64,000 nucleotides of DNA from Mesohalobacter salilacus (GTDB taxonomy: Bacteria > Bacteroidota > Bacteroidia > Flavobacteriales > Flavobacteriaceae): assembly GCA_003931895.1 (NCBI GenBank), contig RRZV01000082.1, positions 1 through 64,000 of the forward strand, read 5' to 3'. A program made the position numbers and the translations under genes. Positions within the stretch are counted from its first letter, which is position 1. Each line of letters begins with the position of its first letter. Positions 1 through 64,000 of the stretch are shown piece after piece. The notes beneath the pieces were generated by a model. It saw only the letters and a list, made by a program, of their open reading frames with translations. It searched no databases and was not told the DNA's origin.

Positions 1-2900
1 TCAATGTTGCTTTCGGTATTACCTGTCGGTACAACCACAGACCAATCGCCATTGGCATCTGTACTTACAGTTTGTGTGTTGTTCTGACTGTCTGTAATAA
101 CAACATCAAGGTTGGCTAAGTCGGCTTCTCCAGCATCTTGAGTAGCATTACCGTTATCATCTAAATATATATGTCCTGTTAGTGTGCCAGTTTCTGTAGG
201 GTCTAGAACAAAGAAACCATCATTTTCACTAAAATTGCTTGCAATAGTAATTAATGTAGTTGTAGGGTTTGTACCCTCTGTTTGAATAGCTCCTGTAGGA
301 AAATCAGGATCAAAAACATCAATTGTTGAAGTAAAGTTTCCGACAGGAACTTGAGCATTCCAGTCACCATTAGCATTAGTCACGACAATTTGTGTATTAC
401 CAAAAGCATCTTCTAACTGAACATCTACATTAGCAATACCATTTTCACCTGTATCTTGTGTTCCATTTCCATTATCATCTAAATAAAGACGTCCTGTTAT
501 ATCTCCAGATTCAAAAAAACCATCAACTTCATTAAAAGTATTACCAATGGTCACTAAGGTTGTCGTTGGATTGGTGCCTTCTGTTTGAACGGCCCCAGTG
601 GGAAAGTCAGGATCTGATTCGTCAATGGCAGAAGTAGTATTACCAATTGGAACTTGTATACTCCAATCACCATTAGCGTCAGTAATAGCAGTTTCTGTAT
701 TACCTAAAGCATTATCAATTTGAACGTCTACATCAGAAATACCATTTTCACCAGCATCTTGAATTCCGTTTCCATTGACATCAAAATATAATCTTCCAGA
801 TAATTCTCCAGATTCAAAAAAACCATCTACCTCAGAAAACGTATCGCCATTTGTAATAAAAGTTGTTGTTGGATTTGTGCCTTCAGTTTGAAGGGCTGCT
901 GATGGAAAATCAGGGTCTGATTCATCTATCGTAGTTGTTACATTACCTACAGGAGCTTGAAAAAACCAGTCTCCGTTTACATCAGTAACGACAGTTTGTG
1001 TATTTCCTAATGCATCATCAATTTGTACATCAACGTTAGGCAAACCACTTTCACCAGTATCCTGAGTTCCATTTCCATTAACGTCATGGTATAGTCTCCC
1101 AGACAATTCTCCAGATTCAAAAAAACCATCAACTTCGTTAAAAGTGTCGCCTGCTGTCACTACAGTTGTTGTAGGGTTTGTACCTTCCGTTTGTTGAGCT
1201 CCAGTTGGAAAATCAGGATCTGATTCGTCTATTGTTGATGTTGTGTTGCCTACAGGAACATCAACAGTCCAATCGCCATTGGCATCTGTAACTATAATTT
1301 GTGAATCTCCTAGCGCATCGACAATTTGCACATCAACATTAGGTATACCATTTTCTCCTGTTTCCTGAGTTCCATTTCCATTGACATCAAAATAGACTCG
1401 ACCCGTAAGTGTTCCAAATTGGAAATAACCATCGGTTTCTGAAAACACACCAGCATTTGTAATTGTAGTTGTGGTAGGGTTTGTCCCTTCAGTTTGTGAA
1501 GTTCCTTGTGGAAAATCAGGGTCAGCTTCATCTATTGTAGTTGTTACATTTCCTACAGGAGCTTGAAAAGACCAATCTCCATTGGCATCTGTTACAACAG
1601 TTTGAGTAACCCCTAATGCATCATCAATTTGTACATCAACATTGGGAATACCATTTTCTCCCGTATTTTGAACTCCGTCTCCATTGGCATCTAAATAAAG
1701 ACGTCCTGACAATTCTCCAGATTCAAAAAAGCCGTCAATTTCGTTAAAGGTGTCTCCAGCAGTCACAACAGTTGTTGTTGGATTTGTACCTTCCGTTTGT
1801 TGAGCTCCAGTTGGAAAATCAGGGTCAGACTCGTCTATCGTTGATGTTGTGTCACCAACAGGAACATCAACAGACCAATCGCCATTGGCATCTGTAACTA
1901 TAATTTGAGAATCTCCTAGCGCGTCGACAATTTGCACATCAACATTAGCAATACCATTTTCACCTGTATCTTGTGTTCCATTTCCGTTAACATCAAAATA
2001 CAAACGACCTGTAAGTGTTCCAAATTGGAAATAACCATCGGTTTCAGAAAATACCTCATCGTTTGCAACTACTGTTGTAGTCGGATTTGTGCCTTCCGTC
2101 TGTACTGTTCCTGTTGGGAAATCGGGATCTGATTCATCTATAGTTGACGTGGTTGCTCCTGCAGGCACCTGAATAGACCAATCTCCATTGGCATCTGTAG
2201 TAATAGTTTGGGTTGCACCTAAAGCATTGTCGATTTGGATATCGACATTTGCAATTCCATTTTCTCCAGCATCTTGAGTACCGTTTCCATTGGTATCCAA
2301 ATATAATCTTCCATTTAATTCGCCAGACTCAAAGAACCCGTCAGTTTCTGAAAATATTGCGCCACCCGTTATTGCTGTGGTAGTTGGATTTGTGCCTTCA
2401 GTTTGAATTGCTCCTGTCGGGAAGTCAGGATCAGATTCATCAATTGTAGAGTTTACATTACCAGCCAACACATCAGTATTCCATTCACCATTGGCATCTG
2501 TAACTACATTAAAAGAGTTACCAAAAGCATCATCGATTTGAACATCGACATTTGGGATTCCATTTTCACCAGCATCTTGTGTCCCATTCCCGTTTACATC
2601 GAAATATACGAGACCATTTAACTCACCAAATATGGCGTAACCATCAGTACCTGCGTCAACTGTTGCATTATCAACTGCCGTAACAATAGTGGGCTCGGTA
2701 CCTTCTGTTTGAACACTTCCAGCAGGTAAGGTAGTTGAGTTAATTAAAATAAGTGTATTTCCAGGAATCACATCAAATGACCAATCGCCGTTAGCATCTG
2801 TAGATGTCGTAAAACCACTGGTATTATCATCAACAATAATAACTATGACGTTTTCAATTCCATTTTCCCCTGCATCTTGAATTCCGTTACCATTATCATC
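1..2900. repeat. Tandem 303-bp coding repeats with a 606-bp higher-order period
   Basis: The landmark tcagg[ga] of the DPDFP segment recurs at 304, 607, 910, 1213, 1516, 1819, 2122 and 2425, exactly 303 bp apart each time. Alternate units resemble each other more than their neighbours do. For example, the FQFGTLTGR-type block lies near 1420 and again near 2026, and the VDVPVG block near 1256 and 1862. The recent amplification unit therefore seems to be a 606-bp pair. The units near 2450-2900 (N-terminal end of the protein) are more diverged. Confidence 0.92.
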
Positions 2901-3047
2901 TTGATAAACCCTACCTTCAATAGTAGCAGTTGTATTTAGTGACTGAAAGAAATTATTGAAAGGATTTAAAGGAGATAAAACCTGACTGTATGCACCAAAA
3001 ATAGGCAAACAAAACAAACTGATTAGTAAAATAAACCCCCTATTCAT
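1..3047 (-). CDS. Secreted SdrD_B-like repeat protein, partial (C-terminus off the left edge)
   Basis: The frame is open from an ATG at 3047 to the left edge, 1015 codons with no stop. The N-terminus is a signal peptide of about 22 residues (hydrophobic core FILLISLF, ending AYSQ). After it come ten units of about 101 residues. Each has a calcium-loop-like motif DxNGNGxQDxGENGI near its start, then a NVDVQIDDALG-type strand, TDANGDW, and DESDPDFPTG ... QTEGTNPTTT. This matches the SdrD B-type (Cna-B-like) fold of long surface adhesins. By family knowledge such units stack into Ca2+-stiffened stalks. The C-terminus is not in the window; a type IX secretion or gliding-associated sorting domain is likely in this phylum but is inference. 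The first unit is the most diverged. Function, adhesion or otherwise, is not shown. Confidence 0.88.
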   Translation of the reverse strand, partial: MNRGFILLISLFCLPIFGAYSQVLSPLNPFNNFFQSLNTTATIEGRVYQDDNGNGIQDAGENGIENVIVIIVDDNTSGFTTSTDANGDWSFDVIPGNTLILINSTTLPAGSVQTEGTEPTIVTAVDNATVDAGTDGYAIFGELNGLVYFDVNGNGTQDAGENGIPNVDVQIDDAFGNSFNVVTDANGEWNTDVLAGNVNSTIDESDPDFPTGAIQTEGTNPTTTAITGGAIFSETDGFFESGELNGRLYLDTNGNGTQDAGENGIANVDIQIDNALGATQTITTDANGDWSIQVPAGATTSTIDESDPDFPTGTVQTEGTNPTTTVVANDEVFSETDGYFQFGTLTGRLYFDVNGNGTQDTGENGIANVDVQIVDALGDSQIIVTDANGDWSVDVPVGDTTSTIDESDPDFPTGAQQTEGTNPTTTVVTAGDTFNEIDGFFESGELSGRLYLDANGDGVQNTGENGIPNVDVQIDDALGVTQTVVTDANGDWSFQAPVGNVTTTIDEADPDFPQGTSQTEGTNPTTTTITNAGVFSETDGYFQFGTLTGRVYFDVNGNGTQETGENGIPNVDVQIVDALGDSQIIVTDANGDWTVDVPVGNTTSTIDESDPDFPTGAQQTEGTNPTTTVVTAGDTFNEVDGFFESGELSGRLYHDVNGNGTQDTGESGLPNVDVQIDDALGNTQTVVTDVNGDWFFQAPVGNVTTTIDESDPDFPSAALQTEGTNPTTTFITNGDTFSEVDGFFESGELSGRLYFDVNGNGIQDAGENGISDVDVQIDNALGNTETAITDANGDWSIQVPIGNTTSAIDESDPDFPTGAVQTEGTNPTTTLVTIGNTFNEVDGFFESGDITGRLYLDDNGNGTQDTGENGIANVDVQLEDAFGNTQIVVTNANGDWNAQVPVGNFTSTIDVFDPDFPTGAIQTEGTNPTTTLITIASNFSENDGFFVLDPTETGTLTGHIYLDDNGNATQDAGEADLANLDVVITDSQNNTQTVSTDANGDWSVVVPTGNTESNI

Positions 3048-3053
3048 ACGCTC

Positions 3054-3061
3054 CAAATATA
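3054..3061 (-). promoter_or_regulatory. Bacteroidetes -7 box TATATTTG for the repeat-protein gene
   Basis: On the minus strand TATATTTG matches TAnnTTTG and ends 6 nt before the ATG at 3047. No TTG lies at the usual -33 distance. If used, the transcript would have almost no 5' leader. Confidence 0.5.
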
Positions 3062-3242
3062 GGTAATAGAATCATAAAAACTAAGAATCAAAACACTAAA
3101 GTTAAAAAAAAAGTTAAAATTAATATTAATATTCTACAATAATAAAAAAAGAAAATGCCTTTAAAAATTGATTCTACCTTAAATTACATTGAATAATTTA
3201 GTTTATAATTAAATTGTTAATCACTATATATGTTAAAGAAAT

Positions 3243-3273
3243 AAAAAAACCGATATTTAAAAAAATATCGGTT
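3243..3273 (-). terminator. Rho-independent terminator of htpG
   Basis: A 10-bp perfect stem (arms 3248-3257 and 3264-3273, AACCGATATT/AATATCGGTT) with a 6-nt loop is followed on the minus strand by a run of T. It lies 24 nt past the htpG stop. Confidence 0.85.
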
Positions 3274-3296
3274 AATTATAAATGATAATTGAATTT

Positions 3297-5195
3297 TTAC
3301 TTTACCATTTCAAAACTACGCTTAATAAATTTTGTCATGGCTTCACCTTTTAATAGGTTTTGCGATAGCAACGCTAAATCAAGTGATTGATTAATTAGGC
3401 GTTGTTTTTTCTTCTTGGTTTTTGTGCTTAAAATATCTTCAATAAGTGGGTGATTGGTGTTGACAACCAAATTATACATTTCTGGCATGTTACCCATACC
3501 AAACATTCCACCACCTCCACCAGTTTGCTGCATTTCTTTCATACGGCGCATAAACTCGGGTTGCGTAATCATTAAAGGCATGGCACTAGAATCCATATCT
3601 TCAAGCTGAACAGTGTATTTTTCTTTAGATACTACTTCTTCAAACTCTGTCTTTAAAGTTTCTTTTTGCTTTTCGTCAAGCTTTGAAACTTTATCTTCAT
3701 CTTTTTTGATAAGATTATCTATATGGTCACTGTCTACTCTTACAAAAGAAACTTTATTTTCTTTTTCAGTTTCTATTTTTTGAATCAAATGCGAAACAAT
3801 TGGTGAGTCTAAAAGTAAAACTTCGTAACCTTTGTCTTTAGCCGATTGGATGTAAGTGTGTTGGGCTTCTTTGTCTGACGTATAAAGAATGACAAGTTTG
3901 TCATCTTTGTCAGTTTGGGTTTTTTCTATTTTTTCTTTGAGCTCGTCAAAAGTATAATAGTTGCCGTCTACAGTTGGATATAGCGCAAACTTTTGAGCTT
4001 TTTCAAAGAATTTATCTTCGGTTAACATTCCGTATTCTATCACAACTTTGATGTCGTTCCATTTTTGTTCAAAGTCTTCACGGCTATTGTTGAATAAAGA
4101 TTTTAATTTATCGGCTACTTTCCTTGAAATGTAACTTGATATTTTCTTTACTGCGCCATCGGCTTGCAAATAAGAACGTGAAACATTTAAAGGAATATCA
4201 GGCGAATCAATCACACCTCTTAACATGGTAAGAAATTCAGGTACAATACCTTCTACATTGTCAGTTACGAAAACTTGATTTTGATACAGTTGAATTTTAT
4301 CTTTTTGTGCCGCTAATTCCTGTGTCATTTTAGGGAAATATAAGATTCCCGTCAAATTGAATGGATAATCAACATTCAAATGAATATGAAATAACGGTTC
4401 TTCAAATTGCATTGGGTACAATTCTCTGTAGAAGTCTTTATAATCTTTGTCTTCTAAATCTGCAGGTTGCTTAGTCCAGGCTGGATCGGGGTTATTAATA
4501 ATATTGTCGACGGTAACTTTTTTAGGCTCTTCGTCTTCTTTGGCATCTTCTGCTTTAGGGAGTTCCTTTTCTTTGGTTCCAAATTTAATTGGAACGGGCA
4601 TAAACTTATTGTATTTATCAAGCAGTTCAGAAATTCTATTGTCTTCCAGAAACTCTTTTTCATCATCGTTAATATGTAAAATAATTTCTGTACCTCGTTC
4701 AGTTTTCTTGTCGGTTTCTTCAAGTGTAAATTCGGTTGTCCCTTCGCAAGACCAATGCACTGCAGGCGCATCTTTCCAGGATTTAGTTAGTATTTCTACC
4801 TTATGAGCTACCATAAATGAGGAGTAAAATCCAAGACCAAAATGACCAATAATACCCGCATCTTTTGAGTCTTTATCTTTATATTGTTCTAAAAATTCTT
4901 CAGCACCAGAAAAAGCCACTTCGTTGATGTATTTTTTGACTTCTTCTTCTGTCATACCGATACCTTGATCGATAATATGAAGTGTACTGTTGTCTTTGTT
5001 TATTTTAACTTCTATTTGTGGATTGCCGATATCTATTTTGGCTTCGCCAATTCGAGTTAAATGTTTGAGTTTTTGTGTTGCATCAGTTGCATTTGAGATG
5101 AGCTCTCTAAGGAAAATTTCGTGATCGCTATAAAGAAATTTTTTAATCAGTGGAAAAATATTCTCTACCGAAACATTAATATTACCATTTGCCAT
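3297..5195 (-). CDS. htpG: Molecular chaperone HtpG (Hsp90)
   Basis: This is a cytosolic Hsp90-family ATPase that helps client proteins fold. The 632-residue protein has the GHKL ATP-binding signatures: ELISNATDA at 31-39, DQGIGMT near 75 and GHFGLGFYSSF near 110. The middle domain holds the RGVIDSPDIPLNVSR segment. A glycine-rich GGGGGMFGMG stretch precedes the C-terminal dimerisation region. A start at 5246 would add 17 residues (MVSVLVLLIEF...) with no family counterpart, so I chose the internal ATG at 5195, which gives the usual MANGNINVSVENIFPL N-terminus. The gene is transcribed alone, with a terminator just downstream. Confidence 0.97.
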   Translation of the reverse strand: MANGNINVSVENIFPLIKKFLYSDHEIFLRELISNATDATQKLKHLTRIGEAKIDIGNPQIEVKINKDNSTLHIIDQGIGMTEEEVKKYINEVAFSGAEEFLEQYKDKDSKDAGIIGHFGLGFYSSFMVAHKVEILTKSWKDAPAVHWSCEGTTEFTLEETDKKTERGTEIILHINDDEKEFLEDNRISELLDKYNKFMPVPIKFGTKEKELPKAEDAKEDEEPKKVTVDNIINNPDPAWTKQPADLEDKDYKDFYRELYPMQFEEPLFHIHLNVDYPFNLTGILYFPKMTQELAAQKDKIQLYQNQVFVTDNVEGIVPEFLTMLRGVIDSPDIPLNVSRSYLQADGAVKKISSYISRKVADKLKSLFNNSREDFEQKWNDIKVVIEYGMLTEDKFFEKAQKFALYPTVDGNYYTFDELKEKIEKTQTDKDDKLVILYTSDKEAQHTYIQSAKDKGYEVLLLDSPIVSHLIQKIETEKENKVSFVRVDSDHIDNLIKKDEDKVSKLDEKQKETLKTEFEEVVSKEKYTVQLEDMDSSAMPLMITQPEFMRRMKEMQQTGGGGGMFGMGNMPEMYNLVVNTNHPLIEDILSTKTKKKKQRLINQSLDLALLSQNLLKGEAMTKFIKRSFEMVK

Positions 5196-5304
5196 TTTAA
5201 ATATTTTTAAATTAAATTCAATCAATAAGACCAAAACAGATACCAATTTGATATTTCTGACAAAGTGGCATTTTGATTTATATCGATTTTAAAAGTTCGC
5301 ACTC

Positions 5305-5401
5305 GGCTTAGGGATTGAGGCTTTGTTGGAGTCCCCGCGTTGAGCGGGACGACTGCCGAAAGCCCGACACTGACGAACGCAAAGCGTTGTCAGGGTAAGC
5401 C
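5305..5401. repeat. GC-rich palindromic (REP-like) intergenic element
   Basis: This stretch between htpG and the exchanger gene is clearly richer in G+C than its surroundings. It holds nested inverted repeats: GGCTTA (5305-5310) with TAAGCC (5396-5401); CCCGC (5334-5338) with GCGGG (5344-5348); and CTGACgAACGC (5370-5380) with GCGTTGTCAG (5384-5393). It has no coding potential. It resembles dispersed foldback elements of flavobacterial intergenic DNA; copy number cannot be judged from one window. Confidence 0.55.
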
Positions 5402-5422
5402 CCAAAAAGTAAGATTTTGACA

Positions 5423-6373
5423 TTATCTAAAAAACGCCATAAATATAAAGACCATATAGCCGATTAATAGTATAAAACCTTTAAGGCGATTAATGTAAAA
5501 ACGCTGTGGAATAAGCAAAGCAAAAGGCATTAAAATAAAGGCAAAAGCCAGCATCCAGATCAAGTCTGAACTAAGCATTTCTGTAGATTCGAGTTCTAGC
5601 GGGTGAATAAGTGCAGTAATGCCTAAAACACTGCCAATATTGAAAATATTTGAACCGATAAGGTTACCGAGGGATAAGTCTTTTTCTTTTTTGATAGCGG
5701 CCATAACTGAGGCTGCCAATTCAGGAATACTCGTGCCAAGCGCCACCATAGTTAAGGATATGACTCTGTCACTGACGCCAAAATCTAATGCTATACCTGT
5801 TGCGCCACTCACGAGCCATTCAGAACCATAATACAAACCAACAATACCAAACAATAGCCAAATGATGACTTTAAAATAACTGGTTGATTTAAGGCTTTCA
5901 TCTACATCTTCTATAATAATGTCTTTTTTGGTTCGCGTTCTTATAATTAAAAATAACAAATACACCACTAAACCGATAAGCAACATCAAACCTTCAAAGG
6001 CTGACAAAATTTGTTCAGTAGATAGAAAATAGTAAAGAAAAATAGAAAACAACATCATAATCGGCCAATAAAACCGATTAAAGTCTCTGTCTGTTGAGAG
6101 TTTATGGATTATTGCTGTCACGCCGAGAACTAAGCCAATATTAGCAATATTGGAACCCACAACATTACCTATGGCAAAATCGGGTTTTCCTTCTAAAGCG
6201 GCTATAACACTTACAAATAATTCTGGTACTGAGGTAGCAAATGATACCACTGTTAACCCTACAATCATTTTGGAAATGTTGAGTTTAAGAGAAATAGAAA
6301 CTGAAGACCTGACGAGGAATTCGCCGCCTATAACTAATAAACTTACCCCTAAAAACAGCAGTAGATAATCCAT
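5423..6373 (-). CDS. Calcium/sodium antiporter (CaCA family, YrbG-like)
   Basis: This inner-membrane exchanger has 316 residues and about ten hydrophobic segments, and shows the two inverted alpha repeats of the CaCA superfamily. Alpha-1 has FATSVPELFVS followed by GNVVGSNIANIG. Alpha-2 has ALGTSIPELAAS followed by GNLIGSNIFNIG. The acidic residues in both PEL motifs are the expected cation ligands. By family knowledge it exchanges Na+ (or another monovalent cation) for Ca2+; substrate preference cannot be read from sequence. A short acidic cytoplasmic loop (DIIIEDVDES) separates the halves. It is a single gene with no obvious operon partner. Confidence 0.92.
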   Translation of the reverse strand: MDYLLLFLGVSLLVIGGEFLVRSSVSISLKLNISKMIVGLTVVSFATSVPELFVSVIAALEGKPDFAIGNVVGSNIANIGLVLGVTAIIHKLSTDRDFNRFYWPIMMLFSIFLYYFLSTEQILSAFEGLMLLIGLVVYLLFLIIRTRTKKDIIIEDVDESLKSTSYFKVIIWLLFGIVGLYYGSEWLVSGATGIALDFGVSDRVISLTMVALGTSIPELAASVMAAIKKEKDLSLGNLIGSNIFNIGSVLGITALIHPLELESTEMLSSDLIWMLAFAFILMPFALLIPQRFYINRLKGFILLIGYMVFIFMAFFR

Positions 6374-6422
6374 TAACGCTTAAAATTTTTGCAAATATAA
6401 AATTAAAAGCGTCAACCTGAGT

Positions 6423-7412
6423 TTATGATTTGTCTTTTTGAAACTCAATATGCCATATTCCTCTGACTTGGTTAGCATCGTAATCTATTGCTTTGTCTTC
6501 TGGATATTTAAGCTTAATTGTTTTGTAGGTTTCAGTTTTTATAGTTTCGCCAACTTCTCCGTGACATTTTAGACACATACTATTGGTTACAATAGGATAA
6601 TAAAAATCAAATTTACCATTGTTTTTTTCTACAATGGGTTCAGGACTTTCACTATTAGCTATCATTTCTTTAAAAGTGTTGATATGGACTTCTTCTTGTG
6701 CTGTTGCCAAATTATCAGGGTTTCTTGGCTTGTCAGACGCACGCTTGATTTTAGCATTAAATTGCTTTTCTTTTTCTGAAGTTATAGGAATGGCTTTTAG
6801 ATTACAAAATTCTACAGCTTCTGCTGTACCTTTTTCTGCTATAGTATTCATAAGTTTTTTGCCCAATTCTTTTTTTGTAGCCATTGCTATATCCATACCT
6901 TTTTGTTTTGGTCCTTTTCTTTTTTGTTTTTGACGTTGATTGCCTCTCTGTTGGTATGGTTTCATTCCTTCGCCTTTGATATGTTCATCAAACCACTCGG
7001 GCTTATCAAGTTTATAGTTATACATATAGGAAGCAATAGACTTAATATTTGACTCATTAAACTTTTGATAAGGCATGACTCCAAAACGACTTACTGCTCC
7101 TTTCATTTTAGATTTTTCTTTAGTAGGTTGATTCACAAAATTTAATATTGATTGCGTAAACTCTTCTTCAGTAGGATTACCGCGCATATAATGCATTTTA
7201 ACCGCTACCATAGGCGGTGCGATTCGGTTGTCGTGCTCTGTTTCAGGATTATGACAAGTATAGCACTGTGTTTTCATTATTTCATAAGACTTAGAATCTT
7301 GATTTTCAGCTATTTTACTTTCTGAATTAAGAATTTTATAATCTGGTTTTGATTGCTTGTCAGATTTGCAAGCAACACTTACCAACACTAATAAGAGAAT
7401 GAGATATTTCAT
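6423..7412 (-). CDS. Cytochrome c-DUF3365 two-heme lipoprotein
   Basis: The 329-residue product starts with a lipoprotein signal (LLLVLVSVAC, lipid cysteine 15). Residues about 45-150 form a class I cytochrome c-like domain with heme motif CYTCH at 50-54 and a later GVMPYQ segment that could supply the methionine ligand. After a basic, Gln-rich linker comes a DUF3365 (Tll0287-like) domain with a second heme motif, CLKCH, at 280-284. It should be an envelope electron-transfer or redox-sensing protein; no partner is encoded nearby. I chose the ATG at 7412 over one at 7448 because only the shorter form begins directly with the signal peptide. The domain combination is read from sequence; the role is unknown. 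Confidence 0.82.
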   Translation of the reverse strand: MKYLILLLVLVSVACKSDKQSKPDYKILNSESKIAENQDSKSYEIMKTQCYTCHNPETEHDNRIAPPMVAVKMHYMRGNPTEEEFTQSILNFVNQPTKEKSKMKGAVSRFGVMPYQKFNESNIKSIASYMYNYKLDKPEWFDEHIKGEGMKPYQQRGNQRQKQKRKGPKQKGMDIAMATKKELGKKLMNTIAEKGTAEAVEFCNLKAIPITSEKEKQFNAKIKRASDKPRNPDNLATAQEEVHINTFKEMIANSESPEPIVEKNNGKFDFYYPIVTNSMCLKCHGEVGETIKTETYKTIKLKYPEDKAIDYDANQVRGIWHIEFQKDKS

Positions 7413-7476
7413 TGGAATTAATTTTTTATAAAAATAAAGCATCATCAAGTCATTTTATGTAACTCAAGTTACACGC

Positions 7477-7509
7477 TTGTATATTCTGAGTAATATTTTA
7501 GTATTTTTG
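7477..7509 (+). promoter_or_regulatory. Promoter of the yqeY-like gene
   Basis: TTG at 7477-7479 and TATTTTTG at 7502-7509 are 22 nt apart. The -7 box ends 15 nt before the chosen ATG at 7525. This supports that start rather than an in-frame ATG at 7477, which would lie inside the promoter. Confidence 0.6.
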
Positions 7510-7524
7510 TCAAAAAGTAAAATT

Positions 7525-7974
7525 ATGAGTTTAGAAAAACAAGTGATGGATAAAATAAAGGAGGCAATGAAAGCTAAAGATACTGTAGCTTTAACTTCTT
7601 TGCGTTCTATAAAAAATGAAATTTTAAAAGCGAAAACTAGTGGTGATTTTAGTGGTGAAATGACTGAAGCTGAAGAGTTAAAACTCATCCAAAAATTAGT
7701 AAAACAACGTAAAGATTCTGCAAAACTCTATCAAGAGCAAAATCGCAAAGACTTAGCAGAAGAAGAATTAAATGAAGTTAGAATTCTCGAAGATTTTTTG
7801 CCTGAGCAAATGAGCGAAGAGGACATTACTAAAGAAGTCAAGCAAATCATAGAACAAACAGGTGCTAGCAATATGAAAGATATGGGAAAAGTTATGGGCA
7901 TTGCTAGCAAACAAATGGCTGGTAAAGCAGAAGGTGCTGTGATTTCTAAAATTGTGAAGCAAGAGTTGGCTTAA
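7525..7974 (+). CDS. GatB/YqeY domain-containing protein
   Basis: This soluble protein of 149 residues spans the whole YqeY family: an N-terminal helical half (KIKEAMKAKDTVALTSLRSIKNE), LVKQRKDSAKLY in the middle, and a C-terminal GatB-tail-like half with FLPEQMSEEDI, KDMGKVMG and GRAEG-like GKAEGAVIS. The family resembles the tRNA-binding tail of amidotransferase GatB, and its exact role is unsettled. It stands alone, divergent from the cytochrome lipoprotein gene. Confidence 0.9.
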   Translation: MSLEKQVMDKIKEAMKAKDTVALTSLRSIKNEILKAKTSGDFSGEMTEAEELKLIQKLVKQRKDSAKLYQEQNRKDLAEEELNEVRILEDFLPEQMSEEDITKEVKQIIEQTGASNMKDMGKVMGIASKQMAGKAEGAVISKIVKQELA

Positions 7975-8081
7975 CGATTAAAAAATATTTGGTAGACTAT
8001 TTACTTGAACTAATTTTAGGAGAATATAATATTTATACATTTTCTCATTTGGTTTATTGATATTTATAGAAATCATTAACC

Positions 8082-8098
8082 ATAAGTTTAAAACTTAT
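8082..8098. repeat. Perfect palindrome upstream of folE
   Basis: ATAAGTTT-A-AAACTTAT has 8-bp arms around one base and lies about 75 nt upstream of the folE -7 box. It could be an operator or chance in AT-rich DNA. Confidence 0.35.
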
Positions 8099-8171
8099 CC
8101 TAATACCGTGTTAACAATAGCCAATAAAATGAGTTTTCGTCGGTTAAGACTTCAAAACACTCAAAAAAAAC

Positions 8172-8179
8172 TATCTTTG
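8172..8179 (+). promoter_or_regulatory. -7 box TATCTTTG of the folE-cysS-yidD operon
   Basis: This is an exact match to TAnnTTTG, ending 17 nt before the folE ATG at 8197. No TTG is seen at the -33 distance. Confidence 0.6.
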
Positions 8180-8196
8180 CAGATATTTATTTGACT

Positions 8197-8874
8197 ATGA
8201 GTTTAGAAGAAAAATTGTCTGAAATTGAAGAATTAGGCCACAATCACATTGGCACTTCTGGAGAAACCCCTTTGCGTAAAGATGCCTTTACATTGAGTGA
8301 TGAAGAAAAAATTGAACGCATTCACAACAACGTTCAAGATATCATGCACACTTTGGGTTTAGACTTAACTGATGATAGCCTAAGTGGTACACCTCAAAGG
8401 GTGGCCAAAATGTTTGTCAATGAAATATTTTCAGGTTTGGACCCTAAAAATAAACCTAAAATGTCAACCTTTGATAACAAATATCGTTATGGTGAAATGT
8501 TGGTTGAAAAAAATATAACAGTGTATTCTACCTGTGAACATCACTTGCTCCCTATTGTTGGCAAAGCTCATGTTGCCTACATCTCTTCTGGTCGTGTAAT
8601 TGGTTTGTCTAAAATGAATCGCATTGTAGATTACTATGCTAAACGCCCTCAAGTGCAAGAACGCATGACTATGCAAATAGTAAAAAACTTGCAAGAGGCT
8701 CTTAACACTCAAGATGTAGCTTGTGTAGTTGATGCCAAGCATCTTTGCGTTAACTCACGTGGCATTAGAGATATCGAAAGTAGCACGGTGACCAGTGAAT
8801 TTGGCGGTCAATTTAAAAATCAAGATATCAAAAAAGAATTTCTAGATTACATTAAATTAGATACAAGCTTTTAA
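8197..8874 (+). CDS. folE: GTP cyclohydrolase I (copy 1)
   Basis: The enzyme converts GTP to 7,8-dihydroneopterin triphosphate, the first step to tetrahydrofolate and related pterins. The 225-residue protein keeps the zinc ligands C113 and H116 (in CEHH) and C184 (in AKHLC). It also has catalytic H182, the [10 protein letters not shown] segment and the QERMT motif. The N-terminus carries an extra stretch of about 35 residues before the core. A TTG at 8191 could add two residues; I prefer the ATG at 8197. The gene leads an apparent operon, with cysS starting 4 nt after its stop. A second, shorter folE lies at 30332, and the two proteins are clearly different. Confidence 0.95.
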
Positions 8875-8878
8875 ATTT

Positions 8879-10363
8879 ATGGCTTTATACAAACAACAAA
8901 AGCTCAAGATATACAACTCCCTGTCTGGCAAAAAAGAAGAATTTGAACCTCTAACTGAAGGTCATATTGGCATGTATGTTTGTGGGCCAACAGTCTATAA
9001 CAAAGTGCATCTCGGAAATTGCCGTACGTTTATTTCATTTGACCTTATTTTTAGATACCTGAAGCATTTAGGTTATAAAGTTCGCTATGTACGCAATATT
9101 ACTGACGCTGGTCATTTAGAAAACGATGCTGAAGAAGGTGAAGACCGCATTGCTAAAAAAGCCAGACTAGAAGAAATTGAACCTATGGAAGTGGTTCAAA
9201 AATACACGGTTGACTTTCATAATACACTTCAAAAATTTAACAATTTTCCACCAAGCATTGAACCTACTGCAACTGGTCATATTGTTGAACAAATTGAAAG
9301 TATCAAAACCATTATCGATAAAGGTTTAGCTTACGAAGTCAATGGCAATGTCTATTTTGACGTTTTAAAATATCACGAAAATGAACATTATGGGATTTTG
9401 AGCAAGCGAAAATTGGAAGATTTGATTGCCAATACCAGAGAACTCGCTGGTCAATCTGACAAAAAAAATCCGCAAGACTTTGCTTTATGGAAAAAAGCAG
9501 AACCACAACACATTATGCGATGGCCGTCGCCTTGGGGCGTTGGTTTCCCTGGATGGCATCTAGAATGTACGGTGATGAGCTCAAAATATCTCGGCGAAGA
9601 ATTTGATATTCACGGCGGTGGCATGGATTTAAAATTTCCTCACCACGAATGTGAAATTGCTCAAGGCACTGCTGCTAATGGCAAATCGCCAGTAAGATAT
9701 TGGATGCACGCCAACATGCTTACCTTAAACGGTAAAAAAATGGCCAAAAGTACAGGAAACAATATTTTACCCGAAGAATTGTTTAGTGGTAATAATAAAA
9801 ATTTATCTAAAGGCTACCATCCTTCGGTTGTTCGCTTTTTTATGTTACAAGCCAACTACAGAAGTGTTTTGGATTTTTCAGATGAAGCTTTAAGCTCTGC
9901 AGAAAAAGGGTTTGAAAGATTAATGAAAGCTATACAAAGTTTAGACGCTTTGAAAGCCTCAAAAACATCAGACATAGATGTTAAGTCTTGGAAACAATCT
10001 TGTTATGATGCTATGAACGACGACTTTAATTCGCCCGTATTAATAGCACAACTATTTGAAGGCGTAAAATACATCAATGCGTCTGAACATGGTAAATTAG
10101 CTTTGAATGAAAATGATATTAACACTTTATCTGAAACTTTAAATGCCTTTTGTTTTGAAGTTTTAGGTTTAGAAAAAAATTCTCAAAACTCAAAACAGAA
10201 CCATCAAGAAGACGAATTGATAGCACTTTTAATTGATTTGCGTAACGAAGCTCGTGCTAATAGAGATTTTGAACAAAGCGACAAAATTAGAGACCGTTTA
10301 ATTGATATGGGGATTCAACTCAAAGACACTGCCGAAGGGACAACCTATGAAATCACTTCCTAA
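8879..10363 (+). CDS. cysS: Cysteine--tRNA ligase
   Basis: This class I aminoacyl-tRNA synthetase charges tRNA-Cys. It has 494 residues, full length for the family. Visible features are the zinc and substrate-binding CGPTVYN (C35), a HIGH-type motif HLGN at 44-47, [11 protein letters not shown], the [17 protein letters not shown] zinc site, the KMSKS-type motif KMAKS, and a C-terminal anticodon-binding helical region ([18 protein letters not shown]). It is translated just after folE and followed 10 nt later by yidD. Confidence 0.98.
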
Positions 10364-10373
10364 TTTATAAGGT

Positions 10374-10613
10374 TTGAATACTCTAAAACGCATTTTGATT
10401 TTTCCTTTTTTGGTTTTGATAAAAATTTACCAGTTGATAATCTCACCTTTAATGCCATCAAGTTGTCGTTTTCAGCCCACTTGTTCTCACTATTCTTATG
10501 AAGCATTTAAAAAACACGGTGTTTTTAAAGGCCTAAAGTTGACAGTCTTGAGAATATCTAAATGTCATCCTTGGGGAAAATCAGGTTACGACCCCGTTCC
10601 AGAAGACAGCTAA
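10374..10613 (+). CDS. yidD: Membrane protein insertion efficiency factor YidD
   Basis: This 79-residue peripheral membrane protein helps YidC/Sec insert membrane proteins. It has an amphipathic N-terminal segment ([15 protein letters not shown]) and the family signature [21 protein letters not shown], then HGVFKG and [13 protein letters not shown]. An in-frame stop lies at 10368-10370 and there is no upstream ATG, so translation most likely starts at TTG 10374. The gene is last in the folE-cysS-yidD run. It ends one base before the convergent OmpA-like gene, with no terminator between them. Confidence 0.93.
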
Positions 10614-10614
10614 C

Positions 10615-11304
10615 TTACTGAGTTTTATTTTTAGCTTCTTCTTTTAAATCCTCAGAAGCGTAAAAACCAAACTCCACTCGTCTATTGAGTTGACGGTTTT
10701 CAGCTGTATCGTTATCAACTTTTGGCTGATTTTCACCAAAAGCTTTAGTATTAATACGACTAGTATCTATTCCTTTTTCTACTAAATAAGTTTTAATAGA
10801 CTCGACTCTATCTTGTGATAGCTTCATATTAATATCTTCGTCTCCAGAAGCATCGGTATGGGTTTCAATGATCAGATTTATTTTTGGGTATTGCTTCAGA
10901 ACTGAGATAATAATATCTAAACTTTGTTTTGAATTGGAATTCAAGTTTGTTTTCCCCGTATTAAAATAAAAATCGGTTTTAGAATTAAATTCAAGAATAA
11001 GGCCTTCGCCAGCTCGAAGTAACTCAGAATAATTTAAGTTATCTTGAAGCTGTTTAGCTAATTTATCCATTTCATTGCCAATATAGGCACCAGGTTTTTC
11101 ACCAATAACATTCTTAATGATAGCAGAATAAATGGTCAGACTTTCTTCATTTTCAAAATTTACCGAACCTGCAATTGCAATATCGCTTTTAGGGTTGATG
11201 TAATCTGTTGTTTTTGTTGGTTTTGTCTCAACCGCCTTCTTAGAATTTCCGCATGAAAACAGGAAAAAACTAAAGCTTATACAGATTAAAAGATATTTTG
11301 ACAT
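10615..11304 (-). CDS. OmpA-family lipoprotein (peptidoglycan-binding)
   Basis: The 229-residue protein has a lipoprotein signal (LLICISFSFFLFSC). Its C-terminal OmpA domain (about 110-215) contains FNTGKTNLNSNSKQSL, THTDASGDEDIN, the peptidoglycan-contact motif LSQDRVESIKTYLVEKGI and NRRVEFGF. It should tether the outer membrane to peptidoglycan. The middle region (about 35-105) matches nothing I recognise. I chose ATG 11304 over 11319 because the -7 box at 11321-11328 would start transcription at or below 11319. Confidence 0.9.
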   Translation of the reverse strand: MSKYLLICISFSFFLFSCGNSKKAVETKPTKTTDYINPKSDIAIAGSVNFENEESLTIYSAIIKNVIGEKPGAYIGNEMDKLAKQLQDNLNYSELLRAGEGLILEFNSKTDFYFNTGKTNLNSNSKQSLDIIISVLKQYPKINLIIETHTDASGDEDINMKLSQDRVESIKTYLVEKGIDTSRINTKAFGENQPKVDNDTAENRQLNRRVEFGFYASEDLKEEAKNKTQ

Positions 11305-11320
11305 GAGATTAAATTTCATT

Positions 11321-11328
11321 CAAAAATA
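11321..11328 (-). promoter_or_regulatory. -7 box TATTTTTG of the OmpA-like lipoprotein gene
   Basis: This minus-strand match to TAnnTTTG ends 16 nt before ATG 11304. It lies in the 39-nt gap after the E1 dehydrogenase gene, so the lipoprotein can be transcribed separately from it. Confidence 0.5.
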
Positions 11329-11358
11329 CAAAATTTTAAGCTTCGGGGTGATTTTAAA

Positions 11359-13341
11359 TTAAAATTTGAGCAATTCATCAATTGTTGTTTTTAACCTTGA
11401 ATTAGCTAAATAGTTTTTCTCTAAATTTTCAGCAAACGGAATAGGCGTATCCAGGCTACAAACTCTTTTAATTGGCGCGTCTAAAAACTGAAAGCAGTGT
11501 TCACTTAACCACGCAGCAATTTCGGCTGCGATACCACCAAATGCAGAGTCTTCTTGTAACACCACTACTCTGCTGGTTTTTTTAACACTTGATAAAATAG
11601 TTGCAGTATCTAGAGGTTTTAATGTTTTTAAATCTACGATATCAATAGTATTTTCAGGATAGTCCTCTAATAAAGCTAAAGCCCAGTGCACACCCATTCC
11701 GTATGTGATAACGCTTATTTTATCACCAAAATTTACAGTTTGAGCTTTACCTATTTCATGAGTGAAATAACCCTCTGGAGTCTGCGCCCTTAAACTTCGG
11801 TATAAAGCTTTATGTTCAAAAAATAAAACAGGATTAGGGTCTTCTATTGCTGCACATAAAAGACCTTTGGCATCTTCTGGAAATGCTGGGTAAACTACTT
11901 TTAAGCCAGGCGTTTTAGTAAACCAAGCCTCATTGGTTTGGCTGTGAAATGGGCCAGCACCAACACCTGCACCACAAGGCATTCTTATCACTACATCAGC
12001 GTTTTGCTGCCAACGGTAGTAAACTTTAGCTAAGTAATTAACAATAGGATTAAATCCAGAGGAGACAAAATCACCAAATTGCATTTCTACCACAGATTTG
12101 ATTCCACAAATACTTAAACCCATTGCGGCTTCAATCACGCCAGATTCACAAATTGGCGTATTGCGTACGCGATGTTTTCCAAATTCTTCTACAAAGCCTT
12201 CGGTGATTTTAAAAACACCTCCATATTCAGCAATGTCTTGCCCCATTATTACTAAATCATTATGCTGGCGCATAGATTCTCTCAATCCGTCAGAAATGGC
12301 ATCGATGAAGCGCTTTTCAGATGTTTTATTATTGTCTGGTTTTACCATTATAGAATCGTATGGAGCAAAAGTTTCTTTTAATTCATCGTCGACTGATGAT
12401 TCAACTTGTGGTTCATTAAAAGCAATTTGTAGGTGTTTATCTATTTCAGATTTAATGTCAGTTTTGATGTGTTCAATTTCTGAGTTATTTAAAATGTTCT
12501 TGTCTAAAATATAGGTCTCAAAATTATCTATTGGGTCTTTGGAACTCCAGTGATTCATTAGCTCATTGGGAACATATTTTGTACCACTAGCTTCTTCATG
12601 ACCTCGACGTCTAAAGGTTTTAAATTCTACTAATACTGGCTTAGGTTTTTTGCGAACCTCCTCAAAAATATAAGTCATTTTTTCATAAACTTCTGCAATA
12701 TTATTACCATCAATGATATGTGATTCGATTCCATACGCTGCACCTCTTTCAGCTAAATCTTCAATAAAAAATTGCTCTGAAGATGGTGTAGATAATCCAT
12801 AGCCGTTATTTTCTACACAAAACACCACAGGCAGTTGCCACACAGAAGCAATATTTAAAGCTTCGTGAAAATCGCCTTCACTTGTACCGCCTTCACCTGT
12901 AAAAACACAAGTGGCTTTGTTCGTTTTTTTTAATTTCTGTGCTAAAGCTATACCATCGGCCACGCCAAGTTGTGGGCCAAGATGAGAAATCATTCCTACA
13001 ATATTATAATCTTGAGTACCGAAGTGAAAGCTTCTATCACGACCTTTTGTAAAACCATTGGCTTTACCTTGCCATTGTGAAAAAAGTCTATGTAAAGGAA
13101 TATTACGAGTTGTAAAAACGCCTAAATTTCTATGCATTGGAAGAATATACTCATCGCTATGCATCGCTAGCGTTACCCCAACAGCTATAGCTTCTTGCCC
13201 AATACCACTAAACCATTTTGAAATTTTACCCTGCCTTAAAAGGATTAACATTTTTTCCTCGATTAGTCGAGGTTTTAAAATGCTTTTATAAAGATTGATA
13301 TAATCTTCTTGTTGTATTTGGTTTGAATCAAAATTCATCAT
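11359..13341 (-). CDS. 2-oxoacid dehydrogenase E1, alpha-beta fusion (branched-chain type)
   Basis: This thiamine-diphosphate enzyme decarboxylates 2-oxoacids and passes the acyl group to lipoyl-E2. Both E1 subunits are in one chain of 660 residues. The alpha part (about 1-310) has the ThDP motif GEGGTSEGDFHEALN...VENN, plus the STPSSEQF and FRRRGHEEA loops. The beta part (about 335-660) has MGQDIAEYGGVFKIT, TPICESGVIEAAMGL, GAGVGAGPFHSQ and VVLQEDSAFGGIAAEI. By similarity the substrate is most likely branched-chain 2-oxoacids, but pyruvate-type use cannot be excluded. E2 and E3 genes are not adjacent. Start may be ATG 13341 or 13338. Confidence 0.9.
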   Translation of the reverse strand: MMNFDSNQIQQEDYINLYKSILKPRLIEEKMLILLRQGKISKWFSGIGQEAIAVGVTLAMHSDEYILPMHRNLGVFTTRNIPLHRLFSQWQGKANGFTKGRDRSFHFGTQDYNIVGMISHLGPQLGVADGIALAQKLKKTNKATCVFTGEGGTSEGDFHEALNIASVWQLPVVFCVENNGYGLSTPSSEQFFIEDLAERGAAYGIESHIIDGNNIAEVYEKMTYIFEEVRKKPKPVLVEFKTFRRRGHEEASGTKYVPNELMNHWSSKDPIDNFETYILDKNILNNSEIEHIKTDIKSEIDKHLQIAFNEPQVESSVDDELKETFAPYDSIMVKPDNNKTSEKRFIDAISDGLRESMRQHNDLVIMGQDIAEYGGVFKITEGFVEEFGKHRVRNTPICESGVIEAAMGLSICGIKSVVEMQFGDFVSSGFNPIVNYLAKVYYRWQQNADVVIRMPCGAGVGAGPFHSQTNEAWFTKTPGLKVVYPAFPEDAKGLLCAAIEDPNPVLFFEHKALYRSLRAQTPEGYFTHEIGKAQTVNFGDKISVITYGMGVHWALALLEDYPENTIDIVDLKTLKPLDTATILSSVKKTSRVVVLQEDSAFGGIAAEIAAWLSEHCFQFLDAPIKRVCSLDTPIPFAENLEKNYLANSRLKTTIDELLKF

Positions 13342-13452
13342 TTCTAAATAAGTGATACAAATTAAACGAAATTTAGAATGTTAATTCAACAGGAACACCA
13401 ATAATTTATAAAGTCGCCATATTATTTTAAAAAAATTCAGAAATAAAAAATG

Positions 13453-13460
13453 TATATTTG
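13453..13460 (+). promoter_or_regulatory. -7 box TATATTTG upstream of the DUF2911 gene
   Basis: This exact TAnnTTTG match ends 25 nt before the ATG at 13486 and probably drives DUF2911 and meaB together. Confidence 0.5.
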
Positions 13461-13485
13461 ACTAAAACTTTTTAAAATTTCAATT

Positions 13486-14052
13486 ATGCCTAAAGCGCTT
13501 AAAATCACATTCTTTATTGCTGCAGGACTTGTTATTATTGCAATTGCAGGTTTCTATATTATGAAAGCTAACACTAAAAAACACAGCCCTGAAGATTCAG
13601 TTGTTTTCAAACAAGATAGTCTAAATATTGAGGTGTTTTATAACAGACCTTATAAAAAAGGAAGAGAAATTTTTGGTGAATTGGTACCCTACAATGAAGT
13701 CTGGCGAACGGGTGCTAATGAAGCTACAACCTTTAAAACTAATCAAGATATAATGGTTGAAGGCTCCATACTTAAAGCAGGTAAATATACTTTATGGACG
13801 ATTCCTAATGAGACGTCTTGGGTGGTCATTTTTAATGATAAAATGTACAATTGGGGTGTTAATTTTTCTGATGGTAAAGCATCGAGAATAAAAGAGTTTG
13901 ATGCTTTAAAGGTAGAAGTTCCTGTTTCAAAAAATCTTAAAACCATAGATCAGTTTAGCATTTATTTTGATGAACAATTTGGCGATATCAATATGTTTTT
14001 AGCTTGGGATGACATAGTTGTACCTATATCTATAAAACCTACTAAGACTTAA
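13486..14052 (+). CDS. DUF2911 domain protein, membrane anchored
   Basis: The 188-residue protein has one N-terminal membrane segment or uncleaved signal (ITFFIAAGLVIIAIAGFYIM). The DUF2911 domain follows: VFYNRPYKKGREIFGELVPYNEVWRTGANEATTF in outline, then GKYTLWTIP, WGVNF and FSIYFDEQFGDINMFLAWDD. The family is common in Bacteroidetes and has no assigned biochemical role. meaB begins 13 nt after its stop, suggesting cotranscription but not a shared function. Confidence 0.88.
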   Translation: MPKALKITFFIAAGLVIIAIAGFYIMKANTKKHSPEDSVVFKQDSLNIEVFYNRPYKKGREIFGELVPYNEVWRTGANEATTFKTNQDIMVEGSILKAGKYTLWTIPNETSWVVIFNDKMYNWGVNFSDGKASRIKEFDALKVEVPVSKNLKTIDQFSIYFDEQFGDINMFLAWDDIVVPISIKPTKT

Positions 14053-14065
14053 AACTTTAGAGCTT

Positions 14066-15106
14066 TTGAATAATCACATTAACCCTAAATACAAAGCCAG
14101 GTTTAAAAAAAGGAAAAGTTTATCTGCAAAAAATTTACTTGAACAACTCATCAAGGGTAATAAAGTAGCCTTGAGTCAAGCCATAACCCTGATTGAAAGC
14201 AACCAAGAAAAGCATCAACAAATTGTAGATAAACTCATTACCTCTTGTTTACAACATTCTGGTCAATCTATTAGAATTGGTATTACTGGTGTTCCAGGTG
14301 TTGGCAAAAGCACATTTATAGAAGTATTTGGTAAACATCTTATTCGAAACAAAAAAAAAGTTGCCGTCTTAGCGGTTGATCCAACCAGTTCTATTTCAAG
14401 AGGAAGTATTCTGGGAGATAAAACCCGAATGCCAGACTTAGTAAAAGAAAAAAATGCCTATATCAGGCCTACAGCCTCAGGCAGTTCTCTTGGAGGTGTG
14501 GCACGCAAAACCCGTGAAAGCATTATCCTTTGTGAAGCCGCTGGATACGATGTTATTCTTGTTGAAACTGTTGGTGTAGGCCAAAGTGAAACTGCCGTGC
14601 ACAGTATAACTGACTTTTTTTTGCTACTAAAACTAGCTGGGGCAGGCGACGAATTACAGGGCATAAAACGCGGTATAATAGAAATGGCAGATGCAATTTT
14701 GATTAATAAATCTGATGGAGAAAATCAAAAAGCGGCTAAAAAAGCACAAATGGAATTTAAAAGAGCGCTTCATCTATACCCAGAAAAAAAGAGTCAATGG
14801 ACACCTAAAGTTAAATGCATATCTGCACTTAAAAATAAAGGGATTCCCAAAGTGTGGGATATGATAGAATCTTATAAAAAAACTACAGTCCAAAATAAAT
14901 TCTTTGATCAAAACCGGTTTAAGCAACAGAAGTTTTGGTTATATGATAGCCTAAATCAAAAGTTAAAACAAAGTTTTTATGAGAATCCAAAATTAAAATC
15001 AAAACTCAAAGATTATCTAACACAAATTGAAAAACAAGAAATATCATCGTTTAAAGCTGCCGATCAACTATACCAATACTATATTGACTCCATTAAAGAA
15101 AAATAA
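14066..15106 (+). CDS. meaB: Methylmalonyl-CoA mutase-associated GTPase MeaB
   Basis: This G3E-type P-loop GTPase protects and reloads the B12-dependent methylmalonyl-CoA mutase. Its 346 residues show Walker A GVPGVGKST (75-83), VDPTSSISRGSILGDKTRM, the RPTASGSSLGG loop, DVILVETVGVGQSE and the base-recognition motif NKSDGEN. The C-terminal helices form the dimer arm. No ATG is available at the family start, and TTG at 14066 (M-NNHINPKY) fits best. The mutase genes are not in this window, so the link is by family only. Confidence 0.94.
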   Translation: MNNHINPKYKARFKKRKSLSAKNLLEQLIKGNKVALSQAITLIESNQEKHQQIVDKLITSCLQHSGQSIRIGITGVPGVGKSTFIEVFGKHLIRNKKKVAVLAVDPTSSISRGSILGDKTRMPDLVKEKNAYIRPTASGSSLGGVARKTRESIILCEAAGYDVILVETVGVGQSETAVHSITDFFLLLKLAGAGDELQGIKRGIIEMADAILINKSDGENQKAAKKAQMEFKRALHLYPEKKSQWTPKVKCISALKNKGIPKVWDMIESYKKTTVQNKFFDQNRFKQQKFWLYDSLNQKLKQSFYENPKLKSKLKDYLTQIEKQEISSFKAADQLYQYYIDSIKEK

Positions 15107-15122
15107 TATTGATATCAATATT
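15105..15122. repeat. 18-bp perfect palindrome between meaB and rpmE2
   Basis: AATATTGATATCAATATT overlaps the meaB stop region and is followed by T residues. It could act as a weak terminator for meaB or be an operator beside the rpmE2 promoter. There is no loop, which argues against a normal terminator. Confidence 0.35.
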
Positions 15123-15124
15123 TT

Positions 15125-15151
15125 TTGAATCAAAAAAAATCATTACATTTG
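15125..15151 (+). promoter_or_regulatory. Promoter of rpmE2
   Basis: TACATTTG at 15144-15151 matches the -7 box and ends 22 nt before the ATG. A TTG at 15125-15127 sits 16 nt upstream, slightly closer than usual. Confidence 0.6.
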
Positions 15152-15173
15152 CAGTCCAAAAAATTGAATACCT

Positions 15174-15449
15174 ATGAGAAAAGGCATACATCCAGAAAAT
15201 TATAGATTAGTTGCTTTTAAAGACATGTCTAATAATGATGTGTTTATCACTAAATCAACTGCGGAAGCTAAAGAAACTACTGAAATCGATGGAGTTGAAT
15301 ATCCTTTAGTTAAGTTAGAAATCTCTAGAACATCACATCCATTTTATACTGGTAAAACCAAGCTGGTTGATACTGCCGGACGAATTGATAAGTTCAAAAA
15401 TAAGTACAAAAAATTCAGTAAAAAAGAAGAAGCTAAAGAAGAAAAGTAG
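15174..15449 (+). CDS. rpmE2: 50S ribosomal protein L31, type B
   Basis: This 91-residue L31 lacks the CxxC zinc-ribbon cysteines of type A, so it is the zinc-independent form. It starts MRKGIHPENYRLVAFKDMSN and contains the conserved SHPFYTGK and DTAGRIDKFKNKY. The tail is Lys/Glu-rich (KKEEAKEEK). It has its own promoter and terminator, so it is a single-gene unit. No type A copy is in the window. Confidence 0.96.
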   Translation: MRKGIHPENYRLVAFKDMSNNDVFITKSTAEAKETTEIDGVEYPLVKLEISRTSHPFYTGKTKLVDTAGRIDKFKNKYKKFSKKEEAKEEK

Positions 15450-15471
15450 TTTTCTTTTAAATATAAAATTA

Positions 15472-15498
15472 AACCCCAATTTTTAATTGGGGTTTTTT
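15472..15498 (+). terminator. Rho-independent terminator of rpmE2
   Basis: The stem AACCCCAAT (15472-15480) pairs with ATTGGGGTT (15486-15494) over a 5-nt loop, followed by a T run. Confidence 0.9.
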
Positions 15499-15548
15499 GT
15501 TTTAATACTTTTTAGTTTAAATTGATATTTATTTTACGAATAAAAGTT

Positions 15549-15671
15549 ATTAAACCAGTAATGAGAATTTATGTCACACTGAGCGCAGACGAAGTGAAAA
15601 GCGACTATTCGACTGCGCTCATGGAGACATTTTAGCTTGTGATTTAGAGTAATCATTATTACTGGTTTAAT
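15549..15671. repeat. 123-bp foldback (MITE-like) element
   Basis: The ends are perfect 14-bp inverted repeats, ATTAAACCAGTAAT at 15549-15562 and its complement at 15658-15671. Inside is a second inverted pair, GAGCGCAG (15581-15588) and CTGCGCTC (15613-15620), extending imperfectly to about 16 bp. There is no open reading frame. It sits in the gap between rpmE2 and the DUF1080 gene. The design resembles a non-autonomous palindromic element; no target-site duplication is evident. Confidence 0.6.
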
Positions 15672-15786
15672 AGCGTAGAACCCATTTATTTTTTTCCTGA
15701 AAGATTTAAAAACAAATTTATCATAGATAAATTGAATCCGAATTATTCAATAGCAAATTATGCACTAATGCATAATCTGGGTTGAT

Positions 15787-16593
15787 TTACATCTTTTTAA
15801 TCTTTATGTTTCTAAACCAAACATCATCGCCGTGATCTTGTAAACCAATATAGCCTTCTTTTGCCACATCAGCCCAATTCTCGTTTAACTCAGGGAATTT
15901 ACTATTAGCCACATCTTCTTCCCATTTTGGTGTCCACAAATGGTATTCTACAACAGTTTTGCCGTTTTGTTTGTGAACTACCGTGCCTTTGTAAACAATA
16001 ATTTCAACTTGATTCCATTCACCAACAGGTTTAGCATTTTGAGGATCTGCAGGATAAATATCATAAAGCGAGCCTGCTTGTCTATTTCCGTCAGTACCTA
16101 ACATCGCATCAGGGTGCTTTTCATTATCAAGCACTTGCATTTCGGGGGCTGTTTCCCATATATAGTCAAATTTATCTGACTCTTGCCCGAGATAAAATAT
16201 TCCTGAATTACCGCCTTCTGAAATTTTCCATTCTAATTTTAGATGAAAATTATCAAACTTTTCATCATAAAGAATATCTCCTCCATTTTCTGAACCTGCT
16301 TCGCCTCTACCAGATCCTGCCATAAAAAGAGACCCATCTTGAACCTTCCAATCGCTAGGAAAAGTATCTGTATTATAACCTCTCCAGCCTTCACTATTTT
16401 CTCCATTAAATAGTAATTTCCAACCATCTTTTTTTTCTTTTTCAGACAACGTGTTAGGCGCGACGGTTTCTGCTACTTTTTCTTTCTCTGTATTTTCAAC
16501 AACTTCCTTTTCTTCATTGTTTTGTTCTTTTTTAGTTTTGTTACAGGCAAAAATTAAGGATAATGTAAATAGTAATAAAATTGATTTTCTCAT
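15787..16593 (-). CDS. DUF1080 (3-keto-disaccharide hydrolase-like) lipoprotein
   Basis: The 268-residue protein has a lipoprotein signal (LLLFTLSLIFAC, cysteine 17) and an acidic linker. A DUF1080 concanavalin-like beta-sandwich follows, with GWKLLFNGENSEGWRGY, DGSLFMAG, GDILYDEKFDNFHLKLEWK, GNSGIFYLG, EMQVLDN, VGEWNQVEIIVYKG and GYIGLQDHG. Family members include hydrolases of 3-keto-glycosides. Its gene ends a probable two-gene operon behind the Gfo/Idh/MocA oxidoreductase (73-nt gap). That pairing is common and suggests oxidation of a sugar and cleavage of the keto product; this is inference. Confidence 0.88.
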   Translation of the reverse strand: MRKSILLLFTLSLIFACNKTKKEQNNEEKEVVENTEKEKVAETVAPNTLSEKEKKDGWKLLFNGENSEGWRGYNTDTFPSDWKVQDGSLFMAGSGRGEAGSENGGDILYDEKFDNFHLKLEWKISEGGNSGIFYLGQESDKFDYIWETAPEMQVLDNEKHPDAMLGTDGNRQAGSLYDIYPADPQNAKPVGEWNQVEIIVYKGTVVHKQNGKTVVEYHLWTPKWEEDVANSKFPELNENWADVAKEGYIGLQDHGDDVWFRNIKIKKM

Positions 16594-16666
16594 TGTCTTC
16601 GTATTTTGATTTTAAATTAGTTTTGATTGATAAAAATGTAATCTTGAAATTAGCGATATACTTGAT

Positions 16667-18154
16667 TTAGTATGACCAGCCTTTTCGATAAGTATGTTTT
16701 ACATATTCTTCTGCTGCTTTTTTGGCATTGATAGTTTCATACTGTGTATCAAACTTAGGGTCTCCATCTATAACTTTAAAGCTGTCGGTGCTGACAACTC
16801 TTATTTCTTCTTCATCACCAATATTTGTGATTTTCATATTTTCAGCATCCCATTCTAATTTTCTTCTTAAATCTTGCAATCTCACAGCAAGATTACCCGC
16901 AACAACAACTTCGTTTAATGGGCCAGCATAAGAAAAGTTAGAGCTAGCTTCTACTCTGTTTCTCTTTTTTTCTTTAGCAGCACGTACCCAATCCATTTCG
17001 TGACCACCTTCCATAGCGTTTGGAATTCTGCGTAGCTCTCCTGTAGTAGGAGGCGGATTATCTTCACGGCCAATTATAAATGGATTCATTGCGTAAGTTC
17101 CACAAATTAAAGTTCCTTTAGTACCATAAAAAATAGCACCGCCCCAACCTTGTTGGTCTCCTGGATACATACCAGGTTTTAAGCCTTCTGGTCTATCTGG
17201 TTTTAAACCACCATCATACCAAGTAAATTCAACAGCAGGCATATCTATTTTACCCTTTTTTGGTCTTTTTCCAAAATAGTAAGTCACTTTTTCGGCTACT
17301 GGAGCACTTTCAGTGTTGACTTGTGAAGAACTAGCTTCAAATGCATAAGGGAAGCCTAGTTCTAAAGCTTTATAAACAGGATCCATAATATGGCATGCCA
17401 TATCGCCTAAAGCACCAGTACCAAAGTCCCACCAAGCTCTCCAATTCCAGGGAGTGTATGCTGGATGATATGGTCTTTCAGCTGCAGGCCCTAAAAACAA
17501 GTCCCAATCTAATGTATCAGGAACTGCATGTTTTTCAGTAGGTCGTTCTAAACCTTGTGGCCAAATTGGCCTATCTGTCCAGGCATCAACTTTAGTTACC
17601 TCTCCAATTTCACCGTTCCAAATCCACTCACAGACTTTCCGCATATCATCGGAAGAATTGCCCTGATTCCCCATTTGTGTGGCAACACCAGTAGATTTAG
17701 CCAATTCAGCTAACTTTCTTGACTCATAAACAGAATGTGTAAGAGGCTTTTGTAAATAGATATGTTTTCCAGCAGACATAGCATCTTTTGCGCTAACATA
17801 ATGGGTATGATCTGGAGTACTAATCATTACAGCATCAATGTCCTTATCCATTTCATCAAGCATTATTCTATAATCCTTGTATTTTTTAGCATTTGGATAA
17901 TCATCAAAACACTTTTTAGCATAAGACCAATCTACATCGGCTAAAGCAACAATATTTTGCGTACTCATATTTCTTAAGTTGCCGCGACCCATTCCGCCGA
18001 CACCAATTCCAGCAATGTTCAGTTTGTCACTGGGAGCCGTATAACCAAGTCCCGAAATGACGTGGCTTGGCACTATTGAGACACCTGCTGTAGCAATGCC
18101 TACATTTTTTAAAAATTTACGTCTTGATACATCGCTTTTTTTAATCTTATCCAT
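16667..18154 (-). CDS. Gfo/Idh/MocA family oxidoreductase, Tat-exported
   Basis: The 495-residue protein begins with a twin-arginine signal (SRRKFLK at 10-16, then a short hydrophobic stretch), so it should be exported folded with its cofactor. The Rossmann motif GIGVGGMGRGN follows at about 50. HYVSAKDAMSAGKHIYLQKPLTHSV is the usual catalytic segment, with QKP in place of the common EKP. DWDLFLGPA and WWDFGTGALGDMACHIMD are typical of the long Bacteroidetes subgroup. It is a predicted NAD(P)-dependent sugar or inositol dehydrogenase; the substrate is unknown. The DUF1080 gene follows on the same strand. Confidence 0.9.
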   Translation of the reverse strand: MDKIKKSDVSRRKFLKNVGIATAGVSIVPSHVISGLGYTAPSDKLNIAGIGVGGMGRGNLRNMSTQNIVALADVDWSYAKKCFDDYPNAKKYKDYRIMLDEMDKDIDAVMISTPDHTHYVSAKDAMSAGKHIYLQKPLTHSVYESRKLAELAKSTGVATQMGNQGNSSDDMRKVCEWIWNGEIGEVTKVDAWTDRPIWPQGLERPTEKHAVPDTLDWDLFLGPAAERPYHPAYTPWNWRAWWDFGTGALGDMACHIMDPVYKALELGFPYAFEASSSQVNTESAPVAEKVTYYFGKRPKKGKIDMPAVEFTWYDGGLKPDRPEGLKPGMYPGDQQGWGGAIFYGTKGTLICGTYAMNPFIIGREDNPPPTTGELRRIPNAMEGGHEMDWVRAAKEKKRNRVEASSNFSYAGPLNEVVVAGNLAVRLQDLRRKLEWDAENMKITNIGDEEEIRVVSTDSFKVIDGDPKFDTQYETINAKKAAEEYVKHTYRKGWSY

Positions 18155-18284
18155 ATGAGTAGTTTTAAATTAAAATTATTCTATAAAAATAGAAAAAAAA
18201 ATTACAATACGGCATTTACGTTTATTTCGATTTATTTTATGTAGTTAATAAATTATTTATAAATTTAGGTTCTAATTTAAGAAT

Positions 18285-19262
18285 ATGAAAAAAATTGCAG
18301 TTGTCGGTCCTATTCCAAGAGACACTATAAAGACACATCAAAATGAAATTATTAAAAAATACGGCTGCATTACTCATCCAAGTATTGCACTTGCAAAACT
18401 TATGGAAGATGACGGTGAAGTTTATCCAATATCTCATATTCACAAAGCAGATAGTGAAGGCATAAGTTCACTATTTGCAAATTATTCTGCCATTAAAACT
18501 CAAGGAATTTCATCAGCAAACGATTCTGGAACAGTCATTTTTTTAGATTTTGTTGATCAAAATAATCGACACGAAAAACAAACCGCATTTATGTCGCCTA
18601 TTTTACCAGAAGATGTTAAAGCTTTTCTCGATGTCGATGCTTTTGTATTTGTTCCAATAAGCGATTTTGAAGTTCCACTCGAGACTTTAAAATTTATCAA
18701 AGCAAATTCAAAAGCTAAAATTATATTTGATGCTCACGGCCCAACAACTTGTGTCACCAATGAAGGTGACCGACTACGGCGCTTTTGGATAGAAATTAAA
18801 CAATGGTTACCTTACATTGATATTCTTAAAATGAATTTAGAAGAATCGCAATGTTGTTGGTTCAAGTCTGAATATGGTATAAATGAAATGGAGGCTTACG
18901 ACGATAATCGCAGAGAACACTTAGATGATTTTGCTGAGTTTGTCTTAAACCATAAGACTAAACATTTATACATTACTTTAGATGCTGATGGTTGTGTTCA
19001 CTATTCACTTTCAAAGGACAAATCTATTCAAAAGACTTTTATCAAATCAATGAAAATGAACGATGTTATAGACACCACAGGTTGTGGCGATAGCTTTGCA
19101 GGCGGTTTAGCCTACGGGTTTGCCTACTACAATGATTTTAAAGTAGCAGGACAGTACGCCAACATTCTTGGCGCATTTCGAACTCAAGGCAAAACTTTTG
19201 AGGTGTTCAAAGATAAAAATGAAACTGATAAAGTTTTAAACGCGTATTACAACAACCCATAA
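18285..19262 (+). CDS. PfkB-family carbohydrate kinase
   Basis: This 325-residue ribokinase-fold protein has the PfkB signature 2, DTTGCGDSFAGGLAYG, with the catalytic Asp and anion hole near the C-terminus. It starts KKIAVVGPIPRDTI and has FDAHGPTT and KMNLEESQ mid-chain. The substrate could be a sugar, a nucleoside or another alcohol. It is divergent from the oxidoreductase gene (130-nt gap), so a shared sugar pathway is plausible but unproven. It converges on icd, 6 nt away, and I see no terminator between them. Confidence 0.88.
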   Translation: MKKIAVVGPIPRDTIKTHQNEIIKKYGCITHPSIALAKLMEDDGEVYPISHIHKADSEGISSLFANYSAIKTQGISSANDSGTVIFLDFVDQNNRHEKQTAFMSPILPEDVKAFLDVDAFVFVPISDFEVPLETLKFIKANSKAKIIFDAHGPTTCVTNEGDRLRRFWIEIKQWLPYIDILKMNLEESQCCWFKSEYGINEMEAYDDNRREHLDDFAEFVLNHKTKHLYITLDADGCVHYSLSKDKSIQKTFIKSMKMNDVIDTTGCGDSFAGGLAYGFAYYNDFKVAGQYANILGAFRTQGKTFEVFKDKNETDKVLNAYYNNP

Positions 19263-19268
19263 AAGCTG

Positions 19269-21494
19269 TTAAGCATCTATAATATGATTTAATGTTTTAC
19301 TGATGCGCATTTGCTCTGCAACTAATTTTTCATCTGGCTTATAATAGCCTTTAACATCCACAGGTTGACCTTGAGCATTGATAAATTCTTGTAAAATTTC
19401 AGCTTCAGATTCGTTTAGTCGCCTATAAACGGTTTCAAATTTCAACTTCAAGTCTTCATCTTTATTTTGTTTAGCCAGTGCTTCAGCCCAGAATTTAGCA
19501 ATGTGAAAATGAGAAGAACGGTTATCTGGCTCGTTCACTTTTCTCGAAGGTGATTTATCTTGCTTTAAATATTGAGAGTTGGCGTAATTTAGAGCTTCAG
19601 CAATAATTCGTGCTTTTTCATTATCAGTTTTTTCAGCTATATCTTCTAAAGAAACAGCTAATGCTAAAAACTCTCCTAGGGAATCCCAACGTAAGTGACC
19701 TTCTTTTAAAAATTGTTGAACGTGTTTTGGTGCAGAGCCTCCAGCTCCAGTTTCATATAAACCTCCGCCCGCCAGTAAAGGAACAATAGAAAGCATTTTT
19801 GCACTTGTATTGAGTTCAAGAATTGGAAATAAATCCGTAAGATAATCTCTCAATACATTTCCAGTAACTGATACAGTATCTTTACCTGCTTTGACTCTTT
19901 CTAGAGTGTACTGCATTGCTTCATTAGGGTTCATCACCTTTATCTCTAGACCTGTGGTGTCGTGATGCTTTAAGTAAGTGTTGACTTTTTCTCTCAATTT
20001 TGAATCATGAGCCCTATTTTCATCCAGCCAAAATATCGCAGGCGATCCTGTTTGTTTAGCTCGTGTAACAGCGAGCTTTACCCAATCCTGGACTGGCAAA
20101 TCTTTGGTTTGGCACATACGCCAAATATCGCCTTCTTCAACATCATGCGACATTAAGACATCTCCTGTTTGATTGACAACTTCTACTTGTCCAGCTTCAG
20201 GAATTTCAAATGTTTTATCGTGAGAGCCGTATTCTTCAGCTTTTTGCGCCATAAGACCCACGTTAGATACATTACCCATTGTTGACGGGTCAAATGCACC
20301 GTTAGCCTTACAGTAATCAATTACAGTTTGATAAATACCTGCGTAACTTCTATCAGGTATTATAGCTTTCATGTCTTGAAGTTCGTCATTCTTATTCCAC
20401 ATTTTACCTGATGATTTAAAAGCTGCTGGCATTGAGGCATCAATAATCACATTACTAGGTACGTGAAGATTGGTGATACCTTTATGAGAATCAACCATAG
20501 CGAGGTCTGGCTTTTCATTATAAAGCTCTTCTATTTTTGATTTAACTTCTTTAGCTTTATCTGAATTAAGCTTATCTATTTTATTGTAGAAATCTCCAAT
20601 ACCATTATTAGCATTAAAACCTACTTCTTTAAGTTCTTCGGAATATTGATTTAAAATTTCTTTATAAAAGACTTTTACCACATGACCAAAAATGATAGGG
20701 TCCGACACTTTCATCATGGTCGCTTTAAGATGGACTGAAAATAACACGTCTCTCTCTTTAGCGTCTTTAACCTGTTCTTCTAAAAATGTAATTAAATGTT
20801 TTTTGCTTAGTAACGAAGCGTCAATAATTTCACCTTTTTTTAAGACCGTGCTTTCTTTTAATACTTGTGTCGAACCATCTTTAGTCTTTAATTGAATTTT
20901 GACATCATCAGCTTCATTTAAAACAACAGACTTTTCAGAACCATAAAAATCTCCTTCGGACATATGAGCCACATGAGATTTTGAATTGCTGTCCCATTCA
21001 CCAAGTTGGTGTGGATGTTCTTGGGCAAATTCTTTTACAGGTTTAGCCACACGTCGATCTGAATTCCCTTCTCTTAAAACAGGATTTACGGCACTTCCTA
21101 GAACTTTTTCATACCTGGATTGAATATCTTTTTCTTCTTCTGTACTTACTTGACGTGGATAGTCAGGTATATTATAACCTTTGTCTTGCAGTTCTTTTAT
21201 AGCCGCAGTAAGTTGTGGTACTGAGGCGGAGATATTAGGCAATTTTATAATGTTAGCTTCAGGCTGTTTAACTAAATCTCCCAAAAATGATAGTGCATCT
21301 TCTTCCTTTTGATCATCGTCTAAACGGTCATTGAATAGTGAGAGTATTCTAGAGGCTAGAGAGATATCTTTTGATTCGACTTCAATACCAGCTGAATTAG
21401 TAAATTTTCTAACAATTGGCAGAAAACTGTAGGTTGCTAGAGCTGGGGCTTCATCGGTTTTGGTGTAATGTATTTTAGCTGATTGCTTTGTCAT
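19269..21494 (-). CDS. icd: NADP-dependent isocitrate dehydrogenase, monomeric type
   Basis: This TCA-cycle enzyme oxidises isocitrate to 2-oxoglutarate with NADP+. Its 741 residues and its N-terminus ([21 protein letters not shown]) identify the large monomeric IDH family, not the ~415-residue dimeric form. Recognisable segments are [51 protein letters not shown]-like [24 protein letters not shown] and [18 protein letters not shown]. It is a single gene. Citrate synthase, another TCA enzyme, is at 61402. Confidence 0.97.
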
Positions 21495-21568
21495 AATCTA
21501 TTATTTTTTTGGACTGGCTAAAGTAATAAAAATTTAAATATTGTTGAAGGTTTTATGGTAAGCATAAC

Positions 21569-21596
21569 AAAAAAAGCCTCCATAAAATGAAGGCTT
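21569..21596 (-). terminator. Rho-independent terminator of rplS
   Basis: AAGCCT at 21574-21579 pairs with AGGCTT at 21591-21596, extended inward by CAT/ATG past one mismatch. On the minus strand it is followed by a T run. It lies 23 nt past the rplS stop. Confidence 0.85.
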
Positions 21597-21619
21597 GATA
21601 TATTGAGAAATAAAATTAT

Positions 21620-21970
21620 TTATTTTTTAACTTTATCTTTAATTCTAGCTTTTTTACCAGTTAAGTTTCTAAAGTAATAAATACGAGAACGTCTAACACT
21701 ACCACGCTTATTGACTTCTATCTTTTGAATTGATGGCATGTTAATCGGAAAAATTCTTTCAACACCAACAGTGCCACTCATTTTACGAATCGTAAAGGTT
21801 TTGGACATTCCAGTTCCTTTAATTTGCAAAACAGTTCCTCTAAAAAACTGAACACGAGTTTTTTGTCCTTCTTTAATTTCGTAGTAAACTGTTATAGTGT
21901 CTCCACTTGCGAATTCAGGAAAATCTTTTTTTTCGACAAATTCGTCTTGAACGTATTTTAATAAATCCAT
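21620..21970 (-). CDS. rplS: 50S ribosomal protein L19
   Basis: This 116-residue protein sits at the 30S-50S interface. Conserved parts are FASGDTITVYYEIKEG, RVQFFRGTVLQIKG, TFTIRKMSGTVGVERIFP and the basic C-terminus RRSRIYYFRNLTGKKARIK. It is transcribed alone, away from apt, with a -7 box 67 nt upstream and a clear terminator. The trmD/rpsP genes that often accompany it are not nearby. Confidence 0.98.
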   Translation of the reverse strand: MDLLKYVQDEFVEKKDFPEFASGDTITVYYEIKEGQKTRVQFFRGTVLQIKGTGMSKTFTIRKMSGTVGVERIFPINMPSIQKIEVNKRGSVRRSRIYYFRNLTGKKARIKDKVKK

Positions 21971-22037
21971 GATAAAATGTATTATTGTAAAAGCTTTAGA
22001 ACATTCACGATTATCGCCAGTGGTTATAAAGCGGGTG

Positions 22038-22045
22038 CAAATATA
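22038..22045 (-). promoter_or_regulatory. -7 box TATATTTG of rplS
   Basis: This minus-strand TAnnTTTG match ends 67 nt before the rplS ATG, leaving room for a leader of about 60 nt. No TTG is placed at -33. Confidence 0.45.
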
Positions 22046-22095
22046 TTCTAATTATTTTTTATAGCAAACCAATTTTTATTCTAAATGAAAAATTT

Positions 22096-22614
22096 ATGTT
22101 GAATTTTAAAGATTACATCAGAGAAATTGCTGATTTCCCAAAACCAGGAATTAGCTACAAAGACATTACGCCCCTTTTGCTAGAACCAAAAATTGTTAGT
22201 CTCTGCGTAGAAGCCATTTGTGATAATTTACCTCATCAAAAACAAATCCATAAAGTCGTTGGGATTGAATCACGTGGGTTTTTACTATCAACTCTTATTG
22301 CACAAAAGTTAAATGCCGGTGTAGTTTTGGTTCGTAAACCTGGAAAACTGCCTTACAAAACTCATAAAAAATCTTATAGCTTAGAATACGGAGAAGATTC
22401 CATCGAAATGCATGTGGATGCTATTAGAAAAGGTGAAAATGTATTGATACATGACGATGTTTTAGCTACAGGTGGAACAGCTAAAGCAACAAACGATTTG
22501 GTTGAAATGAGTGGTGGGATTGTTATTCAAAATAATTTTTTAATCGAACTCGAGGCACTTAAAGGACGACATCAATTATTAAATCAAGATATTTTTAGTT
22601 TGATTACATATTAA
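22096..22614 (+). CDS. apt: Adenine phosphoribosyltransferase
   Basis: This purine salvage enzyme makes AMP from adenine and PRPP. The 172-residue protein has the family start IREIADFPKPGISYKDITPLL, the GIESRGFLL segment, VRKPGKLPY and the PRPP-binding loop IHDDVLATGGTA (about 117-128). It is a single gene, divergent from rplS. With deoD at 39397 it forms part of a purine salvage capacity. Confidence 0.97.
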   Translation: MLNFKDYIREIADFPKPGISYKDITPLLLEPKIVSLCVEAICDNLPHQKQIHKVVGIESRGFLLSTLIAQKLNAGVVLVRKPGKLPYKTHKKSYSLEYGEDSIEMHVDAIRKGENVLIHDDVLATGGTAKATNDLVEMSGGIVIQNNFLIELEALKGRHQLLNQDIFSLITY

Positions 22615-22684
22615 TAGAGTTGGTAGTTTTTTTGATTTAGGAATTAAGGCTATAAGCTACATCAACAAGCCTATTTATTAAATA

Positions 22685-23521
22685 CTAGCTTTTCAACCTG
22701 ACTCCTTCTCCTTTTAAAATTTCTATTTGTTTGTCCTTATACAAACTTCCAATAGCTTTTTTAAAAGCTTTTTTACTCATCTTAAAAGTGTTATAAATTG
22801 CTTTAGGATCAGATTTGTCGTGATATGGCAGAAATCCATTATTATCTTTCAAAATATCATATACTTTTTGAGCATTAGGCTCTATACTTTTATACCCGAA
22901 TTTTGAAAGAGTCAAGTCAATTTTATGGTCAGCTCTTATTTTTTTGATGTAGCCTTTAAGTTGATCGCCAGTTTTATAGTCTTCAAAAACCTCATCGAAA
23001 TACAACAAACCAAGGTGAATGTCATTGATAATCATATTATAACCCAAATCTGTTTTATTAGTAACAATAAGATTAACTTCATCAAACTCTTTAACGGTAA
23101 GTATAGTATTATCTACAAAATGGTTGACCTTGCTCGAAGCAACCAATCGCTGACTTTCTTCATCTAGAAAACAAAAAATGAGGTACTTGCCTCCTACTTC
23201 CATCTTGTAAGCTTGTTCTGCAAAAGGAACAAACAAATGTTTTTCTAATCCCCAATCTAAAAAAGCCCCATAATCACTTACTGCTGCACATTCAAGTATG
23301 GCAAATTCATCAAGTTTTACTTTGGGCGTAAGTGTTGTAGCTACTGGACGCTCATCATGATCTAAATAAACAAAAACTTCAATCTCTTCTCCAATTTCAA
23401 AAGATTTGGGTTTGTATTTATTGGGTAACAATACCTCATCACCTGCTTCATTATTGAGAAACAATCCAGGGTCGGTATCTCGATCAATTTTTAAAGTGTG
23501 ATATTCGCCTAAAGTTAGCAT
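22685..23521 (-). CDS. CvfB-like S1 RNA-binding protein
   Basis: The 278-residue protein starts with OB-fold S1-type domains (GEYHTLKIDRDTDPGLFL; VSDYGAFLDWGLEKHLFVPF; a weaker third near 165-205). It ends with a winged-helix part (YDILKDNNGFLPYHDKSDPKAI...FKMSKKAFKKAIGSLYK). That order is the CvfB/YitL family, called conserved virulence factor B in staphylococci, where it binds RNA. The role in this lineage is not known. It sits 24 nt downstream of the next minus-strand gene and may be cotranscribed with it. Confidence 0.9.
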   Translation of the reverse strand: MLTLGEYHTLKIDRDTDPGLFLNNEAGDEVLLPNKYKPKSFEIGEEIEVFVYLDHDERPVATTLTPKVKLDEFAILECAAVSDYGAFLDWGLEKHLFVPFAEQAYKMEVGGKYLIFCFLDEESQRLVASSKVNHFVDNTILTVKEFDEVNLIVTNKTDLGYNMIINDIHLGLLYFDEVFEDYKTGDQLKGYIKKIRADHKIDLTLSKFGYKSIEPNAQKVYDILKDNNGFLPYHDKSDPKAIYNTFKMSKKAFKKAIGSLYKDKQIEILKGEGVRLKS

Positions 23522-23545
23522 GGATTAAATTTTAAAAAGTTAAAC

Positions 23546-24751
23546 TTACGAATGATGATCTACAAAATCTTGTAAATACGAAAACTTTTTAGTGAGTTTG
23601 CCATTATGTGTCATCAATGAGCGTTTAAGAATACCATCTTTATCATTATTAAAAAAGGCAGGTATAACGTGGTTAGCAAACATTTCACCAAATCCCTCAC
23701 TAGCATCTTTTGGTAATTCGCAAGGCAAGTTATCAACAGCCATAACGCCTATTGCCTTTTTATTCATAAAGTCCATTTCCTTCTCATTTACAGGATCATA
23801 GCCATAAAACGGATTGTCTATTGTTGACGGTCTTATTGTTGATGCTACAGGACCGTCAATATCACAACTGATATCAGCTATAATTTTTATATTAAAATCA
23901 GGATCCTTAGCATCTTCTCGCGTAAATAAGTACGGTGCATTGTCACCATAGAAATGACCTGCTATAAAAAAATCTGAAACTTTAGCAAATCTCATAAAAT
24001 CAGATTCATAAGGTGTTGGGTTTTTAAAAAACTCTAACATATCGTTCGCCTTACCATCTTTTCTTTTATTGTAGTCCGTCACTCTAGCATTAGTAAATAC
24101 AGGTTCCTGGTAAGTTTTGCTCAAATAGTCTTCAACACTTACCTCTTTAATCTTTAGGTGTTCTAGTATTTCTCTAGCCCCTCGTGCCACTTTACCAAAT
24201 CCAGTCAATACAATTTTAATATTTGGAATTGTAATGGCATCAAGTTCATTTAACGCAGCTTTTAAGTCAGGTAAATTTTCAACTTTAGGAAGCTCAAAAC
24301 TTTGGTGTCTTTTACCTAGTAATCTAAAGCCGTTGTAGGCTCCAACTAGACCCGCATATCGTCCAAAACCAATTAAGCGATAGCCTTTAGCATCTGTTAT
24401 AACTTCGTGATCGTGTAAATTGATATTTTTTTGAAGAATGGCTCTCAGCAATTCCCTGTTATACTCTTGTTTTTTTATGGTATGAGAAAAGAAAAAGTAT
24501 GATTTATTTGGAATTAATGCCTCTATAGGAACTTCTTTTACACCAAGTAAAACTTCGCAATCCGATAAATCTTCACTTAAGGAAATGCCTTGATTTCTAT
24601 AAGATTCATCTGAAAATATACGAATATCTGAAGGTTCCACAACGAATTTTAAATCCTTGTAGGTGTTTTCAAGGTCTTTTAATTGATGTGGCGAAAATAC
24701 AACTCGTCGGTCTGGCGGAGATTTTCGCTCTTTGATAATTCCAATTTTCAT
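23546..24751 (-). CDS. NAD(P)-dependent oxidoreductase (AlaDH/saccharopine dehydrogenase-like)
   Basis: The 401-residue protein has an N-terminal AlaDh_PNT-type domain (IGIIKERKSPPDRRVVFSP, VEPSDIRIFSDESYRNQGI), with the YFFFSHTIKKQ stretch typical of lysine-forming saccharopine dehydrogenases. A Rossmann domain follows with VLTGFGKVARGAREIL. IIADISCDIDGPVASTI, AVDNLPCELPKDASEGFGE and HVIPAFF continue the match. It probably acts on an amino-acid/oxoacid pair such as saccharopine, but specificity is not fixed by sequence. No other lysine-pathway gene is adjacent. Confidence 0.8.
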   Translation of the reverse strand: MKIGIIKERKSPPDRRVVFSPHQLKDLENTYKDLKFVVEPSDIRIFSDESYRNQGISLSEDLSDCEVLLGVKEVPIEALIPNKSYFFFSHTIKKQEYNRELLRAILQKNINLHDHEVITDAKGYRLIGFGRYAGLVGAYNGFRLLGKRHQSFELPKVENLPDLKAALNELDAITIPNIKIVLTGFGKVARGAREILEHLKIKEVSVEDYLSKTYQEPVFTNARVTDYNKRKDGKANDMLEFFKNPTPYESDFMRFAKVSDFFIAGHFYGDNAPYLFTREDAKDPDFNIKIIADISCDIDGPVASTIRPSTIDNPFYGYDPVNEKEMDFMNKKAIGVMAVDNLPCELPKDASEGFGEMFANHVIPAFFNNDKDGILKRSLMTHNGKLTKKFSYLQDFVDHHS

Positions 24752-24828
24752 TTAAAATATATTATGCATTTAATAATTCAGCGAAAATAATATATATTTT
24801 TCAAGTGCCTTGATCTTTATGATAATAT

Positions 24829-24867
24829 AAAAAAAACGCACCCAGTAAAGATACCGAAGTGCGTTTT
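24829..24867 (-). terminator. Rho-independent terminator of the tetR-ubiB kinase operon
   Basis: AAAACGCAC (24833-24841) pairs perfectly with GTGCGTTTT (24859-24867) across a 17-nt loop, with a T run after it on the minus strand. It lies 20 nt past the stop. Confidence 0.82.
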
Positions 24868-24886
24868 CAACCAACCAAACCAATCT

Positions 24887-26197
24887 TTATGCGATGTATT
24901 TTTTGTAGTCGTTAACTTTGATATGCGCTTTCAAATCGTGCAGTAAATTGTAAAGCCCAAAAAAGGTTCTGTTAATGTAGAGAAAATGTTTACTACCACG
25001 GTTTCCATTCATTTTTCTCAAGGTTTGATCTTGGCTATATTTTTCGCTAAGCGATGAAACTTTTTGCCAAAATTCTTCGTCACCAAAGTCAAAATTATCT
25101 TTATGAAATGGACTTGTAAATAAGCTTAACATTTCGTGAAATAATGCTGAAAAATATTTGATTTCTTCTTCTGAATCGTCTTCTCTTAAAATTTCTAATT
25201 CATACAACTTTTGAAGAAAGAAATCTTTATCATTGATATTTTCTGGAACGGCCAGTTCAAAATATGGTGTATAAAATTGATTTGGAATTTTTTTAATACA
25301 ACCAAAATCAATGGCAATCAATTCTTTTTTATCATTAATTAAAAAATTACCAGGATGTGGATCGGCGTGAACTTCTTTTAAATGATGAATTTGATACATA
25401 TAAAAATCCCATAAAGTTTGACCAATCTTTTGTCCATCTTCGGGACTAAAATCCGTTTTAGTAAACTCACTTAAATGTAACCCATTCATCCAATCCATTG
25501 TTATAATACGCTGACTGGATAATTCTGGGTAGTATTTTGGAAATATAAGATTAGGGATATGAGAACAAGCTTCTGAAATGGATTTGCTTTGCTCAACTTC
25601 TAAAATGTAATCAGTTTCTTCGAGGAGTTTGCTTTCCACCTCCTTAAAATACTTTTCGGAATCTTTACCTTTTAAGTTAAACATTCTAACCGCAACAGGT
25701 TTAACCATGGCCAAATCTGAACTAATGCTGTCAGCTACACCGGGATATTGAATTTTCACAGCAAGTTTTTTCCCATCCTTTTCGGCTTTGTGCACTTGAC
25801 CAATACTGGCTGCATTAACCGATTCAGCGGTGAAACTATCAAACAACTGTTCAGGATATTCGCCATGGTATTTTTTAAACGTTTTTCTTACTAAGGGTGC
25901 AGATAATGGAGGTACGCTAAATTGTGATAAACTAAATTTTTCAACGTAAGCATTGGGTAACAAGCTTTTTTCCATTGAAAGCATTTGCGCTACTTTCAAT
26001 GCACTTCCTTTCAAACTTTTGAGTCCGTCATAAATATCAGAGGCATTGCTTTCGTCAAGTTCATCACGACTATAATCTTTATCAAATGCTTTCTTAGAGT
26101 AATATTTTAGGTAATTACCGCCAATTTTAGCACCCGTTTTAACCATACGAGATGTACGATTAAATTTTCCAGTTGGTATTTTATCTATAGTATTCAT
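24887..26197 (-). CDS. AarF/UbiB (ABC1/ADCK) family atypical kinase
   Basis: The 436-residue protein has the UbiB fold landmarks: the N-terminal family motif near 65-75 (here ALKVAQMLS, with KVAQ where KxGQ is usual), AASIGQVHKAE, LAVKIQYPGV, the catalytic loop HADPHPGNFLI, and IDFGCIKKIP in place of DFG-x. Members support quinone or lipid metabolism and act at the membrane. There is no obvious membrane helix at the C-terminus. Its ATG directly follows the stop of the TetR-type gene, so the two are translationally coupled and probably act together. Confidence 0.9.
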   Translation of the reverse strand: MNTIDKIPTGKFNRTSRMVKTGAKIGGNYLKYYSKKAFDKDYSRDELDESNASDIYDGLKSLKGSALKVAQMLSMEKSLLPNAYVEKFSLSQFSVPPLSAPLVRKTFKKYHGEYPEQLFDSFTAESVNAASIGQVHKAEKDGKKLAVKIQYPGVADSISSDLAMVKPVAVRMFNLKGKDSEKYFKEVESKLLEETDYILEVEQSKSISEACSHIPNLIFPKYYPELSSQRIITMDWMNGLHLSEFTKTDFSPEDGQKIGQTLWDFYMYQIHHLKEVHADPHPGNFLINDKKELIAIDFGCIKKIPNQFYTPYFELAVPENINDKDFFLQKLYELEILREDDSEEEIKYFSALFHEMLSLFTSPFHKDNFDFGDEEFWQKVSSLSEKYSQDQTLRKMNGNRGSKHFLYINRTFFGLYNLLHDLKAHIKVNDYKKYIA

Positions 26198-26860
26198 TTA
26201 TTGCATACGTTCTTTATACAAGAATTTGCCAAAATCAATGACTTGTTCGAGTGGTGTGTTATCAAATACATCAAAAATGGTATTAACTGATTTTTCAATG
26301 GCGATATCTGTTTTTTCAAATTCTGCTGAATTATCATCTATCCAAAATTTCAATAAAAACATGAATTGAATCCAAGCGCCTTCAGAAAATACACTTTCAT
26401 TACGTTTGAGTAAACTAATTTGCTTATCGTCATTGTCTATTTCAATTAACTCTTTAGCAAAATTTTTGATATGTTTTCTCAAGCTTTTAAGTTGAGTCAT
26501 GTTTTTAGTCATGTCATTATTTTCATCAAGTGTAAATAAAACATAACTTCTATTGGCTGTAAGGACTTCAAAAAAAGTATAAAAGAAAATCAACATTTTT
26601 TCTCTACTGCTGTATTCATCGTAGCCATCTGCTTTTGAAATAACATCAAGAGTGTTTTCATAAAAACTGTCCCAAATGTGTTGTTTTAAACCTTTAAAAC
26701 TACCGAAGTGATTGTAAAAATCAGCCTCTTTAATTTTAAGGTCTTTTGCAAATTTGTAAACCGATTTGGGCTCGTGTTCATGTTCTAAGACATAATCCAT
26801 ATAAGCCTCAACAATATTAGGCTTAGATGATTTTTTGTTGGATTTGGATTGTGCTGACAT
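26198..26860 (-). CDS. TetR-family transcriptional regulator
   Basis: The 220-residue protein has an N-terminal helix-turn-helix (about 27-62: SVYKFAKDLKIKEADFYNHFGSFKGLKQ in outline) and a long all-helical C-terminal ligand/dimer domain. Its stop abuts the ATG of the UbiB-like kinase. It is probably a regulator of its own operon; inverted TTGTTTAAT-like sites lie just upstream. The inducing ligand is unknown. Confidence 0.85.
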   Translation of the reverse strand: MSAQSKSNKKSSKPNIVEAYMDYVLEHEHEPKSVYKFAKDLKIKEADFYNHFGSFKGLKQHIWDSFYENTLDVISKADGYDEYSSREKMLIFFYTFFEVLTANRSYVLFTLDENNDMTKNMTQLKSLRKHIKNFAKELIEIDNDDKQISLLKRNESVFSEGAWIQFMFLLKFWIDDNSAEFEKTDIAIEKSVNTIFDVFDNTPLEQVIDFGKFLYKERMQ

Positions 26861-26877
26861 AATGTAATAGTTTGATA

Positions 26878-26885
26878 CAAAAATA
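26878..26885 (-). promoter_or_regulatory. -7 box TATTTTTG of the tetR-ubiB kinase operon
   Basis: This minus-strand match to TAnnTTTG ends 17 nt before the regulator ATG. The repeat sites at 26891-26938 lie directly upstream. Confidence 0.5.
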
Positions 26886-26890
26886 ACATA

Positions 26891-26938
26891 TTGTTTAATT
26901 ATTTATTTAAAATATTAAACAAAGTTTTGTTAAATATT
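26891..26938. promoter_or_regulatory. Candidate TetR operator array (three TTGTTTAAT-type sites)
   Basis: TTGTTTAAT at 26891-26899, its exact complement ATTAAACAA at 26914-26922, and TTGTTAAAT (one change) at 26928-26936. The second and third form a 28-bp imperfect palindrome (26911-26938, 12 of 14 arm bases match). The first lies in the promoter spacer. Placement suits autorepression. The palindrome might instead end the transcript of the 83-residue gene. Confidence 0.45.
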
Positions 26939-26961
26939 AATTTTTAAAGCTTGCTACTGAA

Positions 26962-27213
26962 TCAAAAACTGGTGTTGTAATTATTATTTTTCTTTTGATA
27001 TTTTTTGAGCTTATCTTGAAGTTCTGTAATGGTTTCATTCTTCTCTTTTACAGTTTGTTTGTAGTGCTCAAGACTTGAAATCAAATAAATAAAAACCGTT
27101 AAAGATCTGATTTCAGCAAAATCATACTCAAAAACTTTAATCACATCCAAGACAAAAGCGATGAGAAATATTACGATAGAAGTTATGGCAACTTTTTTAT
27201 AAATAAGTTTCAT
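26962..27213 (-). CDS. Small membrane protein with coiled-coil tail, unknown function
   Basis: The 83-residue product is not one I recognise. Residues about 8-25 (VAITSIVIFLIAFVLDVI) form a membrane helix. A second mildly hydrophobic stretch, SLTVFIYLISSL, follows. The C-terminal half (about 48-75) is a charged coiled coil (VKEKNETITELQDKLKKYQKK). It lies between uvrB and the tetR operon on the same strand. It looks real from its typical membrane/coiled-coil layout, but homologues would be needed to be sure. Confidence 0.6.
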   Translation of the reverse strand: MKLIYKKVAITSIVIFLIAFVLDVIKVFEYDFAEIRSLTVFIYLISSLEHYKQTVKEKNETITELQDKLKKYQKKNNNYNTSF

Positions 27214-27278
27214 TTTGTAAATTTATGGGTTATTAAAATTACTTTTTATTTCTAATTTATTTATAATTTTAAATTACT

Positions 27279-29285
27279 CTAAGGACTTACTTGCAGCTGC
27301 TTCTCCAAAACCCTTAACTGATCACGATATTTTGCTGCTTGCATAAAGTCTAACTCTTTGGCGGCGTGTTCCATATTTTTTCGGGTTTTGGTCATGAGTT
27401 TTTTCAGGTCTTTTTTGCTCATGTATTGTATTTCTTCTTCTGCAGCTTTAAGACTTTCTTCAGTTTTTATAGGGTCTTGCTGCAAGACTTTTTCTTTATA
27501 CAAGACAGACTTTAGCGACTTCTTTAAAGCCTGAGGTGTGATATTGTGTTTAGCATTGTATTTCATTTGTTTCTCGCGACGGTATTCAGTTTCATCAATG
27601 GTTTTCTGCATACTATCAGTGATTTTATCAGCATATAAAATGGCCTTGCCTTCAAGGTGTCGCGCTGCGCGACCAATGGTTTGTGTAAGGGTACGGTTAC
27701 TTCTCAAGAACCCTTCTTTATCGGCATCAAGAATAGCCACAAGAGAAACTTCGGGCAAATCTAAACCTTCACGCAACAGATTCACACCAACCAAAACATC
27801 AAAAATACCTCTACGCAAGTCTGTCATGATTTCTACGCGTTCTAAAGTATCAATATCCGAATGAATGTAACGGGTTTTGATATCGACACGACTTAAATAC
27901 TTGGTCAATTCTTCAGCCATTCGTTTGGTTAAAGTGGTAACTAAAACCCTTTGGTCTTTTTCTACCCGTTGGTGAATTTCTTCAATCAAATCATCTATTT
28001 GATTTTCGCTTGGTCGCACATCAATAGTTGGGTCTAACAACCCTGTAGGACGAATAACCTGCTCGACATAAACGCCTTCTGATTTTTGTAGTTCGTAGTC
28101 GGCTGGCGTGGCGCTCACATAAACCACTTGATTTTGCAGAGCTTCAAACTCATCTATTTTTAAAGGTCGGTTGTCCATTGCAGCAGGCAATCTAAATCCG
28201 TATTCCACTAAATTTTCTTTACGTGAGCGATCACCGCCATACATGGCTCCGACTTGCGGAATGGTCACGTGACTCTCGTCTACAATCATCAAATAATCAT
28301 CAGGAAAGTAATCGAGTAAACAGAAAGGTCGAGAACCAGGACTTCGCCCGTCGAGATACCGGGAATAGTTTTCAATGCCTGAACAATAACCGAGCTCTTT
28401 GATCATTTCCAAATCAAAATTGGTGCGTTCCTCTATGCGTTTTGCTTCAAGCGGTTTACCTTGATGTTTAAAGAATTCGATTTGTTTACCCAGGTCTAAA
28501 GTAATTTGGTCGATTGCAGAGTTCAGTCGTTCTGGTGAAGTCACAAATATGTTAGCTGGATAGATATTTAATCGCTCATAGCGTTCTAAAATCTCGTGCG
28601 ACTGCACATCAAAGGCTTCAATTTCTTCTATTTCATCTCCAAAAAAATGAATGCGATAAGCAATATCAGCATAGCCTGGAAAGACATCTACGGTATCGCC
28701 TTTAATTCTAAAATTTCCACGGGTAAACTCTGCTGTTGTTCGTGAATACAAACTTTGCACCAAGCGTTTTAGCAACTCAGTTCTTGAAATTTCTTGATCA
28801 ACCTGTATAGTTATCACATTCTTCTGAAATTCTAATGGATTCCCAATACCGTATAAACAACTTACTGAAGCGACCACCAAAACGTCACGACGTCCAGACA
28901 ACAATGATGAAGTCGTGCTTAATCGCAATTTTTCAATTTCTTCATTGATAGATAAGTCTTTTTCAATATAAGTATTGGATGACGGAATAAAAGCTTCAGG
29001 TTGGTAATAGTCGTAATAAGATACAAAATATTCAATGGCATTTTCAGGAAAAAATTCTTTGAACTCATTGTAGAGTTGTGCTGCTAATGTTTTATTATGC
29101 GCTAAGACTAAAGTTGGTTTTTCTACCTTTTCAACCACATTGGCCATGGTAAACGTCTTTCCCGAGCCTGTAACACCAAGCAAAGTTTGATAGCGTTCAT
29201 CTGTCTCTATGCCTGATGTGATTTTCTTAATCGCCTGCGGCTGATCGCCTGTGGGTTTATAATCTGATTTTAAGTTGAATTTCAT
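27279..29285 (-). CDS. uvrB: UvrABC system protein B
   Basis: This damage-verifying helicase of nucleotide excision repair works with UvrA and UvrC. The full-length 668-residue protein has Walker A GVTGSGKT, the beta-hairpin region VSYYDYYQPEAFIP, the helicase motif VDESHVTIPQ, YVSATPADYEL, TTLTKRMAEELTKYL, VGVNLLREGLDLPEV and QTIGRAARH. The C-terminal UVR motif (KELDFMQAAKYRDQLRVLEK) binds UvrC. It is a single gene. Confidence 0.98.
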   Translation of the reverse strand: MKFNLKSDYKPTGDQPQAIKKITSGIETDERYQTLLGVTGSGKTFTMANVVEKVEKPTLVLAHNKTLAAQLYNEFKEFFPENAIEYFVSYYDYYQPEAFIPSSNTYIEKDLSINEEIEKLRLSTTSSLLSGRRDVLVVASVSCLYGIGNPLEFQKNVITIQVDQEISRTELLKRLVQSLYSRTTAEFTRGNFRIKGDTVDVFPGYADIAYRIHFFGDEIEEIEAFDVQSHEILERYERLNIYPANIFVTSPERLNSAIDQITLDLGKQIEFFKHQGKPLEAKRIEERTNFDLEMIKELGYCSGIENYSRYLDGRSPGSRPFCLLDYFPDDYLMIVDESHVTIPQVGAMYGGDRSRKENLVEYGFRLPAAMDNRPLKIDEFEALQNQVVYVSATPADYELQKSEGVYVEQVIRPTGLLDPTIDVRPSENQIDDLIEEIHQRVEKDQRVLVTTLTKRMAEELTKYLSRVDIKTRYIHSDIDTLERVEIMTDLRRGIFDVLVGVNLLREGLDLPEVSLVAILDADKEGFLRSNRTLTQTIGRAARHLEGKAILYADKITDSMQKTIDETEYRREKQMKYNAKHNITPQALKKSLKSVLYKEKVLQQDPIKTEESLKAAEEEIQYMSKKDLKKLMTKTRKNMEHAAKELDFMQAAKYRDQLRVLEKQLQVSP

Positions 29286-29801
29286 AACTACAAAATAAGT
29301 AAATATTTGGGTAGGATGATATATTGTGTATTTAATTTCACATTTTGTTAGATGGTATTTATACTATGGTTTCTATTGTTGCTATTGATACTATGGTTCA
29401 TACTGTCATTCTGAAAAATGCGAGGCAAGGAGCATTTGTTCAGAATCTTGATTTTTGCAGTTACCATTGGATACTACGGATGCTGAGCGTAGCCGAAGCA
29501 TGGTTGCAGTTGATTATTTTAACCTCAACGCCTCATATCGCAGATCCCGAGAGGAACGATTCGGGAACCACCCATCCACTCTACATAAAGATTTCTTTAG
29601 CACTTAATACCGAATGTTATTTTAATGTCGCCCGTACATACGGGCTCCTTAAAATACCAGCCTGCTGCTGGCAGGTACGTCGGTATTATAACTAACGCAT
29701 TCGAATTTGTAAAATCCCAATATGAAATAATATAACAATACGTTAAAAAGTATTTTCTTGTTTAATAATTAAATACTTTTGTTGAACAAAAATTAAAATA
29801 T
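29286..29801. repeat. 516-bp intergenic region with several foldback elements
   Basis: No gene is credible here. A hairpin at 29408-29446 pairs ATTCTGAA+AAATGC with GCATTT(g)TTCAGAAT. A nested foldback at 29605-29688 pairs TAATACCGA/TCGGTATTA, TATTTTAA/TTAAAATA and GCCCGTA/TACGGGC around a 2-nt loop. CCTGC/GCAGG lies at 29661-29675, within the outer arm. TCCCGA/TCGGGA occur near 29546-29564. GCTGAGCGTAGCCGAAGC-type sequence near 29481 resembles elements often seen between flavobacterial genes. Confidence 0.6.
29774..29781 (+). promoter_or_regulatory. -7 box TACTTTTG of msrA-folE2
   Basis: This TAnnTTTG match ends 20 nt before the msrA ATG at 29802. Confidence 0.5.
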
Positions 29802-30329
29802 ATGACTGAGGCTATATTTGCCAATGGCTGTTTTTGGTGCACCGAAGCCGTGTTTCAACGATTAAAAGGTGTTTTAAAAGTAAGTTCAGGATTTACCGGT
29901 GGCACCATAAAAAATCCAGCCTATCGCGAAGTTGTCATAGGCAATACCGGTCATGCTGAAGCCATACACATTGAATATGATGAATCTGTAATAGACTATG
30001 AAATTTTACTTTACGTCTTTTTTTCAACGCACGACCCAACCACACTTAATCGTCAAGGCTACGATGTTGGCACACAGTATCGCAGTGCCATTTTTTACAC
30101 CAATGAATACCAAAAACAAGTTGCGGAAAAGCTTATTCAAAAACTGAATCTTGACACTTTTGACAATAAAATTGTTACAGAGTTAAAGCCAGCTTCAGAC
30201 TTTTATGAAGCTACACAAGAACACCAAGATTTTTACAATCAAAATACTGAATATCGCTATTGTCAATTAGTCATAGAACCCAAGTTACAAGTGTTAAGAG
30301 ATAAATTTTCACCTTACTTAAAATCCTAA
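29802..30329 (+). CDS. msrA: Peptide-methionine (S)-S-oxide reductase
   Basis: The enzyme repairs oxidised methionine (S-sulfoxide). The 175-residue protein starts directly at the active site, [13 protein letters not shown], with the catalytic Cys in GCFWC, then [53 protein letters not shown] and the C-terminal [11 protein letters not shown]. No signal peptide is present, so it is cytoplasmic. The second folE starts 2 nt after its stop, so the two form a tight pair. Confidence 0.96.
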
Positions 30330-30331
30330 TC

Positions 30332-30919
30332 ATGTCTTATCAATCCTTCGAAGAATATCAAGTAGAAACAACCTCAGAACTTAAAGAAAACTTTTATAAA
30401 ATTTTAGAGCAAGTTGGAGAAGACCCATTGCGAAATGGTATTGTTAAAACCCCTGAACGCGCATCAAAAGCTATGCAATTTTTAACTCAGGGCTATAACA
30501 TAGACCCGCAAGAAATATTAACCTCAGCTATGTTCGACGAAGATTATAACGATATGGTTATCGTTAAAGATATAGAGTTGTATTCTTTATGTGAGCACCA
30601 CATGTTACCGTTTTTTGGCAAAGCCCATATCGCCTACATTCCCAACGGAAAAATTGTTGGTTTGAGCAAACTACCTCGCGTGGTCGATGTATTTGCAAGA
30701 AGATTGCAAGTTCAAGAACGCTTAACCCACGACATTTTAGAATGTATCAACACTACACTCAACCCCAAAGGCGTTGCCATAGTAATTGAAGCCCAACACA
30801 TGTGTATGATGATGCGTGGTGTACAAAAACAAAATTCAGCAACAACAACTTCAGGTTTTAGAGGACAGTTTGAAGAAATGCAAACCCGAAACGAATTTTT
30901 AAAATTGATAGGGCATTAA
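30332..30919 (+). CDS. folE: GTP cyclohydrolase I (copy 2)
   Basis: This second, shorter GTP cyclohydrolase I (195 residues) lacks the N-terminal extension of the copy at 8197. Zinc ligands C87, H90 (CEHH) and C158 (AQHMC) and catalytic H156 are intact, with [15 protein letters not shown] and VQERLT. It should also be active. The C-terminal part ([18 protein letters not shown]) is the usual GTP-site segment; copy 1 has [17 protein letters not shown] there. It is cotranscribed with msrA. Why the cell keeps two is not evident; separate regulation or a different pterin end product are possible. Confidence 0.94.
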
Positions 30920-31055
30920 AATAAAGTTGCTATGAAAAGAGAAAGCGGATTAGAGTTTAAAACTTTAGTCTGTTTTTCTGTTTTAAACCTTTTTGAACAT
31001 TTATTGTCAAATAATTGAAACTATAGAAGTAATAAACAAGTCTAAAATAGTCGTT

Positions 31056-31182
31056 AGAGGGTAGTCGGTAGACGGTAGTGTAGTAAGTAGTAAAAAAAGT
31101 TATTTATCTCATTAAGCCCAAATAATAAACCCGAAACCCGAAAAACTTGGAACTTGAAACCCGAAACTCGAAACTCGAAATA
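31056..31182. repeat. Short direct repeats upstream of the CocE-type gene
   Basis: Two runs are visible: ggtagtcggtagacggtagt (about 31061-31080) and a run of CCCGAAA/CTCGAAA/CTTGAAA-like heptads at 31130-31181 ending just before the ATG at 31185. They have no coding potential; slipped-strand repeats are the simplest reading. Confidence 0.5.
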
Positions 31183-31184
31183 AT

Positions 31185-33029
31185 ATGAAAAATATATTTA
31201 TTCTCACTTTAAGCTTTTTAATATCACTAAATCTCACTGCACAGGAGAATTATGTCAAAGAGAACTACAATAAAGAGGAAATCAACATACCAATGCGTGA
31301 CGGCATAAATTTGCACACCACCATTTACTCCCCAAAAGATACTTCTCAAGACTATCCTATTTTGATGCAACGCACACCTTACAGTTCAAGACCTTATGGA
31401 GAAGGTGAATTCAAAAAACGCATCGGCCCCAATGAACACTTAATGAAAGAAGGCTATATCGTGGTATATCAAGATGTGCGTGGCCGATGGATGAGTGAAG
31501 GTGTTTATGACAATATGCGGGCGTATATTCCCAACAAAAAAGGCAAACAAGTCGATGAAGCTTCTGATACTTATGACAGCATAGAATGGCTCGTTAATAA
31601 TGTAAAAAACAACAATGGTAAAGTTGGTGTTTGGGGAACTTCGTATCCTGGGTTTTATTCTACTTATAGTTTGTTATCTAACCATCCAGCTTTATCAGCA
31701 GTTTCACCTCAAGCCCCAATTGGCGATTTTTATTTTGACGATTTTCATCACAATGGCGCTTATTTATTAAGCTATTGGTTAGCAACTACTGTATTTGGTT
31801 ATGAAAAAACAGAACCAACAGATAAAGCTTGGTATGCCGATAAATTTCCAAATTTTGGTACTCAAGACCAATATCAATTTTTCTTAGAAAACATGCCATT
31901 GAGTAAACTCGATAAATTTTATGGCGAAGACAATGTCTTTTGGCAACAACTCAAAGACCATCCTAACTATGATGAATTTTGGCAATCGCGTGGTATCATT
32001 CAACATCTCGATGAAATTGACATCAAACCTGCTGTAATGACCGTCGGCGGATTATTTGACGCTGAAGATTTATATGGGCCATTACACACCTATTCTGAAA
32101 TTGAAAAACACAACGATTTTTATAACATTTTTGTGTTTGGTCCTTGGAGTCATGGGCAATGGGCAAGCACAAGAACAAGACAAGCTGTTGGCAATGTCTA
32201 TTTTGGCGATGATATTTCCAACAATTACCAAAAAGATATTGAAACCCCGTTTTTCAATTATTTCCTCAAAGGCAAAGGTGATGTCAATGAATTATCAGAA
32301 GCCCAAATATTTGACACGGGCAAAAAAGAATGGAATTCTTACGAGGTCTGGCCACCACAAAACACAACTGAAACGACATTTTATCTCGGCGAAAATCAAA
32401 GTTTGACTTCTACACCAAACCCTGATTTTGAAAACACTTTCGTCAGTGATCCTAAAAAACCCGTGCCCTATTCAGAAGATATTAAAGTGGTGTTTACGCC
32501 AAGAAAATATATGACCGATGACCAACGTTTTGCTGCTCGACGAACAGATGTTTTGGTTTATGAAACTGAAGTTTTAGAAGAAGACCTAAAGTTTGTCGGA
32601 GACATTATTGCCAACCTCAATGTATCCACAACCGGAACAGCGGCCGATTGGATCGTCAAAGTCATCGATGTCTTTCCCGGCGATACTGAAGACCCGGAAG
32701 AAATGCAAGACCATTTAAAAATGAGCAATTACCACATGATGGTCAGAAGTGAAGTGATGCGTGGTCGCTTTAGAAACAGTTTTGAAAATCCAGAGCCATT
32801 CACCCCAAATGAAAAAACCCAAGTCAACATAGAATTACAAGACATCAACCATACCTTTAAAAAAGGTCACAAACTGCAAATCCAAATCCAAAGCTCCTGG
32901 TTTCCTTTAATCGACATGAACCCGCAAACCTATGTGGATAATATTTTTAAAGCCAAAGCAGCCGATTTTAAAAAGCAAACCCATACGGTTTATGGGGATT
33001 CTAAGCTTGTTTTTTATAAGTTGAAATAG
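31185..33029 (+). CDS. CocE/NonD family hydrolase (X-Pro dipeptidyl-peptidase type), secreted
   Basis: The 614-residue serine hydrolase has a signal peptide (ILTLSFLISLNLTAQ, cleaved near 20). The alpha/beta-hydrolase domain has nucleophile S153 in GTSYPG, acid GGLFDAEDLYGP and histidine GPWSHGQW. A C-terminal jelly-roll domain (about 400-614) with DVLVYETEVLEEDL, TAADWIVKVIDVFPGD and QIQSSWFPLIDMNP completes the CocE/amino-acid ester hydrolase architecture. It probably cleaves acyl esters or peptides in the periplasm or outside. A truncated copy of its C-terminus lies 1.3 kb downstream. Confidence 0.93.
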   Translation: MKNIFILTLSFLISLNLTAQENYVKENYNKEEINIPMRDGINLHTTIYSPKDTSQDYPILMQRTPYSSRPYGEGEFKKRIGPNEHLMKEGYIVVYQDVRGRWMSEGVYDNMRAYIPNKKGKQVDEASDTYDSIEWLVNNVKNNNGKVGVWGTSYPGFYSTYSLLSNHPALSAVSPQAPIGDFYFDDFHHNGAYLLSYWLATTVFGYEKTEPTDKAWYADKFPNFGTQDQYQFFLENMPLSKLDKFYGEDNVFWQQLKDHPNYDEFWQSRGIIQHLDEIDIKPAVMTVGGLFDAEDLYGPLHTYSEIEKHNDFYNIFVFGPWSHGQWASTRTRQAVGNVYFGDDISNNYQKDIETPFFNYFLKGKGDVNELSEAQIFDTGKKEWNSYEVWPPQNTTETTFYLGENQSLTSTPNPDFENTFVSDPKKPVPYSEDIKVVFTPRKYMTDDQRFAARRTDVLVYETEVLEEDLKFVGDIIANLNVSTTGTAADWIVKVIDVFPGDTEDPEEMQDHLKMSNYHMMVRSEVMRGRFRNSFENPEPFTPNEKTQVNIELQDINHTFKKGHKLQIQIQSSWFPLIDMNPQTYVDNIFKAKAADFKKQTHTVYGDSKLVFYKLK

Positions 33030-33080
33030 TGATAAGTCTTTTTTAAGCCAATTGATGTTAGGTAAACACTGTAAGGAAAA

Positions 33081-34205
33081 TTATTTCAAAATAACAAAGT
33101 CCCTAAAATTATCTTGGTTAATTATTTTAGTTTCCGCATCGTAAGCTTTTAAAAAAGTTTTAGAAAATTTTGATTTTGCACGAGGATTCCATTTAAATTC
33201 GTAGGCGGACATTTTGAGCCCTTGTTGTTCAACATAATCAATTTCTTGTTGTTGTCTTGTTCGCCAAAAATACGGTTTTGCAAATGTCATTTTATAGCTG
33301 TTTTGTTTTACTCTTTCAGAGATTAAAAAGTTTTCCCAAAGCATGCCTACATCGCTTCTTAGTTTTGGACTACTAAATTCCCCTATTATGGCATTTCGTA
33401 TCCCATTATCGTAAAAGTAAATTTTTCGTCCTCGTTTAATTTCGTTTCTTACGTTTTTATTAAAAGACCTTACTCTAAATAAAATGTAGCCTTTCTCCAA
33501 AATCTCGATATACCTTTGAATGGTATCTTTAGAAATAGATACTAATTGGCTCAGTTCGTTATAGTTTACTTCACTTCCAATTTGAAGTGCTAATCCTTGC
33601 ACAAGCTTTTCCAGAATCTCAGGTTTTCTAATATCTCCATGAGACAGGATATCTTTGTATAAATAACTGTTTACTAAATTCCTTAAGACCTCTCGTTCTG
33701 CACCTGCTTTAGCGTTAATGACCTCAGGGTACATGCCATAAACAAGCCTATTATTTAAGCTTTGCTTTGCCTGAAGGTAACCCATATGATTTTCGTATTC
33801 CTCCCAACTTACAGGGAATAATTCATATTCCCATTTTCTACCGGTAAGTGGTTCGTTGAGTTCATTAAATAAATCAAATGACGAAGAACCACTTATCCAT
33901 AATTGCACATCTTTAAATTGATCTGTTATAATTTTCAGGGTTAAGCCGATGTTTTTTATACGCTGGGCTTCATCGATAAATACAATTTTTTTTCCAGCGA
34001 TGAGTTGCTCAATTTCCTTTGTATTAGGTGTATCTAAACTTGTTCTTACAGATGGATCGTCTCCATTAAAAAAAGTATAATTCTTGCCTTTAAGCTGGCT
34101 TAAGATTAGCGTTGTTTTTCCAACTTGTCGTGGACCAATAATCATGATGGCTTTTCCAGTTCCTATTTTGCTTTCTATGAGAGATGTAATTGTTCTTGAA
34201 ATCAT
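33081..34205 (-). CDS. AAA-type ATPase with DUF4143 domain
   Basis: The 374-residue protein has Walker A GPRQVGKT (24-31), Walker B VFIDEAQRI (about 75-83) and the sensor region LWISGSSSFDLF. The winged-helix-containing DUF4143 half follows, with VNYNELSQLVSISKDTIQRYIEILEKGYILFRV in outline and a PD-(D/E)xK-like end (WRTRQQQEIDYVEQQGLKMSAYEFKW). The family is widespread, often horizontally transferred, and not functionally understood. Here it lies inverted between an intact hydrolase gene and a remnant copy of it, next to a toxin-antitoxin pair, as expected of an acquired gene. Confidence 0.88.
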   Translation of the reverse strand: MISRTITSLIESKIGTGKAIMIIGPRQVGKTTLILSQLKGKNYTFFNGDDPSVRTSLDTPNTKEIEQLIAGKKIVFIDEAQRIKNIGLTLKIITDQFKDVQLWISGSSSFDLFNELNEPLTGRKWEYELFPVSWEEYENHMGYLQAKQSLNNRLVYGMYPEVINAKAGAEREVLRNLVNSYLYKDILSHGDIRKPEILEKLVQGLALQIGSEVNYNELSQLVSISKDTIQRYIEILEKGYILFRVRSFNKNVRNEIKRGRKIYFYDNGIRNAIIGEFSSPKLRSDVGMLWENFLISERVKQNSYKMTFAKPYFWRTRQQQEIDYVEQQGLKMSAYEFKWNPRAKSKFSKTFLKAYDAETKIINQDNFRDFVILK

Positions 34206-34209
34206 ATTT

Positions 34210-34217
34210 CAAATATA
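34210..34217 (-). promoter_or_regulatory. -7 box TATATTTG of the DUF4143 ATPase gene
   Basis: This minus-strand TAnnTTTG match ends 4 nt before the ATG at 34205, implying little or no 5' leader. A TTATCTA/TAGATAA inverted repeat (34234-34240, 34255-34261) lies just upstream. Confidence 0.45.
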
Positions 34218-34306
34218 ACATAAAACTTTTATATTATCTAAAAAATATAATATATAGATAACATAATAGCTAAATGCTATACTATTTTGCTCAAGAATCC
34301 CTGTAA

Positions 34307-34570
34307 ATCTCGAATAGCCTGGAACGTCCAAAATCTTTTTCACCGAACGCAAAAATAGAAGTGAATATCGAATTACAGAACATTAACCATACTTTTAAAA
34401 AAGGACATAAATTTCAGATTCAAATTCAACCCTCTTGGTTTCCTTTAATCGATATGAATCCTCAGACCTATGTGGATAATATTTTAAAGGCCATAGCAGC
34501 CGATTTTCAAAAGCAGACGCATACCGTGTTTAGGGATTCTAAGCTTGTGTTTTATGGTTTAGATGACTAA
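34307..34570 (+). pseudogene. C-terminal remnant of a second CocE-type hydrolase gene
   Basis: The plus frame from 34307 to the stop at 34570 encodes about 87 residues that align without gaps to the C-terminus of the hydrolase at 31185-33029 (NIELQ, INHTFKKGHK, WFPLIDMNPQTYVDNI, KQTHTV, RDSKLVFY-like). Similarity starts abruptly near 34307, and an in-frame stop lies at 34304. The nucleophile and the rest of the enzyme are missing. A GTG at 34361 could start a 69-residue ORF, but this is best read as a broken duplicate whose 5' part was lost, perhaps when the ATPase gene came in. Confidence 0.85.
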
Positions 34571-34622
34571 TATCAAGATGTATTTGTTATCAAAAATAGT
34601 ACTTCATTAGAATATCCTCAAT

Positions 34623-34934
34623 CTATTTCAATCTCTCTTTTAGTCTCTGCATTAAATCCATACGTTCGTGAAATATGGCAATAATTAGAACCGGTAAATC
34701 AGGACGAATTAAAGCAAATATATAGTGCTTTTTGCAGTGCAGCATTTCAATTTTATGGGTTTTAATTTTGAATTCTTTTGATAAACTTTTTTGCTCTGCC
34801 AGCTTATCCAAACATAAATTTACTTCGTATGAGTATTTTAGAGCTTGTTTTCTTCCAAAATTTTCTAAGGTATAGGATATAATTTCTCTCAAATCATTTT
34901 CAGCATCGACAGATAATTGATATTTTATTTTCAC
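34623..34934 (-). CDS. ParE/RelE-family toxin
   Basis: The 103-residue protein has the RelE/ParE fold pattern: KYQLSVDAENDLREIISYTLENFG at the N-terminus, then a basic middle (EFKIKTHKIEMLHCKKHYIFA) and IIAIFHERMDLMQRLKERL at the end. ParE-type toxins poison DNA gyrase, and RelE types cut mRNA. HERMDLMQRL is more ParE-like, but the target is inference. It follows the antitoxin gene after 11 nt. Confidence 0.85.
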   Translation of the reverse strand: MKIKYQLSVDAENDLREIISYTLENFGRKQALKYSYEVNLCLDKLAEQKSLSKEFKIKTHKIEMLHCKKHYIFALIRPDLPVLIIAIFHERMDLMQRLKERLK

Positions 34935-34945
34935 TTTTAGATATT

Positions 34946-35182
34946 TTAGGATTTTAAAACATCATCTGTAATTTCTTTTAAGGATTTTGGTGATACTTGT
35001 GCGTTTTCAATGCGGAAAAGTAAAAGTTCTTCAAGTTTATTCCAATCCCTCTGTTCATCTACAGCATTGGGATTTATGAGTTTATCAAGAATAAGGTCTT
35101 TGATAGACTTTCCTTGTAAGGCTGCCAAGGCTTTAATTTTTTGGTGTTGTTCGGAGGATATTTCAATGCTTAATCTGCTCAT
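34946..35182 (-). CDS. Ribbon-helix-helix antitoxin (ParD-like)
   Basis: This 78-residue protein starts with an RHH DNA-binding region (RLSIEISSEQHQKIKALAALQGKSIKDLILDKL in outline, residues 3-37). An acidic C-terminal tail (WNKLEELLLFRIENAQVSPKSLKEITDDVL) should wrap the toxin. It is upstream of the toxin, the normal type II order. A 19-bp palindrome in the promoter is the likely autoregulatory site. Confidence 0.86.
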   Translation of the reverse strand: MSRLSIEISSEQHQKIKALAALQGKSIKDLILDKLINPNAVDEQRDWNKLEELLLFRIENAQVSPKSLKEITDDVLKS

Positions 35183-35186
35183 ATGA

Positions 35187-35216
35187 CAAATTTACACAAA
35201 TTGTACATTTGTGCAA
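35187..35216 (-). promoter_or_regulatory. parDE promoter with palindromic operator in the spacer
   Basis: On the minus strand TTG (35216-35214), a 19-nt spacer (35213-35195) and TAAATTTG (35194-35187) make a consensus Bacteroidetes promoter. The spacer is itself a palindrome, CACAAAT-N5-ATTTGTG, so bound antitoxin would block sigma contact. The -7 box ends 4 nt before the antitoxin ATG, so the mRNA may be leaderless. Confidence 0.75.
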
Positions 35217-35369
35217 AATTTTAAATTTTGAAAATATCAAATTTAAACTAAAGAATAAATACAAGGCTAAATTCATATTAATACCCGAAATTAAGAATCA
35301 TGATAAATTCATTTAGGAGATATTATATGCGTCCATCATAATTTCAATTCAAAACCTGATTGAATTCCT

Positions 35370-35377
35370 TACCTTTG
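35370..35377 (+). promoter_or_regulatory. -7 box TACCTTTG of the FAD protein gene
   Basis: This exact TAnnTTTG match ends 16 nt before the ATG at 35394. A TTC, not TTG, sits at the -33 distance. Confidence 0.5.
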
Positions 35378-35393
35378 TATTTTACAATTATCA

Positions 35394-36968
35394 ATGGCAT
35401 CCCAACCGCATTTTATAGATATCAGAGTCAGTCCCGAGGTGGCTCACGATATGGTAGAACTCAAAAAAGTACTCGCTAAAAAAATCGAAGTGTCTGAAAA
35501 AAATATCTCAGACTTTAAAATTATAAAACGCTCCATAGACGCCAGGTCCAGACAAATCAAATATCAAATCAGATTGGCTTATGCTTTAAATAATGAACCT
35601 GTCATTTGGGAAGACAATCAAGTTAAAAATTACAAACAAGTTACGGAGAAGTCTAAACCAGTTTTAGTCATAGGTAGTGGTCCTGCTGGACTATTTGCCG
35701 CACTAAAGCTTTTAGAACACGGTCTCAAGCCAATTATAATAGAACGCGGTAAAGACGTCAGATCCAGAAGACGAGATTTAGCTAAAATCAATAAAGAGCA
35801 TATTGTCAACCCAGAATCTAATTATTGTTTTGGGGAAGGTGGAGCTGGAACCTATTCAGATGGTAAATTATACACACGATCTGGTCATAAAAAATCTATA
35901 AACGCTGTGTTACAAACTTTTGTGCAGCACGGCGCCAGTCAGGATATACTTATTGATGCTCATCCGCATATTGGCACTAATAAATTACCAAATATTATAA
36001 CTGCGATAAGGGAAACCATTCTCAATCATGGTGGTGAAATTCATTTCAATACCAAACTGACTGATTTTATCATTAAGGATAAAAACATCCTTGGTATTGA
36101 GGTCAATCATAAAACCCCTCTGTATGCCGATGCTTGTATTTTAGCCACAGGCCATTCAGCAAGAGATATTTTTTATCTTTTGCACGACAGAAAGATAAAA
36201 ATAGAATTTAAGCCTTATGCGATGGGTGTGCGGGTAGAGCATCCGCAATCTTTAATAGATCAAATCCAATACAAAACCCCAAATCGGGGTGAATGCTTAC
36301 CGCCGTCAGCTTATAGTTTGGTAGAGCAGGTGGATGATAAAGGCGTGTATTCATTTTGTATGTGTCCGGGCGGTATTGTGGCACCATGCGCAACAGCAGA
36401 AGGCGAAGTGGTGACTAATGGTTGGTCGCCTTCTAAGAGAAATAATCCTTATGCCAATTCTGGAATAGTTGTTACAGTCGATGATGAAGTACTCACAGAT
36501 TTTGAGGAATTTGGCGCTTTAAAAGGTCTAAAATTTCAAGAACACATCGAGCAAAAATGTTGGCAGCTTGCTGGAAAAACTCAACGTGTCCCTGCACAAC
36601 GGCTTCAGGATTTTTTAAAGAAACGAAAGTCATTACACATCCCCAAAAACTCTTATTTCCCAGGAACGACTTCGGTAGAGATGGATGAGATATTTCCTAA
36701 GGCAATTGTCAAAAGACTCCGAGAAGGTTTTAAAAAGTTTAGCCAAAAAATGAAAGGTTTTGATCATAAAGATGCGGTTATTTTAGCCCCGGAATCCCGA
36801 ACTTCTTCTCCTGTGAGGATACCAAGAGATAAGGAATCTTTACAGCATGTAGAATTCAAAAGTCTGTTTCCCTGTGGAGAAGGCGCAGGTTATGCCGGTG
36901 GAATTGTATCTGCAGCTATCGATGGTGAACGCTGTGCGGATGCTGTTTTTGAATACATTAAATCTTAA
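35394..36968 (+). CDS. FAD-dependent oxidoreductase (COG2509-like)
   Basis: The 524-residue protein has an N-terminal alpha/beta domain of about 85 residues, then the dinucleotide-binding motif VLVIGSGPAGLFAA (GSGPAG at 94-99). NYCFGEGGAGTYSDGKLYTRS, ACILATGHSARDIF, KPYAMGVRVEHPQ, YSFCMCPGGIVAP and, near the end, FPCGEGAGYAGGIVSAAIDG (FAD contact) follow. This is the uncharacterised FAD-dependent dehydrogenase family. Substrate and partner are unknown. The ChaN-like gene follows after 52 nt. Confidence 0.88.
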   Translation: MASQPHFIDIRVSPEVAHDMVELKKVLAKKIEVSEKNISDFKIIKRSIDARSRQIKYQIRLAYALNNEPVIWEDNQVKNYKQVTEKSKPVLVIGSGPAGLFAALKLLEHGLKPIIIERGKDVRSRRRDLAKINKEHIVNPESNYCFGEGGAGTYSDGKLYTRSGHKKSINAVLQTFVQHGASQDILIDAHPHIGTNKLPNIITAIRETILNHGGEIHFNTKLTDFIIKDKNILGIEVNHKTPLYADACILATGHSARDIFYLLHDRKIKIEFKPYAMGVRVEHPQSLIDQIQYKTPNRGECLPPSAYSLVEQVDDKGVYSFCMCPGGIVAPCATAEGEVVTNGWSPSKRNNPYANSGIVVTVDDEVLTDFEEFGALKGLKFQEHIEQKCWQLAGKTQRVPAQRLQDFLKKRKSLHIPKNSYFPGTTSVEMDEIFPKAIVKRLREGFKKFSQKMKGFDHKDAVILAPESRTSSPVRIPRDKESLQHVEFKSLFPCGEGAGYAGGIVSAAIDGERCADAVFEYIKS

Positions 36969-37020
36969 AAAATATTCTTTAAATAGAATTGTTATATTTA
37001 CCTATCTTAAAAATAAAATT

Positions 37021-37881
37021 ATGAGATTTAAATGGGTTGCCTTGTTTTTCGTGCTAATTATATCATCCAGTTTTGTTTCAGATAAACCAGCTTATCAATT
37101 ATTTGATGAAGAAGGAAACAAAACCAACTACAAAACATTACTTCAAGAGGTTAAAAAGGCCGATATTATTTTATTTGGCGAATTACATAACAACCCTATA
37201 AACCATTGGTTACAATACGAATTAACCAAAGATATTCATAAGGAAGTAAATGATCAATTGGTGCTTGGTGCAGAAATGTTTGAAGCGGACAATCAGTATG
37301 CTTTAAATGAATACCTGTCAGGGAATTTTGATTATAAAACGCTTAAAAACGAAATTAAACTTTGGCCCAATAATAAAACCGATTATCAACCTCTTGTTGA
37401 TTTTGCACTAAAACACCAACTCAAATTTATTGCTACCAATATACCGAGAAGATATGCCAATATGGTTTATAAAAATGGTTTTGAAGCCTTAGATAGTATT
37501 AGCGTAGAAGGTAAAAAATCTTTTGCGCCATTACCTATAAGTTATGATGCTGAATTGCCTGGTTATAAAAAAATGCTTGAAATGGCTCACGGCCACGGCG
37601 GTGAAAATTTACCAAAAGCACAAGCGATCAAAGATGCAACTATGGCTCACTTTATACTTAAAAATTGGCAGAAAGGACAAACTTTTATTCACTTCAACGG
37701 CACCTATCACTCTAACAACTTTGAAGGTATAGCATGGTATCTTAAAAACAAAAAAGCAAACCTCAAAATTATTACTATTGGATCAGTTGAACAAGATAGT
37801 ATTAACACCTTAACAGAAGAAAATAAAGGCATTGCCAATTTTATCATTTGCACGCCTGAAAGTATGACAAAAACGCATTAG
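37021..37881 (+). CDS. ChaN-like (Tiki superfamily) putative heme-binding protein, exported
   Basis: The 286-residue protein starts with a signal peptide (VALFFVLIISSSFVS), which fixes the ATG at 37021; a longer frame from 36874 overlaps the upstream gene and is not credible. The ChaN domain has DIILFGELHNNPINHWLQYEL, GAEMFEADNQ, ATNIPRRYANMVYKNG, AHFILKNWQKGQTFIHFNGTYHS in outline, and IITIGSVEQD. ChaN proteins bind heme and help iron uptake; Tiki relatives are metalloproteases. The role here is unproven. Confidence 0.85.
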   Translation: MRFKWVALFFVLIISSSFVSDKPAYQLFDEEGNKTNYKTLLQEVKKADIILFGELHNNPINHWLQYELTKDIHKEVNDQLVLGAEMFEADNQYALNEYLSGNFDYKTLKNEIKLWPNNKTDYQPLVDFALKHQLKFIATNIPRRYANMVYKNGFEALDSISVEGKKSFAPLPISYDAELPGYKKMLEMAHGHGGENLPKAQAIKDATMAHFILKNWQKGQTFIHFNGTYHSNNFEGIAWYLKNKKANLKIITIGSVEQDSINTLTEENKGIANFIICTPESMTKTH

Positions 37882-37932
37882 GTTTAAAATAAAAAGGCCG
37901 TTATTATAAACGCTTTTGCTAAAAGCTGTAAT

Positions 37933-38775
37933 CTACCACCAAACCACAAAATCTTCAAAAAACTCTCCCGTTTTAGTTTTTCGCCAAATCATTTGAGCGC
38001 GTTTGTCTTGAAGTTTTAGTTTTAATAGGCGTTGGGCTTTGTCAAAATCATACCACTGAGAGTTCGTTTTAGGCTCACATATCCACTCGTGTTTTTGGGG
38101 CACGTAATATAGTTGGTCTGAGAATTTAAAGTTTTTAAAATCTTCAAAATTGTAATATCTCCCTTTCAAGCAATTTGAATTGAGTTGGTTGAATTGAAAA
38201 GTTTCAATATCTGGAGGGAGAAATAATTTTGCTTTATAACAAATTTGCGTTTCTACTCTAGTCCAATCGATGTTTAATTTGTTGAGAAGTTTTTGAGCTT
38301 CTGGTCTTTGACAAATTTGTAATTGATGTGTTTTAAGTTTTTCAACTTTATAATCTAAGCGGTCTTTTAAATTAGGCCCTATCCAAGCCTCTAAATCAGT
38401 TTTCTTTTCATCTCCAATAAAGACATAAAATTTACAAATCAACTCTAAGTGAATCCATTTGTTTTTTTGGTGGTCAAAAAATAAAAAATCTAACTCCCCT
38501 AAAGTGGTTTTGTTATCTTGAATTTGCAAGCTATGATAAATTGGACTGTAATTTTTATTTTGATCTAAATAAGTTTTTATAAAATACTCCGCACGTTTGC
38601 CGAGATACTTATGTTTTTTTAGTTGTTCAAAATCAATAGAATTAAAATCAATATCGAGTATATCTTGAGTTTCAAATGATGAAGTTGAAAAGACCTTTGA
38701 ATTCAAAAACAAATTAGGCATATTTATAAAACCCTTGAATTGGTCGTTAAACGATTTCTTGTCAGAAATTGTCAT
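37933..38775 (-). CDS. DUF1853 family protein
   Basis: The 280-residue cytosolic protein matches the DUF1853 family in outline: KYLGKRAEYFIKTYL, then GELDFLFFDH and WIHLELICKFYV, LEAWIGPNLKDRLDYKVEKLKTHQL, and a C-terminal WYDFDKAQRLLKLKLQ. The GELDFLF...LELICKF pair resembles a PD-(D/E)xK nuclease core (acidic, then E and K), so a nuclease-like fold is possible; that is inference from pattern. It is single and convergent with the ChaN-like gene. Confidence 0.75.
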   Translation of the reverse strand: MTISDKKSFNDQFKGFINMPNLFLNSKVFSTSSFETQDILDIDFNSIDFEQLKKHKYLGKRAEYFIKTYLDQNKNYSPIYHSLQIQDNKTTLGELDFLFFDHQKNKWIHLELICKFYVFIGDEKKTDLEAWIGPNLKDRLDYKVEKLKTHQLQICQRPEAQKLLNKLNIDWTRVETQICYKAKLFLPPDIETFQFNQLNSNCLKGRYYNFEDFKNFKFSDQLYYVPQKHEWICEPKTNSQWYDFDKAQRLLKLKLQDKRAQMIWRKTKTGEFFEDFVVWW

Positions 38776-38852
38776 TTCTTTTTCTGTTTTTTGTTCGATA
38801 CAAGACTGTGAGCATTTACTTTATGTTCCAATATATTACTAAAATATGAGAT

Positions 38853-38880
38853 AGAAAAAAACCTACCATAAGGCAGGTTT
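38853..38880 (-). terminator. Terminator of the small exported protein gene
   Basis: AAACCTACC (38859-38867) pairs with GGCAGGTTT (38872-38880), one A-C mismatch, 4-nt loop, and is followed by a T run on the minus strand. Confidence 0.8.
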
Positions 38881-38911
38881 AAATTATTTAAAGTTAAGTT
38901 AGTAGATAAAA

Positions 38912-39289
38912 TTAATTATCTTTTTGGGCTTCTTTTTCCTCTTTCTCCTTCTTTAATGCTAGATATTCTTGATACTTTTCAGAACTAATAAGAGATTTTA
39001 TTTTAAGACTATGCGATCTCTTTAAGGCTTCAATTTCATTCTTGTTATTTTGATTTGGTGCCTGTTTTTGAAGAATTCTCAATTGCCTGGTATACATAAG
39101 GTTGATTTTCCCTAAACTTTTAACTTCCTTAGCGTCTAGTTCAAGTTGTTCTGCTTCAAATCTTGTTTGCTGCTCTGCTATGGCTTTTGCTGAACGGGTT
39201 TTGGCATATCGCTCTTGTGCCACCGCAGAAGTAAATACAAAAAGAAAAAATAAAACTAATCCGAAAGTTGTGTTCTTAAATGATTTCAT
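38912..39289 (-). CDS. Small exported helical protein, unknown function
   Basis: The 125-residue protein has a signal peptide (GLVLFFLFVFTSAVAQ, cleaved after about 25) and a mature part that is almost all charged helix: EQQTRFEAEQLELDAKEV, LMYTRQLRILQKQ, EKYQEYLALKKEKEEKEAQK. The pattern is like small periplasmic helical chaperones of the Spy/CpxP kind, but I do not recognise a family motif. It has its own terminator and no operon partner. Confidence 0.7.
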   Translation of the reverse strand: MKSFKNTTFGLVLFFLFVFTSAVAQERYAKTRSAKAIAEQQTRFEAEQLELDAKEVKSLGKINLMYTRQLRILQKQAPNQNNKNEIEALKRSHSLKIKSLISSEKYQEYLALKKEKEEKEAQKDN

Positions 39290-39396
39290 AACTAAAATTT
39301 TTCTTTAAAAATAAATTTAATTATTTAATCTCTTATTAATTTAAAGTTAAAACTAACTGTAAATCAAAAACGTATCCTGAATAAAATGAAACCAAA

Positions 39397-40104
39397 TTAA
39401 AAGCTAACAATTGTTTTTAAAGCAATTTCGACCATATCACCGAAACTCTGTTCGCGTTGTTGTGCTGAAGTATGTGATCCATCAATTAAAGAATCTGAAA
39501 TAGTCAAAATCCCTAAAGCTTTTAGTCCATATTTTGCAGCTATCGTGTAAAGTGCAGCGACTTCCATTTCTACACATAACACATTATGCTGCGCCCAAAT
39601 ATCGTAATAGTCTTTATTATCTGCATAAAAAATATCAGAAGAAAAAACATTGCCCGCGTGAAATTTAATTTGCTCTGATTTAGCAATTTCAACCGCTTTT
39701 TGAAAAAGCTCAAAATTTGCAGTTGGCGCATAATCTTCAGCATTAAATTTAAGTCGGTTAAACGATGAATTGGTAGAAGCTGACATGGCCAAAACCACGT
39801 CTCTCAATTTGACATTGCTTTGAAGCGAGCCAGCACTGCCAACTCTGATGAGAGATTTAACACCGTAATCATTTATTAATTCTTCAATATAAATACTAGC
39901 GGATGGTATGCCCATGCCTGTTCCTTGTACAGAAACACGTTGGCCTTGGTAATATCCTGTAAAGCCATACATATTTCTAACAGTATTGTAGCAAACTGGA
40001 TTTTCTAAAAACGTTTCGGCTATCCATTTGGCTCTTAAAGGATCGCCTGGTAATAAAACTTTAACCGAAATATCACCTTTTTTGGCGTTGAGGTGTACAC
40101 TCAT
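39397..40104 (-). CDS. deoD: Purine nucleoside phosphorylase DeoD-type
   Basis: The enzyme cleaves purine (deoxy)nucleosides with phosphate. The 235-residue protein has SVHLNAKKGDI, VLLPGDPLRAKWIAE, NMYGFTGYYQG, GTGMGIPSASIYIEEL, LIRVGSAGSL, VEMEVAALYTIAA and the active-site LTISDSLIDG. The reading frame could start at TTG 40110 (overlapping the deoC stop), but ATG 40104 gives the family N-terminus. It follows deoC after 2 nt, so deoxyribose-1-phosphate made here can, after isomerisation, feed DeoC. Confidence 0.96.
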   Translation of the reverse strand: MSVHLNAKKGDISVKVLLPGDPLRAKWIAETFLENPVCYNTVRNMYGFTGYYQGQRVSVQGTGMGIPSASIYIEELINDYGVKSLIRVGSAGSLQSNVKLRDVVLAMSASTNSSFNRLKFNAEDYAPTANFELFQKAVEIAKSEQIKFHAGNVFSSDIFYADNKDYYDIWAQHNVLCVEMEVAALYTIAAKYGLKALGILTISDSLIDGSHTSAQQREQSFGDMVEIALKTIVSF

Positions 40105-40106
40105 AA

Positions 40107-40763
40107 TCAATAAGATTTGGTTGAACTTTGGCCTGATACAATTTCAACTCCAGAAGATGTACCGAGTCGAGTAACGCCAAGATCAATATATTGTTTAGCA
40201 GTTTTAAAATCTCTTATACCACCTGAAGCTTTGATTTGAACCTGGTTTGAAATATTGGCTTTCATGATTTTGACAGCTTCTAAAGTTGCCCCGTGCGCCC
40301 CAAAGCCTGTTGATGTTTTAATAAAATCTGCGCCCGCTTCAGAAACAATTTGACTAATTTTGGCAATTTCATCAGCAGTTAATAAACTGATTTCTACAAT
40401 AACCTTTAAAATATGATTGCCAATTGCTTTTTTGATAATTGAAATTTCATGCTCAAGTTTGTCGTAATTTTTATCTTTAAGCCAACTGACGTTAATAACC
40501 ATATCGATTTCGTCAGCACCATTTTCAATGGCATTTTTAGATTCAAAAATCTTGGTAGCTGTAGTGTTTGCTCCTAAAGGAAAACCTATCACAGTGCAGA
40601 CTTTTACAGCTGAACCTATTAAGCATTGTTTAGCCAACTCAACATAATGTGGATGAACACAAACCGAAGCAAAATTGTATATTTTGGCTTCTTTACACAA
40701 AACTTTAATTTGGCTTTTGCAGGCTCCAGGTTTGAGCAAAGTATGGTCAATGTAAACATTCAT
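40107..40763 (-). CDS. deoC: Deoxyribose-phosphate aldolase
   Basis: This class I aldolase splits deoxyribose-5-phosphate into acetaldehyde and glyceraldehyde-3-phosphate. The 218-residue TIM barrel has YIDHTLLKPGA, SVCVHPHYVELA, VCTVIGFPLGANTT, GADEIDMVINVSWLKD, DFIKTSTGFGAHGA with the Schiff-base lysine just upstream region, and IKASGGIRDFKTA with the second active lysine. It is the first gene of the deoC-deoD salvage operon. Confidence 0.97.
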   Translation of the reverse strand: MNVYIDHTLLKPGACKSQIKVLCKEAKIYNFASVCVHPHYVELAKQCLIGSAVKVCTVIGFPLGANTTATKIFESKNAIENGADEIDMVINVSWLKDKNYDKLEHEISIIKKAIGNHILKVIVEISLLTADEIAKISQIVSEAGADFIKTSTGFGAHGATLEAVKIMKANISNQVQIKASGGIRDFKTAKQYIDLGVTRLGTSSGVEIVSGQSSTKSY

Positions 40764-40956
40764 CTTTAAAATATAATTTTGGATAAAGATATAGTTTTTA
40801 ATAAAATTCAGATTTGAAATTTAAGCTAAATGAAGGTGAAATTGATTTACCTCATAAATATTCAAAAAAAATCAGTTTAAAATCTATTGAAAATGAAGCA
40901 TTTCGAAACCAGCAGATTAAATTTTAAGAATATTTTGATTTAGTTAGAAGTTTGGT

Positions 40957-40986
40957 TTGTTTAGTAAAAATATATTTCTACATTTG
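40957..40986 (+). promoter_or_regulatory. Main promoter of the str-S10-spc-alpha ribosomal run
   Basis: TTG at 40957-40959, a 19-nt spacer and TACATTTG at 40979-40986 form a consensus Bacteroidetes promoter, 37 nt before the rpsL ATG. Confidence 0.8.
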
Positions 40987-41023
40987 CAAACCCGAAAAAA
41001 CAGGGTAATTTTTATTTAATATT

Positions 41024-41398
41024 ATGCCAACAATTTCACAATTAGTAAGAAAAGGAAGAAAGACCACTACTAAGAAGAGTAAATCGGCTGCTTTGGACTC
41101 ATGTCCTCAACGTCGTGGCGTATGTACGCGTGTTTACACAACTACACCAAAAAAACCTAACTCAGCAATGCGTAAAGTTGCTCGTGTAAGGTTAACTAAC
41201 GGTAAGGAAGTGAATGCCTACATTCCCGGCGAAGGACACAATCTCCAAGAACACTCGATAGTATTAGTAAGAGGTGGAAGAGTAAAAGATTTACCTGGTG
41301 TTAGGTATCACATCGTAAGAGGTGCGCTTGATACAGCAGGTGTAGAAGGAAGACTGCAGCGCCGTTCTAAGTATGGTGCAAAACGTCCAAAAAAATAA
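41024..41398 (+). CDS. rpsL: 30S ribosomal protein S12
   Basis: S12 lines the decoding centre. The 124-residue protein has the decoding loop [18 protein letters not shown] and KDLPGVRYH. Lysines at 43/44 and 88, whose changes give streptomycin resistance in other bacteria, are present, so the wild-type residues are kept. First gene of the 17-kb ribosomal run; rpsG follows after 17 nt. Confidence 0.99.
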
Positions 41399-41415
41399 TT
41401 AAATCTTAAGAAGAC

Positions 41416-41892
41416 ATGAGAAAAAGATTAGCAAAAAAACGTTCCATTATACCCGATCCAAAATTTCACGACCCTTTGGTCACACGTTTTGTAAACATGT
41501 TAATGTGGGATGGCAAAAAATCTGTAGCTTTTGATATTTTTTATCAAGCAATAGATGTTGTTGAAGAGAAAAAACAAGACGAAGAGAAGACTGCTTTAGA
41601 GCTTTGGAAAGATGCATTATCTAACATAATGCCTCACGTAGAAGTTAGAAGCCGTCGCGTTGGTGGTGCAACATTTCAAATTCCAACACCAATAAGACCC
41701 GACCGTAAAGTGTCAACAGCCATGAAATGGTTGATACTTTTCGCTAGAAAACGTAATGAAAAGTCTATGCCGGCCAAATTGGCTTCGGAAATTCTTGCTG
41801 CTGCTAAAGAAGAAGGTGCAGCAGTTAAAAAGCGTGTAGATACTCATAAAATGGCAGAAGCTAATAAAGCATTTTCACACTTTAGATTCTAA
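41416..41892 (+). CDS. rpsG: 30S ribosomal protein S7
   Basis: S7 nucleates assembly of the 30S head. The 158-residue protein starts [20 protein letters not shown] and has [36 protein letters not shown] and the C-terminal [17 protein letters not shown]. fusA begins 6 nt after its stop. In E. coli S7 represses the str operon; no such structure is obvious here. Confidence 0.99.
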
Positions 41893-41898
41893 ATTAAA

Positions 41899-44016
41899 AT
41901 GGCACAAAGAGATTTAAAATTTACAAGAAATATAGGTATTGCAGCTCACATTGATGCTGGTAAAACAACAACTACCGAAAGAATATTATACTACACAGGA
42001 ATTTCTCACAAAATAGGTGAAGTTCACGATGGCGCAGCAACCATGGACTGGATGGAGCAAGAGCAAGAACGTGGTATTACTATTACGTCTGCAGCTACAC
42101 ATTGTACTTGGCCTTATAGAGATCATGAATACATAGTAAACATTATTGACACACCTGGTCACGTTGACTTTACTGTAGAGGTAGAGCGCTCTTTACGTGT
42201 TTTAGATGGTGTTGTTGCATTATTTAGTGCTGTTGATGGCGTTGAGCCTCAATCAGAAACCGTTTGGAGACAAGCTGATAAATATAAAGTACCTCGTCTT
42301 GGTTTTGTTAACAAAATGGATAGACAAGGATCTGACTTTTTTATGGTTTGTAAGCAAGTTAAAGAAATGCTTGGCGGGAATCCCGTTCCACTTCAAGTTC
42401 CTATTGGCGATGAAATCGATTTTAAAGGTGTAGTTGATTTAATTTCAAAAAAAGCTGTCATCTGGAATGACGAAGATATGGGAATGACTTATGATGAAGT
42501 TGAAATCCCAGCTGAACTCCAGGAAAGTGTTGACAAATACAGAGCAGAATTGGTTGAAGCTGTCGCGGAATATGATGAGGAATTGATGGAGAAATTCTTT
42601 GAAGATGAAAACTCTATCACAGAAGATGAAATTATAGCGGCTTTACGTGCTGCAACAATTGATATGTCTATCATACCAATGATGTGTGGTTCAGCCTTTA
42701 AAAATAAAGGTGTGCAAGCTATGCTTGATGCAGTAATGCGGTACTTACCATCTCCTGTAGATGTTGAGGCTATTGAAGGCACAAATCCTGAAACTAATGA
42801 AGTTGAAAGCAGAAAACCAAATGTAGAATCTCCATTTGCAGCTTTAGCATTTAAAATTGCTACTGACCCATTTGTTGGTCGTTTAGCATTTTTTAGAACC
42901 TATTCAGGAACACTTGAAGCTGGTTCTTATGTTTTAAATACACGTTCAGGCAAAAAAGAACGTATTTCTAGAATGTATCAAATGCACTCTAACAAGCAAG
43001 AACCTATCGACAAAATTGAAGCCGGAGATATTGGTGCTGCCGTAGGTTTTAAAGATATTAAAACTGGAGATACGCTTACAGATCTTAAACACCCTATCGT
43101 TTTAGAATCTATGACTTTCCCAAAACCAGTTATTGGTATTGCGGTTGAGCCAAAAACTAAAGCCGATGTTGAAAAAATGGGTATAGCTTTACAAAAACTT
43201 GCTGAAGAAGATCCAACATTTGTCGTTAAGACAGATGAGGCTTCAGGACAAACTATTATTTCTGGTATGGGTGAACTTCACCTCGATATCTTGATTGATA
43301 GAATGAAGCGAGAGTTTAAAGTTGAAGTCAATGTTGGTGAGCCACAAGTTGAATACAAAGAAGCTGTTAAGAAAACTACAAACCACAGAGAAGTTTACAA
43401 AAAACAATCTGGTGGACGTGGTAAATTCGCAGACATTGTTTTTGAAATGGGTCCTGTTGACGAAGATTTTGAAGAAGAAACTGGACTTCAGTTTGTAGAC
43501 GAAATTAAAGGTGGACGTATTCCTAAAGAGTTTATACCTTCTGTTCAGAAAGGATTTGAAGAAGCTATGAAAAACGGTCCTTTAGCAGGCTTCCAAATGG
43601 ATAGCTTAAAAGTAACTTTAAAAGACGGATCGTTCCACCCAGTGGATTCTGATCAATTGTCTTTTGAGCTTGCAGCTAAAATAGGTTATAAATCTGCTGC
43701 AAAATCTGCAGGCGCTGTAATCCTTGAACCAATGATGAAAGTTGAGGTAGTTACACCTGAAGAAAATATGGGTGACATTGTTGGTGACCTTAACAAACGC
43801 CGCGGACAAGTCAACGATATGTTTGACCGTTCAGGTGCTAAAATTATAAAAGCCCTTGTACCGCTTTCTGAAATGTTTGGATACGTAACAACCTTAAGAA
43901 CACTTTCTTCTGGTAGAGCAACTTCAACAATGGAATTTTCTCACTATGACGAAACACCATCTAATGTATCTGAAGAAGTAATAGCAGCAGCTAAAGGAAC
44001 CACAACTAACGAATAA
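41899..44016 (+). CDS. fusA: Elongation factor G
   Basis: This translocation GTPase has 705 residues and five domains. Visible motifs are G1 [12 protein letters not shown], switch [25 protein letters not shown] in outline, G3 DTPGHVDF, G4 NKMDRQG and the domain [12 protein letters not shown]. The order rpsL-rpsG-fusA is the str operon, but tuf, which often follows, is absent: rpsJ starts 10 nt later. No second fusA is in the window. Confidence 0.99.
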
Positions 44017-44026
44017 TTCTTGAACA

Positions 44027-44332
44027 ATGAGTCAAAAAATTAGAATAAAGTTAAAATCATACGATCACAATTTAGTTGATAAGTCAGCTGATAAGATTGT
44101 TAAAACGGTTAAAACCACTGGTGCTGTAGTTACAGGTCCAATACCACTTCCTACAAAGAAGAAGATATTTACTGTATTACGTTCACCTCACGTCAATAAA
44201 AAGGCAAGAGAACAATTTCAATTAGATTCTTACAAGCGTTTGTTAGACATCTATAGTTCATCATCAAAAACAATAGATGCTTTGATGAAATTAGAACTGC
44301 CAAGTGGTGTTGAAGTAGAAATAAAAGTATAA
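44027..44332 (+). CDS. rpsJ: 30S ribosomal protein S10 (NusE)
   Basis: This 101-residue head protein also acts as NusE in antitermination. It starts [20 protein letters not shown] and has the loop [28 protein letters not shown] in outline. It is the usual first gene of the S10 operon, here continuous with fusA, with no promoter or terminator visible between them. Confidence 0.99.
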
Positions 44333-44359
44333 TTAACTATAAATTAAATCAATAAACAA

Positions 44360-44974
44360 ATGTCTGGGTTATTAGGAAAAAAAATAGGTATGACCAGCTT
44401 ATACGACGATAACGGAAAAAACATTCCGTGTACTGTCATTCAAGCAGGACCATGCACAGTTACCCAAGTCAGAACCAGTGAGGTTGACGGGTATGAAGCT
44501 CTTCAACTTGGTTTCGATGACAAGACAGAAAAAAGCTCAACAATGGCCGAAAAGGGCCATTTTAAAAAAGCGGGCTCATCTGTAAAACGTAAAGTTGTCG
44601 AATTCCAAGATTATGAAGGCGAATTTAAATTAGGAGATCAGGTCACAGTAGACATCTTTAGAGAAGGTGAATTCGTAGATGTATCTGGTATATCTAAAGG
44701 AAAAGGATTTCAAGGTGTTGTAAAACGACATGGCTTTAGTGGTTCTGAACGAACTCACGGCCAACAAAGTATGTTGAGAGCTCCTGGATCTGTTGGTGCA
44801 GCATCTTATCCTGCTCGTATTTTTAAAGGTATGAAAATGGGCGGACAGATGGGCAATAAAAAAGTAAAAGTCACTAACCTTAAAGTGTTGAAAGTAGTAG
44901 AAGACAAAAATCTACTTATTGTCAAAGGTTGCGTACCTGGACATAAAAACGCTTACGTAACAATCAGAAAATAA
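44360..44974 (+). CDS. rplC: 50S ribosomal protein L3
   Basis: L3 is an early assembly protein near the peptidyl-transferase centre. The 204-residue protein starts [20 protein letters not shown] and has the central extension [26 protein letters not shown] and [15 protein letters not shown]. Its stop TAA overlaps the rplD start (TAATG), giving translational coupling. Confidence 0.99.
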
Positions 44975-45603
44975 TGAAAGTAGAGGTTTTAGATATAAAA
45001 GGAAAAGATACTGGCAGAACAGTAGGTTTATCTGATGAGGTTTTTGGAATTGAACCCAATGAACACGCGATATATCTCGATGTTAAACAACATCTTGCTA
45101 GTAAAAGACAGGGTACCCACAAAGCTAAAGAAAGAGCTGAAATAAAAGGAAGTACTCGTAAAATTAAAAAACAGAAAGGAACTGGAACTGCAAGAGCAGG
45201 TAGCATTAAGTCACCTATTTTTAAAGGTGGTGGACGTGTATTTGGTCCACGCCCTAGAAACTATCGTTTTAAATTGAATAAAAAATTAAAACGATTAGCT
45301 AGAGCTTCTGCCTTATCTAAGAAAACTAATGACAAAGAATTATTAGTTGTTGAAAACTTCAGTTTCGATAGCCCAAAAACAAAAGAATTTTTAAAAGTTT
45401 TAGAAAATTTAAAACTGGAGAATAAAAAATCTGTTTTTGTGTTTGCAGATGCAAATAATAATGTATATTTGTCGTCCCGTAATTTGAAGAGACATAGAGT
45501 CTTAACAGCCTCAGAATTAAATACTTACAGAATTTTAGATAATGATGTTTTAGTATTGTCTGAGTCGGTAATAGAATATTTAGAACAAAACTTGAGTCAA
45601 TAG
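44974..45603 (+). CDS. rplD: 50S ribosomal protein L4
   Basis: This 209-residue protein lines the exit tunnel. The loop KQKGTGTARAGSIKSPIFKGGG that reaches the tunnel is intact, as are GRVFGPRPRNYRFKLNKK and SRNLKRHRVLTASELNTY. In E. coli L4 represses the S10 operon; whether this happens here is unknown. rplW follows after 2 nt. Confidence 0.99.
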   Translation: MKVEVLDIKGKDTGRTVGLSDEVFGIEPNEHAIYLDVKQHLASKRQGTHKAKERAEIKGSTRKIKKQKGTGTARAGSIKSPIFKGGGRVFGPRPRNYRFKLNKKLKRLARASALSKKTNDKELLVVENFSFDSPKTKEFLKVLENLKLENKKSVFVFADANNNVYLSSRNLKRHRVLTASELNTYRILDNDVLVLSESVIEYLEQNLSQ

Positions 45604-45605
45604 CT

Positions 45606-45896
45606 ATGAGTATTTTAATAAAACCTATTATAACAGAAAAAGCTACAGAAGATAGCGAATTAAACAATCGCTTTTCTTTTTTTGTGAATAATAAAGCCAA
45701 CAAGGTTCAAATCAAAGAGGCTGTAGAAAGTACTTATGGTGTTAGCGTTGACAAAGTAAGAACAATGAACATTAAACCAACAGTAAAAACAAAGTACACT
45801 AAAACAGGAATGGTAACTGGTAAAACAGACGCTTTAAAGAAAGCTATCGTTCAAGTTGCAGATGGTGATACTATTGATTTATACAGTAATCTTTAA
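45606..45896 (+). CDS. rplW: 50S ribosomal protein L23
   Basis: L23 sits at the tunnel exit and docks trigger factor and SRP. The 96-residue protein has IKPIITEKATEDSE, FFVNNKANKVQIKEAVESTY and VSVDKVRTMNIKP. It is a normal short L23, followed by rplB after 9 nt. Confidence 0.98.
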   Translation: MSILIKPIITEKATEDSELNNRFSFFVNNKANKVQIKEAVESTYGVSVDKVRTMNIKPTVKTKYTKTGMVTGKTDALKKAIVQVADGDTIDLYSNL

Positions 45897-45905
45897 TATT
45901 AAGAC

Positions 45906-46730
45906 ATGCCTGTAAAAAAATTAAAACCAATAACGCCAGGTCAGCGATTTAAAGTTGTAAGTGGGTTCGACGCCATAACAACTGATAAGCCGGAAAAGTC
46001 TTTACTTGCTCCGATAAAAAAATCTGGTGGTCGAAACAATCAAGGTAAAATGACCATGCGCTACCGCGGTGGTGGTCATAAAAGACGTTACAGAATTATC
46101 GATTTCAAAAGAAACAAAACCGATATGTCTGCAACAGTAAAGTCTATTGAATATGATCCAAATCGTACGGCTTTTATTGCGTTGATTCAATATAAAGACG
46201 GAGAAAAAAGCTACATCGTAGCTCCTAGTGGCTTGAAGGTGGGACAAACCGTACAATCTGGTGAAAATGCTTCTGCTGATATTGGAAACGCTTTACCTTT
46301 ATCAAAAATTCCATTTGGTTCAATCATTTCTTGTATTGAATTAGTACCTGGTAACGGTGCTGTGATGGTAAGAAGCGCAGGTACATTTGCTCAATTAACA
46401 GCTAAAGAAGGTAAATATGTCACTATCAAGTTACCATCAGGTGAAACCAGATTGGTATTATCTGATTGCAAAGCTATGATAGGCGCTGTTTCAAACAGCG
46501 ATCACCAATTATTAGTAGCAGGTAAAGCTGGTAGAAGTCGCTGGTTAGGTAGAAGACCAAGAACCAGACCTGTTGTTATGAACCCAGTTGATCACCCAAT
46601 GGGTGGTGGTGAAGGAAGAGCTTCTGGTGGTCATCCAAGATCACGTAAAGGTATTCCTGCTAAAGGCTTTAAAACAAGATCTTTAACTAAATCAAGTAAC
46701 AAACATATTTTAGAACGTAAAAAGAAATAA
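45906..46730 (+). CDS. rplB: 50S ribosomal protein L2
   Basis: L2 is needed for subunit joining and peptidyl transfer. The 274-residue protein has the full family pattern: [37 protein letters not shown], the SH3 region [17 protein letters not shown], and the C-terminal [20 protein letters not shown] with the conserved histidine. rpsS follows after 3 nt. Confidence 0.99.
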
Positions 46731-46733
46731 AAC

Positions 46734-47006
46734 ATGGCTAGATCACTAAAAAAAGGACCTTACGTTCACTATAAATTAGAGAGAAAAGTGGCTCAAAATG
46801 TTGAGTCTGGCAAAAAATCAGTTATTAAAACTTGGTCACGTGCATCAATGATAACACCAGATTTTGTCGGTCAAACCATTGGCGTTCATAACGGTAAACA
46901 ATTTGTGCCAGTGTTTATAACAGAAAATATGGTAGGCCATAAATTAGGTGAGTTTTCACCAACTCGAACATTTAGAGGACATACCTCAGCAAGAAACAAA
47001 AAGTAA
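46734..47006 (+). CDS. rpsS: 30S ribosomal protein S19
   Basis: This 90-residue head protein contacts S13 near the A site. It has [58 protein letters not shown] in outline and TRTFRGHTS. The gene keeps its normal place between rplB and rplV. Confidence 0.99.
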
Positions 47007-47018
47007 TAATAGACTATC

Positions 47019-47426
47019 ATGGGAGTTAGAAAAAAACAACGTGCTGAAGCTATAAAAGAGAGCAAATCTAATTTGGCGTTTGCTAAATTAAACAACTGCC
47101 CTACTTCACCGAGAAAAATGAGGTTAGTAACTGATTTGGTAAGAGGTATGGAAGTTGAAAAAGCCTTACAAGTTTTAAAGTTCAGTAAAAAAGAAGCTGC
47201 ACAACGTGTAGAAAAACTTTTACTTTCAGCAATAGCCAATTGGCAGCAAAAAAATGAAGATGCAGACCTCGAACAAGCGGGTTTGTATATTAAAGAAATT
47301 AAAGTTGATAGTGCTAGAATGCTTAAAAGATTAAGACCTGCTCCTCAAGGAAGAGCACATAGAATTAGAAAACGTTCTAACCACGTTACATTAGTTTTGG
47401 GCGAAAACAATAACTTAGATAGCTAG
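47019..47426 (+). CDS. rplV: 50S ribosomal protein L22
   Basis: L22 reaches into the exit tunnel with its beta-hairpin. The 135-residue protein has [19 protein letters not shown], an [20 protein letters not shown] insert and the tunnel hairpin [20 protein letters not shown]. That hairpin, where macrolide-resistance changes occur in other bacteria, looks normal. rpsC follows after 6 nt. Confidence 0.99.
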
Positions 47427-47432
47427 AATATT

Positions 47433-48146
47433 ATGGGACAAAAAACAAACCCGGTAGGAAATAGATTAGGAATTATAAAAGGTTGGGAATCCAACTGGTA
47501 TGGTGGTAATGATTACGGCGATAATATAGCCGAAGATGATAAAATCAGAAAATACATCCATGCTAGACTATCAAAAGCAAGTGTATCTAGAGTTATTATT
47601 GAACGCACACTTAAAATAGTAACGGTTACAATTACAACAGCTAGACCTGGTATTATAATCGGAAAAGGCGGCCAAGAGGTTGACAAGTTAAAAGAAGAAT
47701 TAAAACAATTAACTAGCAAAGAGGTTCAAGTTAATATTTTTGAAATTAAAAGACCTGAATTAGATGCCTTTTTAGTGGCATCAAGTGTAGCTAGACAAGT
47801 TGAAAATAGAATATCATACCGAAGAGCTATTAAAATGGCAATTGCAGCAACTATGAGAATGAATGCTGAAGGTATTAAAATTCAAATTGCTGGTAGATTA
47901 AACGGTGCTGAAATGGCAAGAGTTGAGTCATATAAAGAAGGCAGAATTCCTTTATCAACATTTAGAGCAGATATTGATTATGCTTTAGTTGAAGCCCATA
48001 CAACTTATGGACGACTAGGAATTAAAGTTTGGATTATGAAGGGTGAAGTTTATGGTAAAAGAGAACTTTCACCACTTGTAGGATTACAAAAAAAAGGAGG
48101 AAAAAACACTAAGTCTAATCGGTCAAGAGCTAGACGTAGAAAATAA
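47433..48146 (+). CDS. rpsC: 30S ribosomal protein S3
   Basis: S3 forms part of the mRNA entry site. The 237-residue protein starts [20 protein letters not shown], has the KH motif [17 protein letters not shown] and the C-terminal [20 protein letters not shown]. The basic tail ([11 protein letters not shown]) is typical. rplP follows after 12 nt. Confidence 0.99.
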
Positions 48147-48158
48147 AATATTGTAAGC

Positions 48159-48578
48159 ATGTTACAACCAAAGAAAACCAAATTTCGAAAGCAGCAAAAA
48201 GGCCGAATGAAGGGTAACTCTACTAGAGGACACCGACTTTCAAATGGCACTTTTGGATTGAAGTCTTTAGACTCATCATTTATTACTGCAAGACAAATTG
48301 AAGCAGCTCGTATCGCTGCAACACGATTTATGAAAAGAGAAGGTTCTTTGTGGATAAAAATATTTCCAGACAAACCTATCACTAAAAAACCTCTTGAGGT
48401 TAGAATGGGGAAAGGAAAAGGTGCAGTAGAATACTATGCAGCTGTTGTTAAGCCAGGTAGAATTATGTTTGAAATAGGTGGAGTTACTCAAGATGTAGCA
48501 AAAGAAGCTTTAAGACTTGCAGCACAGAAATTACCAGTAAAAACAAAATTTGTTGTTGCTAGAGATTATCAAGAATAA
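48159..48578 (+). CDS. rplP: 50S ribosomal protein L16
   Basis: L16 helps place the aminoacyl-tRNA arm. The 139-residue protein has [58 protein letters not shown] and the [17 protein letters not shown] loop with the conserved arginine region. rpmC follows after 9 nt. Confidence 0.99.
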
Positions 48579-48587
48579 AAAACGATT

Positions 48588-48779
48588 ATGAAACAATCTG
48601 AAATTATAAAATTATCTGACGCTGATTTGGTTGAAGCTATGGAGACAACCAAACAAAAAATATCTGAGCTAAAGATGGCTCATACTTTGACACCTTTGGA
48701 AAACCCAATGCAAATCAGAACTTTGAGAAGATCTGTTGCGAGAATGAATTCAGAAATCAGCAAAAGAAATTTAGTTTAA
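48588..48779 (+). CDS. rpmC: 50S ribosomal protein L29
   Basis: This 63-residue helical-hairpin protein lies near the tunnel exit. Sequence: MKQSEIIKLSDADLVEAM, LKMAHTLTPLENPMQIR and LRRSVARMNSEISKR. The gene lies in its standard place between rplP and rpsQ. Confidence 0.97.
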   Translation: MKQSEIIKLSDADLVEAMETTKQKISELKMAHTLTPLENPMQIRTLRRSVARMNSEISKRNLV

Positions 48780-48791
48780 TTCCTCAACATA

Positions 48792-49049
48792 ATGGAAAAA
48801 AGAAATCTAAGAAAAGAGCGTATAGGTGTTGTAACAAGCAATAAAATGCTGAAGTCAATAGTCGTGTCTGAAGTTAAAAAAATTAAACACCCTATTTACG
48901 GAAAATTCGTTCTTAAAACAAAAAAGTACGTTGCTCACGATGAAAAAGAATCGTGTAATGAAGGTGACACTGTAAAAATAATGGAGACAAGACCTCTTAG
49001 CAAAACTAAACGTTGGAGGCTAGTTGATATAATTGAAAGAGCTAAATAA
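48792..49049 (+). CDS. rpsQ: 30S ribosomal protein S17
   Basis: This 85-residue OB-fold protein binds 16S rRNA early. It has [38 protein letters not shown] and [20 protein letters not shown]. rplN follows after 2 nt. Confidence 0.98.
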
Positions 49050-49051
49050 TT

Positions 49052-49420
49052 ATGGTACAACAAGAATCAAGATTAAGAGTAGCCGATAATACTGGAGCCA
49101 AGCAAGTTTTGGTGATAAGAGTATTAGGTGGTACCAAGAAAAGATACGCTAGTGTAGGCGACAAAGTCGTAGTTAGTGTTAAAGAAGCTACACCAAACGG
49201 TAGTATTAAGAAAGGTGCAGTTTCAACAGCTGTTGTTGTTAGAACCAACAAAGAGGTTAGACGACCAGATGGATCTTACATTAGATTTGATGACAATGCT
49301 TGTGTATTGCTTAACCCTACCGGAGAAATGAGAGGAACACGTGTATTTGGTCCTGTAGCTAAAGAGTTACGAGAAAATAAATTCATGAAAATTGTTTCAT
49401 TGGCACCTGAAGTGCTTTAA
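49052..49420 (+). CDS. rplN: 50S ribosomal protein L14
   Basis: L14 makes an inter-subunit bridge. The 122-residue protein has [59 protein letters not shown] and [21 protein letters not shown] in outline. First gene of the classical spc operon, but no new promoter is seen; 2 nt separate it from rpsQ. Confidence 0.99.
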
Positions 49421-49427
49421 AACTAAA

Positions 49428-49745
49428 ATGATGAAAAAGTTTAAAATCAAAACAGGTGATACAGTTCAAGTTATAACTGGAGAGCATAAAGGTCAAGAAG
49501 GTAAAGTGATGAAGGTTTTATACGATGCTGACAAGGTTATTGTTGAATCTGTAAACATGATTAAGAAGCACCTTAAACCAAGCGCTCAAAATCCTCAAGG
49601 TGGTATTCAAGAAATTGAAGCTCCTATACATATTTCAAATGTGGCACTAACTGATAAAAAAGGAAACCCAACTCGTGTTCGCTTTGAAATTCAAGACGGC
49701 AAAAAAGTAAGGGTTTCTACTAAAACTAACGATGTAATTAGCTAG
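49428..49745 (+). CDS. rplX: 50S ribosomal protein L24
   Basis: This 105-residue early assembly protein has the KOW motif [20 protein letters not shown], then VEGVNMIKKH-like [20 protein letters not shown] and [12 protein letters not shown]. An ATG upstream at 49392 overlaps rplN and is unlikely; adjacent ATG codons at 49428 and 49431 are both possible starts. rplE follows after 2 nt. Confidence 0.97.
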
Positions 49746-49747
49746 AT

Positions 49748-50299
49748 ATGGAATATATACCTAGATTAAAAGAAGAATATCAAACAAGAGTCAAAAAAAA
49801 TCTTGTTAAAGAATTCAGCTATTCAAACACCATGGAAACACCAAGACTCCAAAAAATAGTTTTGAGTAGAGGTGTTGGAGAAGCTATTGCAGATAAAAAA
49901 CTTATTGATTATGCCGTGGATGAATTATCCAGAATAGCTGGTCAAAAAGCGGTAGCAACTCTATCCAAAAAAGATGTTGCATCCTTTAAATTAAGAAAAG
50001 GAATGCCAATTGGCGCCAAAGTAACCTTAAGAGGTCATAGAATGTATGAATTTTTAGACCGTTTAGTTACATCTGCACTACCTCGAGTTAGAGATTTTAG
50101 CGGAATAAAACCTGATGGTTTTGACGGCAGAGGAAATTATAATTTAGGAATTACAGAACAAATCATTTTTCCTGAAATTAATATAGACAAAGTAAACCGT
50201 ATATCTGGTATGGATATCACATTTGTGACTTCAGCCGATACGGATAAAGAAGCAAAAGCATTATTAACAGAATTGGGTTTGCCTTTTAAAAAGAATTAA
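49748..50299 (+). CDS. rplE: 50S ribosomal protein L5
   Basis: L5 binds 5S rRNA and contacts P-site tRNA. The 183-residue protein has [67 protein letters not shown] and [18 protein letters not shown]. rpsN follows after 1 nt. Confidence 0.99.
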
Positions 50300-50300
50300 T

Positions 50301-50570
50301 ATGGCTAAAGAATCAATGAAAGCTCGCGAAGTAAAACGCGAAAAACTAGTAGAAAAATATGCTGAAAAGCGTAAAAGACTTAAAGAAGAAGGTGACTATG
50401 AAGCTTTACAAAAGCTCCCTAAAAACTCTTCTCCGGTAAGACTACACAATCGTTGTAAACTTACAGGAAGACCAAAAGGATATATGAGAACATTTGGTCT
50501 ATCTAGAGTCATGTTTAGAGAAATGGCAAATAAAGGTTTAATTCCAGGGGTTAAAAAAGCCAGTTGGTAA
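50301..50570 (+). CDS. rpsN: 30S ribosomal protein S14 (zinc-independent form)
   Basis: This 89-residue S14 is the long form without the zinc-binding CxxC pairs; only one cysteine ([11 protein letters not shown]) remains. It has [20 protein letters not shown] and [19 protein letters not shown]. With type B L31 and an L36 without zinc ligands, it continues the zinc-free ribosomal set seen in this window. Confidence 0.98.
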
Positions 50571-50587
50571 TATTAAATAATTAAAAA

Positions 50588-50986
50588 ATGAATTTAGATC
50601 CTGTATCAGATTACTTAACTAGAATTAGAAATGCGGTTGCAGCCGGTCATAGAACCGTTGAAATACCAGCTTCTAATCTTAAAAAAGAATTGACAAAAAT
50701 TCTTTTTGACCAAGGTTTTATCCTAAGTTATAAATTTTTAGATGACGACAAACAAGGTGTTATTAAAATAGCGCTTAAATATGATAAGCTTAACCAAGAA
50801 CCCGTTATCAAGAAAATTCAACGAATCAGTAAACCTGGATTGAGAAAATATTCTGGTCATGATGAAATTCCTCGTATACTTAACGGACTTGGAATATCGA
50901 TTGTATCAACCTCAAAAGGTTTAATGACCGGTAAACAAGCGCAAAGAAATAATGTTGGTGGCGAATTACTTTGTTACGTATATTAA
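50588..50986 (+). CDS. rpsH: 30S ribosomal protein S8
   Basis: This central-domain assembly protein has 132 residues, with [38 protein letters not shown] and the C-terminal [19 protein letters not shown]. In E. coli S8 represses the spc operon by binding rplE mRNA; no test of that is possible here. Confidence 0.99.
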
Positions 50987-51006
50987 TATAGTTTAAAAGA
51001 TTAGTT

Positions 51007-51549
51007 ATGTCTAGAATAGGAAACAGTCCAGTAAAAATACCCGAAGGCGTAGAGGTAAAACTTGAGGACAACTCTATATCAATCAAAGGTAAACTTGGTG
51101 AGCTTTCTCAAAAATTTGAGGATGTTAAAATCAAGCAAGAAGATGGTGAAATTATCGTAGAACGCCCTAACGATAATAAAAATATTAAATCTAAGCACGG
51201 TCTTTACAGATCTCTTATCAACAATATGATTACTGGAGTAACAGAAGGATATACTAAAGAATTAGAACTTGTTGGTGTAGGTTACAGAGCAACCAATCAA
51301 GGTCAAAAATTAGATATTGCTATAGGATTTTCCCATAACATTGTTCTTCAATTAGCACCTGAGGTGAAAGTTGAAACTGTTAGTGAAAAAGGTAAAAACC
51401 CAGTCATAAAATTAACCTCACACGATAAACAACTTGTTAGTCAAGTCGCTGCTAAAATCAGATCATACAGAAAACCAGAACCCTATAAAGGTAAAGGTAT
51501 CAAGTATGTTGGTGAATACATAAGAAGAAAAGCAGGTAAATCAGCATAA
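51007..51549 (+). CDS. rplF: 50S ribosomal protein L6
   Basis: L6 sits near the factor-binding site. The 180-residue protein has [58 protein letters not shown] and the C-terminal [20 protein letters not shown]. It has two similar domains, as expected. Confidence 0.99.
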
Positions 51550-51551
51550 TT

Positions 51552-51902
51552 ATGAGATTTTCTAAACAAAAAAGAAGAAAAAAGATTCATCAAAGAATCA
51601 GGAGAAGTATAAAAGGAACAGCAACTAAACCAAGATTATCTGTTTACAGAAGTAATTTTGAGATTTATGCTCAACTTATTGACGATGTCAATGGCAAAAC
51701 ACTTGCTTCAGCATCGTCAAGAACTGATGCTTCACAAGATAAACCAAAAGTAGAACGCTCTAAAGCTGTTGGCAAAGCTATAGCTGAAAAGGCTAATAAA
51801 ATCGGCATCGAAGAAGTCGCGTTTGACAGAAGCGGATACCTGTATCACGGTAGAGTAAAATCATTGGCTGAAGGAGCCAGAGAAGGTGGATTAAAATTTT
51901 AA
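51552..51902 (+). CDS. rplR: 50S ribosomal protein L18
   Basis: This 116-residue protein binds 5S rRNA with L5. It starts with a basic tail ([20 protein letters not shown]) and has [39 protein letters not shown] and [20 protein letters not shown]. Confidence 0.99.
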
Positions 51903-51905
51903 GAT

Positions 51906-52430
51906 ATGTATCAGAATTATAAAAATGTAGAATTTGTAAAGCCGGGAGGTTTAGATTTAAAAGATAGACTCGTAGGCGTACAACGTGTTACTAAAGTAAC
52001 TAAAGGTGGTAGAGCTTTTGGATTTTCGGCTATAGTTGTTGTTGGAGATGAAAATGGTGTTGTTGGTCAAGGTCTAGGTAAATCTAAAGAAGTTGCTGAT
52101 GCTATCGCAAAAGCAGTTGAAGATGCTAAGAAAAACTTGATAAGAATTCCTTTAAATAAAGGTACATTGCCTCACGAGCAAAAGGGAAAATATGCGGGCG
52201 CTAAAGTGTCTTTGTTTCCAGCCTCTGAAGGTACTGGTGTAATTGCTGGTGGACCTGCTAGAATTGTATTAGAAACTGTTGGTGTTCACGATGTACTGTC
52301 AAAAAACCAAGGTTCAAACAACCCTCATAATGTGGTAAAAGCTACATTCGATGCGCTTTTACAATTAAGAAATGTAGATAGAGTTGCAAAACAAAGAGGA
52401 ATATCAATAGATAAAGTATTTAACGGATAA
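51906..52430 (+). CDS. rpsE: 30S ribosomal protein S5
   Basis: S5 helps decoding accuracy and mRNA entry. The 174-residue protein has [60 protein letters not shown] and [20 protein letters not shown]. The loop where spectinomycin-resistance changes occur in other species looks normal. Confidence 0.99.
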
Positions 52431-52445
52431 TAATAGCTTTTGAAA

Positions 52446-52628
52446 ATGTCAAAAATATTAGTTACTAAAACAAAAAGTGCCATTAAGAGAACAAAACAAC
52501 AAAAGTTGACTCTTGAAGCCTTAGGTTTAAAAAAAATAGGCCAAAGTGTAGAACATCAAGATACACCAAATATTTTGGGTATGATTGGTAAAGTCAGTCA
52601 CTTGGTAAGTGTAGAAAAGATCAAATAA
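52446..52628 (+). CDS. rpmD: 50S ribosomal protein L30
   Basis: This 60-residue protein has [38 protein letters not shown] and [15 protein letters not shown]. The frame extends to TTG 52440, but ATG 52446 (MSKILVTK) gives the family start. rplO follows after 11 nt. Confidence 0.97.
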
Positions 52629-52639
52629 GACTATTAATT

Positions 52640-53092
52640 ATGAAATTACATCAATTAAAACCAGCAAAAGGTTCTGTAAAAGGAAAAACGAAACGTCTCG
52701 GACGTGGAGAAGGTTCTGGAACTGGTGATACAGCAGGAAGAGGTCACAAAGGTGCCAAATCAAGATCTGGATATTCTAGAAAAATCGGATTTGAAGGTGG
52801 TCAAATGCCTTTACAAAGACGAATTCCTAAGTTTGGATTTAACAACATCAATAGGATTGATTACAAACCTATTAATCTTTCAGATCTTCAAGCTTTAGTT
52901 GATGATGAAAAAATAAAAGATACTGTCGACCTAGAGACTCTGATAAAACTTGGTCTTATTAAAAAGAAAGATTTAGTTAAGGTATTAGGTAATGGAGAAT
53001 TAAAATCTAAATTGAAAGTTGAAGCACATAAATTTTCGAAAACTGCGAAAGAAGCTATTGAAAAAGCTGGTGGTGAAGCTATAACATTATAA
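52640..53092 (+). CDS. rplO: 50S ribosomal protein L15
   Basis: This 150-residue late assembly protein has a Gly/Arg-rich N-terminus ([20 protein letters not shown]), [40 protein letters not shown] and the C-terminal [17 protein letters not shown]. It lies just before secY, as in most bacteria. Confidence 0.99.
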
Positions 53093-53102
53093 TATTTAGT
53101 CA

Positions 53103-54446
53103 ATGCAATTTATTGAAACGATAAAAAATATTTGGAAAATAGACGAGCTCAAAAACAGAATTCTTCTGACTTTGGGCTTATTAATCGTTTACAGATTTGG
53201 AGCACAAGTTGTTCTACCAGGTATTGATGCCTCTCAATTGGCTAGTTTAGGTAGCCAAACTGAAGATGGTATCCTAGGCTTATTAAATGCTTTTACAGGT
53301 GGTGCGTTTTCAAACGCCTCTGTATTTGCATTAGGTATAATGCCTTACATCTCTGCTTCTATTGTCGTTCAATTAATGACTATTGCTATCCCCTACTTAC
53401 AAAAACTTCAAAAAGAAGGCGAAAGCGGAACCAAAAAAATTACTCAAATCACACGTTGGTTAACTATTGGTATTACCTTAGTCCAAGGTCCTGGATATAT
53501 ATATAATTTATACAATATTTTACCTGATGATGCATTTATGGTGCAAAGTAACACGATGTTTATCACCTCTGCTGTAATAATCCTAACAGCAGGTTGTATT
53601 TTCGCAATGTGGCTCGGTGAAAAAATTACAGATAAAGGCGTTGGTAATGGTATTTCTTTACTTATTATGGTAGGTATTATTGCAAGATTACCTCAATCAT
53701 TTGCTCAAGAATTATCTTCAAGAGTTGGTGATGATGGTACTGGCGGCTTAATTCTTATATTAATTGAACTGGTTATTTGGTTTGTTATTATTTTAGCTTC
53801 TGTTTATTTAGTGAAAGCTGTAAGACAAATACCTGTTCAATATGCTAGAAAAAATGCCTCAGGAAAATATGAAAAAAATATTTTTGGTGGCGCAAGGCAG
53901 TTCATACCACTAAAGCTTAATGCTTCTGGTGTTATGCCTATAATTTTCGCTCAAGCTATTATGTTTGTGCCAGCAGCATTAGCAGGATTATCAGACACGG
54001 CAACTGCCCAAGGAATTGCAGCTGAATTTAATGATATGTTTGGTTTGTGGTATAATATTGTTTTTGGTTTACTCATTATAATCTTTACGTATTTTTACAC
54101 CGCTATAACAGTACCAACAAATAAAATGGCTGATGATCTCAAAAGAAGTGGTGGTTTTATACCTGGTATAAGACCAGGAACTGAAACTGCAGAATACCTT
54201 GACAGGATTATGTCGCAAATAACTCTACCAGGTTCTGTATTTTTAGCAATCATTGCTATTTTCCCAGCAATTATTGTTTCATTACTAAACGTACAGTCAG
54301 GTTGGGCCTTATTCTTTGGCGGAACTTCGTTATTAATTATGGTTGGAGTTGCGATAGACACAATAGATCAAGTCAATGTTTATTTATTGAATAAGCATTA
54401 CGACGGATTAATGAAATCAGGTAAAAACAGAAAAGCAGTAGCATAA
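53103..54446 (+). CDS. secY: Preprotein translocase subunit SecY
   Basis: This is the protein-conducting channel of the inner membrane. Its 447 residues and ten predicted membrane helices fit the family. Marks include the plug region [31 protein letters not shown] in the periplasmic loop, [46 protein letters not shown] and [20 protein letters not shown]. It lies between rplO and infA, with no adk or map gene. Confidence 0.99.
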
Positions 54447-54448
54447 TT

Positions 54449-54664
54449 ATGGCTAAACAACCTTCAATAGAACAAGATGGAACTATTATAGAAGCATTGT
54501 CAAACGCAATGTTTAGAGTAGAACTTGAAAATGAGCATGTCGTAACTGCTCATATATCTGGTAAAATGAGAATGCATTACATTAAATTGTTACCAGGCGA
54601 TAAAGTGAAATTAGAAATGAGTCCTTATGATTTAACTAAAGGACGTATAACATATAGATATTAA
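54449..54664 (+). CDS. infA: Translation initiation factor IF-1
   Basis: This 71-residue OB-fold factor occupies the A site during initiation. It has [60 protein letters not shown] and TKGRITYRY. It starts 2 nt after secY; an 84-nt spacer with a hairpin and repeats follows. Confidence 0.98.
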
Positions 54665-54693
54665 TAAACAATGTTTATAAGTAAAAGTTTGGA

Positions 54694-54740
54694 AATTGAA
54701 CCTTTTCAATTATTAAACTTTAAACTTTAAACTTTTAAAC
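54694..54740 (+). promoter_or_regulatory. Hairpin and TTTAAAC heptad repeats between infA and rpmJ
   Basis: AATTGAA (54694-54700) pairs with TTCAATT (54705-54711) over a 4-nt loop. About four TTTAAAC-like heptads follow, up to 54740, just before rpmJ. It is the largest gap in the ribosomal run. An attenuator, a processing site or a chance repeat are all possible. Confidence 0.4.
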
Positions 54741-54748
54741 TACAAAAA

Positions 54749-54865
54749 ATGAAAGTAAGAGCATCAATCAAAAAGAGAAGTGCAGATTGCAAAATCGTAA
54801 GACGTAAAGGGAGACTTTATGTTATTAATAAAAAGAATCCAAAGTTTAAACAAAGACAAGGTTAA
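54749..54865 (+). CDS. rpmJ: 50S ribosomal protein L36 (zinc ligands lost)
   Basis: This 38-residue protein starts [20 protein letters not shown] and ends NPKFKQRQG. The usual L36 zinc ribbon has three Cys and one His; here only C14 remains (S at 11, N at 27, F near 33), so zinc binding is lost. The full-length match otherwise is clear. The gene is short and easily missed in annotation. rpsM follows after 2 nt. Confidence 0.96.
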
Positions 54866-54867
54866 TT

Positions 54868-55242
54868 ATGGCAAGAATAGCAGGTGTTGATATCCCTAAA
54901 CAAAAAAGAGGCGTAATCGCTTTAACCTATATTTTTGGTATAGGTAAGTCAAGAGCACAAAGAATTCTTGAAGAAGCTAAAGTTGATCCAAACAAAAAAG
55001 TTTCTGACTGGGATGATAGTGATGTTTCTGGCGTTCGTAATGCTGTCTCACAATTTACCATAGAAGGCGAATTAAGATCGCAAACTCAAATGAACATCAA
55101 ACGTCTTATGGATATTGGTTGTTACAGAGGAGTTAGACACAGATCAGGTTTACCTCTAAGAGGTCAAAGAACTAAAAATAATTCACGTACCCGAAAAGGT
55201 CGAAGAAAAACAGTAGCTAATAAGAAAAAAGTAACTAAATAA
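54868..55242 (+). CDS. rpsM: 30S ribosomal protein S13
   Basis: This 124-residue head protein contacts P-site tRNA and the L5 bridge. It has [59 protein letters not shown] and a basic tail [17 protein letters not shown]. First gene of the alpha-operon part. Confidence 0.99.
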
Positions 55243-55244
55243 TC

Positions 55245-55628
55245 ATGGCTAAATCAACAACAAAAAAGCGTAAAGTCACAACAGACGCCTTTGGTGAAGC
55301 CCATATATTTGCTTCATTTAATAATATTATTGTGTCTTTAACCAATAATAACGGTGAAGTCATATCTTGGTCTTCGGCTGGTAAAATGGGTTTTAGAGGG
55401 AGTAAAAAAAATACCCCTTATGCTGCTCAACTCGCTGCAGAGGATGCAAGTAAAGTTGCTCACGAAGCCGGTCTTAGAAAAGTAAAAGTTTACGTCAAAG
55501 GACCTGGTAATGGAAGAGAATCTGCAATTAGAGCATTACACAATTCAGGCGTTGAAGTTACTGAAATCATTGATGTAACTCCAATTCCACATAATGGGTG
55601 TCGTCCGCCTAAAAGAAGACGCGTTTAA
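55245..55628 (+). CDS. rpsK: 30S ribosomal protein S11
   Basis: This 127-residue platform protein has [60 protein letters not shown] and [19 protein letters not shown]. It is separated from rpsD by 68 nt holding a structured element. Confidence 0.99.
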
Positions 55629-55643
55629 TTTTTAATTTAACTC

Positions 55644-55677
55644 AGGTTATCGAAGGAAAGACCTTAATTCATAACCT
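55644..55677 (+). promoter_or_regulatory. Structured leader before rpsD (candidate S4-responsive RNA)
   Basis: In the 68-nt gap before rpsD, AGGTTAT (55644-55650) pairs with ATAACCT (55671-55677). Inside, AAGG (55653-55656) pairs with CCTT (55662-55665). S4 is a known autoregulator of its operon in other phyla, so a protein-binding leader is plausible; this is inference. Confidence 0.45.
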
Positions 55678-55696
55678 ATAATCTAAATACATTCAA

Positions 55697-56302
55697 ATGG
55701 CAAGATATACTGGTCCTAAAACTAAAATTGCTCGTAAATTTGGCGAGCCTATTTTCGGCGATGATAAATCGTTTGAAAAGAAAAAATACCCTCCTGGCCA
55801 ACACGGCAACAACAGAAGACGTGGTAAAAAATCTGAATATGCTATCCAATTAATGGAAAAGCAAAAAGCTAAATATACTTATGGTATATTAGAGCGACAA
55901 TTTAGAAACATGTTTGAAAAAGCCAATAGCGCAAAGGGCATTACTGGTGAAGTTTTACTTCAAATGTGCGAAAAGCGTCTCGACAATGTTGTTTACAGAT
56001 TTGGCTTATCACCTTCAAGAAGCGGTGCTAGACAGTTGGTTTCACACAAACACATTACAGTAAACGGTGAGATAGTCAATATCCCATCTTTTCAAGTAAA
56101 GGTTAATGACATTATAGGTGTTAGAGAAAAATCTAAATCTTTAAGCGTCATTGATGAATCATTATCAAACTCTTCTGCAGTTTATGAATGGTTAAGCTGG
56201 AATTCAGAAAAGAAAGAAGGTACTTTTGTTAACGTTCCTGAGAGAACTCAAATTCCAGAAAACATTAACGAACAGTTTATCGTCGAATTATACTCTAAAT
56301 AA
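55697..56302 (+). CDS. rpsD: 30S ribosomal protein S4
   Basis: S4 nucleates 16S rRNA folding at the 5' domain. The 201-residue protein has [60 protein letters not shown], and the S4 RNA-binding domain [20 protein letters not shown]. rpoA follows after 20 nt. Confidence 0.99.
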
Positions 56303-56322
56303 TAATTAGATACTACAACACT

Positions 56323-57315
56323 ATGGCATTATTCAATTTTCAAAAGCCCGATAAAGTAATTATGATAGACTCTTCTGAGTTTGAAGGTATATTTGAGTTT
56401 AGACCTTTAGAACCAGGATATGGTCTTACCGTAGGTAATGCTTTACGTCGCGTTTTACTATCTTCTTTAGAAGGTTTTGCAATTACTTCGGTTAAAATAG
56501 AAGGCGTAGATCACGAGTTTTCTACAATTTCAGGCGTAGTAGAAGATGTAACTGAAATCATCCTTAATCTTAAACAAGTTAGATTCAAACAACAAATAGA
56601 AGATAACGATACTGAATCTGCAGTAATTAGCGTTTCTAATCAAAAGCAATTAACCGCTGGTGATTTTCAAAAACATCTTTCTGGATTTCAAGTATTAAAT
56701 CCGGAACATGTTATTTGTAATATGGATAAAAAAGTTTCCATAAACATGCAAATTACTATTGAGAAAGGTAGAGGTTATGTTTCAGCTGAAGAAAACAAAA
56801 AAGACGAAGTAGCATTAGGAACCATTTTTACAGATTCTATCTACACTCCAATCAAAAATGTTAAGTACAGCATTGAAAACTTTAGAGTAGAACAAAAAAC
56901 AGATTATGAAAAATTAGTCTTCGAAATTGTTACTGATGGTTCAATTCATCCTAAAGATGCTTTAACAGAAGCTGCAAAAACTTTAATCCATCATTTCATG
57001 TTATTTTCTGATGAAAGAATAACACTAGAGACTGAAGAATTAGCTCAAACAGAAACTTACGATGAAGAAGCACTCCACATGAGACAGCTTCTTAAGTCTA
57101 AACTTTCTGATCTTGATTTATCTGTAAGAGCACTAAACTGCCTTAAAGCCGCTGAAGTTGAAACTTTAGGCGACTTGGTTTCTTACAACAAGAATGATTT
57201 GATGAAATTTAGAAATTTTGGTAAAAAATCCCTGAGCGAGCTTGAAGAATTAGTCAGCAATAAAGGCCTTGATTTTGGCATGGACTTATCTCGTTATAAC
57301 CTTGATAAAGACTAA
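56323..57315 (+). CDS. rpoA: DNA-directed RNA polymerase subunit alpha
   Basis: The 330-residue protein has the dimerisation domain (about 1-230, with [20 protein letters not shown] and [14 protein letters not shown]) and, after a linker, the alpha-CTD (about 255-325, [20 protein letters not shown], then [15 protein letters not shown]) that binds upstream promoter DNA. The core helix arginines in [10 protein letters not shown] are kept. rplQ follows after 27 nt. Confidence 0.99.
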
Positions 57316-57342
57316 TTTAAAGCCTCAAAAAAATTATTTAAA

Positions 57343-57969
57343 ATGAGACACGGAAAGAAATTTAACCACTTGAGTCGCAAGACTGCCCATAGAAAATCTA
57401 TGTTGGCTAATATGGCTTGCTCTCTTATAGAACATAAAAGAATAAATACTACACTTGCAAAAGCAAAGGCTCTAAGAACTTTTGTTGAGCCTCTTGTTAC
57501 TAAGTCAAAAACAGACACGACTCATAATAGACGTATCGTGTTTTCAAAACTTAGAGACAAGTACGCCGTTGCTGAATTATTTAGAGAAGTAGCGCCAAAA
57601 GTGGCCTCAAGACCTGGTGGATACACAAGAATTATTAAGCTTGGCCATCGACTTGGTGATGCCGCTGAAATGGCAATGATAGAGCTTGTAGATTTTAATG
57701 ATATTTACAGCCCGAAAGGCAAAAAGAAAAAGAAATCTACGCGTAGAGCTGGTAAAAAAGTAACTTCAGATCAACCTGAAACTTCTGAAACTAATGTTGA
57801 ATCATCTCCAAAAGAAGATTCAAAAACTAAAGAAGACAACAATAAAGTTGAAAATAAAACTGAAGCTAAGCCAGAAACAAGCGAAGCTAAAGCTGATTCT
57901 AATAAAACTGAAGCTAAAGACAAATCATCTGAAGAAAACAAACAATCTAAAGATGACGAGAAAAAATAA
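57343..57969 (+). CDS. rplQ: 50S ribosomal protein L17 with long charged C-terminal tail
   Basis: Residues 1-122 are a normal L17 ([60 protein letters not shown]). Residues 123-208 are a low-complexity tail: first basic ([15 protein letters not shown]), then rich in E, K, S, T, N and D with repeated NKTEAK and ETSE units. Bacterial L17 is usually about 115-130 residues; tails occur in Bacteroidetes but this one is long. It ends the ribosomal run at a terminator. Confidence 0.97.
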
Positions 57970-57998
57970 TTATAATATCAGTTATATTTACTAATTTT

Positions 57999-58030
57999 AA
58001 GGGATAAATTAAATATTTATCCCTTTTTTT
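57999..58030 (+). terminator. Terminator of the ribosomal run
   Basis: AAGGGATAAAT (57999-58009) pairs perfectly with ATTTATCCCTT (58015-58025) over a 5-nt loop, then a T run. The carA ATG lies only 14 nt beyond, so readthrough may supply carA transcription. Confidence 0.9.
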
Positions 58031-58043
58031 ATATCAATACATT

Positions 58044-59147
58044 ATGAGATACCACAAAAAGAAAGACGCCATTCTCATCCTAGAAGATGGAACTCAATTT
58101 AATGGAAAAGCCGTTTCAAACAACCAAGACACTGCATTTGGGGAAATTTGTTTTAACACTGGCATGACAGGTTATCAAGAAATTTTTACTGATCCTTCTT
58201 ATCACGGACAACTCATGGTTACAACCAATGCACATATTGGAAATTATGGTACACACAACGAAGAAAACCAATCTGATTCTCCGAAAATAGCAGGGCTTAT
58301 CTGTAAAAATTTTAGCTACAGCCCTTCTCGAGCCTCTTCAGACCAATCGCTTGAAGATTTTTTAAATCAAGCTAACCTATTTGCTATTTCTGATTTAGAC
58401 ACACGAGCTTTAGTTCGTCATATCAGACAACACGGCGCAATGAATGCTGTTATTTCTACACAAATAGACAATATCGAATCATTGAAAGATGAATTAAACA
58501 CTTATCCTAAAATGGATGGGCTTGAACTGGCTTCAAAAGTTTCTACTGAAAACGCTTATTTTTTTGGAGATGAAAATTCAAAGTATAAAATTGCAGTCTT
58601 AGATTTAGGAGTGAAAACTAATATTCTAAAATATTTAGCCGAAAGAAAGGCTTACCTAAAGGTGTTTCCTTACAATAGCAGTCTAGAAGATTTGATGTCG
58701 TTTAAACCTGATGCTATCTTTCTATCAAATGGACCAGGTGACCCCCAACCTTTAAAATCTGCTGTCGAGTTGGCGAAAAAAGCTATAGAACAAAACATCC
58801 CTACATTCGGAATCTGTCTCGGTCACCAAGTCATTGCTTTATCACAAGGTATTTCAACTTTCAAAATGCACCATGGACATCGTGGTATTAACCATCCTGT
58901 AATGAATTTAGTGACAGGTAAGTCAGAAATCACATCTCAAAATCACGGTTTTGCCGTAAATAAAGATGAAGCAGAAAATCATTCAGGTGTAGAAATTACC
59001 CACTTGCATCTCAACGACCAAACCTTAGCAGGCTTTAAACTTAAGGATAAAAAATGTTTTTCAGTACAATATCATCCTGAAGCTGGCCCAGGACCAAATG
59101 ATGCTAACTATTTATTCGACGATTTCTATAATATGTATGCTTCTTAA
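58044..59147 (+). CDS. carA: Carbamoyl-phosphate synthase small subunit
   Basis: This glutaminase subunit feeds ammonia to CarB for pyrimidine and arginine synthesis. The 367-residue protein has FGEICFNTGMTGYQEIFTDP, the GATase nucleophile region FGICLGHQVIALSQGI, GHRGINHPV, and the His-Glu part FSVQYHPEAGPGPND. carB is not in the window. No -7 box is visible upstream: the start lies 14 nt after the rplQ terminator, suggesting partial readthrough. Confidence 0.97.
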   Translation: MRYHKKKDAILILEDGTQFNGKAVSNNQDTAFGEICFNTGMTGYQEIFTDPSYHGQLMVTTNAHIGNYGTHNEENQSDSPKIAGLICKNFSYSPSRASSDQSLEDFLNQANLFAISDLDTRALVRHIRQHGAMNAVISTQIDNIESLKDELNTYPKMDGLELASKVSTENAYFFGDENSKYKIAVLDLGVKTNILKYLAERKAYLKVFPYNSSLEDLMSFKPDAIFLSNGPGDPQPLKSAVELAKKAIEQNIPTFGICLGHQVIALSQGISTFKMHHGHRGINHPVMNLVTGKSEITSQNHGFAVNKDEAENHSGVEITHLHLNDQTLAGFKLKDKKCFSVQYHPEAGPGPNDANYLFDDFYNMYAS

Positions 59148-59170
59148 ATAAGTATGTGTCTTAAACAAAG

Positions 59171-59193
59171 AAGGCGGCTGATTAGCCGCCTTT
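59171..59193. terminator. Bidirectional terminator between carA and the fasciclin gene
   Basis: AAGGCGGCT (59171-59179) pairs with AGCCGCCTT (59184-59192) over GATT. It is GC-rich and perfect. A T-rich tract follows on the plus strand and a short one on the minus strand. Confidence 0.85.
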
Positions 59194-59214
59194 CTCTATT
59201 TTCAAATAATTTAA

Positions 59215-59733
59215 CTAAGGTAAAATCACAGTATCTAATACGTGAATTACACCATTAGAAGATTTTACATCAGTTTTTACAATCGTAGAGGTATTACCTT
59301 TGGCGTCTATGATAATAACATTGCCGTCTTTTGTAGTTACAGTAAAACTATCACCGCTAAGTGTTTTTACGCTTAATTTACCCTTATTATCTTTTACAGC
59401 TTTCAAAACATCAGCAGCCATCAAGTTACCTTTAACAACATGGTAAGTTAATACTTTCTGCAAAGTACCTTTGTTCTCAGGTTTTAATAAACTACTCAAT
59501 GTTTCCTTAGGTAATTTAGCAAAGGCATCATTGGTTGGCGCAAAAACTGTAAAAGGTCCTTCAGTTTGTAATACTTCAACTAAGTCCGCAGCTTTTACCG
59601 CTGTTACAAGTGTTGAAAAATCATCAATACTTGCAGCATTTTCAACAATATTATTTTTCGTGCTTTGGGCATTGACCGTTGTCGCAAAAATAAACATTGC
59701 AATTAAACTAAAATTTGTAATCATCTTTTTCAT
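59215..59733 (-). CDS. Fasciclin (FAS1) domain protein, exported
   Basis: The 172-residue protein has a signal peptide (SLIAMFIFATTVNAQ) and one FAS1 domain with the H1 box TEGPFTVFAPTNDAFAKLP and the H2 box SNGVIHVLDTVILP; LQKVLTYHVVKGNL lies between. Such small FAS1 proteins are secreted or envelope bound and may act in adhesion. It is a single gene, convergent with carA and divergent from eno. Confidence 0.93.
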   Translation of the reverse strand: MKKMITNFSLIAMFIFATTVNAQSTKNNIVENAASIDDFSTLVTAVKAADLVEVLQTEGPFTVFAPTNDAFAKLPKETLSSLLKPENKGTLQKVLTYHVVKGNLMAADVLKAVKDNKGKLSVKTLSGDSFTVTTKDGNVIIIDAKGNTSTIVKTDVKSSNGVIHVLDTVILP

Positions 59734-59920
59734 AGCTAATTGTTTTTTAAATTAGACTACATAGATAAGAATAAGACATAATTTTTATTAAAAACCCTAA
59801 TTAATTTAACTTCAATACACAAAACGTTTAAGGCTATTTCACTTTATCTCAATCGTTTTAGTTAATAATGAAAAAAAATATTGATTTTAATTTATTATTT
59901 AATCTGATTGAATTTCGTAA

Positions 59921-61243
<1,323 letters not shown>

Positions 61244-61270
61244 AAATTGATTCATATCATTTTTTAAAAC

Positions 61271-61319
61271 ACCTATTCTACTTATTTTTAACGATAACTT
61301 AAGTAGGATAGGTTTTTTT
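61271..61319 (+). terminator. Rho-independent terminator of eno
   Basis: ACCTATTCTACTT (61271-61283) pairs with AAGTAGGATAGGT (61301-61313), 13 bp with one G-T pair, then a T run. Confidence 0.88.
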
Positions 61320-61356
61320 GGCTTTAGACTTAACGCCTATTTAACAATTCATTGCT

Positions 61357-61364
61357 TATCTTTG
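61357..61364 (+). promoter_or_regulatory. -7 box TATCTTTG of gltA
   Basis: This exact TAnnTTTG match lies after the eno terminator and ends 37 nt before the gltA ATG. Confidence 0.6.
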
Positions 61365-61401
61365 ATAAGTTTCAAAAACAAATAACCTTAAAGAATATTA
61401 T

Positions 61402-62682
61402 ATGACAGCTAAAATTGAATTTGACGGAAAACAATACGAATTACCTGTAACTGTAGGCACAGAAAATGAACACGGCATAGACATTTCTACATTAAGAAGT
61501 GCGTCTGGTGGATTGATAACATTAGATCGTGGTTATAAAAACACAGGATCTTGTGAAAGTGCAATCACCTTCTTAGACGGTGAACAAGGAATTTTACGTT
61601 ACCGTGGATATTCAATTGAAGAGTTAGCTGAAAATGCAAGTTTTCTTGAAGTTGCCTATTTGCTGATTTTTGGCGAATTGCCATCCCAAGAAAAACTAGA
61701 CAAATTTCACCAAGATATAAAAGACGAATCTAACGTCGACGAAGAAATGAAAAAAATCCTTGATGGATTTCCTCGCTCGGCACATCCTATGGGAGTTGTA
61801 TCTTCTCTTACGAGTGCATTAGTTGCATTCAATCCTTCATCAGTAGATGTAAGTTCAGAGGAAGATATGTATAAGTCTATTGTAAAATTATTAGCTAAGT
61901 TTCCAGTTTTATGCGCTTGGGCTTTAAGAAAACGTACAGGACAACCCTTAGACTACGGAGATAGTTCTCTCGGCTATGTTGAAAACATCTTAAAAATGAT
62001 GTTTAAAAAAGCTAACGAAGACTACAAAATCAATCCCGTTGTAGCTTCAGCCTTAAATAAATTGTTGATTCTACATGCTGATCACGAACAAAACTGCTCA
62101 GCCTCAACAGTAAGAATTGTTGGCTCATCTCACGCCGGATTATTTGTGTCCATCTCTGCAGGTATTAATGCACTTTGGGGACCACTTCACGGCGGAGCTA
62201 ATCAAGCTGTAATTGAAATGCTGGAAGGCATCAAAGCCGACGGTGGCGATACCAAAAAATATATGGGTAAAGCTAAAGACAAAGAAGACCCCTTCAGACT
62301 CATGGGCTTTGGTCACCGTGTTTACAAAAACTTTGATCCAAGAGCCAAAATTATCAAAAAATCTGCAGACGATGTTCTCGGCGATTTAGGTATTGAAGAT
62401 CCCGTTCTCGACATTGCTAAAGGCCTTGAAAAAGAAGCTTTAGAAGACGATTATTTTGTAAAACGTAAACTCTACCCTAACGTTGATTTCTATTCAGGTA
62501 TCATCTACAGAGCACTTGGCATACCAACAGAAATGTTTACAGTAATGTTTGCTCTCGGCAGACTGCCTGGCTGGATTGCTCAATGGAGAGAGATGCGTTT
62601 AAAGAAAGAACCCATTGGCAGACCAAGACAAATCTATGTAGGCGAAAACCACAGACCTTATGCCGAAATTAGCAATAGGTAA
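61402..62682 (+). CDS. gltA: Citrate synthase
   Basis: The enzyme condenses oxaloacetate and acetyl-CoA in the TCA cycle. The 426-residue protein is of the long bacterial type, with an N-terminal beta part (IEFDGKQYELPVTVGTENEH), CESAITFLDGEQGILRYRGY, ILHADHEQNCSASTVRIVGS with an active histidine, GPLHGGANQAVIEML, the FGHRVYKNFDPRAKI segment with the second histidine, and the catalytic Asp in LYPNVDFYSGIIYRALG. A foldback element follows. Confidence 0.98.
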   Translation: MTAKIEFDGKQYELPVTVGTENEHGIDISTLRSASGGLITLDRGYKNTGSCESAITFLDGEQGILRYRGYSIEELAENASFLEVAYLLIFGELPSQEKLDKFHQDIKDESNVDEEMKKILDGFPRSAHPMGVVSSLTSALVAFNPSSVDVSSEEDMYKSIVKLLAKFPVLCAWALRKRTGQPLDYGDSSLGYVENILKMMFKKANEDYKINPVVASALNKLLILHADHEQNCSASTVRIVGSSHAGLFVSISAGINALWGPLHGGANQAVIEMLEGIKADGGDTKKYMGKAKDKEDPFRLMGFGHRVYKNFDPRAKIIKKSADDVLGDLGIEDPVLDIAKGLEKEALEDDYFVKRKLYPNVDFYSGIIYRALGIPTEMFTVMFALGRLPGWIAQWREMRLKKEPIGRPRQIYVGENHRPYAEISNR

Positions 62683-62702
62683 TAGTAAATTTTTAAGATT
62701 AT

Positions 62703-62850
62703 CGTGGGCTTCGAGCGGGCTATCCACTATATCTTTTTGGGGTTTATTAAGTCTCAGTAAGTGTTTTGAGATTACCGCTTTTTGGCGGCAATCTCAAAAC
62801 ACAACTTCGCTAAAAAAAACCTCAAAAAGGATGCCGTTACTATCCCTAAG
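62703..62850. repeat. Large foldback element downstream of gltA
   Basis: The core is a hairpin at 62761-62802: GTGTTTTGAGATT pairs with AATCTCAAAACAC (13 bp), and CCGC with GCGG inside. Wider arms also match: CTTTTTGGGGTTT near 62733 with the complement of AAACCTCAAAAAGG near 62818, and CGTGGGCTT at about 62704 with AAGCCACG near 62850. It has no credible ORF. It may serve as a gltA terminator structure or be a dispersed element. Confidence 0.6.
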
Positions 62851-62929
62851 CCACGTTAATCAAACTGATTTCCAATTTTTTAAATAAATATAGATCATCA
62901 AAATTGTTTAAAATCCATACACTATAATT

Positions 62930-63442
62930 ATGAAACTTTATCAAATCGCATTTCTGTTTTCACTACTTGTTTTAAGTTCTTGTGGAAACCCTAAAGACAG
63001 CAAAAAAGAAGACAAACAAAGTATAAAAATCAATCAACCTGTAGAAGAAAAATCAACATCTCAAGACGGTGTTACCGAAATTATATTAACGGGCAATGAC
63101 CAAATGCGTTTTAACTTAAAAGAAATTAAAGTTGACGCTGGAGATAAGGTCAAACTTACGCTTAAACACATCGGCCAGCTTGATGTTAAAGTTATGGGAC
63201 ATAATTTTGTTTTACTAAAACCTGAAACTAATATCAATAAATTTGCAACAAAAGCAGTCGACGCAAAGGACAATGACTACATTCCTCAAGAATCTAATGC
63301 CGTCATTGTACACACCAAAATGATAGGTGGAGGCGAACAAACTACAATCACCTTTGATGCGCCAGAAAAAGGCGTTTACGATTTTATATGTAGTTTTCCT
63401 GGTCATGTTGCCTTAATGCAAGGTAAATTTATTGTGGAATAG
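62930..63442 (+). CDS. Azurin, lipoprotein form
   Basis: This type 1 copper protein carries electrons. The 170-residue product has a lipoprotein signal (SLLVLSSC, lipid cysteine 18), so it should be membrane tethered, and an acidic/basic linker to about 48. The cupredoxin domain keeps every copper ligand: H91 in MGHNFVLL, C154, H159 and M163 in CSFPGHVALMQG, with the G90 carbonyl. The electron donor and acceptor are unknown; another envelope electron carrier is the cytochrome lipoprotein at 6423. Confidence 0.95.
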   Translation: MKLYQIAFLFSLLVLSSCGNPKDSKKEDKQSIKINQPVEEKSTSQDGVTEIILTGNDQMRFNLKEIKVDAGDKVKLTLKHIGQLDVKVMGHNFVLLKPETNINKFATKAVDAKDNDYIPQESNAVIVHTKMIGGGEQTTITFDAPEKGVYDFICSFPGHVALMQGKFIVE

Positions 63443-63509
63443 TTTTATTCTGAACACTTTTCATTATAATTGAAAATATAAATGGTTACTATTTTAAAAC
63501 CCTAACTGA

Positions 63510-63854
63510 ATGAATAATAAAACAATCGACATAAATGAATCAACCATAAAAAAATTTGTTGAATCTATTAGACCTAAAAATCCTGAAATAAGAAAAGAAA
63601 TTGATATGGGATATTCTTATGATGGTAAAACTGTAATTTTTTATGAAATAAGACCCGATCGGTTAAATCCTGATAAAATCACTCAAATGGAATTCGCAAA
63701 AATTAGATTTTATAAATCAAGACAAGAATGGAACTTGTATTGGATGCGAGCAAGTGGTAAATGGGAACTCTACGAACCCTATTCAAAATCTTCTTATTTA
63801 GATAAGTTATTGGCGGTTATAAAAGAAGATGAATACGCTTGTTTTTTTGGTTAA
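63510..63854 (+). CDS. DUF3024 family protein
   Basis: The 114-residue cytosolic protein matches DUF3024 along its length: RPKNPEIRKEIDMGYSYDG, VIFYEIRPDRLNP, AKIRFYKSRQEWNLYWMRA, KWELYEPYSKS and the terminal DEYACFFG. Function is unknown. It lies 67 nt after azurin on the same strand, with no clear terminator between, so cotranscription is possible. Confidence 0.85.
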   Translation: MNNKTIDINESTIKKFVESIRPKNPEIRKEIDMGYSYDGKTVIFYEIRPDRLNPDKITQMEFAKIRFYKSRQEWNLYWMRASGKWELYEPYSKSSYLDKLLAVIKEDEYACFFG

Positions 63855-63888
63855 TTTTCTAAATCAATTTTCTTTTTAATTCTTTATT

Positions 63889-64000
63889 TTGTCAGTCTAA
63901 CATTATATTGTCCATCAGAACTTATTTCAGATTACATTTACCTTGTCAATCTGAACTTGTTTCAGATTCCTATTTTATGACTAAATTTGTCAGCATAATT
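63889..64000. repeat. Direct repeats at the right edge
   Basis: Two 26-bp copies of TTGTC(C/A)ATC(A/T)GAACTT(A/G)TTTCAGATT lie at 63908-63933 and 63943-63968, 35 bp apart. Partial TTGTCAG units flank them at 63889 and 63988. They have no coding potential, and the element may continue past the window. Confidence 0.5.

Follow-up and report, generated by a model that had tools for sequence, protein, structure and literature searches.

The prophage e14 of Escherichia coli, at icd, is said to replace the 3' end of its host gene and to leave the old end behind as a remnant. Restriction-modification genes, in work attributed to Nobusato in 2000 and Furuta in 2010, reportedly insert with long target duplication. 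The locus described here, in which a hydrolase gene is followed by a DUF4143 ATPase gene and a second copy of the hydrolase 3' end, resembles e14 in its seemingly replaced gene end and its remnant, whereas e14 carries its own integrase. The likeness to the restriction-modification insertions, in the accessible part of that literature, lies in defence or selfish genes without a transposase and in direct repeats of about 100 bp, whereas the hydrolase copies resemble diverged alleles rather than copies of one target.

In homology-facilitated illegitimate recombination, linear incoming DNA is homologous at one end and joined illegitimately at the other, as described for E. coli conjugation in the accessible text of PMC3240628. 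That process, which also belongs to naturally competent species, is known from laboratory crosses and the present case is inferred from sequence; both have foreign DNA with a one-sided homology anchor and an other side joined without homology, and the present case differs in that the anchor gene seems to have been made complete again while the old resident end persists downstream. The same process has been proposed for effector modules of Vibrio cholerae, in which the older effector 3' end is shifted back (PMC5361080, accessible part). T6SS effector/immunity modules of that species and Rhs 3' ends, as that part presents them, share with our locus the entry of a module through an anchor in the conserved portion of a gene, with older 3' ends shifted downstream; in those systems the variable cargo is the end of the gene itself, whereas here the host is a conserved enzyme and the cargo an unrelated defence candidate.

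PDC-S01, an ATPase fused to a PD-(D/E)XK domain, is ranked fourth in frequency among the defence systems of prokaryotes, and most candidates of this kind still await validation (PMC12988326, accessible part). The joining mechanism outlined above is known elsewhere; in the accessible parts of the literature naming DUF4143, PF13635 or PDC-S01 we found neither a report of it for this family nor any other account of their route into chromosomes. Should one-sided homology at gene 3' ends be that route, displaced tails would be dateable scars of defence-gene gain, movement without transposase or integrase would be explained while the host gene is spared, and a signature would be available for counting acquisitions of any accessory gene. 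We regard the present locus as a new case of a known kind of event, and the excess of scars around PDC-S01 genes as worth following.

An intact CocE gene, a DUF4143 ATPase gene and a second CocE end

The window, the whole 64,000-nucleotide stretch of Mesohalobacter salilacus DNA that was analysed (contig RRZV01000082.1), contains the following features at this locus.

31185..33029, plus strand: intact CocE/NonD-family hydrolase gene (Peptidase_S15 and PepX_C), 614 codons (Pfam)
33030..33080, no strand: spacer from the CocE stop to the ATPase 3' end
33081..34205, minus strand: DUF4143 ATPase gene (AAA_14 and DUF4143; PADLOC PDC-S01), 374 aa, frame uninterrupted (Pfam, PADLOC)
34214..34281: imperfect A+T-rich palindrome 5' of the ATPase start codon, 73.5% self-complementary over 68 nt
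34310..34570, plus strand: CocE 3' end, presumably displaced, codons about 530-614 (repeat and constraint comparison)
34571..34622, no strand: spacer from the CocE remnant to the ParE gene
34623..34934, minus strand: ParE-family toxin of a type II toxin-antitoxin pair (PF05016, 9.5e-10)
34946..35182, minus strand: ParD-family antitoxin (PF09386, 1.3e-24)
35394..36968, plus strand: FAD-dependent protein, right border of the variable stretch, common to a close relative, G010 (Pfam)

An earlier note on this DNA had described a repeat of the CocE C-terminal codons at 34307-34570, and self-comparison bears this out. The direct repeat (32775-33017 and 34313-34555) covers 243 nt at 79% identity with a start-to-start distance of 1538, and the corresponding protein match covers CocE residues 531-613 of 614 (79.5% over 83 aa, E 2e-35). 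Its estimate of about 87 repeated codons holds for the frame, which is open for 87 codons, but recognisable CocE homology extends over 83-84 of them. Likewise, similarity does lie beyond the inverted ATPase gene, as the note had it, but begins near 34310, about 105 nt past the ATPase start codon at 34205, and fades in rather than starting directly at the gene. Chance similarity of the tail to CocE is ruled out by the length of the repeat, its E value and the rarity of such repeats in self-comparison. Pfam recognises only PepX_C in the remnant (profile positions 143-205 of 217), compared with Peptidase_S15 and PepX_C in the intact gene, and the whole CocE protein matches the rest of the window genome once, distantly, at 27%.

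The cargo between the two CocE ends consists of a single AAA_14 and DUF4143 gene, in which Pfam profiles recognised no integrase. Its product matches the PADLOC PDC-S01 model PDLC04789 at 1e-160, with residues 1-371 aligned to profile positions 1-373 of 375; the likeness to PDC-S01 is this full-length model match, and the name applies to the protein only. The Walker motifs are kept, and in a D323...E336-x-K338 motif the D and E are invariant and the K nearly so across 16 sequences. Relatives of this ATPase occur in 555 plasmid and 18 phage records at E 1e-5, nearly all at less than 60% identity. The palindrome before the start codon is a possible operator, and the ATPase is a candidate for a solitary, perhaps self-regulated, defence or selfish gene. 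The ParDE pair that the note had placed at the site is also there by Pfam: the two genes adjoin on the minus strand with the antitoxin ParD upstream, which is the ParDE arrangement.

Divergence and constraint of the two ends

Over 84 codons, the intact end and the tail differ by 34 silent and 23 amino-acid-changing differences (pS 0.72, pN 0.11); counted by codon, 38 are identical, 28 silently different and 18 encode another amino acid. For comparison, the intact window gene and that of G010 differ over the same codons by 28 silent and 11 amino-acid-changing differences (pS 0.61). A tail unconstrained since the two copies parted would be expected to show about four amino-acid changes per silent one. 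Amino-acid changes are few and silent ones many, so most of the divergence would have arisen while both copies were in working genes.

Polarising the changes places the amino-acid changes mainly on the tail. With G010 as reference, silent changes are evenly split (13 on the intact end, 11 on the tail) and amino-acid changes number 2 and 12 (p 0.013); the corresponding amino-acid counts are 1 and 13 with G011 and G023 as reference (p 0.0018) and 3 and 11 with G026 (p 0.057). By these counts the window tail is losing constraint, and the even silent split together with the amino-acid changes on the tail suggests that it belonged for a long time to a functioning gene before being severed from it.

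That the tail is an independent functional small gene is thus barely credible, even though its frame is open throughout. The listed ORF offers no start codon before a GTG at 34361, which already lies well within the CocE-like sequence; amino-acid changes are in excess on the tail; and the corresponding tail of G026 opens with an in-frame stop. A conserved small gene, which the earlier note had named as an observation that would speak against its own account, was not seen in this decaying tail and is rejected by the internal start and the amino-acid-change excess.

The species-level silent divergence also bears on insertion with a long target duplication, in which the ATPase would have arrived together with about 250 bp of exactly copied CocE sequence, the two copies diverging afterwards and the intact gene perhaps having its allele replaced later on. 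Duplications on the order of 100 bp are reported for the insertion of restriction-modification units (PMC3874152, accessible part), and a short repeat at xerD, described below, is nearly identical; but CocE copies that differ silently at species level and by few amino-acid changes are a misfit unless the intact end was later replaced, which makes this explanation quite improbable.

CocE and its downstream DNA in relatives

A single, close full-length CocE was found in 24 of 26 genus relatives; in G016 the gene is represented by a C-terminal fragment at the edge of a contig, and in G014 by no more than a distant match. None of the 26, four of which are less than 90% complete, has a second close full-length CocE, so the intact second copy without the ATPase gene that the earlier note had proposed to look for in relatives did not turn up. 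A few relatives have CocE paralogues of about 30% identity (G017, G021, G025 and, as a split gene, G023). A second C-terminal copy at 70% identity or more is confined, among the genus genomes, to the window genome and G026, an uncultured Psychroflexus assembly (CAJXVZ010000064.1). This absence of second copies and the species-level silent divergence together point to the two window ends being alleles of different lineages rather than products of a local duplication.

The DNA behind CocE differs from genome to genome. The window genome has the ATPase and ParDE; in G010, DUF433-DUF5615, an orphan ParD and DUF1456 separate CocE from the FAD gene that it shares with the window; and G026 has ParDE and DUF433-DUF5615 followed by its own CocE tail, without the ATPase. 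None of these cargo genes lies behind CocE in G011 (Mesohalobacter halotolerans), where other genes follow, or in G023. These observations support the suspicion, already voiced in the earlier note, that the site is an insertion hot spot. No ATPase of this type lies directly behind CocE in any of 105 stretches searched, and no donor was found among them, which counts against the import favoured below.

G010 retains two degraded pieces of a gene close to the window ATPase, at about 78-80% (L033 4966-5429 and L178); such pieces lie 4.6 kb downstream of its CocE. About 440 nt are missing from within the first, where 7 nt overlap at the joint, and a gene next to it was labelled transposase-like by eye. 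At the G010 site (L033 9035-9830) ParE was not found and the DUF433-DUF5615 pair is joined within the last two ParD codons, which left the antitoxin an orphan. In G026 (L035 10943-11289) the DUF5615 gene is broken directly before the displaced CocE end. As a comparison cargo, DUF433-DUF5615 gave one match in 199 genomes, at a locus in which no internal repeat was found, a sample too small to show whether DUF4143 stands apart in this pattern.

Which CocE end is resident

ParD of the window type occurs in 3 of 27 genus genomes, each time beside CocE, and a search of 299 family genomes, a sample with one other genus member, returned only the window's own copy. Between the window and G026, ParDE is 76.0% and the CocE end 76.8% identical, and ParE follows the intact CocE in G026 and the tail in the window, an indirect sign that the tail is still joined to the resident downstream DNA. 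The association of ParDE with the CocE end thus looks old, and the tail beside ParDE would be the resident end; in that case the tail probably occupies the place of the former CocE end, and the CocE 3' part and the ATPase are the newcomers. The ParD gene and its upstream 40 nt (window 34947-35227, L033 8991-9270) are 95% identical to G010, compared with 84% for CocE and 88% for the FAD gene, and this antitoxin region was likely exchanged recently between the two lineages.

Phylogenetic comparison of the CocE gene gave different partners for its two parts. The 5' half groups the window with G010 (support 100/99), and grouping with G011 is rejected (p 0.0026); for the 3' part the window copy falls with G011 in the best tree (70/66), against p 0.052 for a grouping with G010. 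Codon 325 was adopted as the dividing point after inspection of sliding windows. Codons 325-530 alone reject neither grouping (G010, p 0.10; G011, p 0.20). A breakpoint scan of CocE placed its strongest signals near the signal peptide (codons 34-43), with p 0.07 near codon 337 and a signal at codon 605 (p 0.002) in a triplet without the window gene. The window CocE gene may well be a hybrid of a resident 5' half and an imported 3' part.

In trees of the 84 codons, which are short and poorly supported, the two tails do not form one clade (rejected, p 0.04), so the window and G026 tails would be separate events. This qualifies another expectation of the earlier note, which had named relatives with the same remnant and no ATPase as evidence against its account: G026 comes near that result with its own tail and no ATPase, but its tail would not be the same remnant. 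The account in question was a tandem duplication of CocE in which the second copy lost its 5' part as the ATPase arrived. A clade of the window's intact end and tail is not rejected (p 0.3), and the best tree joins the G026 tail with G026's own intact copy (90/94), as in-lineage duplication would give; but second copies are missing from the relatives, the G026 tail has other cargo and no ATPase, and the xerD, cysN, symporter and tRNA cases described below would each need a duplication of their own. We therefore consider a tandem duplication very unlikely. A recent one is ruled out by the missing second copies, the species-level silent divergence and the pattern of change; pS 0.72 with pN 0.11 and the displacement of a resident tail at xerD weigh against the duplication with 5' loss as the note had framed it.

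Proposed origin of the displaced tail

We lean towards the reading that a fragment of a related flavobacterium, holding a CocE 3' part with a PDC-S01 ATPase gene behind it, recombined into CocE by homology and was joined illegitimately at its other end, pushing the resident tail downstream. The fragment would have entered an ancestor and recombined inside CocE, and its other end would have been joined without homology about 84 codons before the resident CocE stop. CocE would thereby have been kept intact as a hybrid and the ATPase gained, with the resident 3' end moved downstream, still attached to the resident ParDE and decaying. The order of intact anchor gene, new cargo and displaced resident end is the one that homology-facilitated illegitimate recombination predicts. 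What the sequences show directly are the two copies with their allele-like divergence, the relaxed constraint on the tail, its ParDE surroundings, a separate tail in G026, and the xerD arrangement described below with its empty site in a relative. That there was a single event, that the intact 3' part is the import, and that the route was this kind of recombination, as in natural transformation, are inferences.

The boundaries of the repeats bear on a rival, site-specific insertion, in which an integrase, since lost or acting in trans, would have put a small element with a replacement end into the CocE 3' end. The order of intact gene, cargo and displaced end fits this. At the window CocE boundary, however, similarity fades in (17, 21 and 26 matches in the first three 30-nt blocks) and there is no identical core, the longest identical run being 20 nt at position 154 of the repeat; the window and G026 tails also begin at different codons, 531 and 547, and the window cargo has no integrase by Pfam. 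The G026 tail, by contrast with the window boundary, has 34 identical bases starting 8 nt into a repeat of 86% overall identity, which we estimate to be mildly unusual against about 21 expected at that identity. Similarity starts sharply at four loci described below, those of the symporter, xerD, YifB and tRNA-Ala, with 17 identical bases at the xerD boundary and a displaced tRNA-Ala copy starting about 2 nt before the anticodon. A position near the tRNA anticodon is a classic integrase site. The sharp starts and identical runs at xerD, G026 CocE and tRNA-Ala would thus also fit an integrase; for the window locus we judge such an insertion unlikely, if far from negligible.

Repeats around other DUF4143 genes

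The flanks of other DUF4143 genes were compared, left against right over 600 nt, and a direct repeat was counted at a score of at least 17. The loci had been gathered by homology, with the window ATPase and PF13635 as queries, and form a non-random sample; they comprised 59 DUF4143 ORFs, 55 of which had at least 300 nt on both sides, and setting aside L169, L170 and L177, whose site was already counted, left 52. Direct repeats flank 9 of these 52 genes, compared with 2 of 354 similarly sized control ORFs (p 2e-7). The controls were drawn from CocE flanks of other genomes with core and accessory genes pooled, and some of the excess may therefore be a property of accessory genes at large. The nine are as follows.

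1: window CocE end
2: tRNA-Ala (L248), 90 nt
3: sodium/solute symporter end (L261), 107 nt, 88 matches
4: cysN end (L150), 82 nt, 69.5%
5: xerD (L166)
6: 3' flank of a threonine-dehydrogenase-like gene (L262), labelled by eye
7 and 8: L165 and L174, palindromic, not gene ends
9: L163, minisatellite-like array

The L163 repeat looks like a minisatellite array and is not readable as an insertion scar, though it is counted among the nine. With the window excluded, host gene ends or 3' flanks account for 5 of 51 against 2 of 354 (p 0.0005) and coding or tRNA ends for 4 of 51 (p 0.003), classes that were assigned after the hits had been seen. A 16-nt repeat at L173/L177 with a score of 16, at the control 99% level, was left uncounted.

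The xerD case allows the displaced end to be compared with an empty site. The window genome has five DUF4143 genes, one of which (L166) abuts xerD. By eye, its intact xerD ends in ...NYHPMAKL and the stop, and beyond the ATPase lie an end reading ...NYHPMAK and the stop and a small membrane-protein gene. In G011, without the ATPase, xerD has that same ...NYHPMAK end followed by the same membrane-protein gene, an arrangement that we read by eye as the empty site; we take this gene to be GlsB-like. The xerD tail and its downstream gene thus match the empty site, and the displaced DNA is contiguous with the resident downstream region. The comparison covered 31 genomes, a set without G026; G010, the other close relative, has a different end with different DNA behind. 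By this match, the displaced end at xerD is the resident one. The xerD repeat has 21 matches in 22 nt, too short for allele divergence to be assessed there.

A bolder reading extends these cases to the whole family: PDC-S01 (DUF4143) genes would be one-gene mobile units that carry a host gene 3' end along and displace the resident end, perhaps with their own AAA ATPase - PD-(D/E)XK nuclease cutting the empty allele, in a homing-like cycle that always restores the host gene. We hold this to be speculative and distinctly unlikely.

When 1.75 Mb of sequence (83 stretches, of which two overlap) was compared with itself, 33 repeat pairs emerged, and an intact gene end with an orphan copy occurs in three places: at CocE in the window, in G026, and at a YifB-family gene of Robertkochia (L131). 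In the last (Robertkochia sp., L131 14394-18639) the displaced YifB/ComM gene end covers 182 nt at 95.6%, and the order, by eye, is YifB/ComM, an HxlR-like regulator, quinone-reductase-like, AhpC-like and thioesterase-like genes, and the displaced YifB end. This tail flanks an ordinary-looking operon, and the route would thus not be confined to DUF4143.

In L248 (2331-4429) an intact tRNA-Ala(GGC) gene stands on one side of the DUF4143 gene, and on the other side the 3' half of that tRNA gene is repeated together with the sequence that follows it; no integrase was recognised by eye among the ORFs listed within 6.3 kb. Genes labelled by eye as GGGPS-like and tadA-like also enclose DUF4143 genes (L165, L169 and L170), on both sides in the window genome and in G010, and with GGGPS alone in front in G026. 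Palindromic repeats stand before the start codon and after the stop in L165, L169 and L174 (53-65 nt) and in L170 (20 nt), and the empty GGGPS-tadA site in G011 is without them. These repeats look like family-specific operators or element ends.
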